Assembly (NCBI GenBank): GCA_947632375.1
Contig: CANRPF010000002.1
Span: forward strand, 55,917 to 119,916
DNA: 64,000 nt
DNA from: an uncultured Bacilli bacterium
Lineage (GTDB): Bacteria; Bacillota_I; Bacilli_A; RF39; UBA660
Direction: 5' to 3'
In this document: piece by piece, positions 1 through 64,000 of the stretch
Numbering within the stretch: position 1 is the first letter of the stretch
Layout: every line of letters begins with the position of its first letter
Position numbers and translations under genes: made by a program
Notes under the pieces: model-generated
Database searches by the model: none
The model's input: the letters and a program-made list of their open reading frames with translations, nothing else
Told to the model about the DNA's origin: nothing

Positions 1-324
1 ATTAATAATTGTATCTTTTTTTAATCTTTTCTGAGGCTTTGCTAAGCATTCCCAAATATTATTACCTTTATCTTTTAAAAGTAGCAATTCTATAACAGCG
101 TGTGTTTCTTCTTTTTCTCCAATTAATCTTGCTGGTATTACTTTAGTGTCATTTAAAACTAATACATCATCTTTATTTAAAATATCTACTATTTCATAAA
201 ATTTTTTATGTTCTATATTACCATATTTATCTAATACCATTAATCTACTAGAACTTCTATTTTCCAAAGGAGTTTGTGCGATTAATTCTTCATCTAAATC
301 ATAATTAAAATCTTCAGTTTTAAT
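1..324 (-). CDS. queA: S-adenosylmethionine:tRNA ribosyltransferase-isomerase QueA, N-terminal part (runs off window start; start codon unclear)
   Basis: Reverse-strand translation TEDFNYDLDEELIAQTPLENRSSSRLMVLDKYGNIEHKKFYEIVDILNKDDVLVLNDTKVIPARLIGEKEE matches the QueA N-terminus; no ATG/GTG/TTG start in frame after the upstream stop. Confidence 0.85.
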   Translation of the reverse strand, partial: MKTEDFNYDLDEELIAQTPLENRSSSRLMVLDKYGNIEHKKFYEIVDILNKDDVLVLNDTKVIPARLIGEKEETHAVIELLLLKDKGNNIWECLAKPQKRLKKDTIIN

Positions 325-341
325 AATACATCACCCATTCT

Positions 342-2162
342 TTATTTTAAAACATCATTTACAAAATTTATATATTCTTGTACTACATTGCTAGTTTTAC
401 TTGAATAAATTGTATCTCTTGCAAGAGATATATCATCAGTTATAATATTATCTACATTTAAATTTATCATATTTAACATACTATCTTTACTATTAATAGT
501 CCAAGCGTATATTTCTTTTCCAGCATTATGTATCTTTGTTACTAATGGTTTTGTTATACTTGATGCTTCTATACTAAATCCATCAGCATCCTCTAAATCT
601 AAAATATTTCCATAAGCAAAACTCATTACATATATAGTTTTTATATCTTTATCATATTTTTTAGAATTTAAAATCACATCATAAACTTGTGAAGTAACTA
701 CACAAGAATTTTGAAAATCATATTTTTTTATTAAATCAATAACACTTGCTTCAAAATTTTCTTCATGTCCTGTTGGTTTTAATTCTATATTCAATTTAAC
801 ATTATTTTCTTTTGCATACTTAATAACGGTTTCTAATAAAGGAATTTTTTCGCCCTTAAAACTTTCACTAAAGAAACTACCCGCATCTAATGCTTCTATT
901 TCATCATAATTTAGCTCCCAAGTATTTTTATTTAAACCTGTAGTTCTTTTTAAATTAGTATCATGCAATACAATTAATTTCTTATCTTTAGTTTGTTGTA
1001 CATCTAATTCTATCCAATCTGTACCCATATTAGTAGCTCCTACAAATGCCGCCATAGTATTTTCTGGATAATAAACTGATGCTCCTCTATGTGCAGTAAT
1101 TTCAATAGTTCTTACATATTCTATTTTAAAATTATATTTATTATTTACAATAGAATAAGTAAATAATGTTCCACTAATAATAACTAATATAATTATTGCA
1201 TATTTTAATTTGCTAAATTGTTTTTTTTTATTTTTAACTAAATTATTTTCTATTTTAATATGAGTAATTGCTTCTTTAGAACGTTCTTTATGTGAATAAT
1301 ATAACGCACTTATAGTTGCATAACATATTGGAGTTGATAACGCAGTCATAATAATAAATGATAATGCTAAAAATAACCAAATAATAGTCATTGCAAATGA
1401 TCCAAAAATATTTTTTTCAAATATTTTATAAAACCATATAATAATTGAAATTCCTAATAAAACAAATAATATATATATAATAGATGTTAATAATTGAATT
1501 AATACAATAAGTGCAACATCATGTATTTTATGTCCTTTACTTAATTTAGTACTTTTCTTTCTTGCTTCTTTAAAATTACAATTTTCTAATACAAAATAAT
1601 GAAATGAATATAACCATTTACATAATATAAATGCTAAAATTACTATTAATACTATATATATTCCTAATAAGAAATTATTTTTAACAATATACTCCATTAT
1701 AAATTCTGGTATTTTTATAGTAGAAATAAAACTTGATGATATTCCAAAATTTAAAAATGGTATTAAAAATAATACAAAGAATGGTAATAAAATATTTTTT
1801 CTTTTAAATATACTTATAGATTTTTCTAATGATTTTAGTATAGATTCTTTTAATGTTATCTTTTTCTTTTGATAAGAACTATCTAATATTATTATTATAT
1901 TGCTAATATCTATTATCGTATAAAATGTCATAAAAACAAGAAGTATAATTAGAAAAAATATTGTTATAGGCATTGATAAAAAAGATATTATATTTTCAAA
2001 AGTTAAATAATCATATCCACTTAGTTTAGTTGTTAATTTAAACATACTTAAAAATAATGGTAAGAATATTACTGTTGATAATATTTTATATATAATTTCA
2101 AAACTAATTAAAGTCTTTATATTATAACTTAACATTTTTCTTATTTTTTTAGACTGCTTCAT
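342..2162 (-). CDS. Membrane-anchored glycerophosphodiester phosphodiesterase
   Basis: Multiple N-terminal TM segments then GDPD domain (ITAHRGASVYYPENTMAAF, ELDVQQTKD, LNIELKP). Confidence 0.88.
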   Translation of the reverse strand: MKQSKKIRKMLSYNIKTLISFEIIYKILSTVIFLPLFLSMFKLTTKLSGYDYLTFENIISFLSMPITIFFLIILLVFMTFYTIIDISNIIIILDSSYQKKKITLKESILKSLEKSISIFKRKNILLPFFVLFLIPFLNFGISSSFISTIKIPEFIMEYIVKNNFLLGIYIVLIVILAFILCKWLYSFHYFVLENCNFKEARKKSTKLSKGHKIHDVALIVLIQLLTSIIYILFVLLGISIIIWFYKIFEKNIFGSFAMTIIWLFLALSFIIMTALSTPICYATISALYYSHKERSKEAITHIKIENNLVKNKKKQFSKLKYAIIILVIISGTLFTYSIVNNKYNFKIEYVRTIEITAHRGASVYYPENTMAAFVGATNMGTDWIELDVQQTKDKKLIVLHDTNLKRTTGLNKNTWELNYDEIEALDAGSFFSESFKGEKIPLLETVIKYAKENNVKLNIELKPTGHEENFEASVIDLIKKYDFQNSCVVTSQVYDVILNSKKYDKDIKTIYVMSFAYGNILDLEDADGFSIEASSITKPLVTKIHNAGKEIYAWTINSKDSMLNMINLNVDNIITDDISLARDTIYSSKTSNVVQEYINFVNDVLK

Positions 2163-2218
2163 AATAATTCCTCACGTAAGGTATTATAACACGTATAATG
2201 AATCTAGTATTAAAAAAA

Positions 2219-3238
2219 TTAGCTAATATATTTTATATTTGTTTTCTTTAATAAATATGTAATTAGTATAGATATTATAGAAGTTAAAATAATTCTTATA
2301 AAAAATAAAGTTATTATTCCGCTATTACTATAAAAGAAGTTAATATTAAATAATTTAAATACTATAAATAAAATTAAGTAATTTAATGAATCAGAATATA
2401 AATAAATTCCAAATGAATATTTATTTATAAATTCTATGAATTTTTTTCTTTTTATTATTTTTTTAATTAATAAAGTTATCATATATATAATAGAACTTAT
2501 TAGTAAAACAAATAATATATTAAATATTTCTTTTGGTAATAAGTTAATTAAAGTTATATAACTTATAAAAATAAGTATAAATAATAAAGGTATAATATTT
2601 ATAGTTTTATTAAAAAATATATCTATTTTTTCTTTATTTAAATGAAATAAATATCCAATATAGAAATATAAAGAAAAATTACATATATATTGTAATAAAT
2701 TTATAGATATATATTTATTAAAAATATTTAAAATAAATAAAAGAAATATTTTTAATATAGTATTAGGTATTTTATCTAATATATAAATAAATATAAAGAT
2801 AAAAAATAATGTAGGTAAAAACCATAAATGAGTATTTCCTTGTAATAGTATTTGACCAATAATAATGTCTTTAAATATATTGCAACTATTTAAATAGTAT
2901 AAAGATATATATTTTATAGGTATAGAAAATAATAATGATACAACTAAAAAAGGAATTATTAGTTTTTTAAATTTTTTATTTATTAATTGTTTTAAGTTAA
3001 TCTTTTTTGAATTAGCAAATAAAGCACCGCTTAATATGAAAAAAAGAGGCATATGAAACATATATATAAAACTTCTTATTTTATCTATAATTATCCATGA
3101 TTTATAAGTGTTATATAATGGAAAATAATTTATACCACCATATTTAGTAACAATTGCATAATAAGTAGAATGACCTATTACTACTAATATTACTAATAAA
3201 GTTCTTACTATATCGTATTCTATAATTCTTTTTTTCAT
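2219..3238 (-). CDS. Acyltransferase family 3 membrane protein
   Basis: EYDIVRTLLVILVVIGHS, FHMPLFFILSG motif and about 10 TM segments. Confidence 0.8.
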   Translation of the reverse strand: MKKRIIEYDIVRTLLVILVVIGHSTYYAIVTKYGGINYFPLYNTYKSWIIIDKIRSFIYMFHMPLFFILSGALFANSKKINLKQLINKKFKKLIIPFLVVSLLFSIPIKYISLYYLNSCNIFKDIIIGQILLQGNTHLWFLPTLFFIFIFIYILDKIPNTILKIFLLFILNIFNKYISINLLQYICNFSLYFYIGYLFHLNKEKIDIFFNKTINIIPLLFILIFISYITLINLLPKEIFNILFVLLISSIIYMITLLIKKIIKRKKFIEFINKYSFGIYLYSDSLNYLILFIVFKLFNINFFYSNSGIITLFFIRIILTSIISILITYLLKKTNIKYIS

Positions 3239-3375
3239 ACTTACACCTTATAATAAAAGCATAACAAAAAACTATATTATTTTAAAGTATATTTTTATAT
3301 TTTATAATAATAAAATTTAACAAAAGTTTCTAATATTTTTTATTATATTAACTGTATTTTTTTAGAGAGGTATTT

Positions 3376-3885
3376 ATGAAAAAATTTATTTTACTATTTA
3401 TGGTTTGTGCGTTAGGAGTTGTATTTGTTACAGGATGTTCTAAAAAAGAGGTTGAAGAGGAATCTGATAAAGATTGGGCTGCTGTTGAAACTGAGTATAA
3501 AAAGTTGGAAACAGAAGCTAAAGAGGAACTTGATAAAGTATCTGAAGTTACTCAAGAAGAAGTTGAAAAATTAGTTGAAGTAGTAAAAACTGATTATGAA
3601 AAAATAAAAGATGGTATTACTAAAGAAAATGAAGAAATTGCAAAAGAAATGTACAAAGCAGCTCATAAATTAGAAATATTAGTTGAAAAAACAGATAAAG
3701 AAACTGAACATGAAATAACTAAGTTAGGTACTAACGCAAAAAAATTCATTAAAACAGCTTATGATAAAACTGAAAGTGAATTAGAGGTAATTAAAAAAGA
3801 TATTGAAAGCGGTTATGAAAAAGTAAAAGATTTTTCTGAAAAAGAATGGAAAAAATTCTTAGAATTATTTAAAAGCAAAAAATAA
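3376..3885 (+). CDS. Putative lipoprotein, Lys/Glu-rich coiled coil
   Basis: Lipobox-type signal MKKFILLFMVCALGVVFVTGCSKK, then heptad-like charged repeats. Confidence 0.65.
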   Translation: MKKFILLFMVCALGVVFVTGCSKKEVEEESDKDWAAVETEYKKLETEAKEELDKVSEVTQEEVEKLVEVVKTDYEKIKDGITKENEEIAKEMYKAAHKLEILVEKTDKETEHEITKLGTNAKKFIKTAYDKTESELEVIKKDIESGYEKVKDFSEKEWKKFLELFKSKK

Positions 3886-3907
3886 TAGGATTACCTATTA
3901 TTGTTTT
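3881..3907 (+). terminator. Rho-independent terminator
   Basis: AATAATAGG-ATTA-CCTATTATT followed by GTTTT; overlaps the stop codon of the lipoprotein gene. Confidence 0.7.
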
Positions 3908-4268
3908 AATTTAGCATTGGATCAAATTCTTTAAGACTTACTCCTCCTAAAGATCCATCTGAATATTGAAAAGAAAATAATTTTGTTTTAGAATCATAAT
4001 CTAAATTTTTAATTATATTATCTTTTTCATATAATTTTAAGAAATTTTCTACTACTTCTATTTTTTTATTTTCGTTTGAATTTTTATATTCTTCACTTTC
4101 CATTAATTTATTTAGTCCATCATCTATATTTTTATTTTCGTTAAATATTTCTTCATAATAATAAGTTGTATTTGATTTATATATTTTATTTATTACAAAT
4201 GCACTTATACCAATTGTTAAAATTATCGCTAATATTATAATTACTTTTTTCATATTATACTCTCCCAT
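3906..4268 (-). CDS. Hypothetical small membrane-anchored protein
   Basis: ORF with one N-terminal TM segment. Confidence 0.5.
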   Translation of the reverse strand: MGEYNMKKVIIILAIILTIGISAFVINKIYKSNTTYYYEEIFNENKNIDDGLNKLMESEEYKNSNENKKIEVVENFLKLYEKDNIIKNLDYDSKTKLFSFQYSDGSLGGVSLKEFDPMLN

Positions 4269-5125
4269 ATCATTTTATTATCTTTAAATTCATAAGTTAT
4301 TTTATTTTGATCAATCATATAAGATAAATATGATTTTATTGTACTTCCCACTAAAACATATTGGTTTTCATTAATAGTTAAATTATATTCATCGAATATA
4401 TATTTAAGTATTTCTTCAAAAGTTTTTGCTTTCTTAAGAATATTATATATTTTATCAATTATTTCATTTATTTTATTTAAATTAAGTTCTATTAAATGTG
4501 TTATATCATTAGTTATTTCTGCGTGAGATGGTATATAAATATTACCCTTTAATGTTTTTAAATAATTTAAAGTATTAATATATTCTTTTACATCATATAT
4601 AAAAAATATATGATATTTTGTAATTGTTTCTTCACTAAATAAAGAATCTGCTAGAAAATATACATTATCACTAGTTTTAATACCAATCATATCAAAAAAA
4701 TGACCCTTTAGAGGAAAATATTCTAATCCATTAGGTAAATTATTTTCTATAGAAATTACTGATGATGATTTAGCTAATAAAAACTTATTTTGTATATTTT
4801 TAAAAGGATATCCTCCATATAAAAATGATGGCTCTAATATTGGAAATTCTGTTAAAGCTTTTTCAATATTATTTGCAAGTATAACACAATTTGTTCTTGA
4901 TTGTATTACCCTATTTCCTCCAATATGATCTGCATTTGAATGTGTATTTATAATACCTTTAATATTCCATCTTTCATCATTAATAAGCTTTAGTATTTTC
5001 TTTCCTGCACATTCATCATTACCTGTATCTATAAGATAAACGTTCTTATCATCAATTTTATAAACACCTATATTAGTAGCATTTTTTATATAATATGTAT
5101 TATTACCTACTTTTACTAATTCCAT
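4250..5125 (-). CDS. MBL-fold metallo-hydrolase
   Basis: INTHSNADHIGGNRVI (HxxxDH) and later His/Asp residues (PLKGHFFDMIG, ADSLFSEE). Confidence 0.85.
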   Translation of the reverse strand: MELVKVGNNTYYIKNATNIGVYKIDDKNVYLIDTGNDECAGKKILKLINDERWNIKGIINTHSNADHIGGNRVIQSRTNCVILANNIEKALTEFPILEPSFLYGGYPFKNIQNKFLLAKSSSVISIENNLPNGLEYFPLKGHFFDMIGIKTSDNVYFLADSLFSEETITKYHIFFIYDVKEYINTLNYLKTLKGNIYIPSHAEITNDITHLIELNLNKINEIIDKIYNILKKAKTFEEILKYIFDEYNLTINENQYVLVGSTIKSYLSYMIDQNKITYEFKDNKMIWESII

Positions 5126-5204
5126 AAGTTCTCCTATATTTTTATATTACTATAAATATTAAAAAAAATAAATGATTTTTGAAAATAAAAATCTAGTATA
5201 ATTA

Positions 5205-6113
5205 CTAGACATGATATCTTCTTTTAACCAATAATTTTTCTTTATTATATTCAGGATTATTAGTAAATTTAACTACACTATTATATATAGGATAAAGAAT
5301 GTTTGCTATTTGAAAAAGATTACTACATTCTTGAAACATAGTTAATGTACCATTTACTAAAACTTTATCTCCTTTTTTTAATAATGTATTTCTTTCATTT
5401 AATGGAAAAAAATCTTTATTAGGCGCTATTAATCCACGAGTTGATGGCCATAATTCATACATTATAGGTAAAACGCATCCATTATGCATGTGACCACATA
5501 CTATTAAATCATAATTTTCAACCATTTTTAATATATCAGAATCTAACATATATACAGGAGAATGAATAAGCAAAATATTTAATTTATCATTAGGTATATT
5601 TGAAGGCAAATTTTGTTGTAATTCTGTTATTAACAAATTTTTATCTTCTTTTTTTGTTTCATTATGATAATATTTAAAACTTTGAGTAATTCCTGTAATA
5701 AAAACGTTATTATCAATAAATGATGTATTATCTAAAACAGTAACGTTATTTATATTATTTATTTCATCAAATAATTCTTGGTTAAATTCATATCTCCAAT
5801 TATTATCTTTACCACCATAATAATCATGACTTCCTAAAGATATCAAAACAGGTGCAATAGTTGCAATATCTTTTAACCAATTTAATAATCTTTTTTGTTC
5901 TTTAAGATCACGAACGACTTCTGTTGAATCTATTAAATCACCTGGCATTAAAATGTAACTTGGTGATATTTTAGCGATTTTATTAGCAATTAATAAGAGT
6001 TTTTTATCTTTAACCATATAACTAAAATGTAAATCGCTATCAACACTAAAAACTAAATCTTTTTTTACGTGTTCATTATATAAATTATAGGTTGTAGTAT
6101 GAAATATATTCAT
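5205..6113 (-). CDS. Metallophosphoesterase
   Basis: SDLHFS, MPGDLIDS, LGSHDYY, CGHMHNG motifs. Confidence 0.88.
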   Translation of the reverse strand: MNIFHTTTYNLYNEHVKKDLVFSVDSDLHFSYMVKDKKLLLIANKIAKISPSYILMPGDLIDSTEVVRDLKEQKRLLNWLKDIATIAPVLISLGSHDYYGGKDNNWRYEFNQELFDEINNINNVTVLDNTSFIDNNVFITGITQSFKYYHNETKKEDKNLLITELQQNLPSNIPNDKLNILLIHSPVYMLDSDILKMVENYDLIVCGHMHNGCVLPIMYELWPSTRGLIAPNKDFFPLNERNTLLKKGDKVLVNGTLTMFQECSNLFQIANILYPIYNSVVKFTNNPEYNKEKLLVKRRYHV

Positions 6114-6176
6114 ATTTATCCCCTCTTTTGTCAGTTTTTTATACTATCATAACAGCATTTATTTGTCAATTTTACC

Positions 6177-6212
6177 AAAAGAAAAAGAATTGACTTTTTA
6201 TCAATTCTCTAT
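6177..6212 (-). terminator. Rho-independent terminator downstream of tRNA-Trp
   Basis: Minus strand AGAATTGA-TAAAAAG-TCAATTCT then TTTTCTTTT. Confidence 0.65.
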
Positions 6213-6243
6213 ATATTTAAAGGCTTAAAAACCTTAATAATCA

Positions 6244-6318
6244 TGGCAGGGGCAGTAGGACTCGAACCCACACGGGAGCTTTTGGAGAGCTCACGACTAA
6301 CCATTATCTTATGCCCCT
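6244..6318 (-). tRNA. trnW: tRNA-Trp(CCA), CCA tail encoded
   Basis: AGGGGCA...TGCCCCT acceptor, GAGCT-CTCCAAA-AGCTC anticodon arm (anticodon CCA), GTGGG-TTCGAGT-CCTAC T-arm, genomic GCCA 3' end. Confidence 0.93.
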
Positions 6319-6393
6319 AAAACCAAGTCAATTATACCATATCAAAAATACATATTCAATATTTTTTTTCATATAATATTTTAGGTGATTTAT

Positions 6394-6819
6394 GTGTTAA
6401 TTAGTTATACTGCTAAAGAATTGGACCTTGTCGCTAGGTTAATGAGAGCTGAAGCTTTAGGTGAAGGTAATTTAGGTATGTTAATGGTTGGTAATGTTAT
6501 TGTTAATCGTGCTATCGCTACTTGTGATATATTTAAAGATATTAGAACTTTATATGATGTTATTTATCAAAATCCAGGTGGTTTTTCTGGAGTTAATTCT
6601 TCTTTATTTTATTCAAGTAGTACTAAGTTGGAAAAAGAGCTCGCTAAGAGAGTTATTACAGGTGAATATTATTATCCTGCTACTCATTCTTTATGGTTTT
6701 ATGCTCCAGGCACAAAAAATTCCTGCAATTCGACTTTTTATGGTCAACCTTTAGCAGGAAGATATAAGAATCATTGTTTTTATAATCCTCAACAAGGTAC
6801 TTGTAAGGAATTATATTAA
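6394..6819 (+). CDS. Cell-wall hydrolase, SleB-like catalytic domain
   Basis: ELDLVARLMRAEALGEGNLGMLMVGNVIVNRA and HSLWFYAPG/NHCFYNP typical of the SleB/Hydrolase_2 family; probable GTG start. Confidence 0.8.
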   Translation: MLISYTAKELDLVARLMRAEALGEGNLGMLMVGNVIVNRAIATCDIFKDIRTLYDVIYQNPGGFSGVNSSLFYSSSTKLEKELAKRVITGEYYYPATHSLWFYAPGTKNSCNSTFYGQPLAGRYKNHCFYNPQQGTCKELY

Positions 6820-7362
6820 AAATTCTTCATCATCAAAATTTTTTGTTATATTTTTATAATTTTTATCATATTCTTGAAATTTTTTTTGAACTATTAAAGG
6901 ATTATCAAAGTCTAGACATTTATTATATAAATCTTCTAGTTCTTTTAATTCTTTTTTATTATCTGCTATAGTATTTAGTTTTTCAAATTCTAAATAATCA
7001 TATTCTAAATATTTTTGTATACAAGGCATATCTGGAGTATATGGACTTACAAAGAATTTTTTATATGTTCCTAATCCATATATTTTTTCATAAGTTGTTG
7101 GATATTCTTCAAATCCATTAGCTTCCATTCTTTCAATATAATATTTAGTTATTAATTCATAATCTTCTAAGTTAACTTCTTTACTTAATATTTCTTTATC
7201 TGGATACTTTATTTTTATAACTATATCTTCATCTTTTTTATAATAACTTATAATTAATCTACCATTTAATTCATTACTTTTATAATACATTTTTTTATTA
7301 TGGTATTCATCATCACTTACAAATATATAAAAAGCTTTATCATCATATAACATAAGAATCAC
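6811..7362 (-). CDS. Hypothetical protein
   Basis: Intact ORF, no recognised motif. Confidence 0.5.
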   Translation of the reverse strand: MILMLYDDKAFYIFVSDDEYHNKKMYYKSNELNGRLIISYYKKDEDIVIKIKYPDKEILSKEVNLEDYELITKYYIERMEANGFEEYPTTYEKIYGLGTYKKFFVSPYTPDMPCIQKYLEYDYLEFEKLNTIADNKKELKELEDLYNKCLDFDNPLIVQKKFQEYDKNYKNITKNFDDEEFLI

Positions 7363-7399
7363 TCCTTATTATAATTTTATCATAATTTAAAGAAAAGAG

Positions 7400-9727
7400 T
7401 TAACAATTCCATTTCCAATTGTCTACTTCATCTAAGTCACGTCCAAATAATTTAATATATTCACTATGTCTTAATAACATTTTAACTGAATAGCTAACAA
7501 CAGGTAATCTATCATAAGATTCATCTATATGATTTACTACTTCTAAACAAATATTAAATCTATCTATTTCGTTTTTTACTCTCATATCAAATGGTGTTGT
7601 AATAGCGCCTTCTTCGTTATAACCTTTAACAATAATATTTTTATTATTTCTTCCAATAGTTAATTCTTTTATTAAATTTGGATAACCATGGAATACAAAT
7701 ATATTTGGTTTATCTTTTGTAAATAAATAATCATATTCTTCATCAGTTAAAGAATTAGGAGATTCTTTATCTAATTTCATTAAATTTATTACATTAACTA
7801 CTCTAACTTTTAAATCTTTTAAATATTTTTTTAATATTGTTTTAGCAGCTAAAACTTCTATAGTTGGTGTATCTCCAATAGCAACTAAAACTATATCAGG
7901 ATCTTTATCACTTGCCCAATTCCATATACTTACACCATTTTCAAAATGTTTACTTGCATCTTGCATATTAAGCCATTCTGGAGTTAAATGTTTGCTAGCG
8001 ACAATTGCATTTACTTTATTAGTTTCACTTAAGCAATGTTTCATTGTACAAATTAATGTATTTGAATCAGGAGGTAAATAAATACCTATTAAATCTTTTT
8101 TCTTAGTTGCTAAATGATTTAAAAATCCCGGATCTTGATGAGTATATCCATTATGATCTTGTTGCCATATATGACTAGTAAGAATTATATTTAAAGAAGA
8201 TACAGGTTTTCTCCATTCTATTTCTTTAGAAGATTTTATCCATTTTAGATATTGACTTACCATAGAATCAATAACTCTAGAAAAAGCTTCATATGTATGA
8301 AAGAAACCATGTCTTCCTGTTAATAAATAACCTTCTAATAATCCAATGCATACATTTTCTGATAAAAAGGAATCTATTACTCTACCATTATTATTTAAAA
8401 ATTCATCATAATCATACATATCATGATTCCATTCTCTATTAGTTACCTCAAATATATGATTTAATCTATTAGATAATGCTTCATCAGGACCAAATATTCT
8501 AAAATTATTATATCTTTCATTTAAAATAATAATATCTCTTATATATTTACCTAATTCTTTCATATTCATGCTTTTTTTATCACCATGAACATCAACTAAA
8601 ACACCATAGTTATTTACAGAAGGTAAAATTAAATCTTGTCTTAATAATCCTCCATTAGCATATTTGCTAGCTCCCATAGTTTTTTCAAATTTAGGTACAA
8701 AAAGTTTATATTTATCTTTTAATTTTCCAAATTCATCAAAAAGTTCATGAGGTTTATAGCTTAATAACCAATTTTCTAATATGCTTAAAAACTCTGGATG
8801 TTCTTTATCAACAGTAAGAGGAACTTGATGAGCTCTAAATGTTCCTTCTACCATTTTTCCATCTACAATTTTAGGTCCTGTCCAACCTTTTTTAGTTCTT
8901 AATATTATTAGAGGAAGTTTTATATTCGCATCATTTTTTCTCATTTTGATTTTACTAATAGCATAATCTAAAGTTTTTGCCATTTTTTCATGCATTAATA
9001 AAGTATCTTCACCTTCTACGAATAATACTTCATATCCCATACCAGAAAACATTAAATTCAATTCTTCATCAGTCATTCTAGCAAGTATTGTTGGATTAGC
9101 AATTTTATATCCATTTAAATGAAGTATCGGTAATACTGCTCCATCTGTTTTTGGATTTATAAATTTATTTATATGCCAACTTGTTGATAATGTACCTGTT
9201 TCAGCTTCTCCATCTCCTATTACACATGCTGCTATTAAGTCTGGATTATCTAATATTGCTCCATAAGCATGAACTAAACTATATCCTAATTCTCCACCTT
9301 CATTTATTGAACCTGGTGTTTCTGGTGCAACGTGGCTAGATACTCCTCCTGGGAAGGAAAATCTTTGACATAGTAATCTAATTCCTTCTTCGTCTTCTGT
9401 AATTTCTGGATAAAATCTTGAATAAGTTCCTTCTAAATAATTGTTGCTAATCATGGCTTGTCCACCATGACCAGGACCTGATATATAAATCATATTTAAA
9501 TCATATTTTGTAATTATTCTATCTAAATGTGCATAAATAAAATTTTGTCCAGGTGCAGTTCCCCAATGTCCTACTAATCTAGGTTTTACGTCACTCATTT
9601 TTAAAGGACTTTTTAATAATGGGTTATTTAATAAATATAATTGTGCACAAGAAAGATAGTTGGCTGCTCTAAAAAAGCCATCTATACTTTCTAATTCTAT
9701 TTCATTTAAAGATTTACTAGTATCCAT
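7400..9727 (-). CDS. xfp: Xylulose-5-phosphate/fructose-6-phosphate phosphoketolase
   Basis: YISGPGHGGQAMISNNYLEGTYS, GDGEAETGTLSTSWH, TSHIWQQDHNGYTHQDPGFLNHL. Confidence 0.97.
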   Translation of the reverse strand: MDTSKSLNEIELESIDGFFRAANYLSCAQLYLLNNPLLKSPLKMSDVKPRLVGHWGTAPGQNFIYAHLDRIITKYDLNMIYISGPGHGGQAMISNNYLEGTYSRFYPEITEDEEGIRLLCQRFSFPGGVSSHVAPETPGSINEGGELGYSLVHAYGAILDNPDLIAACVIGDGEAETGTLSTSWHINKFINPKTDGAVLPILHLNGYKIANPTILARMTDEELNLMFSGMGYEVLFVEGEDTLLMHEKMAKTLDYAISKIKMRKNDANIKLPLIILRTKKGWTGPKIVDGKMVEGTFRAHQVPLTVDKEHPEFLSILENWLLSYKPHELFDEFGKLKDKYKLFVPKFEKTMGASKYANGGLLRQDLILPSVNNYGVLVDVHGDKKSMNMKELGKYIRDIIILNERYNNFRIFGPDEALSNRLNHIFEVTNREWNHDMYDYDEFLNNNGRVIDSFLSENVCIGLLEGYLLTGRHGFFHTYEAFSRVIDSMVSQYLKWIKSSKEIEWRKPVSSLNIILTSHIWQQDHNGYTHQDPGFLNHLATKKKDLIGIYLPPDSNTLICTMKHCLSETNKVNAIVASKHLTPEWLNMQDASKHFENGVSIWNWASDKDPDIVLVAIGDTPTIEVLAAKTILKKYLKDLKVRVVNVINLMKLDKESPNSLTDEEYDYLFTKDKPNIFVFHGYPNLIKELTIGRNNKNIIVKGYNEEGAITTPFDMRVKNEIDRFNICLEVVNHIDESYDRLPVVSYSVKMLLRHSEYIKLFGRDLDEVDNWKWNC

Positions 9728-9793
9728 TTTTATCTTCCCCTATTCTTTTTAATTATATCATTTTTAATGTAACAAAAAAAGATAAAACTTAAT

Positions 9794-10804
9794 TTATCTA
9801 TTTAAAAAGTATTCTTGACTTTTTCCGTTTAAATTTAAATCACTAAATTCTTTTTTTAAATATAATGGATATGCTGCACAAGCTATCATAGTAGCGTTAT
9901 CAGTACAATATTTTAATGGTGGTATAGATAAATCTATATCATTTTTTTTACATAACTTTTCTAATTCTAATCTTAAATAATTATTCGCACTAACTCCACC
10001 TGCTACTATTAATCTTTTTATATTAGTTCTTTTTATAGCTAACTCTGTTTTTCTAATTAATTCATCTATTGCAACATCTTGAAATGAACGTGCTAAATCA
10101 GCTTTGTTTATTTCGTTTCCTCTTTGTGATTCATTATGAACTAAATTAATTACAGCACTTTTTAAACCACTAAATGAGAAATTTAATTCATCATTATTCA
10201 TAGGAGTTGGTAATTTATAATTATGACTACCCTCTTTAGAAAGTTTTTCTATATTTGGTCCTCCAGGATATTTAAGTCCTAATACTCTAGCGACTTTATC
10301 AAAACATTCTCCTACTGCATCATCTAATGTACTTCCGATTACTTTAAAATCATAGTCATCATTAATAACTACTAATTCTGTATGTCCTCCACTAACTACT
10401 AATGCAAGGGTTGGGAATTCTATTTTTTTAACTAAGTTATTTGCATATATATGGCCACATATATGATGTACTTTAATTAAAGGCTTTTTATATACAAATG
10501 CTAATACTTTAGCAAATTCTATTCCTATTAATAAACTTCCTAATAGTCCAGGTGCATAAGTTACTGCAATTGCATCTATATCTTCTATTTTCATTTTTGA
10601 TTTTTTTAATATATCTTCTAGTACTAAAGTAATACTTTCTGTATGCATTCTACTTGCTATTTCTGGTACTACTCCTCCATATAATGCATGTGTATCCATT
10701 TGTGTTGCAGTAGTTGTTGCTATTTCTATATATCCGTTTTTTACTATTGATATACTTGTCTCATCACAGCTACTTTCTATCCCTAATATATAAACATCTT
10801 TCAT
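9794..10804 (-). CDS. tsaD: tRNA N6-adenosine threonylcarbamoyltransferase TsaD
   Basis: GIESSCDETSISIV, HHICGHIYAN, LVVSGGHTELV. Confidence 0.97.
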   Translation of the reverse strand: MKDVYILGIESSCDETSISIVKNGYIEIATTTATQMDTHALYGGVVPEIASRMHTESITLVLEDILKKSKMKIEDIDAIAVTYAPGLLGSLLIGIEFAKVLAFVYKKPLIKVHHICGHIYANNLVKKIEFPTLALVVSGGHTELVVINDDYDFKVIGSTLDDAVGECFDKVARVLGLKYPGGPNIEKLSKEGSHNYKLPTPMNNDELNFSFSGLKSAVINLVHNESQRGNEINKADLARSFQDVAIDELIRKTELAIKRTNIKRLIVAGGVSANNYLRLELEKLCKKNDIDLSIPPLKYCTDNATMIACAAYPLYLKKEFSDLNLNGKSQEYFLNR

Positions 10805-11211
10805 TTTACCATCTCCATGACATATCCATCTAAGTTATCATAGTATTTTTTTCTTATATTTATTATTTTAAAATTAAATTTTTTATATAATTTAATTGCA
10901 TATATGTTATCACATCTTACTTCTAACATTATTTTTTCATAATCATAATTATTTATTAAATATTCTACTAATTTAGTTCCTATAGATTTATTTCTATATA
11001 ATTTATCTACTACTATATATAAAATATCAATTACTTCATATATTTTATTAAATATTAGAAATCCTATTAATTTATTATCTATATAATACCCTATTATATT
11101 TTCTTTTTCTATTATATCTTTTATATCATTTACTTTATTAAATTTTTTATTTATTAAAATACCTAATTCACTAATTTTATCTATATCTTCTAAATTACAT
11201 TTATTTATCAT
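10801..11211 (-). CDS. rimI: GNAT acetyltransferase, RimI-like
   Basis: Short GNAT protein between tsaB and tsaD; LYRNKSIGTKLVEYL, LEVRCDNIYAIKLYKKFNFK. Confidence 0.85.
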   Translation of the reverse strand: MINKCNLEDIDKISELGILINKKFNKVNDIKDIIEKENIIGYYIDNKLIGFLIFNKIYEVIDILYIVVDKLYRNKSIGTKLVEYLINNYDYEKIMLEVRCDNIYAIKLYKKFNFKIINIRKKYYDNLDGYVMEMVK

Positions 11212-11782
11212 TTAAAACCTCTATATTTTTAATATATATTGGATTTACTAAATGAGGATTAATATATTCTTTATTAGATAAATAATTATATATCTTTTCT
11301 ATATCAAATGAATAAGAATCAATTATATAATCTAATTTATCTTCTTTATATTCTAAATATTCATTATTTTTTAAATATTTAAAATCTTCTAATAATAAAT
11401 TATCTTTATTAAAATAACCAATATATTTTCCTTTTAAATCAGATATAATCGCTAATTTATTAGTATTCTTATCAACACTAACTGCAATACATTCTAAACT
11501 AGTAATAGTTTTTATTTTAACATTTAAAACGAAAGCTAAAGATTTTGCAATTGTAACACCAATTCTTACTCCTGTAAAAGAACCAGGTCCATTAACTACA
11601 ATTATTTCATTTATATCTTTAACATCAATATTAGATTTTATAAATATATCTTTTATAGTAGGCATAACTACTTCACTATGATTATGACTTGATTCTATTT
11701 CACTTTTATTAATTAATTTTCCATCTTTTAGTATTGCTATTAAAACTAATTTATCATAAGTACTAATAAATAAAGTATACAT
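11201..11782 (-). CDS. tsaB: tRNA threonylcarbamoyladenosine biosynthesis protein TsaB
   Basis: IVVNGPGSFTGVRIGVTIAKSLA motif; adjacent to rimI and tsaD. Confidence 0.92.
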   Translation of the reverse strand: MYTLFISTYDKLVLIAILKDGKLINKSEIESSHNHSEVVMPTIKDIFIKSNIDVKDINEIIVVNGPGSFTGVRIGVTIAKSLAFVLNVKIKTITSLECIAVSVDKNTNKLAIISDLKGKYIGYFNKDNLLLEDFKYLKNNEYLEYKEDKLDYIIDSYSFDIEKIYNYLSNKEYINPHLVNPIYIKNIEVLNDK

Positions 11783-11830
11783 AAATAATCACATCCGACT
11801 ATGTATTATATCATAAAAAAGACTAAATTA

Positions 11831-12238
11831 CTATTTAGCCTTGTTATCCTTTAATAAATCTCTTATTTCTTCTAATAATATTTCTTCATTAGATTTTTTA
11901 GGAACTTCTTCTTTATTATCAACTTTTTTCTTTTTATCAAAACCTTCTCTTAATCTATTAAATATTTTAACTATTATAAATATACAGAAAGCCATTAGAA
12001 TAAAATCAATAATATTTTGAATAAATGCACCATAATTAATTGTTGCATCTTTAAACTTTATTGATAAGCTTGCAAAATCATGTCCTCCAATAATAATACC
12101 TATTATAGGTGTAAATATATCATTAACTAAACTTGAAACAATTTTAGAAAATGCATTACCTATAATAACACCAACAGCTAAATCTAAAACACTTCCTTTA
12201 TTAATAAATTCCTTAAATTCTTTAATAAAATTTTTCAT
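11831..12238 (-). CDS. mscL: Large-conductance mechanosensitive channel MscL
   Basis: [50 protein letters not shown]-track extension upstream is unlikely. Confidence 0.95.
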
Positions 12239-12300
12239 ATAAATACTTCCTTTCAAACATATAATAACATAATTTAAAAAAATATAAAAAAATTGTATCA

Positions 12301-12489
12301 TATAACGCCCTTTCGATTTCCTACTTACACACTATATTAATACAATTTTAAATCTATATTTAGGATATTAAATGGATTTTAAAAATCTCAATTTATTTTC
12401 CAAGGATATATGCTTGTTTCAGGTAGGCGTCTCTCTACTATAGTCATAAAAATGATTATGAGATAGCCATTATAAATTAGTTCTGAAAT
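12301..12489 (-). ncRNA. Possible structured 3' part of the DGR template RNA (spacer-like)
   Basis: Non-coding; minus strand GGC..TCTC-[ATAATCAT-TTTT-ATGACTAT]-..GAGA..GCC extended hairpin just downstream of the template repeat. Confidence 0.3.
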
Positions 12490-12599
12490 TGCCGGGCGAG
12501 CGCCGTTGTTGTTGTTCACATTGTTGTTGTTCAAGTTGCCATTTGAGTTCACGTTGAACGCGTTATCGTTAGACGAGTTCCCGTTATAAGGCGACAGAA
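12490..12599 (-). repeat. DGR template-repeat (TR)-like sequence
   Basis: Minus strand TTCTGTCGCCT TATAACGGGAACTCGTCTAACGATAACGCGTTCAACGTGAACTCAAATGGCAACTTGAACAACAACAATGTGAACAACAACAACGGC GCTCGCCCGGCA; 14 AAC and 2 AAT codons; shares both ends and frame with 12815-12927. Confidence 0.8.
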
Positions 12600-12647
12600 G
12601 ATAAAACTCTACATACTAGAGAAAAGGATTGCGCCCTTTTGTATAGC

Positions 12648-12653
12648 ATTATA
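12648..12653 (-). promoter_or_regulatory. Putative -10 box (TATAAT) upstream of the TR
   Basis: Minus strand GTAGGGTATAATGCTATAC about 49 nt upstream of the TR; no clear -35. Confidence 0.35.
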
Positions 12654-12685
12654 CCCTACATTAAATAATTAATGCCTATTTTAGT

Positions 12686-12711
12686 ATCCCGTGGAAGGGT
12701 TTCCACGGGAT
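12686..12711. other. Strong hairpin: 11-bp stem, 4-nt loop
   Basis: ATCCCGTGGAA-GGGT-TTCCACGGGAT; no U-tract in the sense of the upstream minus-strand gene. Confidence 0.7.
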
Positions 12712-12722
12712 TATTTTAGAAC

Positions 12723-12742
12723 TTAGATACTTATGTATCTAA
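12723..12742. other. Hairpin: 8-bp stem, 4-nt loop, 3 nt past the stop codon of the target gene
   Basis: TTAGATAC-TTAT-GTATCTAA. Confidence 0.65.
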
Positions 12743-12745
12743 ATC

Positions 12746-14323
12746 TTATGAAACCACATATGGATTCGTTAAAGTGCCTTCGCCTTTGACTTGTACACTA
12801 GACTCCAGAACAACTGCCGGGCGAGCTGCTCTGCCGTTCATGTACACGGCCTCGTAGACCAAGCTGCCATCTGTCTCCACGATGAACCCGCTATCGCTAG
12901 ACGAATCCCTAAAAGAAGGCGACAGAATCCACCACTCATCACTCGAATTATATAAATAATAATTTGAATTATTTCTATAATATATTGCCCCTGCAAATGC
13001 CACTTCATCTGCTGTTAATGTTGCAACATAGTCATTTACCGAAACAACTGTCTCAGATTCTGATGGCATCAGTGTTGCATATCTACTAGCACTTGATAAT
13101 CCATATAATCTTACATATGGCTCAAAATACCATTTAGAACCAGATGTAAAAGGAGTACCATTACTATTATATTTTGTCGTCCAATCTCCTATCTCCCATT
13201 CTTCATATTTTATCTTTCCTTCATATTCATCCTTTAATGTAGGTTTATCATTTGATGGTTCTGTTTGAGAAGAATTGCTTGTTGTAAAATTTTTGTTAAA
13301 CCAGTTTTGTAATTTCGTTCTTAAACAATCTGTCTTAGTTGTTGCAGCACTGTTTACATAATCCGCTACATATGGAAAGGTACTCGAATAACCATAATAA
13401 ACTGAAGTATCTGAAAATGCATTCTCATTATCTTTGGTACTTAAACTACAAGAGCCTGATTTATCTTGCAATACTATTTTTGTACTGCCATCTCCTTGTA
13501 CTCTTACAATTCTCCAACACATATTATTAAATGTTAGATAATTATCTTCTACATTTCCTCTATAATAGTATGATTCATTTCCTGTTTGGTCTGTATATTT
13601 ATCTGGTGTTTTTGATAATTCTCTTTCAAAATCTTTGCTTATTTCTTGCGCTACTATTGTATATGGTGCTTCTACATATGTTGTTCTATTTTCATCAAAT
13701 TTATAATCATCTTGCGTTTGGTCTGAATTATGTATTACATTATATGCTAATGTTCCTTCTTCATATGGGTTTGATGGTGATGCTATTCCTGAACCATTAT
13801 TTATATTTACTCTTGCTTTAAATTCTGCTCCCATATCTGCTGATTGATCTACATCTGCTTCTTTATAATATACTTTTAATGTATATTCATATTTTGTGCT
13901 CGTTGCTATTTTATCTGTTATTATTATTTCATCTTTACTTGGAAATTGTGTTTCTTCTTTTCCTTTACATTCTGTATTTTTCCCTGATACTTTGCATGTT
14001 ATTGTATATGTTAAATCTTCTTTTCTTGTAAATCCATTTGTTACTCGATCTAACAATACATAAAACTTTACTGTTCCATTTCCTGTATTTTCTACTGTAA
14101 ATGTTTTTTCTGCTATCTCTTGTCCTGGCATTATATCTTCAGCTTTTAATAATCCGTTTCCATCTCCATATAACAATCTTAAATTTGCCATTGTTCCTGA
14201 AATATTTGTTGTTGTACTTCCATTTATTCTTGTTACATAATATGCATATGTTATTCCTATTAATGTTAAGGCTACTATTATTATTCCTACTATACTTACT
14301 ACTATCTTTTGTTTTCTATTCAT
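12746..14323 (-). CDS. Surface-exposed protein with SipW/TasA-like N-terminus and C-terminal lectin-like domain; candidate DGR target
   Basis: MNRKQKIVVSIVGIIIVALTLIGITYAYY export-type N-terminus; YYYRGNVEDNYLTFNNMCWRIVRVQGDGSTKIVLQ; C-terminus DEWWILSPS...ARPAVVLES...GTLTNPYVVS typical of DGR-type C-type-lectin-like variable domains. Confidence 0.8.
   Translation of the reverse strand: MNRKQKIVVSIVGIIIVALTLIGITYAYYVTRINGSTTTNISGTMANLRLLYGDGNGLLKAEDIMPGQEIAEKTFTVENTGNGTVKFYVLLDRVTNGFTRKEDLTYTITCKVSGKNTECKGKEETQFPSKDEIIITDKIATSTKYEYTLKVYYKEADVDQSADMGAEFKARVNINNGSGIASPSNPYEEGTLAYNVIHNSDQTQDDYKFDENRTTYVEAPYTIVAQEISKDFERELSKTPDKYTDQTGNESYYYRGNVEDNYLTFNNMCWRIVRVQGDGSTKIVLQDKSGSCSLSTKDNENAFSDTSVYYGYSSTFPYVADYVNSAATTKTDCLRTKLQNWFNKNFTTSNSSQTEPSNDKPTLKDEYEGKIKYEEWEIGDWTTKYNSNGTPFTSGSKWYFEPYVRLYGLSSASRYATLMPSESETVVSVNDYVATLTADEVAFAGAIYYRNNSNYYLYNSSDEWWILSPSFRDSSSDSGFIVETDGSLVYEAVYMNGRAARPAVVLESSVQVKGEGTLTNPYVVS
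12815..12927 (-). repeat. DGR variable-repeat (VR)-like segment in the 3' end of the target gene
   Basis: 113 nt, shares TTCTGTCGCCT at the 5' end and GCTCGCCCGGCA at the 3' end with the 110-nt TR; most internal differences at TR adenines. Confidence 0.78.
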
Positions 14324-14324
14324 T

Positions 14325-15080
14325 TTAGACTCCTTCTTCCTCTAAATCTATTACTGTTCCATCTGATGTTACCCATTCTCCTTTTGTATTTTTTCCTAAT
14401 GCTACTACTTGTACTGTTACTTGTATTCCTTTGCCTTCATTTATTGTTTGGTCATAGTTTGCATTTTGGTATTCTAACATTACATAGTATTTATCTGTTA
14501 CTTTTGGTTCTATTACTTGAACATTATTTACTACTATTTGTTCTCCATTTGAATTTAATTGGAATGGTCCATATACTATTTCATTTTCTGTTGCTCCATA
14601 ATCATATGTTCCTCTATATAATGTTACTTTTAAATTTTCTCTATCATCATTTGGGTATGTTCTTTGTAATCCATTTTGGATATTTACTAATTTTATTATG
14701 TAATAAGCATTATGTGTTGAATCACCTATACTTGCAACTGTGAATGCTGCTGGTTCTACCAATCCTTGTGACCTATTTATTCCTGATGGTATTTCTGATT
14801 TTGATGATGCTACTTGTGCTGATATTTCTCCATCTGATGAATCTGAATCATAATAGTGAAGTCCATCACTTTTCCAACCTGGTACTATAAATGGTACTGA
14901 CATTGTTTTAGTTGAAGTATACTTTACTTCTAATTTTCCTGCTTTTATTTCTATACTTTTTTCTCCTTCATTTTCTGTTATTCCTGCAACGAAGTATGCA
15001 TATGTTATTGCACCTAATCCAAATAGTACTAAAAGTATTCCGATGATACTTATAATTACTATTTTTTTGTTTCTATTCAT
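14325..15080 (-). CDS. SipW/TasA-like secreted surface protein
   Basis: MNRNKKIVIISIIGILLVLFGLGAITYAYFVAGITENEGEKSIEIKAGKLEVKY; directly upstream of the DGR target gene. Confidence 0.65.
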   Translation of the reverse strand: MNRNKKIVIISIIGILLVLFGLGAITYAYFVAGITENEGEKSIEIKAGKLEVKYTSTKTMSVPFIVPGWKSDGLHYYDSDSSDGEISAQVASSKSEIPSGINRSQGLVEPAAFTVASIGDSTHNAYYIIKLVNIQNGLQRTYPNDDRENLKVTLYRGTYDYGATENEIVYGPFQLNSNGEQIVVNNVQVIEPKVTDKYYVMLEYQNANYDQTINEGKGIQVTVQVVALGKNTKGEWVTSDGTVIDLEEEGV

Positions 15081-15101
15081 TTTTACTCCTCTTTTCTTTT
15101 T

Positions 15102-15185
15102 AATAAATATTTATTAAATGTCTTTTTTCATTGAAAAAAGACATTTAATAAATATTTATTAAATGTCTTTTTTCATTGAAAAAAG
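15102..15185. repeat. Tandem duplication of a 45-bp unit containing a terminator-like hairpin
   Basis: AATAAATATTTATTAAATGTCTTTTTTCATTGAAAAAAGACATTT followed by a second copy lacking its last 6 nt. Confidence 0.9.
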
Positions 15186-15269
15186 AATTGCGATAACTCT
15201 TCGCTATCTTCATATTTATTATGTCATAAATTGGCATAAAAATACCCCATCAAATAGTTGGGGTATTTA

Positions 15270-18080
15270 TCATTTAACTACGATATTAACAATACGTTTT
15301 TTTATTACTATTGTTTTTATTATTTCTTTGCCTTCGATATGTTTTTTTACGTTTTCATTATTTTTACTTAGATTTATAACTTCTTCATCTGTCATATCAT
15401 TATTTATTTTTATTGAGCCTCTTAATTTACCATTTACTTGAACGCCGATTTCTATTTCGTCATCTATTGTTTTTGCCTCATCATATTTTGGCCAAGATGA
15501 TTCACATATTGGCGTATAACCTATCATTTCATTTAATTCTTCTGTTATATGAGGTGCAATAGGATTTAATAAAGTTAATAATACATGATAATCTTCTTTA
15601 GAAATGCTTCCTTTTTCTAAGTATGCATTAGTTAATATCATAATTGTTGAAATTACAGTATTATATGACATATTTTGTAAATCATTTGTTACTTTTTTAA
15701 TAGATTTATGTATTAGGCTTTCTAATTCTTTAGTATAACCTTTGTTATCGTTTACTATGTCTTTTAGTTTTATTACTTTTTCTATAAATCTTTTACATCC
15801 TTTTAAGGAATCTGTACTCCAAGGTGCATCTTGTTCGTAATCTCCCATAAACATTTCATATGTTCTTAATATGTCTGCACCATATTCTCTTATTATGTCA
15901 TCAGGATTTATTACGTTTCCTTTTGATTTACTCATTTTTTCATTATTTGATCCTAATACCATACCATGAGAAACTCTTGTATAAATCATTTCTTTACTTG
16001 GTACTAGACCGATATTATATAAGAATTGTACCCAGAATCTTGCATATAATAAGTGTCTTGCAGTGTGTTCCATTCCACCATTATACCAATCGACTCTTCT
16101 CCAATATTTCATTGCATCCATTGATGCAAATTCTTTATCGTTATGAGCATCCATAAATCTCAAGAAGTACCAACTTGATCCTGCCCAATTTGGCATTGTA
16201 TCTGTTTCTCTTTTTGCAGGTCCCTTACACTTTGGACATGTTGTATTTACCCAATCTGTTATATTTGCAAGTGGACTTTCTCCTGTATCAGTAGGTTCAT
16301 ATTCTGCAACATCTGGAAGTAATAATGGTAAATCTTTTTCATCCATAGGAACCCATCCGCATTTTTCACAGTATACCATTGGTATTGGTTCTCCCCAGAA
16401 ACGTTGTCTTGAGAATATCCAATCTCTCATTTTATAGTTCGTTTGTTTTTTGCCACATTTATTTTTTTCTAACCATGCAATCATTTTTTCTATGGCTTCT
16501 TCTTTATTTAATCCATTTAATTCTTTTGAATTAATATGAATTCCATCTCCAACCATTGCACCTGGGTTCATTGCATATTCGAATGTTTTTGCATGTAATT
16601 CGTCTTTTATTTCATTTAATATGGTATTTTTATCTACCCATTCGCTAACAAATTTTTCGTCTTCGTCTAAATTTAATTCTTCTTTTTCATCATCAATAAG
16701 TTTGAATAAGAATCCTGTTGATTCTATATTGAAATATTTATCTTTATTATAAGCATAATAATGATGATTTATTTTTGGTAATTCATTTATTAATTCTATA
16801 TTTTTATATCCTGTTTCTTCTTTTATTTCTCTAATAGCGCAATCTATTGCAGTTTCGCCTTCTTTTATTGTTCCACCAACAAATAATCTTCCACCTAAGT
16901 TTTTCCAATTAATTGTTAAATATTTATTATTTTTTTCATCATATAGTATTGCTACTATTGAATTTTTCTTTGTTTCGTTTTCATGTGGTGTTCCTGTTTC
17001 TTCTTCTAATACTTGTATTATTGGAATATCAAATTTTTTTGCAAAGTCATAGTCTCTTTCATCATGAGCAGGAACTGCCATTATTGCGCCTGTTCCATAG
17101 CTTGCTAATACATAGTCACTTATAAATATAGGTATTTTTTCATTATTAACAGGATTTATTGCATATGCTCCTATAAATACTCCTGTCTTATCTTTATTTA
17201 ATTCTGTTCTTTCTAATTCATTTTTTAATGCACATTCTTTTTTATAAGCTTCTACTTCTTTACGTTTTTCTGGAATTGTTATTAAATCAACTAATTTATG
17301 TTCAGGAGCTAAAACACAGTAAGTTGCTCCATATAATGTATCACATCTTGTAGTAAATACAGTAAATTTTTCATTTGTACCATCTACTTTAAAATCTACT
17401 TGTGCTCCTGTTGATTTTCCAATCCAATTTATTTGTCCTAATTTTACTTTTGGTGCAAAATTTGTATTATCTAATCCTTTTAATAAATCTTCAGAATAAT
17501 CACTCATTCTTAACATCCATTGTGATTTTTCTTTTTGAACTACAGGGCTTTTACATCTTTCACATATTCCACCAGCGGCATCTTCATTTGATAATACCAT
17601 TTTACAGTTATCACACCAATTTACAGGCACTTTCGCTTTATATGCCATACCATGTTTATAGAATTGTAAAAATTGCCATTGTGTCCATTTATAATAGTCT
17701 GGATCTGTTGTTGAGAATTCTCTATCCCAATCAAATGAAAATCCTAATGACATCATTTGTCCTTTAAATGTTTTTATGTTTTCTTTAACAGCTTCTTTTG
17801 GATGAATATGATTTTTTATTGCATATTCTTCAGCAGGTGCTCCAAATGCATCCCATCCCATAGGATAAAGTACATTATATCCCATCATTCTTTTCATTCT
17901 TGCAATTGCATCTTGTGCAGTATAACCTCTAACATGTCCTACATGTAATCCTGCACCAGATGGGTAAGGAAATTCAACCAATATATAATATGGTGGTAAT
18001 TTGCTACCTGTTTCGGCTTTAAATGTTTTATTATCTAACCAATATTTTTGCCATTTCTTTTCTATTTCATTATAATTCAT
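15270..18080 (-). CDS. leuS: Leucyl-tRNA synthetase with an internal Nudix domain
   Basis: PYPSGAGLHVGHVRGYT, MAVPAHDERDYDFA, FSRQRFWGEPIP, KMSKSKGNV; inserted Nudix box GTIKEGETAIDCAIREIKEETGY. Confidence 0.96.
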   Translation of the reverse strand: MNYNEIEKKWQKYWLDNKTFKAETGSKLPPYYILVEFPYPSGAGLHVGHVRGYTAQDAIARMKRMMGYNVLYPMGWDAFGAPAEEYAIKNHIHPKEAVKENIKTFKGQMMSLGFSFDWDREFSTTDPDYYKWTQWQFLQFYKHGMAYKAKVPVNWCDNCKMVLSNEDAAGGICERCKSPVVQKEKSQWMLRMSDYSEDLLKGLDNTNFAPKVKLGQINWIGKSTGAQVDFKVDGTNEKFTVFTTRCDTLYGATYCVLAPEHKLVDLITIPEKRKEVEAYKKECALKNELERTELNKDKTGVFIGAYAINPVNNEKIPIFISDYVLASYGTGAIMAVPAHDERDYDFAKKFDIPIIQVLEEETGTPHENETKKNSIVAILYDEKNNKYLTINWKNLGGRLFVGGTIKEGETAIDCAIREIKEETGYKNIELINELPKINHHYYAYNKDKYFNIESTGFLFKLIDDEKEELNLDEDEKFVSEWVDKNTILNEIKDELHAKTFEYAMNPGAMVGDGIHINSKELNGLNKEEAIEKMIAWLEKNKCGKKQTNYKMRDWIFSRQRFWGEPIPMVYCEKCGWVPMDEKDLPLLLPDVAEYEPTDTGESPLANITDWVNTTCPKCKGPAKRETDTMPNWAGSSWYFLRFMDAHNDKEFASMDAMKYWRRVDWYNGGMEHTARHLLYARFWVQFLYNIGLVPSKEMIYTRVSHGMVLGSNNEKMSKSKGNVINPDDIIREYGADILRTYEMFMGDYEQDAPWSTDSLKGCKRFIEKVIKLKDIVNDNKGYTKELESLIHKSIKKVTNDLQNMSYNTVISTIMILTNAYLEKGSISKEDYHVLLTLLNPIAPHITEELNEMIGYTPICESSWPKYDEAKTIDDEIEIGVQVNGKLRGSIKINNDMTDEEVINLSKNNENVKKHIEGKEIIKTIVIKKRIVNIVVK

Positions 18081-18430
18081 TTTTTATCAACCTTTCTTTT
18101 TAATATTCTTCCTAATATTTCATAAAAACTATATATTAATGCTATTAATATTACAAATCCTAATAATAACGATATTACATAATGCCATTTTGGCATTGTA
18201 ACTATTGTTCCTGTTAAACTAATAATTAAAGGATCTATTAAGCATATTATAATACCTATCTTTTTAGGATTTAAATTCTTTTCTTTTATGTTATGTCTTA
18301 CTTTCAGAAATTGTACTTGCATACTATTTAATATACTTTTCTTTTTTAAACCAATTAAGTAAAAAAAGATAAAATATAATAAAAATAATGCACTATAGCT
18401 GATGATAAATAATACTATGCTATTTTTCAT
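18077..18430 (-). CDS. Small membrane protein between T-box leader and leuS
   Basis: ATG at 18430 preceded by GGAGG; three TM segments; overlaps leuS start. Confidence 0.65.
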   Translation of the reverse strand: MKNSIVLFIISYSALFLLYFIFFYLIGLKKKSILNSMQVQFLKVRHNIKEKNLNPKKIGIIICLIDPLIISLTGTIVTMPKWHYVISLLLGFVILIALIYSFYEILGRILKRKVDKK

Positions 18431-18440
18431 ACTAACCTCC

Positions 18441-18471
18441 AAAAAAATACTACATCCAAAGGACGTAGTAT
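18441..18471 (-). terminator. T-box leader terminator hairpin
   Basis: Minus strand ATACTACGTCC-TTT-GGATGTAGTAT-TTTTTT. Confidence 0.85.
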
Positions 18472-18640
18472 TAACGTGGTACCACCTTATTTTGTACTCT
18501 ATAATTTATATAGGAATTACCCTTTACATCCAAAAGCAAGTTCATAAATCAACTTTATTTGTTTTCACCAACCACAAACTCTCTTTAAAAGTTATAATTT
18601 ACTAATACTCTTTCTTCATCTGCTAAAGCTATTATATTAA
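18446..18640 (-). promoter_or_regulatory. T-box leader (predicted leucine-responsive)
   Basis: T-box sequence AAGGTGGTACCACG at 18475-18488 with a competing terminator; possible CUU specifier in ..TGAACTTGC..; leuS downstream. 5' end approximate. Confidence 0.88.
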
Positions 18641-18660
18641 AAATAATAATAAAATACAAG

Positions 18661-19554
18661 TTATTTTTTTATTTTATTAGCTAATAATTCTAATCTTTTT
18701 ATATCTGATTGTTCTATATGACTATTCATATATTTATCTAATTTAGGTAAACAAAAAGGAATTATATTTTTCATACTATTTATATCATTTATATTATAAT
18801 TGCTAACAGGTAAATCTCTAGATATTATTTTATATCTATCTTTATCTATATGAATAACACTTAATATTTGTTCTACAAACATCTTTTTATCTTTTACTTT
18901 AATCTTATATATATTTTCACTATTTAATATATGATAATAATTAGGTAAAGTATTTATACTATTTACATTATCTGTAATTTTAGATAAAAGTTTAGAATCT
19001 ATTTTAACTTTTCTATGTATATATAAATTAATTGCATTATTAAATAAATATGATCTATAATCATCTAATAATTCTTCATAAGAAAAAAGCGAAACATTTC
19101 CATATATATCATAATCTATAACATAATAAGTATTATTTTCTTCTTTAAAATAATCTTTAAGTAAATCAAAAGATACTTCTATTTCATTTAATTCACCTTC
19201 AGTTAATTGTTCTTGTACAACGTAAGATTCATTATTACCTTTTAATGCATATAATTCTTTTATTCCATCTGAAAAAAATATATATGGAGTATCATATTCT
19301 AATACTTGAAAAAAATTAATATGATATCCATATCCAAATTTGCTATAGTAATAAGATAAATTTTCTGGAATATCATATTCTTTTTTTCTTTCTTCTTTTA
19401 CATAATCACTTATTATTCTTCTTCCTTTATGTTGATATAATATATATGAAGGAGATAATAATAAAGAATTATTATAATATCTAAATAAATATAATAAATG
19501 ATTACTTCTTGTTAATTCACTAGGTACTTTCTTTACTATTCTTAATCTGTCCAT
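18661..19554 (-). CDS. Uncharacterised protein, paralog of 19570-20361 and 59713-60633
   Basis: RIVKKVPSELTRSNHLLYLFRYYNNSLLLSP / VLEYDTPYIFFSDGIKELYALKGNNESYVV resemble the paralogs. Confidence 0.6.
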   Translation of the reverse strand: MDRLRIVKKVPSELTRSNHLLYLFRYYNNSLLLSPSYILYQHKGRRIISDYVKEERKKEYDIPENLSYYYSKFGYGYHINFFQVLEYDTPYIFFSDGIKELYALKGNNESYVVQEQLTEGELNEIEVSFDLLKDYFKEENNTYYVIDYDIYGNVSLFSYEELLDDYRSYLFNNAINLYIHRKVKIDSKLLSKITDNVNSINTLPNYYHILNSENIYKIKVKDKKMFVEQILSVIHIDKDRYKIISRDLPVSNYNINDINSMKNIIPFCLPKLDKYMNSHIEQSDIKRLELLANKIKK

Positions 19555-19569
19555 TTTATCTCCTGTTTA

Positions 19570-20361
19570 TTACATTTTTTTACGTTTTATAAATTTGTTT
19601 TTTTCTAAATTTCTAATTTTTAATAAATCATATTTATTTATAAGAGCATCTTCTATATGTAATCTATATTTATCATTATCAATATAATATATTTTTACTT
19701 TTTTAATAGAAATATCTTCTCCATATAAATTAACTACAAATATATCTTTTCCCATAAATATATCAAAATTAATTTTATTATCATAATTAAAAGTATTTAT
19801 ATAATTATCTATTGATAAAAAATTAGAAGTACTAAATAATAACATATTTCTATAATTTAAAAACATATTATAATTGTTCTCTATTTCTTCATCAGTTGGT
19901 ATTTTTATATAATCTAAAACAGATGAATCCATTATATAAAATCTATTATTTTTTTTAGAAAATAATTCAACTAATCTATTTTTATTTACAATATAATCTT
20001 TATTACCTAAAGTTTCTAAGTTTTCTTCAACTAATAAAGCTTCTCTACCATATTTAGTAGCATAATAAGCTTTATTTTTTTTAGAAAACGCTATATACGG
20101 AGTATCAAAATTTAAAATTTGATTAGTATTTTTAATTCTATTAAATAAACCACTAGTATAAACATCTAAATATGGATAAGGTAACTTTCTATCATCATAT
20201 TCATAACTATTTATTTTTCCATTATCAGAAAATATTATTCCATTAGGATTTAATAAAACTAATTCTTTTAAATATTTTAAAGTATACTTAATAGAGTTAT
20301 CACTAACATATTCTTTAGGAATAATTCTTACAACTTTCTTTTTTTCCATAACTCTCTCCAT
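19570..20361 (-). CDS. Uncharacterised protein, same family
   Basis: KVVRIIPKEYVSDNSIKYTLKYLKELVLLNP / ILNFDTPYIAFSKKNKAYYATKYGREALLV. Confidence 0.6.
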   Translation of the reverse strand: MERVMEKKKVVRIIPKEYVSDNSIKYTLKYLKELVLLNPNGIIFSDNGKINSYEYDDRKLPYPYLDVYTSGLFNRIKNTNQILNFDTPYIAFSKKNKAYYATKYGREALLVEENLETLGNKDYIVNKNRLVELFSKKNNRFYIMDSSVLDYIKIPTDEEIENNYNMFLNYRNMLLFSTSNFLSIDNYINTFNYDNKINFDIFMGKDIFVVNLYGEDISIKKVKIYYIDNDKYRLHIEDALINKYDLLKIRNLEKNKFIKRKKM

Positions 20362-20413
20362 ATGCGTATAATAACTCTTTTATTATAAAATTTCAATAAA
20401 AAAGTATTCATAT

Positions 20414-20860
20414 TTAGAAGCCATCTCTACATGATTTTTCTCCAAAATATGAATAAACTCTATTATTTTTTATATAGACTATTGCATAGCAGTTGCTAAT
20501 ATTAGCTAAATCTTTATCATTAACAGGATTTTTATATTCACCATTATTTGCATCACTATCCATAAAACCCTCTTCTATAAGACTATCTATAGAAATACGC
20601 TTACAAGCCTGCACCTTATTATTGCTATCATCAATAGGACAATCTTCACTCCTATCAGTAGTTAATATTGTTTTATTATCTTGACCATATAAAGTTGCAG
20701 CAGATTCTATTAATTTAATCTTAGTCACTAAAGCTCTTTCACTAATTTTTTGTCTTATTAACATTACACCTGGTATACCTATCGCTAGCAATAAACCAAA
20801 TAAAATTAAAACTGTTAATAATTCAACTAAAGTAAAACCATTTTTCTTCATTTCTTGCAA
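20414..20860 (-). CDS. Type IV pilin-like (pseudo)pilin
   Basis: Prepilin motif KKNGFTLVELLTVLILFGLLLAIGIPGV. Confidence 0.85.
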   Translation of the reverse strand: MQEMKKNGFTLVELLTVLILFGLLLAIGIPGVMLIRQKISERALVTKIKLIESAATLYGQDNKTILTTDRSEDCPIDDSNNKVQACKRISIDSLIEEGFMDSDANNGEYKNPVNDKDLANISNCYAIVYIKNNRVYSYFGEKSCRDGF

Positions 20861-21291
20861 TTTCCTTCATCTAATACAAAAGCATATTTTTTACCATACT
20901 TTTCATATATTACAACATCACAATTATTCAACTTTTTAGTTTCATCTCTAGGATCTATTATATCGTTATTTCCCTCTTCATCACCTTTTAAATATCCTTC
21001 ATTTATTAAATCATTAGCTTTTATTTTTTCTTTATAACAATAACATTTATTAATACCATTACAAACATTATCACTTAATGATAAACAATAATCATATTGA
21101 AAATCTGCAATATTAGCATCTTGACCAAATAAAACTGCAGCCTTTTCTATATTAAGAATTTTATTATTAAACATATTAGCTCTTACTTTTTTATTTGAAT
21201 GTAATATTCCAACACTAGTAATAGTAATTACTATACCTAATACTACTATTACACTTAGTACTTCAACTAAGGTAAAACCTTTATTATTCAT
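20848..21291 (-). CDS. Type IV pilin-like (pseudo)pilin
   Basis: Prepilin motif NNKGFTLVEVLSVIVVLGIVITITSVGIL; overlaps the next pilin gene. Confidence 0.85.
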   Translation of the reverse strand: MNNKGFTLVEVLSVIVVLGIVITITSVGILHSNKKVRANMFNNKILNIEKAAVLFGQDANIADFQYDYCLSLSDNVCNGINKCYCYKEKIKANDLINEGYLKGDEEGNNDIIDPRDETKKLNNCDVVIYEKYGKKYAFVLDEGNCKK

Positions 21292-21338
21292 ACTATCACC
21301 TATTTTAAAATATAATTCATTTTTATTCTTTTATCAAG

Positions 21339-21368
21339 AAAAAACAAACTAACTTACCATTAGTTTGT
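21339..21368 (-). terminator. Rho-independent terminator
   Basis: Minus strand ACAAACTAA-TGGTAAG-TTAGTTTGT-TTTTT at the end of engB. Confidence 0.65.
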
Positions 21369-21939
21369 CAGAAATTATTCTATATACTTCTTCTCTTCCT
21401 TTTTTAGTTATACTAGAAAATAATACTAAATTATCATCTTCTCTTATATTAAGAGTTGAACGTACTAATTTTTCTTGTTTATCTCTTATACTACTTTTTA
21501 CTTTATCATATTTAGTTGCAATTATTGTAACAGGTAAATGATAATATTTTAAATAATCATACATTAAAACATCATTTTCATTTGGTTTATGTCTAAAATC
21601 AACTAACATAAATACCATTTTTAAATTAGCCCTAGTAGTTAAATACTCTTCTATCATTAAACCAAACTTTTTTTGTTGACTTTTAGATAAAGTAGCATAA
21701 CCATATCCTGGAACATCAACTAAATAAAATAAATCGTTAACTAAATAAAAATTTAGTGTTTGTGTTTTACCTGGTTTGGAGCTGGTTCTTGCAAAATTCT
21801 TTCTAGATAAAATAGTATTTATAAAACTGCTCTTTCCTACGTTGCTTTTACCTACTAATAAAAACTCAAATTTATCATTTTTTGGATATTGACTTTTTCT
21901 TACAGCAATATTCGTTAGTTCCGAGCTTTCAATTTTCAT
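21349..21939 (-). CDS. engB: Ribosome biogenesis GTP-binding protein EngB/YsxC
   Basis: LLVGKSNVGKSSFIN, TSSKPGKTQTLNFY, DVPGYGYA, ATKYDK. Confidence 0.96.
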   Translation of the reverse strand: MKIESSELTNIAVRKSQYPKNDKFEFLLVGKSNVGKSSFINTILSRKNFARTSSKPGKTQTLNFYLVNDLFYLVDVPGYGYATLSKSQQKKFGLMIEEYLTTRANLKMVFMLVDFRHKPNENDVLMYDYLKYYHLPVTIIATKYDKVKSSIRDKQEKLVRSTLNIREDDNLVLFSSITKKGREEVYRIISDKLMVS

Positions 21940-22047
21940 ATTTTTTCACCCAATATAATTATATAAAAAAATGTAAAATAATGCAAATTATCTCCAAATA
22001 TATAGAAATTGTCTTATAAATATTATATAATTTTATAAGGTGATTTA

Positions 22048-22608
22048 ATGTTATATCCTGGCAAAGTTAAAGATGATTATAAAAAAGCTATTTCTTATAA
22101 AAATAGAGGAATGAAACTTGAGAATCTAATAAACATTACTAATGAATACTATATTGCAAATGATATAGCATTAATATATAAAAAACCTACACCAATATTA
22201 GTTGTTAAAGTAGATTATAAAAAAAAGCTTATAAGTGAAGGATATTATAAAACTCCTTCTACTTTAGACTATAATGGTATATACAAAGGAAAATATGTTG
22301 ATTTTGATGCAAAAGAGACATTAAATAAAACAGCATTTCCTTTAGCAAACTTACATGAACATCAACTCTTACATATGGAAAGAGTTATAAAACAAGGTGG
22401 TATAAGTTTTCTAATAATTAAAATTAATGGATTATATTTTTTATTAGATGGAAATATAATTATAGATTTTATTAATAATAATAAAAGAAAAAGTATACCA
22501 TTTGATTTTATAAAAGAAAAAGGTATTCAAATTAAAGAAGGAATTATGCCTGCTTTAGATTATATTAAAGTTATTGATGAATATTATTTTAAGGAGGAAA
22601 ACTTATGA
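22048..22608 (+). CDS. recU: Holliday junction resolvase RecU
   Basis: NRGMKLENLINITNEYYIANDIALIYKKPTPI, STLDYNGIYKGKYVDFDAKETLNKTAFPLANLHEHQLLHM. Confidence 0.95.
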   Translation: MLYPGKVKDDYKKAISYKNRGMKLENLINITNEYYIANDIALIYKKPTPILVVKVDYKKKLISEGYYKTPSTLDYNGIYKGKYVDFDAKETLNKTAFPLANLHEHQLLHMERVIKQGGISFLIIKINGLYFLLDGNIIIDFINNNKRKSIPFDFIKEKGIQIKEGIMPALDYIKVIDEYYFKEENL

Positions 22609-25436
22609 AAAAAACCACTTATAAGAAAACTGAAATAAAAAATGATACTAAAGAAGAAAAGAAACCTAAAGCTAAGAAACAGGTTAAAAAAACTAAAGAA
22701 AAAATTAAAGATAATGCTAATATAGTAAAAAAAGAAGCATCTAATTTAAAACAAAAATATAAAAAAGGAACTTTAGGACAAAAATTATTAATTATATTTA
22801 TGATGTTTTTAATATTTTGTTTAAGTATTGGTATAATATTTATACTATATATTATAATAAACTCACCTACTTTTAATACATCAGAATTATATAAAAAAGA
22901 AGCTAGTGTATTATTAGATAAAAATGGTAATGAGTTTGCAAGATTAGGTACTGAAAATAGAGAATTAGTTACATATGAAGATTTACCAGAAGTATTAATA
23001 GATGCAATTATTGCAACAGAAGATTCTCGTTTCTTTCAACATAATGGTGTTGATTTAGCAAGATTTTCTAAAGCAGTTGTAGGACAATTATTAGGACACT
23101 CTGATGCAGGTGGTGGTTCTACTCTAACAATGCAAGTAGTAAAAAATACGTATACTAATAATAAATCTAGTGGTATTCAAGGTATAATAAGAAAATTCAC
23201 AGATATATATATGTCAGTATTTAAAGTTGAAAAAGCATATACTAAAGAACAAATAATAGAGTTCTATGTAAATATTCCTTATTTAGGAAGTGGAACTTAT
23301 GGTGTTGAACAAGCATGTCAAACATATTTTGGAAAAAGCGTTAATGAAATTTCATTAGCAGAAGCTGCAATAATAGCAGGTTTATTCCAAGCACCAGATG
23401 GATATGATCCAAATATATATCCTGACAAAGCAGAAAGTAGAAAAAATCAAGTATTAAATTTAATGTTAAGACACGGATATATAAGTGAAGAAGCAAGAGA
23501 TGCTGCCAAAAGCATTCATGTAAAAGATTTACTTGTAGATAATTCAAAAACATTAAATAAATATCAGGGATTCGTTGATACTGTTGTACAAGAAGTTATT
23601 AAAAGAACAGGAAATGATCCTGCTACTACATCAATGACTATACATACAACACTCGATCCTGCTAAACAAGATGTAATTAATACAGTATATAATGGCGGTG
23701 TTTATAAATGGAAAAATGAAGTTGTTGAAACTGCGATAACTCTTATAGATGTAAAAAATGGTTCTATCGCTGCTATTGGTACAAAAAGAAATCGTAAAGG
23801 TGAAAGAGACTTGAACCTTGCAACTAGTGTAAAAAGACAACCTGGAAGTACCGCAAAACCAATATTTGATTATGGTCCTGCTATTGAATATTTAAATTGG
23901 TCTACAGGACAAACAGTTGTTGATGATACATACTCATATAGCGGTGGCGGAAGTATGAAGAATTGGAATAATTCATTCATGGGAATAATGACTGCAAAAG
24001 TTGCTTTAGCAGAAAGTAGAAATATCCCTGCCCTATATACATTCCAACAATTAAAACAATCTCAAATAAAAGAATTTGTTTCAAATTTAGGAATTACACC
24101 AGCCTATGAAAATGGTGATTATATTAATGAATCTCATAGTATCGGAGGATTCGATGGAACTAATACTTTAGAAATGGGAGCAGCCTATGCTGCATTTGCA
24201 AGAGGCGGAACTTATATTGAGCCATATAGTTTTACTTCTATTGAATATACAAATTCTGGAGAAACTTATACAGTTAAACCTGCTAAGAGAAAAGCGATGA
24301 GTGAAGCTACAGCATATATGATAAATATGATGTTAAAATACGCTGTTACAAGTGGTGCAGTATCAACCGGTACTGTAAGTGGAACGGATGTTGCAAGTAA
24401 AACAGGAACTTCAAGTGTTCCATCTGCAACTAAAAAATTATTTGGTAGCAATACTACCGGAGATTCATGGCAAATAACATATTCTCCTGATTACGTAATT
24501 GCATTATGGTACGGATATGAAAATCCAACAAAAGAATATCATTTAATACAAAGTGAAGGTTCTTCTTCAAGAAGAGAACTTAGTAAATATTTAGGCAAAA
24601 ATTTATTAGAACCAAATTCTAGATGGAGTCAACCTACATCAGTTGTTCAAGCAGAAATTGAACTAGAAACAGATCCATTAGAATTACCTTCTAGTGCAAC
24701 ACCATCTAATTTAGTATCTTCAGAATATTTCAAAAAAGGAACTGTTCCATCTGAAACTTCTGTTAGATTTGCTATACTAGATAACCCAACTAATTTATCT
24801 TATCAAAGAACTGCAAACGGAATAGAAATAAAATGGTCTCCTATTCCAACACCTAAATCAATTGATACTAATTATTTAAGAGAATATTTTGCAGGCAATA
24901 TTTATAAATATTGGGGAGATAAATATTTAAATAAAAGAATTGAATATAACAACTCTACTTTTGGTAGTTTAGGATATGCTATATATATTAATGGAAACTA
25001 TGTTGCAACAACAACTCAATCATCATATACATATACAGGTTCTATTAATGACTCAGCTACAATAACAGTTAGAAGTACTTATACTAACTATCCAGCTTGT
25101 CAAAGCAGTGGTGTTCAAGTTGTAGTAACTTCTTCAGGAACAACAAATCCTAGTACTCCAAGCGTACCTGAAGTTCCAGACGATTTAGAAATAACCGACT
25201 TTACAATTTCATTAAATGCAGAAGATCCAATGACTAAAGAAACATTTAATAATTTATTAAGTACAATAGGACTTGTTACTGTTAAAGCTAATAATTACGA
25301 TATAACAAATAATAAAGACGTTGAAATAAGTTATGAATGTAAAGATGGAAATTGTACTAGTTCAATATTTATTGTAGATGTCACTGTTAAATATAAAGAT
25401 ATTGTAAAAACAAAAACATTTACTGTAGAAAATTAA
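22605..25436 (+). CDS. Class A penicillin-binding protein (PBP1-type)
   Basis: Transglycosylase IIATEDSRFFQHNGVDLARF, GGSTLTMQVVKN; transpeptidase RQPGSTAKPI, SKTGTSS; recU neighbour. Confidence 0.96.
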   Translation: MKKTTYKKTEIKNDTKEEKKPKAKKQVKKTKEKIKDNANIVKKEASNLKQKYKKGTLGQKLLIIFMMFLIFCLSIGIIFILYIIINSPTFNTSELYKKEASVLLDKNGNEFARLGTENRELVTYEDLPEVLIDAIIATEDSRFFQHNGVDLARFSKAVVGQLLGHSDAGGGSTLTMQVVKNTYTNNKSSGIQGIIRKFTDIYMSVFKVEKAYTKEQIIEFYVNIPYLGSGTYGVEQACQTYFGKSVNEISLAEAAIIAGLFQAPDGYDPNIYPDKAESRKNQVLNLMLRHGYISEEARDAAKSIHVKDLLVDNSKTLNKYQGFVDTVVQEVIKRTGNDPATTSMTIHTTLDPAKQDVINTVYNGGVYKWKNEVVETAITLIDVKNGSIAAIGTKRNRKGERDLNLATSVKRQPGSTAKPIFDYGPAIEYLNWSTGQTVVDDTYSYSGGGSMKNWNNSFMGIMTAKVALAESRNIPALYTFQQLKQSQIKEFVSNLGITPAYENGDYINESHSIGGFDGTNTLEMGAAYAAFARGGTYIEPYSFTSIEYTNSGETYTVKPAKRKAMSEATAYMINMMLKYAVTSGAVSTGTVSGTDVASKTGTSSVPSATKKLFGSNTTGDSWQITYSPDYVIALWYGYENPTKEYHLIQSEGSSSRRELSKYLGKNLLEPNSRWSQPTSVVQAEIELETDPLELPSSATPSNLVSSEYFKKGTVPSETSVRFAILDNPTNLSYQRTANGIEIKWSPIPTPKSIDTNYLREYFAGNIYKYWGDKYLNKRIEYNNSTFGSLGYAIYINGNYVATTTQSSYTYTGSINDSATITVRSTYTNYPACQSSGVQVVVTSSGTTNPSTPSVPEVPDDLEITDFTISLNAEDPMTKETFNNLLSTIGLVTVKANNYDITNNKDVEISYECKDGNCTSSIFIVDVTVKYKDIVKTKTFTVEN

Positions 25437-25460
25437 AAGAGCTAAAATTAGCTCTTTTTT
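25434..25460. terminator. Bidirectional terminator between convergent genes
   Basis: AAAAGAGCTAA-AA-TTAGCTCTTTTTT. Confidence 0.8.
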
Positions 25461-27161
25461 CTATAATCCATAAGGTACATATATCTTACTCATATAATTT
25501 TTATGATAATTTTCTACATCATCAATTTCACTATTAGATAAATAATCTTCTGAAAAATAAGGATTATCTAATCTTTTTTTAAATTCTATACCTTCCTTAC
25601 TCCTTATCAAAGAATCATCTGATAAAGAATCTTTATTCATATCTAATTCATCAGGATTAATACTACTTAAATCAATACCTTCATTATGATATAATAAACA
25701 TATTACTAAACCTGTATAATATTCCTCATCTATACTTAATTCACTAAATTCTTTATCAGTTAATAATTTTCTTAATTCATAAGCTATATTAAAATATTTT
25801 TCTGATGTTACATGTATAGCTAACCTAGTTCTATAATCTAATTTTTTATAATCTCTATAACTATAACTTTTTTTATCTTTATCTAAATGTTTTAGATAGC
25901 TAAAACTTTCTTTTAAAGAAGATATACAATCATATAATTCTGATAATAAAAGAATACGTTTTTTATCATTTATTTCATCATTAATATCTTTTCTTCTAAT
26001 ACTTCCATCTTCAAACATATAAAAACCATTTTTTAAATAAAAGTTATCATTCATATAAGTCCTATGATAATTAATAACTCTATTTAATTCATGCTTAGTA
26101 AGTTTATCCAAACTAAATTTATCTTGATTTAATTTTAAATATATATTTGCACTATCAGAATCAGTTATTTTAAAACCTTGATATAAACCGTTAATAATAC
26201 CACTTTTAGTTGCTGGAAATAACTTTAATATAGATAAATCAACATTTAAAAGATCAAAGTTTTCAAAAGAATTAATAGCCCCTTCAGTTAATATTAAAGA
26301 TAAATTTTTGCTAAAATTAGATAATCCCTTATAAAAGAAATCATATTTTTTACTTAATGATAATAAATATTCATCTAATTCATCATAATCCATAATATTT
26401 TCTAAATCATAAATAATATGTGCAATATTTAAAATAGCATTATTCTTTTTAATAAATAAATTTCCCATTATTAATGCTTTATCATAATCATTATTATTAG
26501 TAACAGCATAAAAATTAAAAGACTTTTCAGATTTAACAAATAATTTAAGGTATAATTCTAAATAACCTTTTAATAAATCTTCTAATGTAGTATCAACTAC
26601 TTGTAAATATACATTACCATCTATATTTTTTGATAATCCCATTTTATTATAATAATGGCTATTAATATAATCAGTATGATATTTATTTACTTTTAAAGAA
26701 ATCATATTATTATCAAAATATTTTTTATCTTTAACTAATTCTATTTCTTTTTTATAATGTGTTGTATTTAGTTTAAGACATTCAAATAAAGCATTATCTA
26801 AATCTAATAAATTTAAATTATTTAACGTATTTAAGTTTATTTTATCATTATTAGATTTAAGTACTAAACTAAGTATATATATAATACTTTCTAATCTAGA
26901 TAAATCTAATAAATTAGATATATCTATACCTATATCAGTTATTTCACTACTTTCTAATATATTTTTTAATTCATCTAAAGATACTAATTTAGATAATTCA
27001 AATACTATATGAATTAAAAGAATATAAGAATTTAATATATTATTTTTATATTCTTGAATTTCAAACTTATCAGAAAAATCTACATAAAATTCATAACTAC
27101 TTAAACTATCTTTAATATTACTTATAATTAAATTTAAAGATTCTTCTAAATAATCTGGCAT
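25461..27161 (-). CDS. Hypothetical protein
   Basis: Long intact ORF, no recognised motif. Confidence 0.5.
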   Translation of the reverse strand: MPDYLEESLNLIISNIKDSLSSYEFYVDFSDKFEIQEYKNNILNSYILLIHIVFELSKLVSLDELKNILESSEITDIGIDISNLLDLSRLESIIYILSLVLKSNNDKINLNTLNNLNLLDLDNALFECLKLNTTHYKKEIELVKDKKYFDNNMISLKVNKYHTDYINSHYYNKMGLSKNIDGNVYLQVVDTTLEDLLKGYLELYLKLFVKSEKSFNFYAVTNNNDYDKALIMGNLFIKKNNAILNIAHIIYDLENIMDYDELDEYLLSLSKKYDFFYKGLSNFSKNLSLILTEGAINSFENFDLLNVDLSILKLFPATKSGIINGLYQGFKITDSDSANIYLKLNQDKFSLDKLTKHELNRVINYHRTYMNDNFYLKNGFYMFEDGSIRRKDINDEINDKKRILLLSELYDCISSLKESFSYLKHLDKDKKSYSYRDYKKLDYRTRLAIHVTSEKYFNIAYELRKLLTDKEFSELSIDEEYYTGLVICLLYHNEGIDLSSINPDELDMNKDSLSDDSLIRSKEGIEFKKRLDNPYFSEDYLSNSEIDDVENYHKNYMSKIYVPYGL

Positions 27162-27176
27162 TAATATTTCCCCCTT

Positions 27177-28019
27177 TTAAATAAAATCTAACTTTGTATT
27201 ATCAATAACATCAGAACTCTTAGCATAAGAAACAGTAGCATTAACGTATCCTTCTTTACTACCTATATCATAATAATTACCATCTATCTTTTTATAATAT
27301 AAATCTCTTTTTTCTGCTAAAAGATTTAAAACATCACTTATTTGATATTCTCCACCTACTCCTATATCAATATTTTTAATTAAATCTAAAAAATCATTTT
27401 TAACAATATATCTACCTAATATAGCTAAGTTAGATGGAGCTTCATTTATATTAGGCTTTTCTATAACATTATTTACTTCTTTTATACCATTAGTATCAAT
27501 TATCCCATATTTATATACATCGCTTAAATCTACTTCATGTACACCTATTACAGAATGATTAGTTTCATAATATAAATCCATTAATTGTTTTAAAGCAGGA
27601 TAAGTACTATTATTTATTAAATCATCACCTAATACAATTGCAAATGCACTTTCGTTTTTTAAATATTTTTTAGCTTTTAATATAGCTTTAGCGCAACCTT
27701 CTTGGTCTTTATCTAATATAAAATGAATTTTTATAATTTTAGTTAAATCTATTACTTCATTATAAGTTTCTATATTAGAATCATTTAATTTATTCTCTAA
27801 TCTTTTATTTCTAGAAAAATAATTAATAATAGATTCTTTTTCCTTTGATATAACCATATATACATCTTCTATACCACTACGAGCTAACTCTTCTATGATA
27901 TATTGAATAACAGGTTTATCTACTATTGGAAGCATTTCTTTAGGTATAGCCTTTGTAATAGGCAATAATCTAGTACCAAAACCTCCAATTGGAATAACAG
28001 CTTTAGTAATTCTTTCCAT
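27177..28019 (-). CDS. galU: UTP-glucose-1-phosphate uridylyltransferase
   Basis: KAVIPIGGFGTRLLPITKAIPKEMLPIVDKPVIQYIIEE; start at MERITK. Confidence 0.95.
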   Translation of the reverse strand: MERITKAVIPIGGFGTRLLPITKAIPKEMLPIVDKPVIQYIIEELARSGIEDVYMVISKEKESIINYFSRNKRLENKLNDSNIETYNEVIDLTKIIKIHFILDKDQEGCAKAILKAKKYLKNESAFAIVLGDDLINNSTYPALKQLMDLYYETNHSVIGVHEVDLSDVYKYGIIDTNGIKEVNNVIEKPNINEAPSNLAILGRYIVKNDFLDLIKNIDIGVGGEYQISDVLNLLAEKRDLYYKKIDGNYYDIGSKEGYVNATVSYAKSSDVIDNTKLDFI

Positions 28020-28113
28020 TGGTAATTCCCCTTTTTTAATAAATAAAAGTTGTATTTCTACAACTCTTTTAATATACGTCAAATTCTATCATATTTTTTA
28101 TATTTTGTCAAAA

Positions 28114-28788
28114 TTAGCCATTATAAGTCTTTTTTAATACAGGTCCTGAAGTTTCATTAGTTTGTGCAAATAAATTAGCTATATCACTTTCACTTAAAGA
28201 ACCAATTGCATTTAAAAGATTATCTAATTCTTCTTGAGAATACATTTTTGGTGTTTCTTTTTTTACATTTGTTACTCTATTATTTTGAGGTTTACTAACA
28301 GTAGTTTTTTTAATAATTTTTCTTCTTGGATCATTAATTTCTTTTTCTAAATCTACTCCTCTTCTTAGTTCTTTACTTCTTAATTTATTATAAATTTTAT
28401 TTAAACTCTTAGATTTAAATTTATAATAAGTTTCTTCATCTTTAAAAACAACTAAATCTCTTATTATTGCAATCATTGAACTAATAATTGAAGTTATAAA
28501 AATACCACCAAATATCCAATTCTTTAGAAAAATAAACTTTACAACACTTGCAAAACCAACAAATCCGTTTATCACTCCACCTAGTATAAAAGCTAAAATA
28601 AAGCTTACAACAAAAGCCATTAAAGCTTTAAATACACCACTATCTACAATACGTTCCTCATCATCATATAAGAATCCTAATTCTTCATCATCTTTTTCTA
28701 CATATTCTATATATTTTTTTACTTCATATGAATTATCAAACTCATTTTTTCTTCCATTTTTAATAATTTCATTCATACTCTTTAACAT
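28114..28788 (-). CDS. Hypothetical membrane protein
   Basis: Two central TM segments, charged termini. Confidence 0.5.
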   Translation of the reverse strand: MLKSMNEIIKNGRKNEFDNSYEVKKYIEYVEKDDEELGFLYDDEERIVDSGVFKALMAFVVSFILAFILGGVINGFVGFASVVKFIFLKNWIFGGIFITSIISSMIAIIRDLVVFKDEETYYKFKSKSLNKIYNKLRSKELRRGVDLEKEINDPRRKIIKKTTVSKPQNNRVTNVKKETPKMYSQEELDNLLNAIGSLSESDIANLFAQTNETSGPVLKKTYNG

Positions 28789-28867
28789 AAAAAATTACCC
28801 CCGATAGCTAAAGATAATACCATAAATCTATTATTAAGTCAAATTAAAAGTAACGTTTTTTTCGTTA

Positions 28868-29158
28868 CTATATTAATTCATTTATTTTATCAATTAATTT
28901 AGGATCAATATCTTTAATAATTTCATTAATTTTAGCTTTATTTTTATATAAATTTAATATATCTTCATAATAATTTAACTTATCTTTTATTATTTTTAAT
29001 TGTTTACTAATAGCATTTTTACTTACATTATCATTATCCGCTATCTCATTAATAGATAAATTATCAAAATAATAATCTTCAAAATACTCTCTTTGTTTAA
29101 GAGTTAATAATTCACCATAATATTCATATAAATTAATAATATATAATCTTTCTTCCAT
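28868..29158 (-). CDS. ylxM: YlxM-type SRP-associated helix-turn-helix protein
   Basis: YEYYGELLTLKQREYFEDYYFDNLSINEIADNDNVSKNAISKQLK; next to ftsY. Confidence 0.88.
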   Translation of the reverse strand: MEERLYIINLYEYYGELLTLKQREYFEDYYFDNLSINEIADNDNVSKNAISKQLKIIKDKLNYYEDILNLYKNKAKINEIIKDIDPKLIDKINELI

Positions 29159-30129
29159 TACATCATATCCTTAAATAAACCATATATATATTCTTCAATA
29201 TCAAATGATTTAAGATCATCAACGCCTTCTCCTAAGCCTACAAATTTAACAGGTATTCCAACGCTTTCCTTTATTGCAAGTACAATACCACCTTTAGCAG
29301 TTCCATCTAATTTAGTTAATACAATACCTGTGATATTTGTTATTTCTTTAAAACTTTCAGCTTGTAAAATACCATTTTGACCTGTTTGAGCATCAATAAT
29401 TAAAAGAGTTTCATGTGGAGCATCTGGAATAAATTTACCAATAACTTTATTAATTTTTTCTAATTCATTCATTAAATTAACTTTATTTTGTAATCTACCC
29501 GCAGTATCAACTAAAACTATATCAACGTTATTTTTAGTAGCTATTTCTAAGCCTTCATATATAACTCCAGCAGGATCAATATTTTCTTTTCCAAAAAACA
29601 TTGAATCAGTTTTTTCAGCCCATTCTTTTAACTGTTCAGTAGCTCCTGCTCTAAAAGTATCACCTGCTATTAGCATTACACTTTTTCCTTCTTTTTTATA
29701 CTTATTTGCAAGTTTTCCAATTGTAGTAGTTTTACCTACTCCATTTACACCTACAAATAAAAGTATAGTAGGTCCATCTGGATTAATTTTAATTTTATCA
29801 GATAAATTTTCTCCTGTAACATAAATTAAAAATAACTCATCAACAATAACTTCTTTTAAATTTTCTGTATCAGTTATATTTTCTTTCTTTACACGTTTTT
29901 TTAATCTTTCTAAGAAATCAAATACAGTTTTAACTCCAATATCTGCCTTAATTAATAAACTTTCTAATTCATCAAAATATTCATCAGATACTTTTCTATA
30001 TTTAATTCCCAATAAATTAAGTTCACTAACAAATTCTTTTCTAGTTTTTTCTAAACCTTTATCATATGAATCTAAATTTTCTTTTTCTTCTTTTTTAAAA
30101 ACTTTCTTAAATCTATCAAATAATCCCAT
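29158..30129 (-). CDS. ftsY: Signal recognition particle receptor FtsY
   Basis: GVNGVGKTTTIGKLA, DTFRAGATEQL, DTAGRLQ, TKLDGTAKGG. Confidence 0.97.
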   Translation of the reverse strand: MGLFDRFKKVFKKEEKENLDSYDKGLEKTRKEFVSELNLLGIKYRKVSDEYFDELESLLIKADIGVKTVFDFLERLKKRVKKENITDTENLKEVIVDELFLIYVTGENLSDKIKINPDGPTILLFVGVNGVGKTTTIGKLANKYKKEGKSVMLIAGDTFRAGATEQLKEWAEKTDSMFFGKENIDPAGVIYEGLEIATKNNVDIVLVDTAGRLQNKVNLMNELEKINKVIGKFIPDAPHETLLIIDAQTGQNGILQAESFKEITNITGIVLTKLDGTAKGGIVLAIKESVGIPVKFVGLGEGVDDLKSFDIEEYIYGLFKDMM

Positions 30130-30130
30130 A

Positions 30131-30733
30131 TTAATCTTCCTTTACCATTTCTTTAATAGGAGAAAAAGTCTTCCTATATCCTTCAATTAAACCATATTTT
30201 TTTATAGCTTCTATATGTGCTTTAGTTGGATAGCCTTTATGATTTTTAAAACCATATAAAGGATATTTTTTATCCAATTCATACATCATACTATCTCTAG
30301 TAACTTTAGCGATTACGCTTGCTGCTGCAATTGATTCACTTAAAGCATCACCTTTTATTATACTTGTTGATGGAATATCTAAATTTAATTTCATTGCATC
30401 AATTAAAATATGTTCTGGTTTAACTTTTAAATTATTTATTGCATTATTCATTGCTAATTTAGTAGCTTCATATATATTTACATCATCTATTATATCTTCA
30501 GAAATTACTCCTATACCTATTGCAATAGCATTCTTTTTTATTATATCATAATAATAATTTCTTTTCTTTTCACTTAATTTTTTTGAATCAGTAAGGCCTT
30601 CAATTATTAGGCCTTTAGGCAATATAACTGCTGCCGCTACAACAGGTCCTATAAGAGGTCCTCTTCCAACTTCATCTACACCTGCTATTAAATTTATATT
30701 ATCTTTATAAAGATTATTTTCATATTCTAACAT
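30131..30733 (-). CDS. rnhB: Ribonuclease HII
   Basis: [31 protein letters not shown]; start probably MLEYENN. Confidence 0.94.
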
Positions 30734-30734
30734 A

Positions 30735-31340
30735 TTATGCATTACGTTGCCCCATATAAGGTTTTTTATTAAAAATTGAATTACCTGGTAATGAATAAAT
30801 ATATGAAATACCACTTTCAGTTAATGGATAGTTAGAAATTAACTCTTCTTTTGTTATACCATATCTTATAAAAAAATCTTCATTAGTAAGTTTTAATAAA
30901 TTAGTTTCATCTAATAAATTTATATTTTTTTCACTACTTAATTTAGATAAAAAACACATTCTTGCATATAATAAATTAACTCCTATTAAATAATCTTTTG
31001 GCTTAGATATAAATATTTTATCTCTTAAACTAACATCATTATCATAACCTAAAATATCAAGTATTAAATATTTCAAATATAAATCATTCTTATTAGAATG
31101 AAGTATAGATGGATTTCTTAATATTATATAAGCTACTCTTTCTTTATCATAATTAATTAAATTAAAAAAATTAATAGTTGTATCTAAATCTTTTAATAAA
31201 ACTCCTATAGTTTTACGTTTCTTTTCCATATATTTTTCTAAAACATCAAAAAATAATGTTTTAGTTTTATCATCAAAAAAATAATCAATATTTAAAATTT
31301 TACTTATTTCCCTTTTAGAGGCATCATTTAATCTATTCAT
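30735..31340 (-). CDS. Hypothetical protein
   Basis: Intact ORF between rbgA and rnhB. Confidence 0.5.
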
Positions 31341-32196
31341 TTATATCAATCCTATCAAATGTAATATTTTTTATTCGTTCACTTTTTATATCATTTAATA
31401 TATAATCACTAACTCTAGTATAATCTGTTTCTCCACCACTTATTGCACCTATCTTTTTGCCGATAATATCATATACTTCCTCTATAGAAGAAATATCATC
31501 TATATTATATCTTAATTTTAATAAATCAGGATAATAATTATATAATTTTTCTAATATATGAACTGCAATACTATCTTTATCTAAAACTTCACTTTTAATA
31601 GCAGTCATACTTGCTAAATTAAGTGCAACTTCTTGATTATCAAATTTTGGCCATAATATACCAGGTGTATCTAAAAGTAAAATATTACTATTAGTTTTTA
31701 ACCATACCAAGTTTTTAGTAACTCCTGGATTATTACCAACGTTAGCCACCTTTTTACCTGCCATTTTATTAATTAAAGTACTTTTACCTACATTTGGTAT
31801 ACCAACTACTAAAACCTTTATTTGCTTACTTTTTAGACCTAAATTTTCCCTTTTCATATTAGTATTTAAAACTAACTCATTAGTAATATTTATAATTTTT
31901 TGAATAGCATCATTAGTATTTAAATTAGCTTTAACAACACTATATCCTTTATCTTTATAAAAATCACACCATTTATCAGTAATTTTTGTATCACATAAAT
32001 CATACTTACTCATTATTAAAACTCTTGGTTTATTTTTAAGTAACGTATCTATATCGTGTATTTTACTAGAACTTGGTATTCTAGAATCAATTACTTCATA
32101 AACAACATCAATTAAAGGTAATAATTCTTGTATTTGTCTTCTTGTTTTTTGCATATGACCTGGAAAATAGTTGATGTTTGCTTTATTTTCATTCAT
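31333..32196 (-). CDS. rbgA: Ribosome biogenesis GTPase RbgA/YlqF
   Basis: Circularly permuted GTPase: YFPGHMQKTRRQIQELLPLIDVVYEVIDSRIP ... VGIPNVGKSTLINK. Confidence 0.94.
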   Translation of the reverse strand: MNENKANINYFPGHMQKTRRQIQELLPLIDVVYEVIDSRIPSSSKIHDIDTLLKNKPRVLIMSKYDLCDTKITDKWCDFYKDKGYSVVKANLNTNDAIQKIINITNELVLNTNMKRENLGLKSKQIKVLVVGIPNVGKSTLINKMAGKKVANVGNNPGVTKNLVWLKTNSNILLLDTPGILWPKFDNQEVALNLASMTAIKSEVLDKDSIAVHILEKLYNYYPDLLKLRYNIDDISSIEEVYDIIGKKIGAISGGETDYTRVSDYILNDIKSERIKNITFDRIDINE

Positions 32197-32216
32197 TTAT
32201 ATCACTATCCTATCAA

Positions 32217-33086
32217 TCAAATCTCATTTTTATTCTTTTCTTCTATTAAATTTTCATCTATATATTTATAATTTAAACTATTACTTTGAGATATAGCCGA
32301 TTTTTTAGTTTCTTTTTCGTATAAATCCTTTGCTCCCTTAGCTACTCCTCCACCACGTTTGGCAACATTTAAATTTTCTTTTAATCCTTTAGGATGTTCT
32401 TCTTTTGCAATATCCCTTGCTGCTATTTCACCAATATTTGTTAAAGCAACTTCAATATCAGTCATATTATCTCTTAAAGATTCTTTTCTAAGACCTTTTA
32501 ATTTTTTATATTCAGAAGCAGTCATATTAGACCATCCTTTATATATTTCATTAGTTAAAAGTGCATATTCTAAAGGTTTAGTAATTCCTCCTTCTTTCCA
32601 TATATCGGTTAGTTTAAATCGATCTACAATCCCATTTAACCTCGCTTTTATCCATTCATCATTATATCCTTTTTTACGATAATATTCTACTGCTCTATTA
32701 ACTGCAATTTCTGGATCAAATACTTCATCAATTCTTTCACTACCTAAATTTGCAAGCCAAAGTTTAAATGGTTCTGCTTTATTTGATGGAACAGATTCGA
32801 TTAATCTTAGAATCCCCTTAGTATCTAATACATCTGTATTATAAAATTTGCCGTCTTTTGCTTTTAATTTCAGTTGACTACAATTTGTAGTCAACTCAGA
32901 ACCTTCTTTTTTCAATCTTAATTTTAATACAGACCAATATTTTCTTGCATCACTACTTTCTGTCAATGCATTTATAACGTCAACAACACTAAAGAAATAT
33001 TCTTCTTTCTTGCTATCCCATATACTTCTTATTTCTTTTCCTTCAAAAAGATTTGAAATTGTTTCTAATTTTTTATTTTCATTCAT
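32217..33086 (-). CDS. BRO-N/DinD-like (phage antirepressor-type) protein
   Basis: FFSVVDVINALTESSDARKYWSVLKLRLKKEGSELTTNCSQLKL...SNKAEPFKLWLANLGSERIDE. Confidence 0.82.
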   Translation of the reverse strand: MNENKKLETISNLFEGKEIRSIWDSKKEEYFFSVVDVINALTESSDARKYWSVLKLRLKKEGSELTTNCSQLKLKAKDGKFYNTDVLDTKGILRLIESVPSNKAEPFKLWLANLGSERIDEVFDPEIAVNRAVEYYRKKGYNDEWIKARLNGIVDRFKLTDIWKEGGITKPLEYALLTNEIYKGWSNMTASEYKKLKGLRKESLRDNMTDIEVALTNIGEIAARDIAKEEHPKGLKENLNVAKRGGGVAKGAKDLYEKETKKSAISQSNSLNYKYIDENLIEEKNKNEI

Positions 33087-33116
33087 ATTTATTCCCCCTT
33101 TAGTTATAATTTAAAA

Positions 33117-33443
33117 TTACTTTAAAGAATTATCTATCCAATATAAAAATTCTTTATTTGCATTTTTTATTTCAATACTTGAAATTTCTTCTACTTCATA
33201 ATTATGTATTTTTTTTATTTCATTTTCTAATTCATTAAATAGACTTTCTTTTGTTCTAAACTCTAATTTAAATTCATCACATTCTTCTACTTTATTATTC
33301 CACCAATATTTAGAGTGAACCTTAGTAACTTGACTTCCAGATATTAATCTTTTTTCAAGTAATGTATCTATTATTTTATTTGATATTTCTTCTTTATCAC
33401 ATAATGTTGTGACAATTATATATTTATCCATTATATGCCTCAA
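33117..33443 (-). CDS. cutA: CutA-like divalent cation tolerance protein
   Basis: IIVTTLCDKEEISNKIIDTLLEKRLISGSQVTKVHSKYWW. Confidence 0.82.
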   Translation of the reverse strand: MRHIMDKYIIVTTLCDKEEISNKIIDTLLEKRLISGSQVTKVHSKYWWNNKVEECDEFKLEFRTKESLFNELENEIKKIHNYEVEEISSIEIKNANKEFLYWIDNSLK

Positions 33444-33449
33444 TAATTG

Positions 33450-34808
33450 CTAATTTTTATAACTATTTTGAATTTCAGAAACGTTATCTGAATAAAATTC
33501 ATGCATAACTTTTGCAATATTTAAAGATACTTCTTCAGATATGTTTGTATTTTTATATTGTTGTTTAACTCTTTTTACAAATTCAACTAATTCATGTCTA
33601 AATCCTTCTCCTTCAAGTTGATAAAAGTATCTTTTGTTATTATTTTGATTTTCATATCTTACTTCAAAATAATCAGTGATCCACCAAGGAGAAGGCACTA
33701 TTAAATAACCTTTTGTACCAGAAACTATTAATTCACCTTCTGATTTTATACCTTTAGCGACTTTAACAGAACCAACTGCATTATCAAATAAAAAATCTAT
33801 TTTAGAAAAAGCATCAAATTTCTTTTCTTTATCAATAAATAATGACTTTATAGATAAAGATTTATAATTAGTACCTAAAATTTGAAAAATAGGAAGCATT
33901 GCAGTTGGACCCCATGCACAAATACTATTAAATTCGACGTTTAAATCTTTTTTTTGAAAATACATATAATCTTTTAAACTAGTACAAGTAGATTCAACTG
34001 ATACAATATTACCAATAACACCACTTTTTAGTAACAATAACAATCTTAAATATGCTGTAGAATATGCAGTTTTTATAGATTCCATTAAAACACATTTATT
34101 TTTATTTGCTAATAAAAATAACTCTTTACACTCTTTTTCATCTAAAGTTATAGGAGATTCACATAAAACACTTTTATGTTTAAGCAAAGCTTTTTTTATT
34201 TGATCATAATGATTTTTAGGATTTGAAATTAAATATAAAGCATCTACATTATCTAATAATTTATCAAAATCATTAGTTTTTATTTCTATATCTTTAAATG
34301 TATCATCTGATTCATCAAATTCGTTAGAACATATTGCAGTAACTTTAATACCATTAACATAAAAACTTTCATTATATATCTTTTTTAAGTAAATATCTTC
34401 ACCTACTAAACCTAATTTTAGCTTTCTATCATTATTTCTTAACTCAGTACTTGAAACACCTTCAGTTCTAGGTAAATATATTACTTCACAGTATTCTTTT
34501 AAATAATCAAATTTGCCAACCCAATCAGAACCTAATACAAAAACATCAACACCATATTTAATAATATCATCTATTTTTTGTCCTTCATATTCTTCTATTA
34601 TAATTTCATCAGCTAATCCTGTTTCTTTAACATTTTGTAATCGTTCCATTAAAGGTTGTTTAACATTTATTTTTCCTCTTTGTTTATCAAAATCATCAGA
34701 AGTAACGCCAACTATTAAATAATCTCCTAGCTCTTTAGCACGTTCTAATAATCTTAGATGCCCATAGTGTAACAAATCAAAAGTGCCATATGTAATTACT
34801 TTCTTCAT
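33450..34808 (-). CDS. TagD-like cytidylyltransferase fused to a Gfo/Idh/MocA-type oxidoreductase
   Basis: N-term KKVITYGTFDLLHYGHLRLLERAKELGDYLIVGV..SSTELRN; C-term oxidoreductase LYLISNPKNHYDQIKKALLKHKSVLCESPITLDEKECKEL. Confidence 0.85.
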   Translation of the reverse strand: MKKVITYGTFDLLHYGHLRLLERAKELGDYLIVGVTSDDFDKQRGKINVKQPLMERLQNVKETGLADEIIIEEYEGQKIDDIIKYGVDVFVLGSDWVGKFDYLKEYCEVIYLPRTEGVSSTELRNNDRKLKLGLVGEDIYLKKIYNESFYVNGIKVTAICSNEFDESDDTFKDIEIKTNDFDKLLDNVDALYLISNPKNHYDQIKKALLKHKSVLCESPITLDEKECKELFLLANKNKCVLMESIKTAYSTAYLRLLLLLKSGVIGNIVSVESTCTSLKDYMYFQKKDLNVEFNSICAWGPTAMLPIFQILGTNYKSLSIKSLFIDKEKKFDAFSKIDFLFDNAVGSVKVAKGIKSEGELIVSGTKGYLIVPSPWWITDYFEVRYENQNNNKRYFYQLEGEGFRHELVEFVKRVKQQYKNTNISEEVSLNIAKVMHEFYSDNVSEIQNSYKN

Positions 34809-34816
34809 AGTTCCTC

Positions 34817-35911
34817 CTATATTAATCCGCGTTTTTGCATATCTTTAAAAGCATCTATCAATTTATCAAAATCATTTTTAGTTAAATGACCTATATGACC
34901 AACTCTAAATACTTTATCTTTTAATTCTCCTCCATTAGGACAAACCCAAATATTATAATGATCTTTTAATTCTAAGAAAATATCGTTTGCACTTGCAGTA
35001 AGTGTCATTAATGCAGTTATTGCATTAGATGGTGAAGAAGTTACTAACTTAAATGGTAAATCTTTTATATTATTTCTAAAATAAAGTGCTAAAGATTCTA
35101 CGTTTTTTATTTCACTTTCTACCCCACCATTTTCATCTATTGATTTTAATCTAGTATTTATCTGTCTTAAAATACCTACAGCAGGTGTAAAAGGAGTTTG
35201 ACCTCTTTTTGCGTTTTCTAAAGCTATTTTCAAATTAAAATATAATCCCTTAACATTTGCATTATATACTTTATTAACTGCCCTTGAAGATAGCACTAAT
35301 ATAGAAATACCTGGAGGGCATGCTAAAGACTTTTGAGAGCTTGTAATCATTATATCTATTTTTGAATTTTGCATATCAATTGGATCTGCTAAAAAAGAAC
35401 TTATAGCATCTACAATTAAAAATAAATCATTTTTATTACAAAAATCTCTAATTAAATCTAAATCATAATGAACTCCTGTTGATGTTTCATGTATATTTAC
35501 AATAAATGTTGTATAATCTAATGCGTTATATTTATCTAATATTTCTTTTGTTAAAGTTTCTCCTACAGAAAGCTTTATTTCATCATAAGGATTTTCATAT
35601 ATTTGACATAAATCTATAAAACGCTGGCCAAAACTACCACCATTTACAATTAAAGCTTTATCATTATTATTTAATGTATTTATAATAGAAGCTTCCATAG
35701 CAGCAGTTCCTGATCCTGTTAAAAATACTACCTTACTATCATCACTTGCTTTAGCAAACTTTTTAACTAATCTTTCATTTTCAAACATAACATTAGAAAA
35801 TTCTTCAGTTCTAAAATATGGAACTTGTTCTCCTCCTACTTTTAATACATCTTCATTAGCTTGAACAGGTCCAACTGTAAAATTAATCATTTCTTTCATC
35901 TTTTCCTCCAT
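34817..35911 (-). CDS. Class V aminotransferase (2-aminoethylphosphonate-pyruvate/alanine-glyoxylate type)
   Basis: INFTVGPVQANEDVL, LTGSGTAAMEASI, HETSTGVHYDLDLI, VDAISSFLADPIDM, SSQKSLACPPGIS. Confidence 0.82.
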   Translation of the reverse strand: MEEKMKEMINFTVGPVQANEDVLKVGGEQVPYFRTEEFSNVMFENERLVKKFAKASDDSKVVFLTGSGTAAMEASIINTLNNNDKALIVNGGSFGQRFIDLCQIYENPYDEIKLSVGETLTKEILDKYNALDYTTFIVNIHETSTGVHYDLDLIRDFCNKNDLFLIVDAISSFLADPIDMQNSKIDIMITSSQKSLACPPGISILVLSSRAVNKVYNANVKGLYFNLKIALENAKRGQTPFTPAVGILRQINTRLKSIDENGGVESEIKNVESLALYFRNNIKDLPFKLVTSSPSNAITALMTLTASANDIFLELKDHYNIWVCPNGGELKDKVFRVGHIGHLTKNDFDKLIDAFKDMQKRGLI

Positions 35912-37109
35912 TTTTTAAATTCCATACAAATACTTTTTGTCTATTACCCCAAATATACTTAGAATAAAGTAATTTCAATGTAGGTAATTTATACCACTTT
36001 TTAATAAGTTCTTTATAACCAATATTATCATTAGATAAATCTTTAATAAATTTATCTCTATCTTTATTATAATCTATATGTTTTCTTAAAGGGCTTTGAT
36101 ATTTTAAAGCTTCATCAAAATCTAAAACATGACCATTTAAATAAGAATAAGCACCTTTTAATACATTTTTACCTTTTAAAGTATTACACAAAATTAAAGA
36201 ACATCCACTATTATTAGCATATAATTCTGGACAATATAAATGTACACCCCATAAATCTCCCAATGTTATATCAGCACATCTTTCTTTAGTTGTAAAAGGA
36301 CATTTATAACATGATGGCCTTGACATTAAATGATTTAACCATATTTGCCAAAAAGGATTAAACCAACGATCTTTAACAATTGATTTACCATTATCTAAAA
36401 CAATATTCATAACTTGGAAATCCCATTTGCTAGATTTCTTATTATTAATTTCTTTATATCTATAATCAATAGATTTAATAGATGAATTATACTTTTCTTT
36501 ATAATAATTATTCATCTTTTCTATATAATTAGGACTTGGTACACCTTCACAAATTACTTCAACAGTTAAAAGATTATCTATATTAGTACCTTTTAAAAAA
36601 TTTAATAATCCTGCTATTTGACATGGTGTCCCAGAAAATAATACATTTTTACCACTATTTAAAAACTCTCTTACTTTAATATAAGAATCACCTATTATAC
36701 TCTGAGAATATTTAGATTTACGAAATAAATCTAATTTATTTTTATCAGTAATAAAAGTATGATATACTTCCGTTTTATTAGTAGTTGCTCCAAAAATAAC
36801 ATAATTTTTCTTACAAAAACTATCTACAATAGCACTAAAAGCCCCTCCAGAAGTACTCTTTTTCCTAATAGTTAAATCTTTGTGATAGCCGCCATAAGCT
36901 AATATATTACCATTTTTACTAGGCATAAATGCTTTTGGACATACTCTTCTACATAAGCCACAATTAATACATTTTTTTGCGTCAATTTCAGGATATCTAA
37001 ATCCTTCTTTATCTATCTTAAAAGTAATCGCTTTCTTAGGACAAATTTGACCACAAGCTTCACATCCGAAACACTCGGTTTTATCGTTGCTATCTAAATA
37101 TCCAGACAT
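35883..37109 (-). CDS. Coenzyme F420 hydrogenase/dehydrogenase beta-subunit-like iron-sulfur protein
   Basis: Two 4Fe-4S motifs (CFGCEACGQICPKKAI, CINCGLCRRVCPKAF), SGGAFSAI, FSGTPCQIAGL. Confidence 0.88.
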   Translation of the reverse strand: MSGYLDSNDKTECFGCEACGQICPKKAITFKIDKEGFRYPEIDAKKCINCGLCRRVCPKAFMPSKNGNILAYGGYHKDLTIRKKSTSGGAFSAIVDSFCKKNYVIFGATTNKTEVYHTFITDKNKLDLFRKSKYSQSIIGDSYIKVREFLNSGKNVLFSGTPCQIAGLLNFLKGTNIDNLLTVEVICEGVPSPNYIEKMNNYYKEKYNSSIKSIDYRYKEINNKKSSKWDFQVMNIVLDNGKSIVKDRWFNPFWQIWLNHLMSRPSCYKCPFTTKERCADITLGDLWGVHLYCPELYANNSGCSLILCNTLKGKNVLKGAYSYLNGHVLDFDEALKYQSPLRKHIDYNKDRDKFIKDLSNDNIGYKELIKKWYKLPTLKLLYSKYIWGNRQKVFVWNLKNGGKDERND

Positions 37110-37118
37110 AAAATCACC

Positions 37119-38231
37119 TTACTTACAACTATTTAATTCCATTTTTAAAAATTCTAAAGATTCTTTTCTTTCTCTTTCTATAATACTGTGAACTTTATCA
37201 TAATCAATATCTTTAAATGATTCATTACCATCTTTTAATAATCTATCTGATAATCCACTCATTTCTAATAACTCTGATATTTTTGTATTGCATTGTTCTC
37301 TAGAAAATATAACAAATTCTTTTCTAAATTGAATACTAAAAATCATTCCATGATAAGAATTAGTTACTATATATGAGGCATTTTTAACTAAAGATAAAAA
37401 TTCTTCTGCTCCTGCTTCATAAAATATTTTATGAATATCTGCATTAGCATTGCTAATGCTTATTTCGATAACATTCAAATTCATTTCTTTTGCTTTTGTT
37501 TTTGCAAAAGAATCCATTGTATCATTTTTTCTTCTAGAATATAAAAGTAAATAAGGTTCACTTTCTTTATTTTTATCTATAATTTCTTCATAATCTTTTT
37601 GTGTTAATAAAAGAGTGGGATCAATTACACGTTTAACAGGTACTGAAACTTTTTTTTCAATATAAGATAACATAGTTGTTTCTCTTAAACCAATAAACTT
37701 AAAGTTCTTTAATCTTTCATCTATCTTTTTATATATTTCATCATTAAAAGTACAATCACCAAAACTAGCGGCATAGGAAACACTATATCCATTTTTCATA
37801 CAATCATAATTAGCAAAAAAACCATCATCAATACCAAATTCATCAACACAAAATATAGTATCACTACCACATACAAATCCACTAATATTTTCATCTTCTA
37901 TAATTTCATTAAAATTATTATGATCATATTCTTTTTTAGTTCTATTAAATTTATTAGTATAAAATTTATCAAACTTATAATAATTTTCTTTAATAGCAGA
38001 AAGATTACTTTCACACATCCTCCTTAATTCAGAATCAGTATCCCACATATTTTCTATCGGATTTAAAGGATTTTTATCTTTTAAAGCTAAAGGACAATAA
38101 TCTATTAATACAGCTCGACAATCGTCTGTTACCTTCTCAATAGCTTTAGATAACGCCCATGATTGTAAAGCAGAACCATAATTTGTAAAATTACAATGTA
38201 TATTGTAACTAACTATACCTATATTTTTCAC
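37119..38231 (-). CDS. Polysaccharide pyruvyl transferase family protein
   Basis: NYGSALQSWALSKAI, FVCGSDTIF, YIVTNSYHGMIFSIQF. Confidence 0.87.
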   Translation of the reverse strand: MKNIGIVSYNIHCNFTNYGSALQSWALSKAIEKVTDDCRAVLIDYCPLALKDKNPLNPIENMWDTDSELRRMCESNLSAIKENYYKFDKFYTNKFNRTKKEYDHNNFNEIIEDENISGFVCGSDTIFCVDEFGIDDGFFANYDCMKNGYSVSYAASFGDCTFNDEIYKKIDERLKNFKFIGLRETTMLSYIEKKVSVPVKRVIDPTLLLTQKDYEEIIDKNKESEPYLLLYSRRKNDTMDSFAKTKAKEMNLNVIEISISNANADIHKIFYEAGAEEFLSLVKNASYIVTNSYHGMIFSIQFRKEFVIFSREQCNTKISELLEMSGLSDRLLKDGNESFKDIDYDKVHSIIERERKESLEFLKMELNSCK

Positions 38232-38306
38232 TAAGCTTACACTACCTCCTTATATAGTAAATATCTATAATAATTATAACACAAATTAAACTATACTTAA
38301 AATAAC

Positions 38307-38328
38307 TAATAGAAAATATCTATTAGCT
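38307..38328 (-). terminator. Rho-independent terminator
   Basis: Minus strand CTAATAGA-TATTT-TCTATTAG-TTATTTT after lepB. Confidence 0.5.
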
Positions 38329-38875
38329 ATTCAACAAAACCAAAATCACTGAATGGGAAAATTACTAATCTAGTTGTTCCTATTATATTCTTTTTATTAA
38401 TAGTTCCAATAACTCTACTATCTATAGAAATCGCTCTATTATCTCCCAATACGAAATAACTATCATCATCTATTTTAACTTCATCAAAATCTTTAGTATT
38501 TTCATTTTTATAATAAGGATCTTTTGTTTCTTTTCCATTTATATATAGTCTACCATCTTTATATTTTATAGTTTCACCAGGTAAACCTATTACTCTTTTT
38601 ATTAAATATGAATCATCAGTAGATATAACCACTATTTGAAATCTTTTTATATCTTTAAATCTCTTGCTAATTTTATTTAAAATCATAGTATCGCCATTTT
38701 GTAAAGTATCTACCATACTTGTACCATTTACTTTAATAGGAGTTATGATATATGTTCTTATAACAACAACAACAAGCACTATTATTATATATGGCATTGC
38801 TCCATGAACTGCACTCCATAATTTATTATTAGTGTCATTATCTTTTTCTTGTTTTGTATTTGCATTTTTTTCCAT
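38327..38875 (-). CDS. lepB: Signal peptidase I
   Basis: NGTSMVDTLQNGD, YLIKRVIGLPGE, YFVLGDNRAISIDSR. Confidence 0.94.
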   Translation of the reverse strand: MEKNANTKQEKDNDTNNKLWSAVHGAMPYIIIVLVVVVIRTYIITPIKVNGTSMVDTLQNGDTMILNKISKRFKDIKRFQIVVISTDDSYLIKRVIGLPGETIKYKDGRLYINGKETKDPYYKNENTKDFDEVKIDDDSYFVLGDNRAISIDSRVIGTINKKNIIGTTRLVIFPFSDFGFVE

Positions 38876-38948
38876 AATATCACCAAATAAATTATATCAA
38901 ATTATGAAGAAAAAATATATAAAAAAAGCAAAAATTAGCTTTTTACTT

Positions 38949-39674
38949 TTAATTAAATTTCTTAACTTCTTCTGAAACAAATAGTTCTACATCATGATTT
39001 TTTAAATCATTTTCTATTAATTTTAATAAAGTATACATATTTTGTAATTCAAATTTATCTTCTTTATTAGATATTCCATCTTTTTTTATTTGAGACTTTA
39101 TATTTTTATACTCTTTTAATTTATTTTTTATATCTTTCATAACTGAATCATAAGTAGCTTTATCTTTATTTGCTAAATCATCAAGAGTAAAATTAATATT
39201 GCTTTCTTCATATACAAGCTTCTCTAATAAATTATCACCAGGATATATTTGATCTACTTCTACAAATATATTTTCACGCATCTTTTTCTCTAAAATATCC
39301 ATTATAGTGCTATAATCTTTTCTTACTCTAAACTTATATCCTTCAATAGTATCTTTATCATAATAATATCCAGGATTTTCTAACTCAGCTCTAATACTTG
39401 CAATATCATTTAAATAATCTTGTACACCAAGTACTTCATTAGTCCAACCCTTTTGATTTAAATCAAATAAAACTTTAGATATCTTAGATTCTTTATCATT
39501 GCATTCTTCTTCAAAACTACCATAATTATAGTATTCATATGTAACAACATTACCATATCTTGGAATTTCTTCTTGTGTCTTACCACCAGCTAAATGAGCT
39601 GCTGCAGTAGTAAGCAAAAATGCTGCCATAAATCCAGAACCTAATTTTACTTTATTGTTTACTTTTTTTCTCAT
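38949..39674 (-). CDS. Hypothetical secreted/membrane-anchored protein
   Basis: N-terminal hydrophobic signal, helical remainder. Confidence 0.5.
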   Translation of the reverse strand: MRKKVNNKVKLGSGFMAAFLLTTAAAHLAGGKTQEEIPRYGNVVTYEYYNYGSFEEECNDKESKISKVLFDLNQKGWTNEVLGVQDYLNDIASIRAELENPGYYYDKDTIEGYKFRVRKDYSTIMDILEKKMRENIFVEVDQIYPGDNLLEKLVYEESNINFTLDDLANKDKATYDSVMKDIKNKLKEYKNIKSQIKKDGISNKEDKFELQNMYTLLKLIENDLKNHDVELFVSEEVKKFN

Positions 39675-39683
39675 ATTAACCTC

Positions 39684-41126
39684 TTAATCTACTACATATG
39701 GTTCTTCAATTGTTCCATTACCACTACTTATTTGTATACCATTAATTAATCTTATAACAGGTCTATAATTACCAATTTCCATAACACTTAAAGTATCTAT
39801 TTTATTATTCTTAACTATATAAGTATAATCAACACCATTTTTATAAAATGCCTTACTTAATAATAAATAATTAGCATTACCATCCAAATAACTCTTGCTA
39901 GCATTAGTACTTACACCAGCTAATAAAACATCTTCTAAAGTTAATAAACTAGCATAACCATCTAAACTATTAGAACAATTATTTTTAACAATATTTTTAT
40001 TTAAATTAACATAATCTTCATAATATAAAGCTTCATTATCACCAATAGTACTTTCATTAGTATTACCTAATTCATCTTTATAAGATTCACTATTATAACA
40101 CCAACTACCATTTTTTAATTTAGTGACATTATTTCCAAGTTTATTTTCAAAATTAGTTAAAACTTCTCTAATATTCTCTACATTTGCTATAGTTTTACCA
40201 TCTAATGAAACGTATCCAAAAGTATCTTCACTAACAACATAATCACTTACTATATTTTCACAAGTATTATCTTTACTTTGTAAAACTAACTTTATACTTC
40301 CATCAGATTCTAATTTAACAACTCTAAAACACATATTAGCAAAATTAACATAGTTATTTTCTACATTACCTCTAAAATAATAAGCAGGTTCACTATCACC
40401 ATCTACTTTTACTAACTCACTTACATTAGAAGTATCACCCAATAATGAAACTGTTGAACTATCTTTTAAAGTAGCATACAAAGGATTTTCATTATTAGTA
40501 GCATTTGCAATTATATTATGTTTTAAAGTATTCTCATAAACATCACTTTTAAATACAGAAGTAATTTTTATTTTACCTTTAAAATAAGCATTTTCTAAAT
40601 CGTTTTGATTAAATTCAGTTTCTTTTAACCATAAATATAATCTATATTTTTTTATTTCACTTTTATTTATATTTAAATAATTAGAATCTCCAAATAAAAG
40701 CCTAATAGAATCTCCAGAAAGATAAGAGAAATCTCCTTCACCTACTACTTTTTCTATACCATTAACTACTTCAGTTAAAGTATATTTAAAATCTTCAGTT
40801 TTTAAACTTTCCATATAATCTAATTCTATCAATTCTATATAAAAAGCTACATCTGATGTACTATTTGAATTATCTATTGTAAACTCAGAATAGCCAGAAT
40901 TAGTATAATCTTTTGATAAAGGCATATTTAAATTATTTATATATTCTGTAGATTTAAATAAAACATCTAATACTCCTGAATCAACTTTTAAAGAAGTGTT
41001 AGATTTATCATCATAATCTACTCTAGTTGATTGATATGCAAAAGAAGTCATCAATATTAATGATACTACTGCAATACCGGCTAAAGAAAAGAAAAACAAC
41101 TTTTGTCTTTTAATAGTATCTAACAT
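39684..41126 (-). CDS. Surface protein, paralog of the DGR target gene product but without a VR
   Basis: AYYFRGNVENNYVNFANMCFRVVKLESDGSIKLVLQS and NYRPVIRL...GNGTIEEPYVVD parallel the 12746-14323 product. Confidence 0.72.
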   Translation of the reverse strand: MLDTIKRQKLFFFSLAGIAVVSLILMTSFAYQSTRVDYDDKSNTSLKVDSGVLDVLFKSTEYINNLNMPLSKDYTNSGYSEFTIDNSNSTSDVAFYIELIELDYMESLKTEDFKYTLTEVVNGIEKVVGEGDFSYLSGDSIRLLFGDSNYLNINKSEIKKYRLYLWLKETEFNQNDLENAYFKGKIKITSVFKSDVYENTLKHNIIANATNNENPLYATLKDSSTVSLLGDTSNVSELVKVDGDSEPAYYFRGNVENNYVNFANMCFRVVKLESDGSIKLVLQSKDNTCENIVSDYVVSEDTFGYVSLDGKTIANVENIREVLTNFENKLGNNVTKLKNGSWCYNSESYKDELGNTNESTIGDNEALYYEDYVNLNKNIVKNNCSNSLDGYASLLTLEDVLLAGVSTNASKSYLDGNANYLLLSKAFYKNGVDYTYIVKNNKIDTLSVMEIGNYRPVIRLINGIQISSGNGTIEEPYVVD

Positions 41127-41272
41127 ATAATCACCTTACTATATATAGTTTACTATACTTTTTTTCTTTTATCAATTGTAAAATAAAAAAGACGATATAA
41201 TTTTACAAAATATTATTATTGAGTTTAATGAAAAAGTATTATATAATTATAAAAGAATAAGGAGTGGTTAAA

Positions 41273-42688
41273 ATGAATAGTGATACTGATAACGTTTATA
41301 GTGATATTTTATCTAGTATAAAAGAAACTAATACTGTAAATAATACCACTCAAACTTTTATGAAAACGTATGATTATAATAACGTTGCAATAACTGATAT
41401 AGTTAATAATATAATAATAGATTCAATAGATAATAAAGCAAGTGATATACACTTTAACCCTGCTGAATCAGGAATAATAGTAAGAATACGTGTAGATGGC
41501 GAATTAAGAAATTATACTGAAGTTCCTGATTATGTAAAAAAGAATATGATAACAAGAATAAAAATTCTAGCAGGTATGAATATTACTGAAAGTAGAATAC
41601 CACAAGATGGTGCAATAAAACAAAAAATACAAGATAAAGATGTAGATTTACGTGTTAGTTCTCTACCTACAAATATGGGAGAAAATATTGTAATACGTAT
41701 TTTGGATTATACAATGAGTAGTCAAGGATTAGAAACACTTGGTTTTAGTGAAACAAACTTAAAAAAATTAAACAAAATGATTAGTGAACCAAACGGAATA
41801 ATATTAGTTACAGGTGCAACAGGTAGTGGTAAATCAACAACAGTATACTCAATACTACAAAAATTAAATACAATCGATAGAAATATTATTACTGTAGAAG
41901 ATCCGATAGAAATGAATATTCCTGGTATAAATCAAGTACAAGTAATTAGTGATATAGGACTTACATTTGCAGCAAGTTTAAGAAGTATCCTTCGTCAAGA
42001 CCCCGATATTATAATGATCGGAGAAATAAGAGATGATGAAACTGCAAAAATAGCTGTTAGAGCCTCAATTACAGGACATTTAGTTTTATCAACAATACAT
42101 ACCAATAGTGCTTTAAATACAATTGAAAGATTATTAGATATGAGTATTGAAAGATATTTATTAGGTACTGCATTGACAGGAATTATAAGTCAAAAACTTA
42201 CAAAGAAATTATGTCCTAATTGTAGAGGAACTAGACCTACTACACCATATGAAAAAGAAGTATTTAAAAATAGTTTAAACTTAGATATTAACGAAATATA
42301 TGAAGCTAAAGGTTGTGATAAATGTCACAACGGATATCAAGGACGTATTCCAATTCATGAAGTACTACTTTTAAATCAAGATATTAGAGATGCAATAACT
42401 AATAATATTAAAAAAGATGAATTAAGAGAGTTAGTATACGGAGCTGGAACTGTAACAATGTTACAAGATGGATTAACAAAAGTTATAAATGGAGATACAA
42501 CATTTGAAGAATTAATGAAAGCTATAGATATAGACGATAATGATTTAACTGCTAAAGGATTAGAAGAATCATTAGAAGTATCAACAATTAATAAAGACTC
42601 TTTAAAAGATAATGAAGAAATAAAAAAAATAGCAGAAAAAAATGATGTCGATTATGAAGTTTTCGATTTAGATTTCTTAAACAAATAA
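41273..42688 (+). CDS. GspE/PilB-type secretion or pilus assembly ATPase
   Basis: ASDIHFNPAESGIIVRIRVDG, VTGATGSGKSTTVYSIL, RSILRQDPDIIMIGEIRDDETA, CPNC...CDKCHNGYQGR zinc site. Confidence 0.95.
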   Translation: MNSDTDNVYSDILSSIKETNTVNNTTQTFMKTYDYNNVAITDIVNNIIIDSIDNKASDIHFNPAESGIIVRIRVDGELRNYTEVPDYVKKNMITRIKILAGMNITESRIPQDGAIKQKIQDKDVDLRVSSLPTNMGENIVIRILDYTMSSQGLETLGFSETNLKKLNKMISEPNGIILVTGATGSGKSTTVYSILQKLNTIDRNIITVEDPIEMNIPGINQVQVISDIGLTFAASLRSILRQDPDIIMIGEIRDDETAKIAVRASITGHLVLSTIHTNSALNTIERLLDMSIERYLLGTALTGIISQKLTKKLCPNCRGTRPTTPYEKEVFKNSLNLDINEIYEAKGCDKCHNGYQGRIPIHEVLLLNQDIRDAITNNIKKDELRELVYGAGTVTMLQDGLTKVINGDTTFEELMKAIDIDDNDLTAKGLEESLEVSTINKDSLKDNEEIKKIAEKNDVDYEVFDLDFLNK

Positions 42689-42716
42689 AAACCAAAGAAA
42701 TTTTCTTTGATTTTTT
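42686..42716 (+). terminator. Rho-independent terminator
   Basis: CCAAAGAAA-TTTTCTTTGATTTTTTT. Confidence 0.65.
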
Positions 42717-43846
42717 TAATTAAGAAATTTATTCTTACCCATAGCTAAATTATGAGTTTCTTCTAATATTGGATTATTTATATAAGTAGTTTCTCCAATA
42801 TTAAGTTCTAAAGAAGTATTTATTTCATTAGGAATACAATGTATTCCTATGCCATCACAGTGATGGCTTAATCTTAAAAATGTTCTTATTAATTTTTCTG
42901 TCATATTAGATTGCAATACTAAATGTTTCTTTTTAGCATCATCAATTATATCATTTATTTCTTTTATTTTTTCTTCATCATCTGTTTCATTTAATAAAAC
43001 ATTTTTTCTTTTATCTATCGCTAATTCTTTTGCATTATAACGAACTAATAGTATTGTTGGTACTGTTACTTTTTTTATATTCTTACTTTCAAATAAACTA
43101 AAAATTATATTCGCTGCTAATAAAAAACTTGGAGTTATATCTTTTAAATTTCCTATATCATAATTTTCAAAATTATCATTTTCATCTAATCCGATATTTA
43201 ATTTATATAAAGCTCTCTTAATAAATTTTTGGAATTGATTATGTTCTTCATTAGCATTTTTAGGATTTTGTATTGCATAAATATAAGCTTCATCTTTATC
43301 TATTCCATAATATATTCTAGGTAATTCATAAGCTTCATCACCGTTATTTAAAGTAATCCTTAAAGCATATGGAGCTTCAGAATAGAATGAAGATTTTCTA
43401 TTTTCTACAATAATATCACTTTTTAATAATTCGCTTCTACCTAAATTAATATCTTCATATGTAGGAAGCATTTCATTTTTCAAAAAATTTATTCTCGTTT
43501 TTATATATTCATTTGGATTATTAAAATCTTCTAAAGTTGCATTAGTCCATAAAAAAGTCATTAAAGTTTTTTTAATATAATATACTCTATACTTTTCATC
43601 CATTCCTTTAAATTCATTATCTAATCCATAGAATTCATATGCTAATTCAGTATATTCATTTAATAGTGACTCAAATTCTTTTTTATTTTTAATTATTAAT
43701 GTTGGAACATAAATATCATCTCTTTTTGTATATCTATAATCAATTCCATCTTCAACAATTATAGTATTAAATGCTAAATTATAATATTCAACACATTCAA
43801 CTCTTCCATCCTTGGCTTCTTTTATTATTTCATAAAATGTATCCAT
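42716..43846 (-). CDS. Hypothetical protein
   Basis: Intact ORF downstream of mutS. Confidence 0.5.
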   Translation of the reverse strand: MDTFYEIIKEAKDGRVECVEYYNLAFNTIIVEDGIDYRYTKRDDIYVPTLIIKNKKEFESLLNEYTELAYEFYGLDNEFKGMDEKYRVYYIKKTLMTFLWTNATLEDFNNPNEYIKTRINFLKNEMLPTYEDINLGRSELLKSDIIVENRKSSFYSEAPYALRITLNNGDEAYELPRIYYGIDKDEAYIYAIQNPKNANEEHNQFQKFIKRALYKLNIGLDENDNFENYDIGNLKDITPSFLLAANIIFSLFESKNIKKVTVPTILLVRYNAKELAIDKRKNVLLNETDDEEKIKEINDIIDDAKKKHLVLQSNMTEKLIRTFLRLSHHCDGIGIHCIPNEINTSLELNIGETTYINNPILEETHNLAMGKNKFLN

Positions 43847-43848
43847 AA

Positions 43849-46383
43849 TTATTTACCATCCTTAGCTATTTGTTTTAATTCATATAACTTATTTATTGCT
43901 TCTATTGGTGTAATATTTAATATATCTATTTTATCTATTTCATCTCTTAGAATATCTTTTTCTTCTTTAAACTCAAAAGTAATTTGTTTATTTTCAGGTC
44001 TTTTTTCTTTTTTATTTTCATAAACACTTAATATATCATTTGCTCTTTTTATAATAGATTCAGGCATATTTGCTAATGATGCAACATGTATTCCATAACT
44101 TTTATCAGTAAAACCAGGTTTAACTTTATGTAAAAAAGTTACTACTCCATTATTATCTACAGCTTCTACATGTACATTTTTTATAGTTTTAAACTCATTT
44201 TCTAAACTAGTTAATTCATGATAATGAGTTGAAAATAATGTTTTACATTTTATATTGCTATCAACATACTCTAATATAGCTTGAGCAATACTTAAACCAT
44301 CATAAGTAGAAGTTCCCCTACCTAATTCATCAAATAATATTAAACTATTTTCTGTAGCATTACATATAGCATTTTTGGCTTCCAACATTTCAACCATAAA
44401 TGTTGATTCACCACCAACTAAATCATCACTTGCACCTATTCTTGTAAAAATAGAATCAAATATAGGAAGCATTGCCTTGCTAGCAGGTACAAACGAACCT
44501 ATTTGAGCTAATATAATTGTAATAGCAAGTTGTCTCATATAAGTAGATTTACCACTCATATTTGGACCTGTTATTAAAAGAGTATTAGTAAATTCATCCA
44601 TAATAATGTCATTTTTAACATATTCTTTCTTGCTAACATATTCTACAACAGGATGAAATCCATCAACTATATTTATTTTTCTTTCATCAATAATTTTAGG
44701 TCTTACTAATTTATATTCTTCACTAACTATAGATAAAGAAGCATATGTATCTAAAAGACTTAAAATATATGCTGTTTTCTTTAATGAAGTTATTTCCTTT
44801 TTTATTTCATTTTTTACATCTATAAACAAATTATATTCTAATTCTATTATTCTTTCTTCAGCATTTAAAACTAAAGCTTCTTTTTCTTTTAAAAGTGGTG
44901 TAATAAACCTTTCAGCATTAGTTAAAGTTTGTCTTCTTTCCCAACCAAATTCATCTTTTATTTTATCTATTTGTCCCTTGCTAACTTCAATATAATATCC
45001 AAATACTTTATTATAACCAACCTTTAAATTATTAATTCCTGTATTTTCTCTTTCTGTTTGTTCTAAAGAACTAATAAACTCTTTACCACCACTACGAAGT
45101 TTTTTTAATTCATCTAATTCTAAATTATATCCTTCTTTAATCAAATCCCCATCTTTTAAAGTAATAGGAGGATCTTCAAATATACTTTTTTCTAATAAAT
45201 CATATAATTCATTATGACACTCTATTTTATAATTTAAACCTAATTTCTCTATAATATTTTTTATATTAGGTAAAACTTTAAGAGACTTTTTAATTTGTAA
45301 AACATCTCTAGCATTTAAAGAACCACATATTACTTTACCACAAAGTCTTTCCAAGTCATAAACTTCATATAGGTTATCTCTTAATTCACTTCTTAATAAA
45401 AATTCATTATTTAACTTCTCTACAATATCTAATCTTTCATTAATTAAATCTATATCTTTTAATGGATGCATTAACATATTCTTTAAAGTTCTAGAACCCA
45501 TTGCAGTTTTAGTTTTATCTAAAAGCCAAATAAGAGAATATTGTCTTTCTTTTAATCTTAAAGTTTCAAATAATTCAAGATTTCTTATAGTATGAATATC
45601 TAAATTAAGATAATTATCTTTTTTTATTATCTCTACTTCATCCATATGATCTAAATCATTTAATTCAACTACAGATAAATAATAAAATAAATGTCTAATA
45701 CCATCTTTTACTTTTTCATCAATTATATTTTTATAACAATTTTCATACTTATTATATAAATAAGAATCTGTTATAGTTATATTAATATTATAGTCATTTT
45801 TTAAAACATTTAATAAAGCTAAATCAAAATCATTTTTAATTAAAACTTCTTTTAAATTTAAATTTAATATTTCATTAATAAGTTTATCATTATCATGTAT
45901 TAAAGCTTCACTATATAAATTACCTGTAGATATATCAGCATAAGTAATTATATATTCATAATTAAAATCTAATATACTTCCTATATAATTAGTATCTTTA
46001 CTATCTAAATATTCTAAATCAACTAACGTACCTTTACTAAAAACTTGAGTAACTCCTCTTTTTACCATACCCTTAGTAGTTTTAGGATCTTCTAATTGTT
46101 CTACTATCGCTACTTTATATGATTTATTTACTAATTTTTCTATATATGATTTTGCAGAATGATGAGGAACTCCACACATAGGAACTCTTTCTTTTAATCC
46201 AGCATTTTTACCTGTTAAAGTTAACTCTAATTCCCTACTTGCAATTTCTCCATCTTCAAAAAACAACTCATAAAAATCCCCTATTCTATAAAACAACAAA
46301 ACATCTTCGTAATCACGTTTTATATCTAAATATTGTTGCATCATAGGAGACAATTCTTCATATTTTACTTCATTTCTCTTCAT
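43849..46383 (-). CDS. mutS: DNA mismatch repair protein MutS
   Basis: SPMMQQYLDIKRDYEDVLLFYRIGDFYELF, TGPNMSGKSTYMRQ, DELGRGTSTYDGLSIA. Confidence 0.97.
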   Translation of the reverse strand: MKRNEVKYEELSPMMQQYLDIKRDYEDVLLFYRIGDFYELFFEDGEIASRELELTLTGKNAGLKERVPMCGVPHHSAKSYIEKLVNKSYKVAIVEQLEDPKTTKGMVKRGVTQVFSKGTLVDLEYLDSKDTNYIGSILDFNYEYIITYADISTGNLYSEALIHDNDKLINEILNLNLKEVLIKNDFDLALLNVLKNDYNINITITDSYLYNKYENCYKNIIDEKVKDGIRHLFYYLSVVELNDLDHMDEVEIIKKDNYLNLDIHTIRNLELFETLRLKERQYSLIWLLDKTKTAMGSRTLKNMLMHPLKDIDLINERLDIVEKLNNEFLLRSELRDNLYEVYDLERLCGKVICGSLNARDVLQIKKSLKVLPNIKNIIEKLGLNYKIECHNELYDLLEKSIFEDPPITLKDGDLIKEGYNLELDELKKLRSGGKEFISSLEQTERENTGINNLKVGYNKVFGYYIEVSKGQIDKIKDEFGWERRQTLTNAERFITPLLKEKEALVLNAEERIIELEYNLFIDVKNEIKKEITSLKKTAYILSLLDTYASLSIVSEEYKLVRPKIIDERKINIVDGFHPVVEYVSKKEYVKNDIIMDEFTNTLLITGPNMSGKSTYMRQLAITIILAQIGSFVPASKAMLPIFDSIFTRIGASDDLVGGESTFMVEMLEAKNAICNATENSLILFDELGRGTSTYDGLSIAQAILEYVDSNIKCKTLFSTHYHELTSLENEFKTIKNVHVEAVDNNGVVTFLHKVKPGFTDKSYGIHVASLANMPESIIKRANDILSVYENKKEKRPENKQITFEFKEEKDILRDEIDKIDILNITPIEAINKLYELKQIAKDGK

Positions 46384-46451
46384 AAAATCATCTCAATCAT
46401 ATTATATCAATTTTTATTAATAAAAAAAAGAAGTTATTATTTCTTCTTTTG

Positions 46452-47129
46452 CTACTTTTCTGGTTTTAATTTATATGTGACATTATTATTTTCTAATTTT
46501 AAAACTTCATCATTTAGTCTCCAAACTTCATTATTTGTTTTTACTATAGTCCATATTGGTTTATTATCTTTAAAAGATTGGTGAATATAATATAATATTA
46601 TTTCATCTTCATTTTGAATACATAGTTTAATATCACATTCTTTTTTATCTTTTACACTTCTTCCTATATCAACGAAATTCATATTAACATAAACTGCTAT
46701 TCCTGTAATTTTATTGAAAACAAGTCCATCGTATCCATAAAAGATAGTATCAGAGTTAAGTTCATATTTTGGTTTTGTAATATTTTCACCATATATTGAA
46801 TTAATACAATCGCTTATAAACCTAGAAGTATATATTTTATCTTCTATAGATAATCCCTCTTCGGATGAGAAAATATCAGATTCATATACAATAAAATCAA
46901 TCTCTGAAATACTATAATAAGGTCTCATGCCTTCAAACATAAATGTTCTAATTTCGTGAATACTACTAAAATCATCAAGTACTGCTTCTTTATGAAATAC
47001 TGCATCATCAATAACAATAATATCCATTGGATAGATTATATAACCTCGTTTATAAGTGCAAATCATATTATTAAGGGTTTCTTCACTAAAGCAAGGGTTT
47101 AATTCTATTAATTTATTTTTCAACTTCAT
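46452..47129 (-). CDS. Hypothetical protein
   Basis: Intact ORF, start overlaps the end of an upstream startless frame. Confidence 0.45.
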   Translation of the reverse strand: MKLKNKLIELNPCFSEETLNNMICTYKRGYIIYPMDIIVIDDAVFHKEAVLDDFSSIHEIRTFMFEGMRPYYSISEIDFIVYESDIFSSEEGLSIEDKIYTSRFISDCINSIYGENITKPKYELNSDTIFYGYDGLVFNKITGIAVYVNMNFVDIGRSVKDKKECDIKLCIQNEDEIILYYIHQSFKDNKPIWTIVKTNNEVWRLNDEVLKLENNNVTYKLKPEK

Positions 47130-47340
47130 CTAGCTCTTTATATAATTCTGATCGTTCATCTAAAGAATTATTATCTAAACTACCGATAGCATTTGAGCAT
47201 ATTAATGCACTTCTAAGCAAATTGCTTACCTTATGATTTTCAGAATAATATTTAATTTCTTCTATTTTAAAATCACTATTTTTAATTTTTTCAATTTGTT
47301 CTTTTGCCTCTTTTTTTATATCACTTACTTTATTTAATAA
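47113..47340 (-). pseudogene. Startless open frame, possible frameshifted small gene
   Basis: LLNKVSDIKKEAKEQIEKIKNSDFKIEEIKYYSENHKVSNLLRSALICSNAIGSLDNNSLDERSELYKELDEVEK* with no canonical start near its 5' end. Confidence 0.4.
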
Positions 47341-47379
47341 CTAATTAGAATTTTCATAAGTTATTTTACTTTTAAAAAA

Positions 47380-47883
47380 TTATACTTCATCTTGATTCAT
47401 ATTTATTATTAAACTTTTTTGATTTTCTTTAGGAAGTTGTCTATAATTAACGCCACATTCATTAAATAATCTCTTACTAGCGATAGTTTCTTCAGTATCA
47501 GAATGTTTATCAGATAAATAAATTACTTCCTTAATACCTGATTGAATTATTTCTTTAGCACATTCATTACAAGGAAATAATGCAACATATATTTTGCTAC
47601 CTTCAAAATCTTTTTTAATACCACGATAATTTAAAATAGCATTTCTTTCTGCATGTACAACATATAAATACTTAGTTTCTAATTTATTACCATCTTTTCC
47701 CCAAGGAAATATATCATCATCATATCCATTAGGTGCTCCATTATAACCTATCGATAATATTCTATTATCACTACTAACTATACATGCACCTACTTGTGTA
47801 GATGGATCTTTACTTCTTTTAGAAGACAATAAAGCTATTGCCATAAAATATTCATCCCATATTAAATAATCATTTCTTTTCAT
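47380..47883 (-). CDS. dCMP deaminase (ComEB-like)
   Basis: [39 protein letters not shown]. Confidence 0.93.
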
Positions 47884-47894
47884 ACTTTTACCTC

Positions 47895-48299
47895 TTAAAA
47901 CTTATCTATAAAATCTCTTACTTTAATATAATTATCTTGACTTGATTCTATTATTACTTTAATTCTATCTAAAAGTAGATTAATAGAATTTTTTTCATAA
48001 TTATATTTTTGAGCTTCAGAAAATACTTTATAATAATTATTAGTATCAAACTTCTTTTCTAAAACTTCATCTTGATCAAATACAATATAATTTATTTCAA
48101 GTTCATCTAATTTTTTAATAACTTTATCTTTTGCACTTTTAGGAAAACCTAATTTATCATTATTAATCATATAAGACATAATATAATTAACTAATACTGC
48201 ATCAGTAAAAAAAGTATCTATAAATGTTCCAGAACTTATAAAAACTATATAATCTTTATATTGTTTTTTTAATAAATTAAATCTATCTTTTACTTTCAT
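47895..48299 (-). CDS. Hypothetical protein, MutS N-terminal-like
   Basis: [27 protein letters not shown] has a MutS-I-like look; weak. Confidence 0.4.
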
Positions 48300-48308
48300 T
48301 TTATCCCC

Positions 48309-48863
48309 CTACTTAAATAAAACTTCAATTTTATCATCTTCATAATCTAATAAATTATTAATATGTCCAATCTTAGTATAATTATAAGAAGTTTTAACAT
48401 TTTTATAAAATATAACTATACAATTATCTTGATAAAGCATTATATCTCCTTTTTTTATATCATAATTATTAGAATTACTACGTATACTTTTATCTAAATA
48501 ATAATAGTATTCATTACCATTTAATTCATTCATACTAACTTTTAAAGGTAATAACTTAATTAAATCATTAACAGTATCATTATCTTCTAAAATAACATCA
48601 TATTCTTTATTATTAATAACTACTTTCATATTATCAATTTCTCTTTCTTTAACACATTCATATTTAGTACCTTTAATATTTGATGCTGAATCACTATTAT
48701 AACAATAGTAAGTATTTACAAATAACCCTTTATCTACATAACTATTATTATCTAAATAAGTTCTTATTTTAATTATTGGACTATTATTAAATAAAAGAGC
48801 TTGTATATTATCTAATAATAATAAAACTATTATAAATATTAAAATTAAAATAATTTTTTTCAT
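48309..48863 (-). CDS. Hypothetical membrane-anchored protein
   Basis: N-terminal TM segment. Confidence 0.45.
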   Translation of the reverse strand: MKKIILILIFIIVLLLLDNIQALLFNNSPIIKIRTYLDNNSYVDKGLFVNTYYCYNSDSASNIKGTKYECVKEREIDNMKVVINNKEYDVILEDNDTVNDLIKLLPLKVSMNELNGNEYYYYLDKSIRSNSNNYDIKKGDIMLYQDNCIVIFYKNVKTSYNYTKIGHINNLLDYEDDKIEVLFK

Positions 48864-48948
48864 ATATACCTCTTTTATTAAATATATTATAACAAATTGA
48901 CATTCAAAATTAAATAACTTATAATAACAAACTATCAGAGGAATCTAT

Positions 48949-49878
48949 ATGGAAAAAATAAATTATGATAAAACATTTAAAATAAATGAAGAATCATTTA
49001 GAATAAAATTTGTTGGATTAGATACTAATAATTCTAATAATATAAAAAGATTAATACCTTATCAAAAAAGCCGAAAATATAAAGATATGAAAAAAAATAT
49101 TGCAATAATAAGACATATATTAAAAGACTATCAAGAATCAATACTTCTTATATCATATCATTGTCCAATATATGCAGAAACTATAAAATATAGTGAAAAA
49201 AAATTAGTTTATTATGAGAAAGTAGTTTTTGATAAAATTATATATTCAATTAAATATAATGATTCTAATATATCTTTTTCTTTTAAAGATAAAGATAATA
49301 ATATATTAGATTTTCAATCACTTATTGAGATAAAAAATAATATAAATAGTTTTATTGAATATATTGATAGCTTAAATGATATAGAATTAGATATTTCTAA
49401 TGATACTAATTATTTAATAGAATTATATAAAGCTTTTTTTGAAGAAGAACCTGATTTTTATTATGAAGAATGTCATAGCAAAATGCAATGTATGATCTTT
49501 TTGTTATCTTTATTTGGAATAATTAATAATGAATATAAATTTGTTATTAAGGAAAGCTACCCTAATTCTCAAGAATTAAAAAATAAAATAGATTATTTAT
49601 ATCCATTAAATAATTTAAAGCCAAAAGAAACTATAGATATTAAGTTAGAAAAAAGAATTAATTTAATAGGTAAATTAATAAAAACTCATATAAATAAAGA
49701 AAATTTTACTAATGATTTAATGAAATTATGTAAAGTACTATATATAAAAGAATATTACTTAGATAAAGTTACTTCAATTCAAATATTAAAAGATTTTTCT
49801 GAATTAAATGAAAGTGAAGTTAAACAAAATTTAAAATTAATAAAAATGTTAAATACTAAATTAAAAAAGCCAATTTAA
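48949..49878 (+). CDS. Hypothetical protein
   Basis: Intact ORF followed by a terminator-like hairpin. Confidence 0.45.
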   Translation: MEKINYDKTFKINEESFRIKFVGLDTNNSNNIKRLIPYQKSRKYKDMKKNIAIIRHILKDYQESILLISYHCPIYAETIKYSEKKLVYYEKVVFDKIIYSIKYNDSNISFSFKDKDNNILDFQSLIEIKNNINSFIEYIDSLNDIELDISNDTNYLIELYKAFFEEEPDFYYEECHSKMQCMIFLLSLFGIINNEYKFVIKESYPNSQELKNKIDYLYPLNNLKPKETIDIKLEKRINLIGKLIKTHINKENFTNDLMKLCKVLYIKEYYLDKVTSIQILKDFSELNESEVKQNLKLIKMLNTKLKKPI

Positions 49879-49890
49879 ATTAATTGGCTT
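49867..49890. terminator. Terminator-like hairpin between convergent genes
   Basis: AAGCCAATT-TAAATT-AATTGGCTT. Confidence 0.55.
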
Positions 49891-52249
49891 ATATATTTTC
49901 ATCAGAGAAATTACAAGTATAACCATCATTTAAGAAGTCTTTTGCTAATTCATATTTAGAAACATATTTCATATTTAAACTATTACTTAAAGCATTATTA
50001 AAATCTTTAGTAACTTTAAATATTAAAGAAAATTCATCATCTTCTTCCTCAGTACGTACTTTAAAATATTTTAATTGTTTTTCATATGTAGCTTGCATAA
50101 TATATATAATTCCAGAAACTATACTTTTAGAAAAATCATAAACTTCTTTATCTTCTTCATAATTTTTAATCTTAAGAGTAGCTTTTAAATACATATCATT
50201 TATTTTATCAGATTTATCATAAGATATTTTTATTTGAGTTATAGTACTATATTCAGAATCATCTTCTACCATATGACAAGATAAATAATTAGAATTATTT
50301 ACTAAATCTTCAAGTTTTTTAATATTTAAATCACTTGCTGTTATAGTAGGTGTTTTAGTACCATTATCAACTAATTCATAACTATATGTTAAATTATCTA
50401 AAGATGAATTTATGATAACAAAAACGGCTTCATCATAAGCATCAAACTCTTCTGGATTAACAACAAATTCTTTATTTAAAGTATATTCATAAACTTTATT
50501 ATATGAATTGCTACTTTTTAAAAATATTAATAACGTTAAATCCTTAGATGAACCATTAAAAGTTAATTGAGCTTTTTCTTCATAATCTTTAGGATTAATA
50601 TAATAATAATGCATACTAGAATAATTTATTTTTTCATTTTTACTACTTTTTTCTAAGTTAATATCTTTGTGATTTTTAGGTATAACAGTTAATATTTCGC
50701 CTGATTTATTCATATAGCTGGATTTTAATAATTTATTTTTGAAATCTTGTTTAAGATTACTTTCTGCAGTTTTAATAAATACATCTTTATATTTATCACC
50801 TGCTTCATCATATAAATATTGTAATGGAGTTTCTGTCTTTAAAGATTCTATCCAATTATTTATTCCATTTTTTATTATATCTGAATAATTATTTGCAAAA
50901 ACAAATGCACCATAACCTCCACCTTGTTCTCCATATTTTAACTCACCTACTTTATCTATACTAGACTCAGTATCCTCACTATACATAGATGCGTGGGAAT
51001 TTAATATAGTAGTTGAATTATTCATAGATAATATTTGTGATGCTGCTAAATCAGCCACTGTCTCTAAAGTAAAATTGCCACTTTTACATGCTTTGTACTT
51101 GCCTTCTCCACAAATATATCTTTGATAATGATGGAATAATTCATGAGCCAATACAATTTTTGTATCATCAAAATCATCTAATGTAGAGCTAACTACGAAA
51201 AATGGAAAAGCATATGCTGATGCGGTAATAAGTGATGTAGCATCGTCTGAAAATAAAGGCAAAATATGTGATATTCTCTCTAAGAGATATTCGTATGGAG
51301 TATAAAATCCTAAAGCACTAGTATTTTCAACGTCAGTATCTACTATATAAACAGGCATTGCAGTATCAAGATATTTTGAATCTATTTGATTTAACATCAA
51401 TAATCTAGTAGCTTTTTCCCATGCCGGACCGATTATTTGGATTCCATTTGACATATGAGCATCATACTTAAAATCTAAATCATATTTAGTTTTATATGTT
51501 GATACTATATTTTCTAAAAAGCTAGCGATTTCTAAAGCAGTATCTTTCTTTATTGCATTCTTCCCTTTAGTTGAATAATATACTAAAAAGTGTTTGTTTT
51601 CAGAAAGAATTACACTATTAAGACTACTAACATCATGAGTATTTTCTAAATATTTAATTTGATTTTTTTCATTTTTAGAATTTAAATTTGAAGCATTTTC
51701 TTCACTTTCTTCATCTACATCCCAAACAACATCTCCTAATGTTAACTTATTAAATAAATAAATCTTAGTTTCATCTGATAACTTATCATATAATTCTTCT
51801 ATTTTTTCCATTAAATAGTGAGGCTCATTATATAGTTTGCTTGCATTATTATATTTTTCTTTAACTTTACTTGAATCATAAAGCGAATAAGCTATTTGTA
51901 AAATATATTCATCACTAGATATAAGATTATTATTATAATCACTTTCTAATTTATTTTCTTCTTGTTCTATATCTAATCCTTTAGAAACATTATCTGTTAT
52001 AACTTCAAAGTCTTCTATATCCTTAAAAGGATCTTCAAAGTTATCATCTTCTTTTTTACTAAATATAGATATTACTATAACTGCTATTATTATAACTAAT
52101 ATAATTCCTAAAATTATAAATATTATACTTTTATTCTTCTTTTTTTGAACCGGTAAATTGTTAGTAGAAACATTATTTAATTTATTACCACAATTACCAC
52201 AAAATTCAGAACCACTAGCATTAATAAAACCGCAATTTGAGCATTTCAT
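49889..52249 (-). CDS. Zinc-ribbon, TM-anchored protein with a putative HExxH metallopeptidase domain
   Basis: CSNCGFINASGSEFCGNCG zinc ribbon, one TM helix, AHELFHHYQRY...ETVADLAA. Confidence 0.65.
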   Translation of the reverse strand: MKCSNCGFINASGSEFCGNCGNKLNNVSTNNLPVQKKKNKSIIFIILGIILVIIIAVIVISIFSKKEDDNFEDPFKDIEDFEVITDNVSKGLDIEQEENKLESDYNNNLISSDEYILQIAYSLYDSSKVKEKYNNASKLYNEPHYLMEKIEELYDKLSDETKIYLFNKLTLGDVVWDVDEESEENASNLNSKNEKNQIKYLENTHDVSSLNSVILSENKHFLVYYSTKGKNAIKKDTALEIASFLENIVSTYKTKYDLDFKYDAHMSNGIQIIGPAWEKATRLLMLNQIDSKYLDTAMPVYIVDTDVENTSALGFYTPYEYLLERISHILPLFSDDATSLITASAYAFPFFVVSSTLDDFDDTKIVLAHELFHHYQRYICGEGKYKACKSGNFTLETVADLAASQILSMNNSTTILNSHASMYSEDTESSIDKVGELKYGEQGGGYGAFVFANNYSDIIKNGINNWIESLKTETPLQYLYDEAGDKYKDVFIKTAESNLKQDFKNKLLKSSYMNKSGEILTVIPKNHKDINLEKSSKNEKINYSSMHYYYINPKDYEEKAQLTFNGSSKDLTLLIFLKSSNSYNKVYEYTLNKEFVVNPEEFDAYDEAVFVIINSSLDNLTYSYELVDNGTKTPTITASDLNIKKLEDLVNNSNYLSCHMVEDDSEYSTITQIKISYDKSDKINDMYLKATLKIKNYEEDKEVYDFSKSIVSGIIYIMQATYEKQLKYFKVRTEEEDDEFSLIFKVTKDFNNALSNSLNMKYVSKYELAKDFLNDGYTCNFSDENI

Positions 52250-52379
52250 ATTATACCTCTTCCTATTATTTACATTATCACATAATATATTTTTATAAAA
52301 ATTATATTTTGTATTTTAAATGTAAAATGATATAATAAACGTAGTGTAAAAAGGGTAAATTATCAATTCGGGAGGAAAT

Positions 52380-53582
52380 ATGGAAAGAACAAAAATTAAA
52401 GTTGGTATTTTGCCTAACCAATTTTTAAAAGAAAATGGAACTTTTGACAAAGAAGCGGCAATTAATTTAGCTGGGAAAATAGCTGGTGTATGTTACGATC
52501 CAGAAGGTTTTTATCATCTTCAAGATGAACCAGAAGAAAAAACAAAACGTAGAGTCAATATGACTCTTATTAATGGTCATCACTCTGTGTATGACCATAT
52601 ACAAATAAGTTTTAATTTACAAAACATACCTAAAATATTAGCGATGATATTAAATAATGAGCATCAATATACAACAAGTGAAAAATCAGCAAGATATACT
52701 CCTATAGTAAGAAAAGAAGGCTCTATTATATCAGAACAAGAAGAAAGACTATATAATAAATGGATTAATATATTTACAATAAAAATAAAAGAAAAATATG
52801 GTAATGTTTATAGTGATACTAAAATAAAAAAATTAGCTCAAGAAAACGCAAGATATTTAATAACAATATTCATGCCAACAGAGATGATTTATACTACTTC
52901 ATTAAGACAAATTAACTATATAGCTTCTTGGATTAAAGATTATATTGAAAATGCTAATATGAATAATACTTTAGAAAAACAATTATCTATTAGTATGAAA
53001 GAATTTTTAGAAGCATTAAATGATTTAAATGTACTTGAAAGTAATTTAATGAGAAATGAAAAATATAGAAAATTATCTATATTTGGTCATGATTTAGATA
53101 AAAAAGAAGAATACTTTGGAGATGTTTACTCTACTATATATAAGGGTTCATTTGCACAATATGCTCAGGCTCATAGACATAGAACATTAGATTATCAATT
53201 AGAACTTTTAAAAAACAAGGAATATTTTATACCACCAATAATAGAAGATGATAAAGCTTTAGTCGATGAATGGCTTGGTGATATGCAATTAGTTAAAGAT
53301 ATAACTCCTGTAGGAGAACTTGTACAAATTAGTGAAAATGGAAAATATGAAGACTTTATTTTAAAATGTAAAGAAAGATTATGTTCTTCAGCTCAACTTG
53401 AAATTATGTTACAAACTAGAAATACTTTATTAAAATATAAAAAAGCTTTAGAAGATAAAAATAGTCCACTTGCTAAAGATATTGAAAAATATTCACATGG
53501 TGCAAGATGTACTTTTCCAGATTTTGATTGTTCATCAGATTGTTGTTTTAAAGAAGGAAAAACATTAACAAGAAGAATATAA
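52380..53582 (+). CDS. ThyX-like (flavin-dependent thymidylate synthase-like) protein, divergent
   Basis: GHHSVYDHIQISFNLQNIPKILAMILNNEHQYTTSEKSARYTP and AQAHRHRTLDYQLELL; tmk directly downstream. Confidence 0.7.
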   Translation: MERTKIKVGILPNQFLKENGTFDKEAAINLAGKIAGVCYDPEGFYHLQDEPEEKTKRRVNMTLINGHHSVYDHIQISFNLQNIPKILAMILNNEHQYTTSEKSARYTPIVRKEGSIISEQEERLYNKWINIFTIKIKEKYGNVYSDTKIKKLAQENARYLITIFMPTEMIYTTSLRQINYIASWIKDYIENANMNNTLEKQLSISMKEFLEALNDLNVLESNLMRNEKYRKLSIFGHDLDKKEEYFGDVYSTIYKGSFAQYAQAHRHRTLDYQLELLKNKEYFIPPIIEDDKALVDEWLGDMQLVKDITPVGELVQISENGKYEDFILKCKERLCSSAQLEIMLQTRNTLLKYKKALEDKNSPLAKDIEKYSHGARCTFPDFDCSSDCCFKEGKTLTRRI

Positions 53583-53583
53583 T

Positions 53584-54261
53584 ATGGAAAAAGGTAAACT
53601 AATTGTTATTGAAGGTGCTTGTGATGGTATTGGAAAATCTACACAATATGAATTATTACGTAATCATTTAAAATGTGATGGATTAAAAATTGCAAACCAT
53701 CATTTTCCTACGTATAATACATATCAAGGTGCACCTGTTGAAAAATACTTAGATGGAGAATTTGGTAAACCAAGTGAATTATCACCCTATTTTATAAATA
53801 GTTTATATGCTATTGATAGAGCTATAACTTGGTATATTTCTTTAAAGAAATTATATGAACAAGGAAAAATAATCTTATTAGATAGATATACTACTTCAAG
53901 TCTTATATATCAATCAGCACTAATTGAAAATGTAGACCAAAAGAAAAAATTTATCGATTATGTTATGGATTTTGAATATAGCAAATTAGGTATTAAAGAA
54001 CCTGATGATATTATTTTCTTACACGCACCATTTGATTTAATTACAGAGATAAGAAAAGCTAGAAAACAAAATGAAGGTATAACAAACGATATACATGAAA
54101 GTGATTTAGAATTTATGAAGAAAGTTTATAATAATGCTATGTTTTTAGCTGAATACTTATCTTGGAATAAAGTTCAATGCAACGACGGAAATCAAATGAG
54201 ACCAATAGACGACATTCATAATGAAGTATATAGTTTAGTAAAACGAAAAAAGGAGCATTAG
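53584..54261 (+). CDS. tmk: Thymidylate kinase-like protein
   Basis: KLIVIEGACDGIGKSTQYELL P-loop, LLDRYTTSSLIYQSA. Confidence 0.88.
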   Translation: MEKGKLIVIEGACDGIGKSTQYELLRNHLKCDGLKIANHHFPTYNTYQGAPVEKYLDGEFGKPSELSPYFINSLYAIDRAITWYISLKKLYEQGKIILLDRYTTSSLIYQSALIENVDQKKKFIDYVMDFEYSKLGIKEPDDIIFLHAPFDLITEIRKARKQNEGITNDIHESDLEFMKKVYNNAMFLAEYLSWNKVQCNDGNQMRPIDDIHNEVYSLVKRKKEH

Positions 54262-54277
54262 CTCTTTTTTTCGTTTG
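54242..54277. terminator. Rho-independent terminator
   Basis: AACGAAAAAAGGAGC-ATTA-GCTCTTTTTTTCGTT. Confidence 0.75.
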
Positions 54278-54286
54278 TAGGAAGAA

Positions 54287-54946
54287 TCATATTTTTTGTT
54301 TTTTTATAACATTAGGACAAGTTGAAATTGCTCTTTGCGCTAATCCCAATTCATTATCGTTATTGTAACCTGCAACATATACTAAATTATTTTCAAATTT
54401 TATATTTAATGGTCTACCCATTATCCAATTTATAGTAATTACTCCATCACTATCCAGCTTACCATATTGCTCAAAATACATACTAGCGATTTCTTTAGTC
54501 CATGTCATTGGATTATATTGCGCAAATCCCATTCCTATAGGCGTACTAGCATTATATAATGCTGCTAACACTTCATTTCTATCTTTATTAGATATATCAA
54601 TAACATCTTTATAAACCTCGTTGTATCCATAATCAACATCAGGCAAATCTTCTTGAGTTAGCCCTAATACTAAAGCATTATATTTTTTTCTAAATTCATG
54701 AGCGAATTCATTAGAAACAAATTTTCTAATCGGATAATAAATAATCGCTATATAAGGAACAATATTTTTGCCTTCTCTTTCTTCTTCCTGTAATATTATT
54801 TTAAATGCCAATACTAACGTATCAACATCAACTTTATTTGGAATCATTTGTGATAATTTATAGTAAAACTCACTTTCTGGACTAGATCTATCAACTGAAC
54901 CAGATAATGATTCAATGCATTCTTTAGCATTTTCAAAATATAACAT
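54287..54946 (-). CDS. Hypothetical protein
   Basis: Intact ORF. Confidence 0.45.
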   Translation of the reverse strand: MLYFENAKECIESLSGSVDRSSPESEFYYKLSQMIPNKVDVDTLVLAFKIILQEEEREGKNIVPYIAIIYYPIRKFVSNEFAHEFRKKYNALVLGLTQEDLPDVDYGYNEVYKDVIDISNKDRNEVLAALYNASTPIGMGFAQYNPMTWTKEIASMYFEQYGKLDSDGVITINWIMGRPLNIKFENNLVYVAGYNNDNELGLAQRAISTCPNVIKKQKI

Positions 54947-54949
54947 ATA

Positions 54950-57808
54950 TTAACTCCTATCTTTTTTATTAGTTAGCATTAATTTTTTTATTCCTGGTAT
55001 ATTACTTTCAAATATATTTAAATTAGAATTATTATATTTTGATAAATATTCATTATATTCATCTATTGTTTCGTCATCAAATTTTGCTATTCCATTTTCC
55101 ATAGCACCTTTTTTATTTATTAAAATATACCATCCATCACCAGATATAATATTAGAATAATCATCAATATTTATTGGATTTTTTTCACCATTAACTTGAT
55201 ATCTTAATGAATTTATATTAAAAATAACTTCATCTAATATATCTGCATTTACACTATTTTTATTCTTTATAGAAACAACTTTTTTTCTTTTATCTTTATA
55301 TTGCATTCTAACTGTTCCATATCTTGGATTTTCTGGCATATTACCTGTTAAAATTTGCTGTACATTTGAATCATATACATATACATCATTTTCTAAAGGC
55401 ATTGCAACATCTCCCTGTACATATTCTAGTTTATCAAATGCATAATCTGATTTACCAACTGTTACAACTTTAACTCTTTCTTGAATATCTTCATTTTCTT
55501 TTGAAATGTTAAATATATCATTAGCAGCTTTTTTATAAACATCCACTAACTTTATATCATCTTTATACATTCCATGAATAGGACTTCCTGCCTCAACACT
55601 ATCAAAACAAATTACATCACCATTACGCCAAACCCAACTTTGTGTTAAAAATTGTCCTTTATAATAAACTACAAAAGTTCTACCATTTTTTGATTGCATT
55701 GAATGTTTAAGAGATAAGTGAGATATTCCATCAACAACAAAACAACAATGAGATAAGTACCCTACTGCAACAGCCATTGGATCATTTAAATCTAATATTT
55801 TATATGTAAAATCTCCTAACTCTCCTTCAACTTGTGGTATAGATGAATAAGTTCTTCTTCTTGCATCTTTACATAATTCAATAGCTTTTTTTAATAAATC
55901 TACATTTGTTGTATTCATTTCCAATAAAGCTTGTTTAAATTGTAGTTCATCTGGATTTAATTTTATAGGTAATTCAATATCTTCAAAATGTTTTATAATT
56001 CTTTTAGTAGTTAAAATTCCATTACATGCTTTTTTTACTTCTGAAAACGAATTACAAAATTCAGTAAAATATTTTTCAAATTCAGGTATACTTCTATTTA
56101 TCATTTTATTAATTATAGAATTATCATCTCTTAACAAACCATATCCAAAAAGATAATTAACTAATTCTTCATTAATATTAGAAGTACCATCTTCATTAAC
56201 AGAAATATCTGCATATTTTAATCCATCAAATAAATATTCCATTCTATTACCTTGCATATCTGATTCTAATAAATATTTAGCTTTATCTCTACCAAAATAT
56301 AATAATAGTTGTAAACCCATTCTTTCTATAAATGACAAATTATCTGTTCTAGTATTATTTCTATTTATTATATTTTTCCATTTTATAATAGGATTTATAT
56401 TTAATTTAGCTACTTGCTCATCCGTTAAAAAACTTGTAATATAATCTGCATTATCTATTAATTTACCAGCTTTTGTTAAATAAATTAATCCTTTATAAGT
56501 TTTAGTTGTATATAATTTAGCAAAAGGAAATGTACCTTTAGTTAATCTATAAAATACTCCATTTAATGATATATCTTTTGTATAAGTTCCATCTTTTTTT
56601 ACTCTATTTAATAATTCATTAGAAAACTTTTCTCTTAATTCTAAAAATAATGGGTTTTTATCATTAATTATATTATTTTTTAATAACTTACCACAAGCTA
56701 TAATAGCTTCTATATAATCATCAAAAATCAATTTTGTTTTATCACTTTTTCCTATATTTTTAACTAAAGTTTCAAACTCTTCTAATGTATAATCTTTATT
56801 ATTACACTTTTCTTGAAATCTATTAATAATTTCAATTAATGTTTCATCATTTATATATTTAGATAAATCCATATTAGAATAAGCAATATCTAAAAACTCT
56901 AATACTATATCTACTGTAAATTCATTAACTTTATAAACTACTTTATCATCAAATAATTTTAAAGTTTCTTCTATTCCAATTTGGTGAAATTTATCTTTAA
57001 ATAATTTTACTAATTCAATATTAGATAGAAAAATTTCATTTTGCAAATAACTATCTCTTAAATACTTATATCTAGTAATTAATAATTCAAATCTAGGTAT
57101 AGAACACTTGTTAATTTTATCAGAATATAGTGAAAAAAACTTAGTTAATGTAGAAAGTTCATTAGAATTTAATAGTATAAATTGAACTAATTCATCAGCA
57201 GATACTTTTGATAATCTATCTTGTTCTTTTTCAAGACGTTTAATTAATTCTTTTTCTTCTAAATCTTCTAGCTCTAATAATATATCATCTTCTATATGTT
57301 TAAAAATTTTTTTTAATTTTAATCGAGCTTCTTCACTTACAGAATAATAAAAACTATAAAACATTTTATCTTCTACTTTTATAAATCTATTATATTTATC
57401 AATAGCAAGTAATTGTAAGTTATCAGGTAAATTAATAATACAAGTTTCAATTAAAGAAGAAGGAAATTCTTTGCAATAATTATTTAGTAAAGCCATAATA
57501 TTTTCTGAATCTAACTGTCCAATAGTTTCAATCCAAATTATCATTGGATAATCTTTCATTTTTTCGAAAGCTATTTTACTAAATGGAGAACGAGACTTAA
57601 CCATAAGTGCTAAACACATAAAAGATTCTTCAATAACTTCTTTTTTTATTTGTTTACGTACATTAATTTTTTGAGTTAAAATATCCATTACTCGTTGTTG
57701 ATCAGCAAAACTTTTAAATTGTTCATTATTTTCATATTCTTCTAATACTTTTATTGCCTTATGAGTTGGTAATCTTAGTATTTTATTTAATAAAATTTCA
57801 TATTTCAT
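54950..57808 (-). CDS. Large uncharacterised protein with a PcfJ-like C-terminal region
   Basis: VGYLSHCCFVVDGISHLSLKHSMQSKNGRTFVVYYKGQFLTQSWVWRNGDVICFDSVE. Confidence 0.5.
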   Translation of the reverse strand: MKYEILLNKILRLPTHKAIKVLEEYENNEQFKSFADQQRVMDILTQKINVRKQIKKEVIEESFMCLALMVKSRSPFSKIAFEKMKDYPMIIWIETIGQLDSENIMALLNNYCKEFPSSLIETCIINLPDNLQLLAIDKYNRFIKVEDKMFYSFYYSVSEEARLKLKKIFKHIEDDILLELEDLEEKELIKRLEKEQDRLSKVSADELVQFILLNSNELSTLTKFFSLYSDKINKCSIPRFELLITRYKYLRDSYLQNEIFLSNIELVKLFKDKFHQIGIEETLKLFDDKVVYKVNEFTVDIVLEFLDIAYSNMDLSKYINDETLIEIINRFQEKCNNKDYTLEEFETLVKNIGKSDKTKLIFDDYIEAIIACGKLLKNNIINDKNPLFLELREKFSNELLNRVKKDGTYTKDISLNGVFYRLTKGTFPFAKLYTTKTYKGLIYLTKAGKLIDNADYITSFLTDEQVAKLNINPIIKWKNIINRNNTRTDNLSFIERMGLQLLLYFGRDKAKYLLESDMQGNRMEYLFDGLKYADISVNEDGTSNINEELVNYLFGYGLLRDDNSIINKMINRSIPEFEKYFTEFCNSFSEVKKACNGILTTKRIIKHFEDIELPIKLNPDELQFKQALLEMNTTNVDLLKKAIELCKDARRRTYSSIPQVEGELGDFTYKILDLNDPMAVAVGYLSHCCFVVDGISHLSLKHSMQSKNGRTFVVYYKGQFLTQSWVWRNGDVICFDSVEAGSPIHGMYKDDIKLVDVYKKAANDIFNISKENEDIQERVKVVTVGKSDYAFDKLEYVQGDVAMPLENDVYVYDSNVQQILTGNMPENPRYGTVRMQYKDKRKKVVSIKNKNSVNADILDEVIFNINSLRYQVNGEKNPINIDDYSNIISGDGWYILINKKGAMENGIAKFDDETIDEYNEYLSKYNNSNLNIFESNIPGIKKLMLTNKKDRS

Positions 57809-57877
57809 AAAAAATCCCCTACTAATTGGTTGATATATTAACACAAACTCAAAAAAAATACAATTAAAATACTCGAA

Positions 57878-58450
57878 CTAAGTCCGAGTATCATTATTAA
57901 TATTTTTTAATATTTTCATAACCTCTTCATAAACTTCTAATTCTTTTTTATCTACATTATCATTATTAAATGGAGATACAAAGTCATCAATTTCTGATAA
58001 AACTAAATCTATATTATTTTTATTAACTTTATCCTTAATAATTTCTAAACAAGTATTTCTATATCCTCTTATAGCACAACCTGCTAATGATTTATAATAA
58101 GAAACTTCTGGTAAATTTGATTTTTTATATAAATCTAATGCAATATCATCAGTTATTTTTCTAGGATTATGTAAAATAATCTTATTGCTTCTAAATACTC
58201 CATGAGGAGCGGATTTGCTTGGACAATCAATAACTATAGCATCATTTGGAATTTCTACATCATATAATGTATCTCCCCTTATTAGCCATCTTAATATCTT
58301 ATCTTCTGTACTAAAATTAAATCCACCCATTAATTTTGGATCTTGTTCTTTTGGATTAAAATTATTTGCAATATTTAATTCATCAATTTTATATTCAAAA
58401 TTACTTGCACCAGATGATGTTCCAAACATAACTTTTAAATATTTATTCAT
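57878..58450 (-). CDS. Hypothetical protein
   Basis: Intact ORF; IVIDCPSKSAPHGVFRSNKIIL. Confidence 0.45.
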   Translation of the reverse strand: MNKYLKVMFGTSSGASNFEYKIDELNIANNFNPKEQDPKLMGGFNFSTEDKILRWLIRGDTLYDVEIPNDAIVIDCPSKSAPHGVFRSNKIILHNPRKITDDIALDLYKKSNLPEVSYYKSLAGCAIRGYRNTCLEIIKDKVNKNNIDLVLSEIDDFVSPFNNDNVDKKELEVYEEVMKILKNINNDTRT

Positions 58451-58463
58451 AATCTTTATTAAA

Positions 58464-59603
58464 TTAACCCTTTAAATTATTTTTACTTTTTTCTAACTTT
58501 CTTTTTAATCTCAATTGTTTTACTTCTTCTTTTTTCAATTCTTCCGTATCAATTTGACTTGCTAAGACGTTAACTAATCTTTGATATAAAAGAGTTTCTT
58601 GAGGAGTATATTTAGAAATACAATAATTAGATGATAATTTTTTAATATCTTTTATTGATACAATATCTACAGGTTCATATTTGCTTGCTCTTGAAAAATA
58701 TTCAACATAACATTTTAAATACTCAGAACCACCACTTTTTATATATTCATCTATAAATTCATTTAAACCTGGATCTGAATAATCTATACCATATATCATT
58801 GGAATATCTATATTTCTTCCAAATTCTTTTGCAAATAAGAAAGCTCTACGAGGTCCAATTCTATTACCTCCCCTTTCAATTATTCTATACATAACACAAT
58901 TAAGCATTTCCTCTTTTTGATATTTCCATTTTTTTACATTATTAATTGTCTTTTCTAATTCATTATCACTTGGTAAAACAATACCTTTTCCTTTTAAATA
59001 TTTAACTACATCTTCTACATGCATATTTTCTATATCTTTATCTTTTATTTTAAAATTAGTATATCTATCTAATCCTTCTGATTCTAAAACAACTCCATTA
59101 GAAGTTAAATGTAAGTGAGCATTTCTATGATTAGGATCAATATATACTATAGTATTATATTTTGGTCTTTCTAAAAAATATCTCTCACTAGATGGTAAAG
59201 ATTTAATAAATGCATTAGTATTATAAAATTCAGCCCAATCTATAAGTCTTACTTCAGAATCTTCATCAAATTGTTCATTTATATATCTATTTTTATTAAA
59301 CATAATATCATCAATTTCACTATTTTCTTGATTAGAACCAGGCATTAATCTATTAATCTCATAATCAGGATATCTTAACTCATACCAAACGGCCATTTTT
59401 TCAATAAAATTTCTCATTTCTATCGGTTCATAATATTCACCAATATCAGTATATTCTCCTTTTATCATATTTTTAAAATACCAATTTATAAACTCATCAA
59501 CTTTATCATTCAACATAACAGGAATCTTTTTATTTTTTTCTTTTTCTAGTTTTAATAAATTTTCACGTATTAATTTTAGATTAACTTTTCCTTTTGATAA
59601 CAT
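58464..59603 (-). CDS. Hypothetical protein
   Basis: Intact ORF. Confidence 0.45.
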   Translation of the reverse strand: MLSKGKVNLKLIRENLLKLEKEKNKKIPVMLNDKVDEFINWYFKNMIKGEYTDIGEYYEPIEMRNFIEKMAVWYELRYPDYEINRLMPGSNQENSEIDDIMFNKNRYINEQFDEDSEVRLIDWAEFYNTNAFIKSLPSSERYFLERPKYNTIVYIDPNHRNAHLHLTSNGVVLESEGLDRYTNFKIKDKDIENMHVEDVVKYLKGKGIVLPSDNELEKTINNVKKWKYQKEEMLNCVMYRIIERGGNRIGPRRAFLFAKEFGRNIDIPMIYGIDYSDPGLNEFIDEYIKSGGSEYLKCYVEYFSRASKYEPVDIVSIKDIKKLSSNYCISKYTPQETLLYQRLVNVLASQIDTEELKKEEVKQLRLKRKLEKSKNNLKG

Positions 59604-59712
59604 AAAATAACCTCCATTAGTAAGATTATTTTAACATATTTTCTTATAAAGTTCAGCTATATTTATTGTTCTTTATTTTTATGATAAAATAGTTTATATA
59701 AATGGAGGTTTT

Positions 59713-60633
59713 ATGAAAAAGATAAAATATGAATATACACAAAGAATTCCAAGTCATTATGTAGGTAGTGATTGTATTCAAATAATGGTACCACAAATAA
59801 ATGGTGGAATAACCGTATTAAATTCAGACGAAATAATATATCACTATAGAAAAGATTCAACTTCTTTTATAAATAAATATGTTCAAGATGAAAGAAGAGA
59901 ACAATTTCCCTATTCCAATATACCTACTCATAAAAGTAGATTTAAAGGTAAAACAATTGAATATATAAATCAATTATTTGATTTTAATAGAGTTTATATT
60001 GAAATTGTAGATGGTTTAATTAAAGAAAATTATGCTATTAAAGATGGAAATGAAGCATTATTAGCAACAAAATTTATACTTCCTAATAAAGAACAAACAA
60101 GATATATGAATCGCAGCGAATTAGAAAAATTATTAAATTCTTCTAATGGTGGCGTTTATCATCAAAATGGTGGATACTTTCCAGATTTAACATTACCTAG
60201 CAATGAAAATATTTTAAATTGGTATAAAGATTTAATAATCAAAAGATTTGAAAATGAACAAAGATATGGAAATTATACTAATAAAACTTTAACTGAATAT
60301 TTTTATAAAGGACTTGATAAACTAACTATTGATGATATTCCAGCTAATATTTTTAGACTTAATAATATTATATTGGTTTTTGTTCAAGGAAACGAAATTA
60401 GTAGTATTAAATTAATTAATATAAAATTTATTAATAAAGATAGCTTTATAGTAGAATTTTATGATTACCCTATTACAATTTATAATTTAGATTACATGAA
60501 ACATTTAGAACAGACAAGTTCTAAAAGAACTCCTGAACCTAAAATTCCAAAATTACTAAATCCTAAAATTAATTCAGAAAATATTAAAAAAGAAAAAAAA
60601 TATATATTAAGTTTAATTGAAACAAATAAATAA
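59713..60633 (+). CDS. Uncharacterised protein, same family as 18661-19554 and 19570-20361
   Basis: QRIPSHYVGSDCIQIMVPQINGGITVLNSDEIIYHY...IKDGNEALLATKFIL. Confidence 0.55.
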   Translation: MKKIKYEYTQRIPSHYVGSDCIQIMVPQINGGITVLNSDEIIYHYRKDSTSFINKYVQDERREQFPYSNIPTHKSRFKGKTIEYINQLFDFNRVYIEIVDGLIKENYAIKDGNEALLATKFILPNKEQTRYMNRSELEKLLNSSNGGVYHQNGGYFPDLTLPSNENILNWYKDLIIKRFENEQRYGNYTNKTLTEYFYKGLDKLTIDDIPANIFRLNNIILVFVQGNEISSIKLINIKFINKDSFIVEFYDYPITIYNLDYMKHLEQTSSKRTPEPKIPKLLNPKINSENIKKEKKYILSLIETNK

Positions 60634-60665
60634 TTATCTTATTTAAAAGTTAGTAGGAGGATTAT

Positions 60666-61109
60666 ATGTTAAGCTATGAAGGAATATTTTTTGACGAAGA
60701 TACTATAAAGTTAATACATTCATTAGAAACAAATACATTAGAAGAAGTTAATGATGAAATTCATTGTACTTTTAAATATCATCCAAATAAAAAAGAAACA
60801 TTTGATGACATAGTTGGAAAAGAGTTTGAAATATTTCTTATAAGATATGGAAATGATGGTATGAATAGTGGATTTAAGATATCTTTTTCTGATGAATTAA
60901 TGCCATATTATATAAACTATGATGAAGAAAATTCAAGCATCTTAAAAGTACCACATATTACTGCTTCTTTATCAAAAGGAGCTAAATCTACTAATACTAA
61001 AAATTTAAAATTTATTCCATTAGAAAAACCAATTAAAATTAAAGGTAAATTTGGATATTGGATTAAAGATGAAAATAAAGAATACTTATCTTATAATACT
61101 TATTATTAA
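60666..61109 (+). CDS. Putative 2H phosphoesterase-like protein
   Basis: Paired H-x-T motifs: EIHCTFKY (H33) and VPHITASL (H97). Confidence 0.45.
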   Translation: MLSYEGIFFDEDTIKLIHSLETNTLEEVNDEIHCTFKYHPNKKETFDDIVGKEFEIFLIRYGNDGMNSGFKISFSDELMPYYINYDEENSSILKVPHITASLSKGAKSTNTKNLKFIPLEKPIKIKGKFGYWIKDENKEYLSYNTYY

Positions 61110-61127
61110 AAACTTTAAAAATTGATA

Positions 61128-61634
61128 CTAAGATAATATAAAACCTATAGTATTACAAATTACAGAAATAAAAAACATTAATCCAGCTAATAAATCAGTT
61201 TTATCTTTTTTTATTTTATATCTACTCAAAAAAGTAATACAATTATAAGCACATAATAAACTTACAAGTGACTCCATTGATGTATTTTTATAAAATGAAA
61301 TCAAAATTAAAATAATAGAAAATAAAGCCATTCCAATAATACCATATTTCATAGACTTTAAATTTACCAATTCTGTTAATTTAATAATATTTTCTTCACT
61401 CTTTCGTTCTATATCTTCTCTCTCTATAATTTCACCAGCAAGTATATCATTTATATTTACTTCTAATATTTTACTAAGAGGTTTTAATAACGACATATCC
61501 ATAAGACATATTCCCCTCTCCCATTTGCTAACAGCATTTTTAGTAATACCTAATTTTTCTGCTAAATTTTCTTGTGTCATTTTTTTTAATTTTCTTTGTT
61601 CTGATATGAATTTACCAATTTTTTCTTGATCCAT
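61128..61634 (-). CDS. XRE-family transcriptional regulator with TM C-terminus
   Basis: IGKFISEQRKLKKMTQENLAEKLGITKNAVSKWERGICLMD HTH. Confidence 0.88.
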   Translation of the reverse strand: MDQEKIGKFISEQRKLKKMTQENLAEKLGITKNAVSKWERGICLMDMSLLKPLSKILEVNINDILAGEIIEREDIERKSEENIIKLTELVNLKSMKYGIIGMALFSIILILISFYKNTSMESLVSLLCAYNCITFLSRYKIKKDKTDLLAGLMFFISVICNTIGFILS

Positions 61635-61980
61635 AGTTTTAACTCCTTTCAAAAAGAACTATAACATTTAAACTTTATTTTTTAAACATACCAAAAGTTT
61701 ACTTTGACAAATTATTATCTAATTATTAAACATTAATATACTTAGATTGATTGTAAATATGCAAATATATTACTTTATTACAAGCAAAAATTAAAGGTAG
61801 TAAATATAATAACTTTAAAACTTTAATTACTCATAATCCTAATAATTACCTATAAAATGAAAAAAGAAAGTTGATGATATTTATAAACTCAAATATTTAA
61901 GTTGCTGACAAAAAAGAAGATTTGAAAATATTTTCTTATAGAGAAAATGATATAAAAATTGTAGAACAAGAAAAAATATA

Positions 61981-62007
61981 AAAATAGCAAGCGTGCTATT
62001 TTTTTGT
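61981..62007 (+). terminator. Rho-independent terminator
   Basis: AAATAGCA-AGCG-TGCTATTTTTTTG. Confidence 0.65.
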
Positions 62008-62052
62008 ATTTTAGATTCTTTAAATATTTTCTAAGATTAAATATTTAAAAAA

Positions 62053-62388
62053 CTATGAATATATTAATGCTCCAATTCCGTATATAATTACTAATGAATA
62101 AATTATAACATTTAATATATAATATTTATTTTTCTTATTTTTAAAATTAAATATATGTCCAACAACACCAACTAATATAGAAATTATGGCTATAAAATAA
62201 TTATTAACAAAATTATTAAGTAATAACAAGAACCCATACAATATTAAAATAATATATATAGAATTAATACCTTTAGACTCACTATTTTTAGACAATTTTT
62301 TTGTTGATAAAAACATTAAAAATGCTATGAACACAAATATTATAAATATTAAAACTAATCCAAACATCATTCCATTTACATCAACCAT
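62053..62388 (-). CDS. Small hypothetical membrane protein
   Basis: Three or more TM segments. Confidence 0.45.
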   Translation of the reverse strand: MVDVNGMMFGLVLIFIIFVFIAFLMFLSTKKLSKNSESKGINSIYIILILYGFLLLLNNFVNNYFIAIISILVGVVGHIFNFKNKKNKYYILNVIIYSLVIIYGIGALIYS

Positions 62389-62486
62389 TATTTCACACGC
62401 CTTTCAAGATTATATTTCTGAATTTTTACAAATCTATGATTCATTATTATAATAACACAAGTTCATTCGCACTTCCAACAGTATTA

Positions 62487-63077
62487 TTATTTGTATTTTG
62501 TTTTTAACAAATTTGTTAAACTTTTTATAGCACCCTTCTTATCTTCAATAGTCTGTAATTGTTTGAAAAGAGTTTTAAATGGAATACAAAATTCGTATAT
62601 TCTTGAACCAGATTGACGTATATTAATTGTTATACAATACGGAATTTTAGGAAATTCACCGTCATATTTATCAAATGATAAAATTATTTCATCAGCTTTT
62701 TTTGTTATTTTTAATACATTGGGACATTTAATAGGATAAGCATCACATAATACTGTAATAATATTATTTTAAACTAAAAACTTATACCAAGAAGCGCCTT
62801 TTTCACATTGCATTTGTTCTTGAACACTTTGTAAATTTTCATCTTCTCCTAATATATTACCATTTATTATATCTTTATAAAATTTATCAAATACTGAATA
62901 CACTTCTCCTTGATTATTATTAATGCTAAAAGAAATGCTAGATATATTTCGGTAATCTTCATATTTACAAGATAGATTTATATCAGCTCCGGTTTGATAA
63001 ATTGATAAAACTTTTTCATCTTGTATCAAATCAATATCAAAAGAATTATACTCATTGTTAATTTTTTTAACTTCCAT
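62487..63077 (-). pseudogene. Hypothetical gene interrupted by an in-frame TAA
   Basis: ...ASWYKFLV* then NNIITVLCDAYPIKCPNVLKITKKADEIILSFDKYDGEFPKIPYCITINIRQSGSRIYEFCIPFKTLFKQLQ...KYK* in the same frame (197 codons total). Confidence 0.6.
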
Positions 63078-63109
63078 AAATACCTCTTAAAAATATAAAT
63101 AACCCTAAT

Positions 63110-64000
63110 TTAATTCTTCTGATTTAAAAGTTTTTCTTTTAGACCATCTTCCATATTTATTTTTGTTGGAATTATATATTTTGCATTAATTTTATTAGAT
63201 ATCAAATTGGTAATTACTTTCATTGCTCTTGAACCATCAAACCATAATGGATTATCACTTCTCTTGCGTATTTGATTTAAAGAAGTAATAAGAGCATCAT
63301 GATCATAATCATCACTCATATCTTTTGTTATCATATATTTTTGGTTTTCAGCTTTATACAATTTATTTTCTAATAATTTATAACCTGCATTGTTGTACCA
63401 ATATAAATGATCTCCTCCTGCTAATATTAAAACGTCTGCTTCTATATTTATATTTCCAATTAGTTCGTTAATATAATTATATACTTCATTAAAAGTACAT
63501 TTAGGAATATCCTCTTTTAAACTACTAAATTTTTGAGTAACATCTACAACCCCAAAGTCATAGTATTTTTTATCAATTACTTTACCATTATTAACAAAGA
63601 TTAATTCAGTGGATCCTCCGCCACCAATAAATACACAGATATTTCCGTTGTATTTTATTTTATTATAACATCCCAATGCTGTATATTTTGCTTCATCCTC
63701 TTGAGATACTACTTCTATTTCTACATTAAACTTACTTTTTAGTTTCAAATTAATATTATTTAATTCTTCAGTATTGATATTTCTAAATATACTACAACCG
63801 TAAACATGAATTTCTTTTGTATATTGCAATGCCTTTTCTATTATATTAAATAATTTATTTAAATCATCTTCATCTATTTTTTGATTGTTGTTATAATTTT
63901 TTTTAAATTCTATTGTTGTATTATCCTCATATATCATTTTTTCATTCTCATAAATATGTGTCTTAGTATTATTACTTCCTATCTCAATAATAGCAAATGC
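63110..64000 (-). CDS. Ppx/GppA family phosphatase, N-terminus cut by window end
   Basis: Frame continues upstream to the window edge (AFAIIEIGSNNTKTHIYENEKMIYED); VFIGGGGSTELIFVNNGKV; GGGSTE motif. Confidence 0.82.
   Translation of the reverse strand, partial: AFAIIEIGSNNTKTHIYENEKMIYEDNTTIEFKKNYNNNQKIDEDDLNKLFNIIEKALQYTKEIHVYGCSIFRNINTEELNNINLKLKSKFNVEIEVVSQEDEAKYTALGCYNKIKYNGNICVFIGGGGSTELIFVNNGKVIDKKYYDFGVVDVTQKFSSLKEDIPKCTFNEVYNYINELIGNINIEADVLILAGGDHLYWYNNAGYKLLENKLYKAENQKYMITKDMSDDYDHDALITSLNQIRKRSDNPLWFDGSRAMKVITNLISNKINAKYIIPTKINMEDGLKEKLLNQKN

Follow-up and report, generated by a model that had tools for sequence, protein, structure and literature searches.

A probable dispersed diversity-generating retroelement in an uncultured Bacilli bacterium

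In the 64-kb stretch of DNA analysed here (the window), the 3′ end of a surface-protein gene and the intergenic DNA beside it carry a pair of repeats resembling the template repeat (TR) and variable repeat (VR) of a diversity-generating retroelement (DGR), and no reverse transcriptase (RT) is found inside the window. Is the pair part of a DGR and, if so, where is its enzyme? A TR next to the RT is usual in DGRs, not essential, and remote parts can act in trans. The genome (G000), that of a gut bacterium, is a MAG of 132 contigs with an estimated contamination of 9.13%, and at about 2.07 Mb it is larger than those of its congeners (1.0–1.4 Mb). The window lies on contig C2.

Template repeat, variable repeat and target gene

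The TR (positions 12490..12599 of the window, minus strand, 110 nt) is intergenic, and the VR (12815..12927, minus strand, 113 nt) lies in the 3′ coding end of the target gene. A first-pass annotation had placed both repeats at these coordinates, with TTCTGTCGCCT in common at one end and GCTCGCCCGGCA at the other, and was correct on all of these; the 3-nt difference in length is genuine. Translated, the TR reads LSPYNGNSSNDNAFNVNSNGNLNNNNVNNNNGARPA, and its 16 Asn codons were recounted as 14 AAC and 2 AAT, the same as annotated. Over the first 27 codons, for which 24 mismatches had been claimed (16 on 27 adenines and 8 on 54 other bases), we count 25 (17/29 adenines and 8/52 others), a trivial difference. 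The bias held in a formal test: across the whole gapped alignment, 20 of the 36 template adenines are mismatched, compared with 11 of 74 non-adenine positions (Fisher one-sided p=1.6e-5). Read in reverse, VR adenines are mismatched in just 4 of 20 cases, so the bias runs from TR to VR. The two repeats match at 65 of 92 ungapped positions, the best value elsewhere in the window being 44, and this match is beyond chance. Both are richer in GC than their surroundings, as had also been observed (0.48 for the TR and 0.57 for the VR, compared with 0.29–0.33 in the flanks and 0.24 in the window). The GC-rich GCTCGCCCGGCA is present at the 3′ ends of both the TR (12490..12501) and the VR (12815..12826; both minus strand), where, by analogy with BPP-1 (PMC3240598), it may serve as an IMH-like anchor.

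The target gene (12746..14323, minus strand) encodes a 525-aa surface protein with an N-terminal membrane or signal helix and a variable C-terminal domain (W-LSP...RPAVVL). Variable domains of DGR targets characteristically have a C-type-lectin or similar fold; an AlphaFold2 prediction had a mean pLDDT of 53, with 67–87 in the C-terminal domain, and a fold search returned no significant match. The probable operon partner of the target (14325..15080, minus strand), upstream of it, encodes a 251-aa secreted-type protein that is weakly homologous to the N terminus of the target, and is itself preceded by a 186-bp leader (15080..15265, minus strand) containing a terminator, tandem palindromes and an RBS. 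About 30 near-identical copies of this leader, at 90–98% identity, occur in G000 (on C2, C8, C9, C17, C26, C28, C29, C34, C35, C41, C44, C47, C66 and C100); within the genus it is essentially confined to this genome, and it precedes surface-protein paralogues where checked. Paralogues of the target likewise number about 30 (on C2, C8, C9, C17, C21, C26, C28, C29, C32, C34, C35, C41, C42, C44, C47, C63, C66 and C100), with variable C-terminal ends, most of which do not match the C2 TR, the sole TR module that a covariance-model search detected in the genome. That this TR templates all of the paralogues was rejected: the window VR is the only strong match, C9 gives a weak one (p=0.01), and a close pair of paralogues without a hypervariable GC-rich tail also contradicts the idea. 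The leucyl-tRNA synthetase encoded at 15270-18080 (minus strand) seems to contain an entire internal Nudix box (GGTIKEGETAIDCAIREIKEETGY), an arrangement that resembles the insertion of a Nudix domain in or near the editing region.

A conserved template module and a remote RT

On the target's strand, the target gene is followed by the TR, a spacer of ~200 nt and then mscL (11831-12301). The spacer (12300..12489, minus strand), which with the TR makes up a putative template-RNA module, has homologues ahead of avd-RT in G002 and G003, and the segment 5′ of the TR (12600..12665, minus strand) is homologous to G003 (68% in an alignment over query positions 336-471). In both of these congeners (at G002:C78 and G003:C24), the corresponding TR and spacer stand immediately upstream of avd-RT, which indicates that the module became separated in G000. 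Spacer homology in G000 extends almost to the start of mscL, the point at which avd starts in relatives. Iterative nhmmer on fetched loci yielded ~100 matches to the TR 3′ end plus spacer, mostly a short distance upstream of avd-RT; the window copy (12287-12535) is among the best of them, and a covariance model locates it at 12387-12535 (E 4e-16). Work on BPP-1 assigns the spacer a part in bRT-Avd recruitment and cDNA priming (PMC12875486). A conserved RNA fold was not recovered by RNAalifold (0 pairs on alignment A5 and 3 on A6), the single-strand fold of the module is unremarkable (z=-1.4), and no Rfam match to it came near the gathering score. At G003:C24 (L047, 780-4195), an element bounded by terminal inverted repeats of ~36 bp and carrying three genes for tyrosine recombinases interrupts the TR.

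G000 has three RVT_1 matches, and one only, on contig C35 (13954-15087; 378 aa), belongs to the present DGR lineage. This RT carries the motifs GLPIGNLTSQ and YMDD, which fit the DGR-type patterns [ILV]GxxxSQ and YxDD, and the best PDB match of its profile is 8ub7 (E 4e-42), which we take to be the BPP-1 DGR RT, with group II intron RTs behind (1.7e-22). Directly before it lies an Avd-family ORF of 117–138 aa, and both reading frames are intact. By itself the G000 Avd matches Avd models weakly (E 0.004); of 12 Avd homologues, 8 match Pfam bAvd and 10 match NCBIfam Avd (DivGenRetAVD). A DGR-type RT with an Avd-like gene in front, together with the adenine bias, supports the DGR interpretation offered by the first-pass annotation. 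The TR/VR pair on C2 is real and the system is a DGR, but a dispersed one. The canonical cassette layout, with the TR adjoining the RT, is absent, the TR being on C2 and the RT on C35, and a search of the RT surroundings found no TR. Because the TR is ~51 kb from the nearest end of its 120-kb contig and the RT is 2 kb from one end of C35, the two must be at least ~53 kb apart.

A further component lies in the window, apart from both TR and RT. An ORF at 47895..48299 (minus strand) encodes a MutS-domain-I-like DGR accessory protein (MSL), matched by Pfam MutS_I and, at E 1e-29, by an HMM of MSLs from relatives' DGR cassettes, to which true MutS scores 1.7e-7. A MutS-domain-I-like ORF lies upstream of avd in many relatives, and MSL (PF01624) is a known DGR accessory (PMC10053308).

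Neither of the other two RTs in G000 was accepted as the partner. The one on C24 has different TR/VR-like repeats of its own and a reading frame with four TAGs, and is probably from a phage DGR; the one on C4 shows a SETNQ motif and has phage-like surroundings. The C24 locus (L003/L012, 1-1700) is a further DGR-like set, unrelated to the first, whose near-repeats are GC-rich; it may come from a phage in which TAG codes for an amino acid.

Detached templates across the family

A model of the TR module was searched in 246 genomes of the family, 67 of which gave matches, and the RT profile was run on 38 of the family genomes. Of the 39 genomes that entered the tally, 14 carry one or more remote modules, lying over 5 kb away from any RT or on another contig, and 7 have only remote modules (G000, G106, G235, G125, G247, G061 and G167); modules near an RT number 46 and remote ones 56. 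All of these counts are approximate, since the genomes are drafts, most were selected for their TR hits and the model has low sensitivity at a distance. The RT surroundings were refetched in G125, G106, G235, G167 and G000, and no TR was found in them.

In two relatives, detached templates are accompanied by VRs with a strong adenine bias. Contig C35 of G016 (L116, 6586-8463) carries a target gene, a TR, an IS200-type transposase and then rimP-nusA-infB, and no RT; the RT of this genome is on C40 with its own TR. Between the TR and VR of G016:C35, 17/29 adenines are changed and 0/71 other bases (20/39 and 0/65, respectively, in the cis control, G022), a pattern that records recent homing from a template with no RT beside it. 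G125, which is 99% complete with 1% contamination, has ten TR modules on six contigs and its RT on a seventh. Its TR at C10:5349 and VR at C15:7349 differ at 17 of 33 adenines and 3 of 71 non-adenine positions (p=5e-8), placing TR, VR and RT on three different contigs.

Could the G000 arrangement be a relic, that is, a compact DGR broken by rearrangement in which the C2 pair is an uncopied fossil and the C35 RT is templateless? The 11/74 non-adenine mismatches between TR and VR, where G022 and G016 have none (0/65 and 0/71), fit such a history, as does G247, in which the RT has decayed (five in-frame stops; C6:5485-6504) and seven TR modules persist. We nevertheless consider it unlikely, because the C35 RT and Avd frames are intact, the detached TRs of G016 and G125 have recent adenine-directed VRs, and the detached spacer is conserved as well as the cis ones. 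Its identity to the two cis spacers is 74% and 70%, compared with 73% between them, and with a divergence no greater than theirs it does not look freely decaying. The 11 non-adenine mismatches indicate that homing at the window VR may be old.

It is very improbable that the separation is an assembly or binning artefact, with TR and RT truly adjacent or C35 derived from another organism in the bin. The assembly is a fragmented MAG with some estimated contamination, and larger than its congeners, but the TR lies deep inside its contig and is followed by the spacer and mscL, not by avd, and the pattern recurs in 13 further genomes, including the nearly complete G125. Contig C35 also has the only YebC of the genome and a leader that shares 92% identity with the C2 leader, so despite the estimated 9% contamination the two contigs probably come from one organism. 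Finally, that there is no retroelement, the TR being a gene fragment whose differences arose by recombination among paralogues, accords with some 30 paralogues sharing a leader and having variable tails mostly unmatched to the TR, but is scarcely credible given that the directional adenine bias, the 16 Asn codons and the 3′ spacer conserved before avd-RT across the family would all be unexpected in a gene fragment.

Proposed mechanism and relation to known systems

The reading that we favour, and hold to be probable, is that the C2 pair is the template and target half of a dispersed DGR served by a trans-acting RT-Avd on C35. We suggest that the TR and its conserved ~200-nt 3′ spacer are transcribed as a small RNA module, whose spacer would be bound in trans by the RT and Avd from C35. 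The RT-Avd complex would then copy the TR with errors opposite adenines, and the mutated cDNA, anchored by GCTCGCCCGGCA, would replace the matching 3′ end of the adjoining surface-protein gene. The surface protein, secreted or anchored in the membrane, would thereby acquire a variable C-terminal domain. Template and enzyme would then be unlinked in nature, and the system may still be active in G000. In BPP-1, avd, TR and brt supplied on a plasmid act in trans on the phage VR (PMC3240598).

The G000 system resembles the BPP-1 DGR (bRT, Avd, TR plus spacer, and the VR of mtd) in the class of its RT motifs, the Avd-like partner, the adenine-directed transfer from TR to VR, the position of the VR at the 3′ end of a gene, the conserved spacer after the TR and the best PDB match of the RT profile, 8ub7. 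It differs in that avd, TR, spacer and brt are contiguous in BPP-1, whereas in G000 the TR with its spacer, avd-RT and the MSL gene are at three places. Remote DGR targets are already known (PMC4891356, PMC7517822, PMC10907252). In Treponema denticola and cyanobacteria, dispersed surface or CLec target paralogues are likewise combined with one TR/RT locus (PMC4891356, PMC7517822); there, however, the targets are remote and the TR stays with the RT, whereas in G000 the template is remote and in relatives templates are multicopy and arrayed. Thiohalocapsa PB-PSB1 also has incomplete loci, with VRs best explained by an RT and/or TR acting in trans, but its TRs are parts of complete DGR loci, and the available part of that account describes no conserved TR-spacer module scattered at a distance from every RT (PMC10907252). 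One nanoarchaeal locus has been drawn without an RT ORF (PMC4372165). A literature search, incomplete for subscription journals, turned up no account in which TR-spacer modules are scattered, or lie in arrays, at a distance from the RT.

A large DGR survey accepted a system only if a repeat lay no more than 1 kb from the RT (PMC8144416) and would therefore miss dispersed TRs; counts of such DGRs would be too low and their targets would be overlooked. If templates do act in trans, new hypervariable targets could arise by copying a cassette of ~350 nt without copying the enzyme, and one mutator could serve a large family of surface proteins. The system also provides a model, found in nature, of DGR templates that act in trans, and its sequence element can be searched for computationally to find others.

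More tentatively, and with rather less expectation of being right, we raise the possibility that in this Bacilli family a single RT-Avd acts on a library of template-RNA cassettes (TR plus conserved spacer) spread over the whole genome, placed beside targets or in tandem. The same mutagenic copying would slowly alter the templates too, and the system would thereby evolve them itself. Hints that the templates themselves may be rewritten, a lead only, come from comparisons between TRs: in the G106 array, spacers show 6% mismatch compared with 21–23% in the TR cores, and one pair of array TRs differs at 8 of 32 adenines and 1 of 73 other bases, but little adenine bias is left when TR-TR differences are pooled. 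Tandem arrays of TR modules ~300–400 nt apart, often distant from any RT, occur at G106:C6, G235:C21 and C46, G125:C25, G167:C11, G170:C50 and L184, and relatives have up to a dozen templates scattered per genome.
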